Shown: positions 1 through 15,772 of the stretch, piece after piece
Layout: each line of letters opens with the position of its first letter
How positions within the stretch are numbered: the first letter of the stretch is position 1
Source of the DNA: Myxococcota bacterium
GTDB taxonomy: Bacteria > Myxococcota_A > UBA9160 > PR03
DNA length: 15,772 bases
NCBI GenBank assembly: GCA_030066475.1
Contig: JASJBO010000179.1
Location: 1 to 15,772 of the forward strand
Reading direction: 5' to 3'
The notes under the pieces: generated by a model
What the model was told of the DNA's origin: nothing
Seen by the model: the letters and a program-made list of their open reading frames with translations, nothing else
Database searches by the model: none
Translations under genes and position numbers: made by a program

Positions 1-2190
<2,190 letters not shown>

Positions 2191-2226
2191 CTACGCGGGT
2201 CGTCTCGGGGATTCCAGAGCCTGAAA

Positions 2227-2324
2227 CGCGAAACCCTCTCCGGCCGGGCTCGGCGGGAGAGGGTTTCGCGTGGCGACGATCTGGCGGCGCGCCTAGCCCT
2301 CTCCCGCCCCGGTAAGGAGCAGGC
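2227..2324 (-). promoter_or_regulatory. leuA transcription attenuator: four mutually exclusive RNA segments
   Basis: Four segments can be read in the minus-strand transcript. Segment 1 (2324-2316, gcctgctcc) overlaps three consecutive Leu codons of the leader. It pairs 8 of 9 positions, including one G-U, with segment 2 (2304-2296, ggagagggc), which ends next to the leader stop codon. Segment 2 in its wider form (2308-2297, ggcgggagaggg) pairs perfectly over 12 bases with segment 3 (2263-2252). Segment 3 also forms the 5' arm of a perfect 15-bp stem (2270-2256) with segment 4 (2241-2227) around a 14-base loop. This is the classic 1:2 / 2:3 / 3:4 logic. A ribosome stalled on Leu codons frees segment 2 to pair with 3. 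A ribosome that finishes the leader covers segment 2, so the 3:4 hairpin forms. The hairpin is not followed by a strong U tract, so how it terminates is open; many high-GC terminators lack one. Confidence 0.75.
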
Positions 2325-2370
2325 CCCGAAGGTCGAGGAGGCCGAGCGCGAGGTTCCGTCGGATCGCCAT
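2293..2370 (-). CDS. leuL: leucine-rich leader peptide of leuA
   Basis: A 25-codon ORF opens at ATG 2370 and stops at TAG 2293-2295, 141 bases before the leuA start. It encodes eight leucines, at positions 7, 9, 11, 12, 14, 17, 18 and 19, including the run Leu-Leu-Leu encoded by CTG CTC CTT. An AGGG sequence sits seven bases upstream of the ATG. Composition, size, position and overlap with the attenuator stems all match amino-acid biosynthetic leader peptides. Its role would be to measure charged tRNA-Leu supply by ribosome stalling, not to make a functional protein. The symbol leuL is used by analogy with enterobacterial leu operons, because such peptides are not conserved in sequence. Confidence 0.75.
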   Translation of the reverse strand: MAIRRNLALGLLDLRGLLLTGAGEG

Positions 2371-2381
2371 GATTCGCCCTG

Positions 2382-2408
2382 AGTAGATCACATCGGCGGC
2401 CCGGTCAA
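2382..2408 (-). promoter_or_regulatory. candidate promoter of the leuA leader transcript
   Basis: On the minus strand there is TTGACC (2408-2403), a 15-base spacer, then TCTACT (2387-2382), which is preceded by TG one base away and so forms an extended -10. The -35 box matches the sigma-70 consensus in five of six positions and the -10 in four of six. The spacer is two bases short of ideal, which extended -10 promoters tolerate. The predicted start would lie only about five bases before the leader ATG, so the leader mRNA would have almost no 5' UTR. Confidence 0.45.
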
Positions 2409-2441
2409 CCCGCTGGAGCCGGGCGAACGCCTGCGCGCCCT

Positions 2442-3653
2442 TCAGCGCGCCCTCAGGCGCAGCAGGGCGGGCGCCTCGCCGCCCAGCGCGAGCTCGGACT
2501 GGCCGTCGCCGTCCGCGTCGATCACGGCGAAGCCGAAGCCGCCCGGCCCGATGCGGCGGCGGCGCCAGCGTCCGTCCGGCGCCGGGGTCCATTGGTACAC
2601 CGCCTCGTTGCCCTGCCCCACCAGCTCGACGCGTCCGTCGCCGTCCAGGTCCGCCACCGCGAGCTGGCCCACGCTGTAGTCGGGCACCTGGTCGACCGCC
2701 TCGGCGGCGAACCCGCCCGCGCCGTCCGGCTCCGCGCAGGTGACCCGCCCGCGTCCCTCGTCGCGGTAGCGCCAGTGCCAGCCGTCGCCGTAGCAGACGC
2801 GCCGGCCCCGCTCGGGCAGGTCGAGCACCGCGAGGCTGCGGACACCGCGGAACGTGGGCAGCGGCGTGCGCGTGCCGTCGTCGGCCAGGGCGAACAGGTC
2901 GCCGTCGGACTTGGTGGCGTCGCCGTAGGGCCGGCCCACGAACAGCCGCAGGGGCGCCGCGTCGTCGGGCAGGCGGCCGGCGGCGAGCGAGGCACCCATC
3001 CGGATCGCGTACAGCTCGCGCTCGGTCCAGCGATCGCCGGCGCGCCGGGCGAAGGCACCGCGCACTTCGTACTTCGAGCGGAACGCGGCGTAGAGGATGC
3101 CAGGGCCCGCCGGCGGATCGAGCGTCGCGACCGACACCTGCGAGAACTGCGCGCGCGAGGTGCGCGGCTCGGCGACGACGTCCTCCAGCAAGGCACCGGG
3201 CGGCGCGCCCGCCGTGCGATACGCCACCAGTACGGCCGGCGCGTCGCGCCGGTCGCGGTGCGCACCCCAGCCCACGAGGACGTCGTCGTGACCGTCTCCG
3301 TCCACGTCGCCCGAGGCGATCGCCGTGGCGCCGCCGCGCGACGCCGCGGTCCAGAGCACGGCGGGCTCGGCACCCGCGCGCAGCACGGCGAGCTCGCGCG
3401 CCGAGGCCACCACCAGCTCGTCGCGCCCGTCGCGGTCGAGGTCGACGCGCGCCACCCGCGCGTTGGGCTCGGCCGCGTAGCCGAGCGGCAGCAGCTCGAC
3501 GCCCGGTGCCGGCGTGCTAACGACCGCCGGCGCCAGCGCGCGCGCCGGCTCGGGCACGGGCGCCAGCGCGGACTCGTCCGGCCGCTCGCAGGCGGGAAGC
3601 ACGGCCGCACCAAGCCCGGCCCAGAGCGCGAAGACGCAGCGCCAGTTGCGAAT
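2442..3653 (-). CDS. FG-GAP/VCBS-repeat lipoprotein, probable ATT start
   Basis: The protein is a secreted beta-propeller-type protein of unknown ligand. Four calcium-loop motifs are visible: DLDRDGRDELVVA, DVDGDGHDDVLVG, DLDGDGRVELVG and DADGDGQSELALG, spread along the chain as in FG-GAP/VCBS blades. The first standard start is GTG at 3602, but that places the lipobox LPAC at residues 2-5 with no signal peptide. In-frame codons upstream encode a basic start and a hydrophobic stretch (RNWRCVFALWAGLGAAVLPAC). This opens at an ATT codon (3653-3651), with GGGGAGGA (3668-3661) seven bases before it. From ATT the product is 403 residues with the lipidation Cys at 22. The ATT start is inference; the FG-GAP assignment is seen directly. 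The gene is divergent from the desaturase and is followed by the leuA leader promoter. Confidence 0.8.
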   Translation of the reverse strand: MRNWRCVFALWAGLGAAVLPACERPDESALAPVPEPARALAPAVVSTPAPGVELLPLGYAAEPNARVARVDLDRDGRDELVVASARELAVLRAGAEPAVLWTAASRGGATAIASGDVDGDGHDDVLVGWGAHRDRRDAPAVLVAYRTAGAPPGALLEDVVAEPRTSRAQFSQVSVATLDPPAGPGILYAAFRSKYEVRGAFARRAGDRWTERELYAIRMGASLAAGRLPDDAAPLRLFVGRPYGDATKSDGDLFALADDGTRTPLPTFRGVRSLAVLDLPERGRRVCYGDGWHWRYRDEGRGRVTCAEPDGAGGFAAEAVDQVPDYSVGQLAVADLDGDGRVELVGQGNEAVYQWTPAPDGRWRRRRIGPGGFGFAVIDADGDGQSELALGGEAPALLRLRAR

Positions 3654-3726
3654 GGACTGCTCCTCCCCGGACGATCGGGCGCCCCGGCGGGTGCCGCCTT
3701 CCGCACCCGCAGGCTCGCCGCTTTCA

Positions 3727-3765
3727 CCGAACTTTGACGCAGCGCCGGTGGTTTTGCCGAACTTT
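3727..3765. promoter_or_regulatory. paired 9-bp boxes (CCGAACTTT) in the divergent intergenic region
   Basis: CCGAACTTT occurs at 3727-3735 and again at 3757-3765, exactly 30 bp apart, which is close to three helical turns. Similarity extends outward as TTT-NN-CCGAACTTT-N-AC. The pair lies between the divergent lipoprotein and desaturase genes, about 75-110 bases before the desaturase ATG. Same-face spacing suggests a cooperative regulator site. TTGACG (3734-3739) overlaps the first box and could be a -35, but no convincing -10 follows at 17 bases. Function is inferred. Confidence 0.4.
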
Positions 3766-3838
3766 CACAGACGTGCGCGGTCGCGGTGCCGACTGACTCC
3801 TATGTTTCCGTCGGCCCGCGCCCCCAATTGGAGGATCG

Positions 3839-4777
<939 letters not shown>

Positions 4778-4868
4778 GAAGAGGGCTTCTGGGGCAGCGC
4801 TGGCCCGTAGCGTCGGCGCTTCGATGGGGGGCGTCGCCGTAGGCGGCCTGGGTGGAGCCAGGACGCAG

Positions 4869-5573
4869 TCAGAGCCTGGAACGCCCGCCCGGTACCTCCG
4901 CCGGGTCGACGAGCCCGTAGCGGCGCCAGCCGCTACGCAACAGCCAACTCCGTGGAAGCGCTACCTCGCGCAAGCCAGGTGGTCTCGCCCCCCGCGGCCT
5001 CCTCTTCCACCCTGCGAACCACCGCCCCGAAGACGCCTCGTCGAGCCTCACCGGCGGCGCCTGCCCCCGTCGCTCGCGCCAGTGCTTGCGCGTATTCAGC
5101 AGCACGTACGCCAGCGCATTGCGCACCTCACGCGGCGTCCGCAGCAGGTGCAGGTGGTAGCGCCCGTCGAGCACGCGCCCGCTGCGCGCGAACACGCGGT
5201 TCACCGCACGCGCCAGACGCGCCGAGATCGACTTCATCCCCCGTCCCAGCGCCTGCTTCCCGGCCGCCTCGACGATCAGGTGGACGTGGTCGCGCTGCAC
5301 CGAGTAGTGCGCCACACGGAACTCGCCGCGCTCGCAGGCCTTGCGGAGCGACGCACGGAAGTCGGCGACGAAGCGGCGCGTACGCAGAGAGGGGATCTCC
5401 TCGCGAACGCGAATCGTCACGTGCGCCGGGCACCCCCTCGGCACGCCCGCGCGCCGCACGTGGTGGACAGTCCCGCGCCTGCGCACGATTGGCCGCCCGG
5501 CCCCCGGCCGGGACCCACCATGCCCGTTGCGGGTGCGCTTGCGATGGTCGTGAAAAGAAATCTGCGTGGCCAC
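4869..5573 (-). CDS. rayT: REP-associated tyrosine transposase (RAYT, Y1/HUH IS200-like)
   Basis: RAYTs are single-copy HUH nucleases thought to cleave and move REP-type palindromic repeats as single-stranded DNA. The 234-residue product has an N-terminal GGSRPGAGRP element (19-28), typical of one RAYT subgroup. HVTIRVREEIPSL is at 51-63, and the HUH site is in DHVHLI with His96 and His98. The candidate nucleophile is Tyr156 in AYVLLNTRKH. The C-terminal tail is arginine-rich. The best start is GTG at 5573; no clear ribosome site precedes it, and the DNA around the start (about 5530-5590) is unusually AT-rich for this window. No terminal inverted repeats or target duplication were found, which is normal for this family. 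The short palindrome at 4917-4936 and the tandem repeats at 7286 and 15586 are candidate partners, but that link is inference. Confidence 0.88.
   Translation of the reverse strand: MATQISFHDHRKRTRNGHGGSRPGAGRPIVRRRGTVHHVRRAGVPRGCPAHVTIRVREEIPSLRTRRFVADFRASLRKACERGEFRVAHYSVQRDHVHLIVEAAGKQALGRGMKSISARLARAVNRVFARSGRVLDGRYHLHLLRTPREVRNALAYVLLNTRKHWRERRGQAPPVRLDEASSGRWFAGWKRRPRGARPPGLREVALPRSWLLRSGWRRYGLVDPAEVPGGRSRL
4917..4936. repeat. GTAG-capped perfect palindrome in the 3' end of the transposase gene
   Basis: GTAGCGGC, a four-base loop gcca, then GCCGCTAC form a perfect 8-bp stem. Both strands therefore begin the hairpin with GTAG, the tetranucleotide that classical REP elements carry next to their stem. 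It lies inside the coding sequence for the segment RSGWRRYG, which I recall as conserved in related transposases, so it may simply reflect codons. Confidence 0.4.
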
Positions 5574-5690
5574 TTGATTTATGCTGTGTCACTCACGTTA
5601 CGCGATGTGGCGCAACCCTCGCCCGGCCGCGAGCGCCAAGGGCGCCTGCAACGACGCCGTGAACTCCCGCGCCCCACGCACGCACCGCGT

Positions 5691-5780
5691 GAACCACCCA
5701 ACCCTCAAGCCACCACCCTCCCAGAAGCCCGCTTCCCCCCTCCCGAAGCCGCCACCCCAGCCCGATCTTGACAGCCCCCC
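5691..5780 (+). promoter_or_regulatory. C-rich, G-poor tract upstream of the SnoaL-like lipoprotein
   Basis: By hand count these 90 bases contain 51 C and only 12 G on the plus strand, whereas neighbouring DNA has near-balanced G and C. The tract ends about 24 bases before the ATG at 5804. C-rich, G-poor, weakly structured RNA is the known signature of Rho loading sites. If the tract is transcribed, it could make the downstream gene Rho-sensitive or terminate read-through. It could also be a mutational or strand-bias effect. The rest of the 5574-5803 gap shows no gene. Confidence 0.3.
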
Positions 5781-5803
5781 CACACCCGAGGAAAGCTGCC
5801 CCC

Positions 5804-6337
5804 ATGCCTCCCCTCCCCGCCCAGACGCGCGCCGCCGACGCCCGCCGGCGCGCAGAGCCAGCCGGGCTCGTGAGGCGGGGGCTCGCGCTGGCGTTCGCGC
5901 TGCTGGCGGGCTGCGCCGCCGGCGGCAGCCCCTCGAGCGCCGACCGGGCCGCGCTGGCGCGCGCTCACGAACGCGAGATGGAGGCGCTCCGCGCCGGCGA
6001 CCTGGCGCGCTTCGAGCGCGCCTTCGCCGACGGGGCGGTGATCGTCTCGTCCGACGGCCGGACGCTGGTGGGCAAGCCCGAGATCCTGGCGAGCTACCGC
6101 GGCATCTTCGCGGCGGGGCGCTCCGATCCGAGCACCGAGATCCTGGACGTCGTGGTGAGCGGCGACTGGGCCCTGGAGCGCTTTGCGTTCTCCACCCGCG
6201 TCGAGCCCGCCGACGGCAGTGCGCCCTTCACCGTGCACGGGGTCGGCGTGCACGTCTACCGGCGCGGCGCCGACGGCATCTGGCGCATCGCCTACGACAC
6301 GTTCCAGGAAGGCCCTCCGCCCGCTCCGCCGCGCTGA
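5804..6337 (+). CDS. SnoaL-like/DUF4440 lipoprotein of unknown function
   Basis: The 177-residue protein starts with a long basic segment and a hydrophobic stretch ending in the lipobox LLAGC, putting the lipidated Cys at residue 37. The mature part begins with an Ala/Glu-rich helix and a NTF2-like fold signature: a MEALRAGDLARFERAFADGA helix, VIVSSDGRTLVGKPEIL, then beta strands ending DGIWRIAYDTFQ. This is the typical layout of DUF4440/SnoaL-like calcium/calmodulin-kinase-association-type domains. No catalytic residues can be assigned. ATG 5804 is chosen because GAGGAAAG (5788-5795) lies eight bases upstream. An in-frame TTG at 5768 would add a Pro-rich stretch with no ribosome site. It is followed by a 116-base gap and the stress protein on the same strand. 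Confidence 0.75.
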   Translation: MPPLPAQTRAADARRRAEPAGLVRRGLALAFALLAGCAAGGSPSSADRAALARAHEREMEALRAGDLARFERAFADGAVIVSSDGRTLVGKPEILASYRGIFAAGRSDPSTEILDVVVSGDWALERFAFSTRVEPADGSAPFTVHGVGVHVYRRGADGIWRIAYDTFQEGPPPAPPR

Positions 6338-6348
6338 CCACTCAACTT

Positions 6349-6364
6349 GGCCGGGCGACCGGCC
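6349..6364. terminator. short GC hairpin downstream of the SnoaL-like gene
   Basis: GGCCGG, loop gcga, CCGGCC forms a perfect 6-bp stem starting 12 bases after the stop codon. There is no T tract, so its activity as a terminator is uncertain; a stable GNRA-type tetraloop is formed if it is transcribed. Confidence 0.25.
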
Positions 6365-6440
6365 GATCCGTCCGGCATGCGAGTGCGACCTCGGAACCGT
6401 CACCGGAGCTCGACGGCGCTGGCATCGCCGCGCGCGCTGC

Positions 6441-6446
6441 TACGCT
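6441..6446 (+). promoter_or_regulatory. candidate -10 box placing transcription start at the usp start codon
   Basis: TACGCT is followed by exactly seven bases and then the GTG start of the stress-protein gene. No ribosome site is seen and no -35 is recognisable. The same geometry is seen at 11825-11838, so leaderless transcription is plausible for both. Confidence 0.25.
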
Positions 6447-6453
6447 GCGCGCT

Positions 6454-7284
6454 GTGAGCGAGCCCGCCGACGTCCCGTTCGTGTCCTCGGTCCTGCACCC
6501 CTCCGACTTCTCGCTCGCGAGCCGCTCGGCGTTCGCCCACGCGCTGGCGATCGCGCTGTTGCGCCAGACCGGACTCACGTTGCTGCACGCGAACCGGGGC
6601 GAGCCCGACTGGAAGCGCTTCCCGGCCGTGCGCGGAACGCTCGAGCGCTGGGGACTGCTTGCACCCGGAAGCCCCCGTTCGGCCCTGATGCAGGAGCTGC
6701 AGCTGCGGGTCGAGAAGGTGGCGATCGAGTCCGACCGCCCCCTGCCCGCGATCCTCGAGTATCTGGAGCAGAGCCCCGCCGATCTGCTGGTGTTGGCGAC
6801 GGCGGGCCGCAACGGCCTGCCCCGCTGGCTCCACCGCTCGGTGGCCGAGCCGGTCGCCCGCCACTCACGCACGCTCACGCTCTTCGTGCCCGAGGGCGCG
6901 CCGGGCTTCGTCGATGCGGACACCGGCCGGCTGTCGCTGCACCGCGTCGTCATCGCCGTCGACCACGAGCCCGACCCGACCCGCTCCCTCGTCTACGCCA
7001 TGCGCGCCGCCCGCGCCCTCGGCGACGAACGCGTCGAGATGGAGCTGCTGCACGTGGGCGAGGAACCGCCGCGGCTGACGCCTCCGGAAGACCCGCAGTG
7101 CGTCTGGACCGAGAGCCGCCGCCTGGGCGACCCCGTCGAGGCGATCGCCGGCGCCGCTCGCACGGCCGACCTGGTCGTGATGACCACCGCGGGTCACCAG
7201 GGGGTGCTCGATGTGCTGCGCGGGAGCACCACCGAGCGCGTGCTCCGCCGCGTCTCCTGCCCCCTGATGGCGGTGCCGGCTTAG
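6454..7284 (+). CDS. tandem-domain universal stress protein (UspA family)
   Basis: The 276-residue product contains two Usp folds. Domain 1 (about 8-145) begins SSVLHPSDFSLASRSAFAHA and ends LATAGRNGLPRWLHRSVAEP. Domain 2 (about 157-276) begins LHRVVIAVDHEPDPTRSL and ends MTTAGHQGVLDVLRGSTTER. The GxxG...GS nucleotide-binding signature is recognisable in domain 2. Domain 1 has R-S in place of G-S, so only the second half may bind ATP. Usp proteins are cytosolic stress-response or signalling proteins and no specific partner can be named. GTG 6454 is chosen because the protein then begins directly before the first beta strand. The long upstream open frame is a shadow of the neighbouring lipoprotein gene. 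A 92-bp-class repeat begins one base after its stop codon. Confidence 0.88.
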   Translation: MSEPADVPFVSSVLHPSDFSLASRSAFAHALAIALLRQTGLTLLHANRGEPDWKRFPAVRGTLERWGLLAPGSPRSALMQELQLRVEKVAIESDRPLPAILEYLEQSPADLLVLATAGRNGLPRWLHRSVAEPVARHSRTLTLFVPEGAPGFVDADTGRLSLHRVVIAVDHEPDPTRSLVYAMRAARALGDERVEMELLHVGEEPPRLTPPEDPQCVWTESRRLGDPVEAIAGAARTADLVVMTTAGHQGVLDVLRGSTTERVLRRVSCPLMAVPA

Positions 7285-7285
7285 G

Positions 7286-7426
7286 GGACTTCGCTCGCCT
7301 GCGGCTCGCTGCGCGCGCCTGCGGCGCTTGCGGGGTGCCCGCGTAGGGACTTGGTGCCGGGCGGAGGCGGCCTGATGGACTTCGCTCGCCTGCGGCTCGC
7401 TGCGCGCGCCTGCGGCGCTTGCGGGG
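7286..7426 (+). repeat. tandem structured repeat, version A (one full and one partial copy)
   Basis: The first unit is 7286-7376 (91 bp). A second copy starts at 7377 and is identical for about 50 bases, then diverges after 7426. Each unit begins GGACTTCGCTCG and contains three small hairpins. In copy 1 they are GCC-tgc-GGC (7297-7305), GCGCC-tgc-GGCGC (7315-7327) and GCGGG-gtg-CCCGC (7330-7342), the last followed directly by GTAG. The array starts one base after the usp stop codon, reads in the same direction as that gene and ends 31 bases before the convergent mltF stop. It is the same family as 15586-15772. A REP/BIME-like or 3'-end RNA role is possible. Confidence 0.85.
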
Positions 7427-7457
7427 CGTGGTTCGAGGGAGTGCCAGCGAAGCGGCG

Positions 7458-8960
7458 TTAGTGGCCCACTGCGTTCCTGCGCTCCTCGAGCTCCGCGAAG
7501 GCGCGGCGGTAGGCCACGTAGTAGCGGTAGATGTTCGAGACGTAGCGCACCGGCTCGCGCGACACCTGGGCGGCGACCACCAGCTCGACGTTGCGGAACC
7601 AGCGGTCGGGGTCGAGGCCGCGCTCGGCCGCCACCTCGCGCAGCCGGCGGATGCGGGTCGGGCCGGCGTTGTAGGCCGCCATCGTGAACAGCGTGCGCTC
7701 GAAGGGGTCGAGATCGGGGTCGGAGAAGTAGCGGTCGCGCAGCACGCTCAGGTACTTCGCGCCCGCGTGGATGTTGTTCTCGGGGGTGTGGAAGTCCTGG
7801 ATCCCCAGCCCCTTCGCGGTGCTGGGGAGCACCTGCATGATGCCCACGGCGCCGGCCTGGCTGCGGGCCTTCGGATCGAAGCGCGACTCCTGGTACGCGA
7901 AGCTCGCCAGCAGCAGCCAGTCCAGGTCGTACTGCTCGCCGTAGGTCCGGAACAGCTCGACGAGCCCCTCGAGCTGCCCGAAGGGGCCCGCGTCGAGTGC
8001 CCGGCGCGCCAGCTCGGCGTCGTTGGTGTAGCGGTTCACCAGGACGTTTCCGATCAGGGTGCCTCGCTTGTGCTTCGCGACGAAGGCGTCGACCAGCTCG
8101 CGGAGCCGGGGGCTCTGCTTGCGGATCGCGAGCGCGATCGCGCGGCCCTCGCCCACGGCCACGTCCTCGTGCACGCGGATGTGCTCGAACACCTGCGACC
8201 ACAGCTCCAGCTTGTGGTCGTCCACCACCGTCATCGGCCCCAGGCCGGCGTCGAGCATCGCCAGGATGTCGTGGTCTTCCAGCCGGGGGTCGGCCTCGAC
8301 GATGTCGATCGGGTCGCGCCCCTCGGCGTCGAAGCGCTCGTTCAGCGCGCGCAGGCTCTCGAAGTAGCTGGAGTCGCGTCGCACGGTCACTTCGTGGCCC
8401 GACAGGTCGTCGAGGCTGCGGATCTCGGGCGAGTCGGGCCCGGTCACCAGCAGCTCGCGCGCCCCCTCGGTGAAGGGCGACGAGAAGTCGACGAGGCGCT
8501 GCCGCTCGGGCGTCACGGTCAGGTTGGCGAAGGCGATGTCGCCGTAGCCGTCGACGAGGTAGGGCAGGATCTGATCGCGGCGCACCGGCAGGATCGTGAT
8601 CTTGAGGTGCCGGGCCGGCTTGCCCAGCCGCTTGCGGGCGAACTTCTCCATCAGGCGCGTCGCCTCGTAGACCCCGCCACGCTGCTCGCCCCGGTCGATG
8701 AAGTAGGAGCCCAGGGTGTAGGCGGTGAGCACGCGGATCTCATGGCGCTCGAGCATGCCGTCGAGGTCGCCCATCCACGGCTCCGCGAGGGCCGGCCAGA
8801 GCTGCTCGAAGGGCGGCCGCTCCTCCTCTTCGACGGGCGATTCGGCGGGGGTGGCCTGCTCGGTCGGGGCCGGGGCCCCGTCGTTCCCGCCGCAGGCGAG
8901 CAGCGCCAGCAGCAGGCCGTACGCGGCGCCGGCGGAGAGCACCGCGGACCGCCTAGCCAT
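7458..8960 (-). CDS. mltF: membrane-bound lytic murein transglycosylase F (MltF-like lipoprotein)
   Basis: The enzyme cleaves the MurNAc-GlcNAc bond of peptidoglycan with formation of 1,6-anhydroMurNAc, at the periplasmic face of a membrane. The 500-residue protein has a lipoprotein signal with the lipobox LLAC and Cys23. A Pro/Glu-rich linker follows, then a solute-binding type-3 domain (about 73-310, from EIRVLTAYTLGSYF through the GDIAFANLTVTPER block). The C-terminal SLT domain runs from about 344 to 480. SLT motifs are FAYQESRF with the probable catalytic Glu358, GIMQVLPSTA and AAYNAGP. This two-domain order defines MltF. The start ATG at 8960 overlaps the last codons of the upstream channel gene by eight bases (ATGGCTAG), so translational coupling is likely. 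Confidence 0.93.
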   Translation of the reverse strand: MARRSAVLSAGAAYGLLLALLACGGNDGAPAPTEQATPAESPVEEEERPPFEQLWPALAEPWMGDLDGMLERHEIRVLTAYTLGSYFIDRGEQRGGVYEATRLMEKFARKRLGKPARHLKITILPVRRDQILPYLVDGYGDIAFANLTVTPERQRLVDFSSPFTEGARELLVTGPDSPEIRSLDDLSGHEVTVRRDSSYFESLRALNERFDAEGRDPIDIVEADPRLEDHDILAMLDAGLGPMTVVDDHKLELWSQVFEHIRVHEDVAVGEGRAIALAIRKQSPRLRELVDAFVAKHKRGTLIGNVLVNRYTNDAELARRALDAGPFGQLEGLVELFRTYGEQYDLDWLLLASFAYQESRFDPKARSQAGAVGIMQVLPSTAKGLGIQDFHTPENNIHAGAKYLSVLRDRYFSDPDLDPFERTLFTMAAYNAGPTRIRRLREVAAERGLDPDRWFRNVELVVAAQVSREPVRYVSNIYRYYVAYRRAFAELEERRNAVGH

Positions 8961-11427
8961 CCCCTCGCTCCGACGAGCGCTCGATCCGCAGCGCGTTCTT
9001 CATGTTGATGTCGCGCTGCGGGAACGGGATGGTGATGCCGGCCTCCGTGAGCGCCTCGTTGATCGCGACGCCGAGGTCGCTGGCCACCGGCATCCAGCCG
9101 CGTTCGCTCTGCGTGAAGGCGCGGAGCTGCAGGTCGTAGTAGCTGTCGCCGAAGCCGATGAACAGCGCCTCGGGAGGCGGATCGTCCAGCACCTCCGGGT
9201 TGGCGCGCGCGACCCCCTCGAGGAGCTCGAGGACCTCCCGCAGCGGGGTCCCGTAGGCAACGCCCACGGGAATGATCACGCGCCGCTTGCGGTCGGAGAG
9301 CGTCCAGTTGATTACCTGCGACGAGAGCAGGTCGCCGTTGGGCACGATCACATCGGCGCCGTCGAAGGTGCGCACGCGGCTGGCGCGGATCCCGATCGTG
9401 GAGATCACGCCGAGCAGGTCGCCGAGCTGCACGCGGTCGCCCACGCGCAGCGGGCGCTCGAACAGCAGGATCGCGCCCGACACGAAGTTGTTCACCACGT
9501 TCTGCAGGCCGAAGCCGATGCCGACGCCGAGCGCGCTGAGCAGCAGCGCGACGCGGTCGAGCGAGAAGCCCAGCAGCGACAGCGCGCCGACGAAGCCGAT
9601 CACCAGGATCACGTAGCGGGTGAAGGTGGCGAGCGCGAAGGGAACGCCCGGGCGCATCGCGAAGCGCGGGAACACCTCGTGGTCGAGCACCAGGCTGACC
9701 AGGCGCGACAGCAGCCAGGCCAGCCAGAGCACCAGCGCGAAGCTCACGACGCCGCCCAGCGAGAGCGCCTCTCCCAGGCTCGCCCCGAGCACCAGCCCGA
9801 GGGCCTCTCGCAACGGGTCCCACAGGGAGATGGCGCGCAGCAGCAGGTAGGACCAGGCGGCGAAGGCGCCCAGCCTCAGGGCGCGGCTCAGCTGGCGCAG
9901 CGCCGAGTCGCGGTGGATCTCGAGCAGGCGGCTGTGGCTGAGCGGGCGCCGCCCGATCGCGGCCTGCGCGATCACCTCGAGCATGCGCGCGGCAGCCAGG
10001 AATCCCAGGCCCATGAGCGAGCCCCAGATCGCCACGACGGCAAGGCGCTCCGCCAGGTTGCTATAACCGATCAGCTCGGCGAGCAGGCCCGCGCCGAACG
10101 AGAGCAGCGCGATCCGCAGCCACGCGTCGAGCAGCCGGAACCAGAGGCTGCTGCGCAGCTCGGGGGGGATCCGGCGCAGCTGCTGGATGCGGCGGAGCCA
10201 CAGGGTGCCGGCGAGTCCGAGGGCGAGCTCGACCACCAGCAGGCCGCGGGTCATCAGGTCGAACCCCGGGAAGGCGATCCGGAACGAGTCGGTGAGGGCG
10301 AGCAGCGCGAGCCCGCTGAGCGGCGGCCGCAGCGCGAGAGGGGCGATCGCGCGAATCACCAGCCACCAGACCGGAACGATCCCCAGGAAGGTCAGGAGCT
10401 GGATGCCCAGCTGGCGATCGGCACGGACGAGCGGCGTCAGCACGAGCCCGATCAGGATGGCGACTGCCCAGGGATGGGCCAGCGCCCGCTCCGGCGTCAC
10501 CCCGACCTCCGAGACGTCCGGAACCTCGCCCACCGTCGCGCGCGCCCGTCGCAGCGCCACCACCAGCACCAGGATCAGGACCAGCTGGAGGATGAGGAGG
10601 TCGACCTCGCGATCGAAGTCGTCGATGAAATCGCTCCCGATCGCGGCGAAGCCCTCGAGACCCGCCGTCACCTCGGCGCGCAGCACGTCGATGCCGAGCT
10701 CGAGCTGCCACAGCGGCGGCGCCTGGCGCTCGAACACGGCGGAGTCGATCTCCGCCTTGGCCTTGCGCACGCGCTCGAGCGCGGCGTCGACCGGATCGCG
10801 CTTGGCGGCCGCGCGGGTCTGGAGCTCGAGCGCGCCGTTGCGGCTCCGGGCGAGGCGCTTCTGCAGCGCCTCCAGCTCGCGCAGCGTCTCGTTGACGAGC
10901 GAGAGCACGCCCGCCGGCGCCTGCGCCGCCCGGGCCGCCGCGCGCGAGCGCCTCCAGAGGTCGATCTGGCCGTCCACCTCGCTCAGCCAGCCGTCGAGCT
11001 GGTCGGCGCGTTCGGTGAGCTGCTCGTCGATGGCGTCGAGGCGCGACGCGACTTCCTTCCAGAGGCCTCGTACGCCCTCGAGGTCGGAGCTCGTGGCGCG
11101 ACGCGCCACCGCCTGCTCGAGACGCTCGCTGGCCCGCTCGATGTCGGCAGCGACCGCGTCGAGCGCCTCGCGGACCTCGTCTCCCACCGCCTCGTCGGTG
11201 CGCCGCTGCTCGATCGCCGACAGCCGGGAGCCGATGTCCTTCGCCCTGCTCGACAGCTCGGTGACGGGAATCTCGGGAGGCGGGGGCGGCGGCGTCTCGG
11301 GGGCCGACGCCGCGGGCCGGGCGCCGGGCGCCTCGGGCTGGGCGCCCGCCGTCGGGATCCCGGCGAGCAGCCAGATCCACGCGACGCCTACCAGCGCCAG
11401 AGCGCGCCGGGCTCTGCGGGGAAGCAT
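8953..11427 (-). CDS. large MscS-family mechanosensitive channel (MscK/YjeP-like)
   Basis: The 824-residue protein opens with a signal peptide (MLPRRARRALALVGVAWIWL, processed near GAQ) and a proline-rich linker with six consecutive prolines near residue 50. A long charged periplasmic segment (about 60-270) looks coiled-coil. Multiple hydrophobic helices fill about 275-640, and the MscS core follows at about 616-800. In the core, the pore-helix region LLLSALGVGIGFGLQNVVNN precedes FVSGAILLFERPLRVGDRV, then VRTFDGADVIVPNGDLLSSQVINW, all diagnostic of MscS beta-domain channels. Large members with a periplasmic N-domain release solutes during hypo-osmotic shock. CGGAGGG lies upstream of the ATG and supports this start. 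It forms an overlapping pair with mltF, linking turgor sensing with wall cleavage by context only. Confidence 0.93.
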   Translation of the reverse strand: MLPRRARRALALVGVAWIWLLAGIPTAGAQPEAPGARPAASAPETPPPPPPEIPVTELSSRAKDIGSRLSAIEQRRTDEAVGDEVREALDAVAADIERASERLEQAVARRATSSDLEGVRGLWKEVASRLDAIDEQLTERADQLDGWLSEVDGQIDLWRRSRAAARAAQAPAGVLSLVNETLRELEALQKRLARSRNGALELQTRAAAKRDPVDAALERVRKAKAEIDSAVFERQAPPLWQLELGIDVLRAEVTAGLEGFAAIGSDFIDDFDREVDLLILQLVLILVLVVALRRARATVGEVPDVSEVGVTPERALAHPWAVAILIGLVLTPLVRADRQLGIQLLTFLGIVPVWWLVIRAIAPLALRPPLSGLALLALTDSFRIAFPGFDLMTRGLLVVELALGLAGTLWLRRIQQLRRIPPELRSSLWFRLLDAWLRIALLSFGAGLLAELIGYSNLAERLAVVAIWGSLMGLGFLAAARMLEVIAQAAIGRRPLSHSRLLEIHRDSALRQLSRALRLGAFAAWSYLLLRAISLWDPLREALGLVLGASLGEALSLGGVVSFALVLWLAWLLSRLVSLVLDHEVFPRFAMRPGVPFALATFTRYVILVIGFVGALSLLGFSLDRVALLLSALGVGIGFGLQNVVNNFVSGAILLFERPLRVGDRVQLGDLLGVISTIGIRASRVRTFDGADVIVPNGDLLSSQVINWTLSDRKRRVIIPVGVAYGTPLREVLELLEGVARANPEVLDDPPPEALFIGFGDSYYDLQLRAFTQSERGWMPVASDLGVAINEALTEAGITIPFPQRDINMKNALRIERSSERGDG

Positions 11428-11450
11428 CTCGAACGCCCTCCGTCCGGGGC

Positions 11451-11456
11451 ATCTTA
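11451..11456 (-). promoter_or_regulatory. candidate -10 for the channel-mltF pair
   Basis: Minus-strand TAAGAT lies 23 bases before the channel ATG, with the ribosome site between them. It matches the -10 consensus at four of six positions. The sequence 16 bases further upstream is TTACGC, a poor -35. Confidence 0.3.
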
Positions 11457-11495
11457 GCGGCGGCCCCCGAGGGCGTAACCTGAGGGCCCGGCCAC

Positions 11496-11516
11496 CCGTC
11501 GTGAAGGTGACGACGG
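11496..11516 (+). promoter_or_regulatory. inverted repeat upstream of the short sigma-like gene
   Basis: CCGTCGT, loop gaaggtg, ACGACGG is a perfect 7-bp inverted repeat ending two bases before the GGAGGAAG ribosome site of the 11529 gene. A weak -10-like TAACCT is at 11476-11481. It could be an operator or a 5'-UTR hairpin affecting ribosome access. Confidence 0.35.
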
Positions 11517-11528
11517 ACGGAGGAAGCC

Positions 11529-11774
11529 ATGCCCGACGGGGTGATCGACGAGCAGCTCGCGCAGGGGGTCGAGGCCGCCTGGCACCTCTTCCTCGACCAC
11601 GTGGAGCCGCTGCGGCCCGAGCTGTTCGAGGAGCAGGACGGGCGCGTGGCGCGCATCTTCGACTACTGCTTCTGCCCCGACCTGGTGGGCTGGGTGGCGG
11701 GCGAGCTGGGGCTGCGGTTCCGCGCGGTGGGGTATCGCTTTCGGCCGCGGGTCTTCGAGCGGGCGGGCTCGTAG
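11529..11774 (+). CDS. 81-residue protein resembling a sigma factor with its middle deleted
   Basis: The ORF is well formed: ATG with GGAGGAAG upstream, and a typical high-GC codon pattern. The N-terminal part, VEAAWHLFLDHVEPLRPELF, resembles the first helix of certain long ECF-type sigma factors, which continue YRYCRxLT...WDAEDLVQD. The following part, DGRVARIFDYCFCPDLVGWV, and the ending LGLRFRAVGYRF resemble the extreme C-terminus of the same proteins, after their SnoaL-like tail. Here the two ends are joined directly after LRPELF. The sigma-2 and sigma-4 DNA-binding regions, roughly 200 or more residues, would be absent. This comparison is from memory of the family, not a search. If correct, it is an in-frame internal-deletion derivative that cannot act as a sigma factor. 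Otherwise it is a small protein of unknown function. The next gene follows 63 bases later. Confidence 0.6.
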   Translation: MPDGVIDEQLAQGVEAAWHLFLDHVEPLRPELFEEQDGRVARIFDYCFCPDLVGWVAGELGLRFRAVGYRFRPRVFERAGS

Positions 11775-11824
11775 CCGTGGCGCAAGTGCTTGCCGGCGGC
11801 CGCAGCCCAAGGGCTTCGGCCGGC

Positions 11825-11830
11825 TATCCT
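11825..11830 (+). promoter_or_regulatory. candidate -10 box for a leaderless phosphotransferase mRNA
   Basis: TATCCT is followed by exactly seven bases and then ATG 11838, so transcription would begin at or next to the start codon. No Shine-Dalgarno sequence lies between the box and the ATG, and no good -35 is visible. Confidence 0.35.
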
Positions 11831-11837
11831 CCCGCCG

Positions 11838-12917
11838 ATGCCGGCACCGCGCGGTCGCGACTACGAGCTCACCCGCAAGCGCCTCACCGAGTGGCTCGCG
11901 ACGAAGCTCCCCGAGGCCAGCGATCTGAGCGTGTCGCCGCTCTCGGGCCCGGACGCCACCGGCTTCTCGAGCGACACGCTGCTGTTCGACCTCGACTACC
12001 AGCAGGGCGGGCGCGCGGAGCAGCTCCCACTCGTGTGCCGGCTCGAGCCGACCGGCTTCGGCGTGTTCCCCGAGTACGACGTCGGGCTGCAGTACCGCAT
12101 CCTCTCGATCCTCGGGTCCACCGACGTGCCGGTGCCGCGCACCTGGTGGTCGGAGCCGAGTGACGCGGTGCTGGGCGCACCGTTCTACCTGATGGAGCGG
12201 GTGGAGGGGCGCATCCCCGGCGACCGGCCGCCCTACCACCAGGACGGCTGGATGACCGAGATCGAGCCCGCGGAGCAGGCCGCGATCTGGTGGAGCGGTC
12301 TCGAGACGCTGGCCCGCATCCACCGCGTCGACTGGCGCGCGCGCGGTCTGGAGTTCCTCGCGTCGCGACACCCGGGGCGGGATGCGCTGGCGCGGCAGCT
12401 CGCGGAGTGGCGCGCCTATCTGGAGTGGGCCGCCCGGGGCCGGCCCCAGCCGACCTGCGACGCGGCCATGGCGTGGCTCGAGGCGAACCGGCCCGACGCG
12501 CCCGGGGACGTGAGTCTGTGTTGGGGCGACTCGCGGATCGGCAACATGATCTTCCGGGACGGGCAGTGCCGCGCCGTGCTCGACTGGGAGATGGCGACGC
12601 TGGCGCCCCCCGAGCTGGACCTGGGCTGGTACCTGTTCATGGACCGGCACCACAGCGAGGGCATCGGGGCCGAGCGCCTGCCCGGCTTCCCGAGCCGCGA
12701 GGAGAGCGTCGCGCGCTACGAGACCTGGACCGGCCGGCGGGTTGCCGACCTGGAGTTCTACGAGGTGTTCGCCGGACTGCGCTTCGCGGCGATCATGTGC
12801 CGGCTGGCGCAACAGATGGTTCACTATGAGGTGCTGCCTGCCGATTCGGCATTCGAGCGGGACAACCCGGCCACGCACCTGCTGGCTCGCATCCTGAAGC
12901 TGCCGGCCCCGAGCTGA
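11838..12917 (+). CDS. aminoglycoside-phosphotransferase-fold kinase (ACAD10/11-like)
   Basis: The 359-residue protein has the APH/choline-kinase fold. FYLMERVEGRIPGDRPPY matches the hinge and substrate-lip region. The catalytic loop CWGDSRIGNMIF has the Brenner-type Asp and downstream Asn, with Trp where many members have His. VLDWEMATLAPPELDLGWYL supplies the metal-binding Asp. In bacteria this subfamily is usually found near acyl-CoA metabolism genes and may phosphorylate hydroxyacyl substrates. Nothing in this window confirms a substrate, and antibiotic resistance should not be assumed. ATG 11838 is preferred over an in-frame upstream start at 11790 because the extra 16 residues are Ala/Pro-rich and unlike the family, and a -10 lies just upstream. 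Confidence 0.88.
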   Translation: MPAPRGRDYELTRKRLTEWLATKLPEASDLSVSPLSGPDATGFSSDTLLFDLDYQQGGRAEQLPLVCRLEPTGFGVFPEYDVGLQYRILSILGSTDVPVPRTWWSEPSDAVLGAPFYLMERVEGRIPGDRPPYHQDGWMTEIEPAEQAAIWWSGLETLARIHRVDWRARGLEFLASRHPGRDALARQLAEWRAYLEWAARGRPQPTCDAAMAWLEANRPDAPGDVSLCWGDSRIGNMIFRDGQCRAVLDWEMATLAPPELDLGWYLFMDRHHSEGIGAERLPGFPSREESVARYETWTGRRVADLEFYEVFAGLRFAAIMCRLAQQMVHYEVLPADSAFERDNPATHLLARILKLPAPS

Positions 12918-12947
12918 GCCTCCCCGTGGGTGGGGCGGCCGGGGTGG

Positions 12948-12953
12948 TATAAT
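12948..12953 (+). promoter_or_regulatory. perfect TATAAT -10 box of the large lipoprotein gene
   Basis: TATAAT stands out in very GC-rich DNA, 30 bases after the phosphotransferase stop and 26 bases before ATG 12980. The expected start would be near 12960, giving a roughly 20-base 5' UTR. No -35 resembling TTGACA lies 16-18 bases upstream, so an activator or another sigma factor may be involved. Confidence 0.55.
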
Positions 12954-12979
12954 CCCGCGACTCGATTCCGGGGTTCACG

Positions 12980-15586
12980 ATGCTGCGAGGCGCCTTCCGG
13001 CGCGGCCGCAGGGGCCGGTCGCGCCTCCTGCTGATCGCTCTCTCGCTGGGACTGATGGGTGTCGGGTCGTGCGGCCCGGCGCGGATCTCGTTCGGCATCC
13101 CGACGCCTGCCGGGCTGCTGCCGGTTCGGATCCTGCTCGAGTCGGGCGTCGACCCCACGCAGGTCACCGTGACGCTCGACGGCGCCGACGTGACCGCCGC
13201 CTTCGCGGCCGAGCCGGGCGTTCTCGCCGGCGCGCTGCCGCTGCCTGCGCCCGGCCCGCACCACCTGGCGGTGACGCGGCTGCTGCCGATGTTCGGCATC
13301 CCGCTCACGGTCGGGCGCTCGTTCGAGTCGCCGGCCCCCGTGCCGGCGGTGCTCCGCGTCGACCCGCCGCTCGAGACCGGCCCGCTGCCGCGCTCGGCCT
13401 GGCTTCGCTTCACGCTCGACGGCGGCGCCGACGAGACGCAGACCCGGAGCTGGGGCTTCGGGGTCGAGTGCGACGGCGCGCGGGTGCCGCGGCGCGCGAG
13501 CGTCGCCTCGGACGGCACCGTGGTCGTGAATCCGCGGCCCGAGCTGCCCGCCGGCGCGAGCTGCCGGGTGGCCTGGCGCGCCGCCGACGGCAGCGTGGAC
13601 GGCGTCGCGTTCGAGGTGGCCGCCGACGCGGCCGGAGCCGCCGCCGAGGCGATCTACGACCGCAGCGCGCCCGAGAACCTGGCGCCCTTCCCCGACGACT
13701 TCTTCCTGCGCGAGGACTCCGCCAGCGGCGAGCGCGCGATCGACATCCCGCCCCCCGACTTCGCCGACGCCTTCCAGAACCAGACCTTCCGGGCCCTGGC
13801 CAACCCGATCCAGGGCATCGATGGCTGGAGCCGCCAGCCGCCGATCATCGTCACCTTCTCCCACGAGCTGGCGCCCGAGGCCGTGCCCGCCGACGCCTTC
13901 GCCGCGGCGGACCCGTTCGCACCGATCTCGCTGATCGACATCGATCCCGACAGCCCGGAGCGGGGCCGGCGCATCCCGTACCGCATGCTGGTGCGCAGCG
14001 ACGCGGCGCCGGACGGCAGCACCGACCACGCCGCGCTGATCTTCCCCACCATCGACCTGCGCGAGCGCAACCAGTACGCGCTGGTGGTGACGCGGCGCGC
14101 CTTCGCGGCCGGCGAGCCGGGGCGTCCGTTCGGGCCGTCTCCGTTCTGGGCCCGGGTGGCGGGCCCGCCGCTGCCGGGCGAGGCGGCCGCGGTGACGCAG
14201 GCGCGCGAGTCGATCCTGCCGACGCTGGCCGCGCTCGAGGCGCTGCCGGAGCTGCCGATCCCCGTGGAGGACGTCGCGCTCGCCATCGGGATCCGCACCC
14301 GCACGCACCCCTCGGTGGACGACCTGGTGGAGATCAAGCGGCTGGCACTCGCCGCCGATCCGCCGGAGCTGATCCTGCCCGACATCGAAGACGACCCGTG
14401 TCCGGACCCCGACGCGTTCTGCATCGCGGTCGATCCCGACCGCGCGCTGGAGGTGCGGGGGCGCTTGGCGCTGCCGAACTTCCGCAGCCCGGGGCTCAAC
14501 CTGTTCGAGCGCGACCCGGCAACGGGCCTGCCGGTCCAGACGGGCACGAGCGAGGTCCCCTTCGTGATGACGCTGCCGGTGGAGGCGCTCGAGGGCCCGG
14601 TGATCCCGATCATGTACCAGCACGGCAACCCGGGCACGCCGCGCGAGCTGCTCGCGGAGTTCACCAATGGGCACCTCGACGATGCGGGCTTCGCGCTGAT
14701 GGGCATCCAGGACACGCTCAACCGCGAGGTCGGCATGGACATCGACCTGCAGGTGCAGGTGATCTTCTTCTTCGCCGTGCAGGCGGCGCAGCTCCCGGAC
14801 TACTGGAAGCAGACCGGCGCCGACATGATCCACTTCCTGCGCGCCATCGAGGGGATGGGCGACCTCGACCTGATGCACGAGGGGCCGGACGGTCTGCCTG
14901 CGATCGGACCGGACGGGATCCCGGAGATCGACCCGTCCACGATCCTGTACAAGGGCATCAGCGAGGGCGGCAACAACGCCGAGCGCTTCCTGCCGTTCGC
15001 CCCCGAGCTGCTGGCCGCCGTGCCGACGGTGGGCGGCGCGCGGCTGGCCGAGACGCTGATCCACCAGGCCGCCGACGACATCCTGGCGCAGATCGGGTTC
15101 TTCCTGCCGCAGATCCGGCCGGCCGAGCTGTGGGTGGGGATGTCGCTGTTCCAGGCCGGCTTCGACCCCCAGGACGGGCACACCTACCTGCGCCACCTGT
15201 ACCGCGAGCCGCTCACGCCGTTCCCCGGCTCCAGCGACACGGTGCCCCCGCACACGCTGTGGACCGAGGGCGTCGGCGACTCGCTGGTGCCGAACAACGC
15301 GAGCCGCGCCATGGCCCTCGAGCTGGGGATTCCGCACGTGGGTCCGGTGCAGGAGCCGGTTCCCGGGCTCGAGGTCGTGGCGCCGCCGCTCGCCGGGAAC
15401 CTGCCCGGCGGCATCACGGCAGGCTTCGTGCAGTTCGACCCCGCCACCACGCAGAGCTGCATCGACCGCCCGCAGCCCGAGGGCCACTACTGCCCGCAGA
15501 CCGCGCCCGAGGCGCAGGCGCAACGCCTGCACTTCCTCGAGAGTGCACTGACCGGCGCACCCGAGATCGTCGACCCGTTCTTGTAG
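12980..15586 (+). CDS. large secreted lipoprotein with C-terminal alpha/beta-hydrolase domain
   Basis: The 868-residue product has an arginine-rich start, a hydrophobic core and the lipobox VGSC, with Cys31 as the likely lipidation site. Residues of about 40-230 look like beta-rich Ig-type modules. About 245-370 resemble SbsA-type Ig-like segments (PPIIVTFSHELAPEAVPADAF, then LIDIDPDSPERGRRIPY). A C-terminal hydrolase-like region begins near VIPIMYQHGNPGTP. The nucleophile motif GISEGG puts Ser at 661, GVGDSLVP offers an acid at Asp767 and PEGHYC offers His836. Order and spacing fit an esterase/lipase triad, but the triad is predicted and the substrate is unknown. It is probably surface-exposed or periplasmic. 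The gene has its own -10 at 12948 and ends exactly at a tandem repeat array that shares the last base of its TAG stop. Confidence 0.8.
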   Translation: MLRGAFRRGRRGRSRLLLIALSLGLMGVGSCGPARISFGIPTPAGLLPVRILLESGVDPTQVTVTLDGADVTAAFAAEPGVLAGALPLPAPGPHHLAVTRLLPMFGIPLTVGRSFESPAPVPAVLRVDPPLETGPLPRSAWLRFTLDGGADETQTRSWGFGVECDGARVPRRASVASDGTVVVNPRPELPAGASCRVAWRAADGSVDGVAFEVAADAAGAAAEAIYDRSAPENLAPFPDDFFLREDSASGERAIDIPPPDFADAFQNQTFRALANPIQGIDGWSRQPPIIVTFSHELAPEAVPADAFAAADPFAPISLIDIDPDSPERGRRIPYRMLVRSDAAPDGSTDHAALIFPTIDLRERNQYALVVTRRAFAAGEPGRPFGPSPFWARVAGPPLPGEAAAVTQARESILPTLAALEALPELPIPVEDVALAIGIRTRTHPSVDDLVEIKRLALAADPPELILPDIEDDPCPDPDAFCIAVDPDRALEVRGRLALPNFRSPGLNLFERDPATGLPVQTGTSEVPFVMTLPVEALEGPVIPIMYQHGNPGTPRELLAEFTNGHLDDAGFALMGIQDTLNREVGMDIDLQVQVIFFFAVQAAQLPDYWKQTGADMIHFLRAIEGMGDLDLMHEGPDGLPAIGPDGIPEIDPSTILYKGISEGGNNAERFLPFAPELLAAVPTVGGARLAETLIHQAADDILAQIGFFLPQIRPAELWVGMSLFQAGFDPQDGHTYLRHLYREPLTPFPGSSDTVPPHTLWTEGVGDSLVPNNASRAMALELGIPHVGPVQEPVPGLEVVAPPLAGNLPGGITAGFVQFDPATTQSCIDRPQPEGHYCPQTAPEAQAQRLHFLESALTGAPEIVDPFL

Positions 15587-15772
15587 GACTTCGCTCGGCT
15601 TCGCCTCGCTGCGCGCGCCTGCGGCGCTTGCGGGGTGCCCGCGTAGGGACTTGGGTGCTGGGCGGAGGCGGCTTGGTGGACTTCGCTCGGCTTCGCCTCG
15701 CTGCGCGCGCCTGCGGCGCTTGCGGGGTGCCCGCGTAGGGACTTGGGTGCTGGGCGGAGGCGGCTTGGTGGA
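15586..15772 (+). repeat. tandem structured repeat, version B (two full copies, third begins at edge)
   Basis: Units at 15586-15677 and 15678-15769 are 92 bp each and identical to one another. The next copy starts at 15770, so the array continues beyond the window. The unit matches version A except for a few changes. In the first hairpin GCC-tgc-GGC becomes GGC-ttc-GCC, which keeps pairing. The second (GCGCC-tgc-GGCGC) and third (GCGGG-gtg-CCCGC then GTAG) hairpins are unchanged. The array begins in the last base of the hydrolase stop codon and has the same orientation as the gene. Confidence 0.88.

Follow-up and report, generated by a model that had tools for sequence, protein, structure and literature searches.

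A two-hairpin repeat at stop codons and inside genes of a Myxococcota-related lineage

Introduction

Integron attC sites and IS91/Helitron ends act as folded single strands and tolerate variable hairpins. REP sequences of the GTAG/CGTC families are described, in the part of PMC3733652 drawn on here, as short, multicopy palindromes that lie close to 3' ends, chiefly where neighboring genes are unidirectional or convergent, at times supplying the TAG stop and at times lying in genes including DnaE2. According to the portions of two reviews considered here (PMC10969869, PMC2229807), Rickettsia palindromic elements (RPEs) insert in frame into unrelated conserved genes and add a family-specific peptide. 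Minihairpins of the d(GNA) type such as d(GCGAAGC) appear in the sections of PMC4686876 used here as an in vitro motif, a GNA triloop closed by G-C pairs.

Here we analyze a tandem repeat found twice in a stretch of 15,772 nucleotides from a Myxococcota bacterium (assembly GCA_030066475.1, contig JASJBO010000179.1), referred to below as the window, and compare it with these systems.

Two arrays of one unit next to stop codons

The initial annotation had described a single unit of about 92 bp at 7286-7426 and 15586-15772, with copies identical within a locus and different between loci. Direct reading of both arrays bears this out, with units of 91 and 92 bp. The features are listed below; the minus strand is the one with the supported two-hairpin fold.

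4869-5573: Y1_Tnp gene (PF01797), 1.7 kb from array 1; REP_Tyr_transpos match of 47 bits against a cut-off of 80
6453..7284, plus: flanking gene, TAG at 7282-7284; universal-stress-protein-like by eye only
7286..7376, minus: array 1, unit 1, 91 bp
7293..7309, minus: array 1 copy 1, hairpin 1 (constant), folding strand GC-GA-GCC-GCA-GGC-GA-GC
7311..7331, minus: array 1 copy 1, hairpin 2, GCGCC-GCA-GGCGC with GC base and GCAAG edge; hypervariable in relatives
7332..7376, no strand applicable: array 1 unit 1, linker; a part resembling GGCGGAGGC is also seen by eye beside copies of relative G041
7377..7426, minus: array 1, incomplete unit 2 of 50 bp with the full core but no linker
7384..7400, minus: array 1 copy 2, hairpin 1
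7402..7422, minus: array 1 copy 2, hairpin 2
7458..8960, minus: convergent flanking gene, lytic transglycosylase plus solute-binding domain, MltF-like, under the NCBIfam cut-off
12980..15586, plus: flanking gene for an 868-aa protein; the G of its TAG is the first base of the array 2 unit
15586..15677, minus: array 2, unit 1, 92 bp
15593..15609, minus: array 2 copy 1, hairpin 1, GC-GA-GGC-GAA-GCC-GA-GC
15611..15631, minus: array 2 copy 1, hairpin 2
15678..15769, minus: array 2, unit 2, 92 bp
15685..15701, minus: array 2 copy 2, hairpin 1
15703..15723, minus: array 2 copy 2, hairpin 2

The units of array 1 show no difference across their common 50 bp, and Tandem Repeats Finder assigns array 2 a period of 92 with 100% matches (score 374). 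Between the arrays, the units differ at positions 13 (C/G), 16 (G/T) and 19 (G/C), all in the first stem-loop; the paired C-G/G-C swap at 13 and 19, noticed earlier, is thus confirmed by direct reading. Further small changes are found in the linker. The unit is GC-rich and contains short internal repeats, and its core measures 43 nt in the window and more elsewhere, where hairpin 2 is longer. The last three bases of the window (15770-15772) may begin a third copy of array 2.

Docking at a TAG stop, as first proposed, holds for both arrays, the array 1 unit and the TAG of gene 6453-7284 being one base apart. The accompanying claim of a common orientation to the gene needs correcting for array 1, which sits in a 173-nt convergent spacer, so that its orientation relative to "the" gene is ambiguous: 31 nt separate the end of the array from the stop of the 7458-8960 gene, and read along the folding strand the array is downstream of that gene. 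Gene 6453..7284 gave no match in Pfam or NCBIfam. Five relatives of gene 12980..15586 (45-62% identity) were found, all without a copy behind the stop.

A core dispersed among relatives

As the initial annotation had suggested, relatives were searched for the unit, and its core proved to be a dispersed repeat that behaves as a mobile one. The head (at most one mismatch) is present in 37 of the 90 genomes, mostly MAGs, in the class of relative G001. Twenty of these have ten or more matches and eight have one, with a maximum of 145 in G041, and presence across the class is patchy. A reversed control pattern gave 0 matches in all genomes scanned; together with a core that recurs many times per genome, this shows that the arrays are not due to chance. 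BLAST matches in relatives are nearly confined to the initial ~60 bases of the unit, and the strongest lie in bases 1-48.

Outside these relatives, an exact 31-mer had no match in a genome contig collection, an exact 28-mer had none in viral contigs, and plasmid and phage collections held no match to the repeat. Rfam covariance models did not match at copies (window, E up to 1; eight loci, gathering threshold). The earlier statement that the repeat matches no nameable family is therefore right for its sequence; its behavior is that of REP sequences and RPEs. In the open-access literature, a weak test, we found no publication on the two-hairpin repeat and none joining Myxococcota with the term repetitive extragenic palindromic.

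For quantitative work, copies were defined as pattern matches with at most two mismatches (177; an earlier set held 90 copies at up to three mismatches). They derive from G041 (64 of its 145), G002 (40), G001 (22), G017 (22), G003 (6), the window (4), G122 (3) and loci without an assigned genome (16), and include a few look-alikes without a palindrome (L068, L072, L099). Because copies were found by pattern, fixed positions look over-constant, except in a test on G039 that left the pattern middle free. Of the 177 copies, 151 yielded a hairpin-2 segment (115 distinct). The edge rule cut a number of segments wrongly, for example in L052 and L111, an error that works against pairing; segments containing N were excluded, some stretches being read as N.

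Two adjacent hairpins with covarying stems

On the folding strand, the core reads as two adjacent hairpins, a constant hairpin 1 (GC-GA-GSC-GNA-GSC-GA-GC) and a hypervariable hairpin 2. Hairpin 1 varies little; its pairs covary, its loop is a GNA triloop, and it contains two tandem G-A mismatches, which may be of the sheared type. Hairpin 2 differs widely among copies but is still self-complementary in most of them, and GNA is again the favored loop (24 of 42 distinct, clean triloops). The folding-strand edge is GCAAG, with CTTGC in 121 of the 144 copies for which any of the four permitted edge words was recognized; the ...CTTCG on the side before hairpin 1 is imposed by the search pattern itself.

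A covariation check, of the kind proposed in the initial annotation, gave a strong signal. In alignment A2, comprising sixty distinct copies with hairpin-2 segments of 11-15 nt, 95.2% of pair cells are paired and the covariation score is 0.276, compared with 0.076 after shuffling and no more than 0.036 when the partners are slid, which supports the view that the folded form matters; RNAalifold's own prediction agrees with the A2 pair counts. Pair 13/19 is Watson-Crick in 169 of 177 copies, a value reached by 0 of 2000 permutations; the other 8 of 177 break it as a Watson-Crick pair. Among 95 distinct hairpin-2 segments, 61 are fully paired over four pairs (permutation mean 6.6, maximum 16). 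Of 81 G039 copies in the free-middle test, 79 have a Watson-Crick pair at 9/23, as C-G in 47 and T-A in 32.

As RNA, the full unit gains no stability over shuffles on either strand (z -0.2 to +2.0); the window core forms both hairpins with an ensemble frequency of 0.85 and a stability like that of shuffles (z -0.5), while copy L111, with its long hairpin 2, is far more stable than shuffles (z -5.8). As DNA, the window core has no unusual stability and its structure is predicted only in part.

Position and orientation relative to genes

Copies are depleted in genes, mostly intergenic and often at stop codons. With genes called by a custom codon-usage script rather than a standard caller, 106 of the 177 copies lie outside genes, 59 inside called genes and 12 unclassified at locus edges; when the in-gene rule is applied strictly, genes contain 24 of 166 copies, compared with 2030 of 3000 random sites. 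The placement at gene 3' ends claimed at first is thus correct as a tendency, with many copies touching TAG, and wrong as a restriction, given the copies in called genes.

The folding strand follows the genes. Counted as arrays or single copies, it is sense in 47 and antisense in 5 cases in genes, and sense in 39 and antisense in 12 between tandem genes; 13 of 147 lie between divergent genes. The earlier view that the working strand reads away from the TAG is not supported, since the other strand is the one co-oriented with genes, and the folding strand is most likely the opposite of the one first described. By eye, replication-strand bias in G017 followed no clear pattern. TAG makes up 26 of 33 upstream stops that touch the edge of the element and 26 of 47 that lie farther off, and background usage is 134 TAG in 364 stops, counted in a set predating the addition of G017 and G041; part of the preference for TAG is thus a general feature of this set. 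In loci chosen by eye, sense copies directly follow tRNA-Glu, tRNA-Val, tRNA-Thr and SRP RNA genes.

Adjacent pairs within 250 nt are all in the same orientation, head to tail (30/30, 0 opposite), with start-to-start periods of 44-158 bp; a few opposite-orientation pairs appear in wider lists for G020 and G039.

Copies inside genes

Sense genes contain 52 of the 177 copies, 27 of them internal, and the three reading frames are used 35, 15 and 2 times (L087, counted in frame 2, starts at the stop itself). Periods of in-gene head-to-tail pairs are multiples of three in 7 of 7 cases, two of them in an antisense gene, compared with 12 of 23 for other pairs. In-frame copies in conserved genes add a peptide such as ARSEPQASEV. 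In an acyl-CoA synthetase, the peptide occurs in 7 of 122 sequences by script and in an eighth by eye; a relative at 88% identity lacks it, and G026 and G003 DNA is without the insert. GlpD carries a 20-residue insert relative to structure 3da1. For the one gene studied closely, copies are missing from close homologues, and the occupied/empty alignment made at one site does not establish a target-site duplication.

How the repeat may spread

We consider it probable that the repeat is a non-autonomous, hairpin-forming mobile element that works like REP sequences and RPEs. Movement or copying may proceed via a folded single strand, a route suggested by the GNA loops with G-C pairs, a motif known from single-stranded DNA hairpins of unusual stability. 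Insertion or survival would be favored on the coding strand, slippage or recombination could produce the head-to-tail duplications, and copies would be retained at the least harmful places, such as the space behind genes and loops that tolerate an insert. Against a mobile repeat stand the lack of a transposase tied to it in the PF01797 data, the single aligned site, at which no target-site duplication was established, the copies that break pair 13/19 and the partly general TAG preference. Selection acting on the transcript is also compatible with the strand bias and with the copies behind some tRNA and SRP RNA genes.

Such selection is the core of an alternative that we regard as unlikely, in which the repeat is an mRNA 3'-end element whose hairpins block 3'-5' exonucleases or mark the trimming of Rho-terminated transcripts, with in-gene copies as tolerated by-products. 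Co-orientation between tandem genes, element edges touching mostly TAG stops, sense copies behind structured RNA genes, and the RNA folding of the window core and L111 are in its favor. However, the window core does not exceed shuffles in stability, 52 of 177 copies lie inside sense genes, 13 of 147 arrays or single copies lie between divergent genes, and occurrence across the class is patchy. A T-rich tract follows hairpin 1 in 0 of 176 copies (1 of 176 on the other strand), which also speaks against a terminator of the intrinsic type. Four terminator-like sites were found in 6500-15772, none within an array.

A more specific version of the single-strand route is speculative and, in our judgment, distinctly improbable. 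The element would belong to a category of its own and live as a folded single DNA strand, the constant d(GNA)/tandem-GA minihairpin being its recognition end and the adjoining palindrome being remade at each move by snap-back copying, and it would enter the non-template coding strand, single-stranded during transcription. Snap-back rebuilding would leave palindromes that differ between copies yet stay self-complementary, and entry into the coding strand would produce the strand bias and in-frame insertions.

It is very improbable that the repeat is a REP family mobilized by a RAYT-type Y1 transposase encoded by gene 4869-5573. The gene lies near array 1 and has a REP_Tyr_transpos match, albeit below threshold, but no head directly flanks it, and a RAYT as mover is not supported; nor was a head found in 12 fetched Y1 transposase loci of relatives (34 places listed). 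PF01797 genes occur in 13 of the 25 genomes searched. They were not found in G041, G039 and G017, carriers of 145, 67 and 23 heads (mostly MAGs, where gaps are possible), and G007, G009, G011, G031 and G046 have the gene without a head. Across these 25 genomes, of uncertain completeness, no RAYT-type linkage was found: copy number does not follow the presence of the gene, and in the 12 loci fetched the repeat does not flank it.

Plain tandem duplication of GC-rich simple sequence belonging to no family, which the unit's composition and internal repeats might suggest, is refuted by the core common to 37 genomes, the covariation and the empty control.

The repeat shows that in-frame palindromic insertions, best known from Rickettsia, also operate in a Myxococcota-related lineage. 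Its copies, empty sites and strand bias are enough to ask how such elements move, and the copying step is hinted at by the way a constant hairpin is joined to a hypervariable palindrome. The peptide ARSEPQASEV is a puzzle for annotators of genomes in this group.

Comparison with known systems

The repeat resembles REP sequences as a high-copy, mostly intergenic palindromic repeat near gene 3' ends. Unlike them, it has two hairpins instead of one, the second with a hypervariable stem, lacks the GTAG/CGTC edge tag, and forms head-to-tail tandems rather than inverted (head-head or tail-tail) dimers, and no linked RAYT was found. With RPEs it shares in-frame insertion into conserved genes and the added peptide; RPEs, as far as the source portions describe them, are long stem-loops of 105-146 bp with terminal inverted repeats, whereas this core is shorter, has two adjacent hairpins and is more often outside genes. 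The GNA triloop with G-C closure matches d(GNA) minihairpins, which are an in vitro motif and not a genomic repeat. MITEs are marked by terminal inverted repeats and target-site duplications; the one site aligned here did not establish such a duplication. Inspection by eye picked up none of the conserved boxes of attC sites or IS91/Helitron ends. Overall, the behavior is known from other bacteria, while the family appears to be new, as does its build from a constant hairpin and one that keeps changing.

Two arrays and the two-hairpin core

Direct reading of the sequence bore out the two short tandem arrays proposed in the initial annotation, together with the paired C-G to G-C swap between them (unit positions 13 and 19; the arrays also differ at position 16).

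Features of the window
7286-7426: array 1, a 91-bp unit followed by a partial one of 50 bp
15586-15772: array 2, two 92-bp units and three bases
4869-5573, minus strand: Y1_Tnp (IS200-like) gene, 1.7 kb from array 1
3-482, minus strand: group II intron reverse transcriptase/maturase fragment (TIGR04416, 154 bits, cut-off 300)

Array 1 lies in the 173-nt spacer separating two convergent genes, and array 2, placed after the TAG stop of the gene for an 868-aa protein, extends to the window end. The maturase fragment runs off the window and overlaps the 3' end of leuA (454-2169, minus strand).

The whole unit folds no better than its own shuffles. From the window and fetched loci we assembled 177 distinct copies, whose core reads, on the folding strand, GCAAG, a variable palindrome (hairpin 2), CGCGCA, GC-GA-GSC-GNA-GSC-GA-GC (hairpin 1) and GAAG. 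That the folded form matters, as initially proposed, is upheld by pair 13/19 of hairpin 1, Watson-Crick in 169 of 177 copies (equally high in 0 of 2000 permutations), and by covariation above shuffles, and is qualified by the 8 copies that break this pair. Because the original pattern fixes some positions, the search was redone with its middle left free in two relatives' genomes, yielding 139 matches (81 in G039, 58 in G089). Pair 13/19 was Watson-Crick in 80/81 and 55/58, and pair 9/23 in 79/81 (47 C-G, 32 T-A) and 57/58; pair 14/18 is near-invariant and hence little informative. On either side of the internal loop the two positions read TC/TC (on the folding strand GA/GA) and are unchanged in 75-76 of 81 and 56 of 58 matches; one three-copy array has AC/GT there, which can pair.

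Hairpin 2 varies while keeping its complementarity. Among 115 distinct segments, 95 were long enough for a four-pair test and 61 of these were fully complementary within the copy; permuting the arms among copies gave 6.6 on average and 16 at most. In a 60-row alignment of distinct copies 95.2% of pair cells are paired, and the covariation score is 0.276, where shuffling gave 0.076 and sliding the partners no more than 0.036; RNAalifold, unaided, predicts the same two hairpins. A clean triloop closes 42 of the 59 odd-length distinct segments, 24 of them with GNA on the folding strand; passages in PMC4686876 attribute unusual stability in DNA to GNA loops that have two or more G-C pairs. Five stems carry a 2x2 mismatch, GA opposite AG in three (one at the stem end). 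Folded as RNA, the window core forms the two-hairpin structure at an ensemble frequency of 0.85, with no gain over shuffles (z -0.5), and the copy at locus L111, whose hairpin 2 is long, reaches z -5.8. DNA parameters recover the inner stem of hairpin 1 in the window core, but a different hairpin 2.

Many copies in the relative G017 (L115-L133) have a further ~45-nt module, GCCGGGCCTCGTCCTCGCT...GGGCTTCCGGC, adjoining hairpin 1, often a few bases past an opposite-strand TAG. A different upstream module, ACGGGCTCGATGATTCC...GGCGGAGGCACCCTTTCGA, is common to many copies in G041 (L135-L174), and one part of it is similar to the window linker. A look-alike sub-family, e.g. CGCCGCTCGCCTTCGGCTCGCTGCGCGGGAAACGGG, lacks palindrome and edge (L068, L070 4855-5000, L072, L099) and is arranged in tandem in L070.

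Dispersal in relatives

The few names given among 120 homologues of the 868-aa protein are Proteobacteria, Myxococcota, Myxococcales and Myxococcaceae. A genome-contig scan gave five relatives (L001-L005, with titles similar to these names), and in all five the orthologous stop is followed by no copy. BLAST searches with the unit gave matches at dozens of places in three genomes (G001-G003), mainly to its first ~60 bases. The head pattern with up to two mismatches occurs 32, 48 and 6 times in these, and 0 times in G004 and G005. Allowing one mismatch, it is present in 37 of 90 genomes from the class to which G001 belongs (at least ten matches in 20, a single match in 8). A phylum sample gave 43 of 377 genomes, six outside the class set (G122 27, G134 8, G304 2; G231, G326 and G354 1 each). 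The reversed control pattern had 0 matches in every row of these searches.

Two IMG/VR contigs carry the head with hairpin 2 and the CTTGC edge (L175 359-383, minus strand; L176 4697-4721, plus strand) and appear similar around the site by eye; L176 encodes a terminase large subunit. Phages may transfer the repeat from host to host.

Position relative to genes

Genes were called with our own codon-based method.

Position of copies relative to genes (177 copies; 147 arrays or single copies)
Between tandem genes, sense: 55; 39
Between tandem genes, antisense: 14; 12
Between convergent genes: 22; 20
Between divergent genes: 15; 13
Inside sense genes: 52 (27 internal, 17 near C-end, 8 near N-end); 47
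Inside antisense genes: 7; 5
Unclassified, at locus edges: 12; 11

Under a strict rule copies are rarer inside genes than random sites (24/166 versus 2030/3000). The strand co-oriented with genes is the folding strand, opposite to the one initially chosen, both outside genes (39 versus 12, p = 0.0002) and inside them (47 versus 5). TAG is favoured at the element edge, since it ends 26 of 33 upstream sense genes whose stop lies at -6 to +4 of the element, compared with 26 of 47 farther upstream and 134 of 364 called genes of earlier loci, although the preference is partly general in this set. The proposed siting at gene ends is borne out in that copies are concentrated outside genes and at their ends, often touching TAG; restriction to gene ends is not supported, with 59 of 177 copies inside called genes. 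In loci picked by eye, sense copies directly follow tRNA-Glu (L060), tRNA-Val (L067), tRNA-Thr (L066) and SRP RNA (L111); the L140 copy lies upstream of a tRNA.

The main rival explanation, that the hairpins act at transcript ends, accounts for both the strand bias and these RNA-gene neighbours. However, a T-tract follows hairpin 1 in 0 of 176 copies, which argues against it; a terminator of the intrinsic type is not supported.

Insertion in frame

As peptides, sense copies inside genes read mostly in the frame of ARSEPQASEV (35) or that of AQRxxxERS (15), with two in the third frame. In five frame-1 copies with a GTA loop the protein ends at the loop because CCG-TAG reads as a stop. The insert in a glycerol-3-phosphate dehydrogenase comprises 20 residues without counterpart in structure 3da1. 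DNA polymerase III alpha carries an insert (L095), and by eye a similar protein of G041 (L155) has one in the same loop; in an Ap4A phosphorylase-like protein two tandem copies separate the two matched stretches. Both G001 and G002 carry a copy in an acyl-CoA synthetase, and both also carry one in a formate-dehydrogenase-like protein. Aligning the two synthetase queries with the best 120 of 7897 matches, we found the motif in 7 of 122 by script and one further by eye, at slightly differing places of one loop. A relative at 88% identity lacks it, and the site is empty in the DNA of G026 and G003. Head-to-tail periods are multiples of three in 7/7 pairs inside genes (two in an antisense gene of G122) and 12/23 outside. 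All 30 close pairs share orientation; single opposite-orientation pairs occur in other copy lists.

A probable mobile repeat and its known counterparts

The Y1 transposase is not supported as mover, as gene presence does not track the element across 25 genomes and 12 loci fetched from 34 places. The window gene (PF01797) matches the REP-associated tyrosine transposase (RAYT) below threshold (47 bits, cut-off 80). Y1 genes were found in 13 of the 25 genomes, five without the head; none was detected in three genomes holding 23 to 145 heads, and the head is in 0 of the 12 loci. By eye, GTAGCGGCGCC-like palindromes adjoin the window gene and are unrelated to the arrays.

The element is best read as a non-autonomous mobile repeat working like REP and Rickettsia palindromic elements. 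On this reading it spreads, undergoes tandem duplication and persists behind genes and in tolerant loops. The data establish its structure, dispersal, strand bias, in-frame insertion and empty sites; movement via a folded single strand is inferred. We found no description of it in the open-access literature searched. Unlike GTAG/CGTC REPs, it has a two-hairpin build with a hypervariable second stem, lacks GTAG/CGTC tags and a linked RAYT, and inverted dimers do not prevail. Its positional preferences are the same: section 15 of PMC3733652 describes GTAG/CGTC REPs as intergenic, near 3' ends, supplying TAG and occurring in genes including DnaE2. On that section's account, the phenomenon itself is therefore already known.
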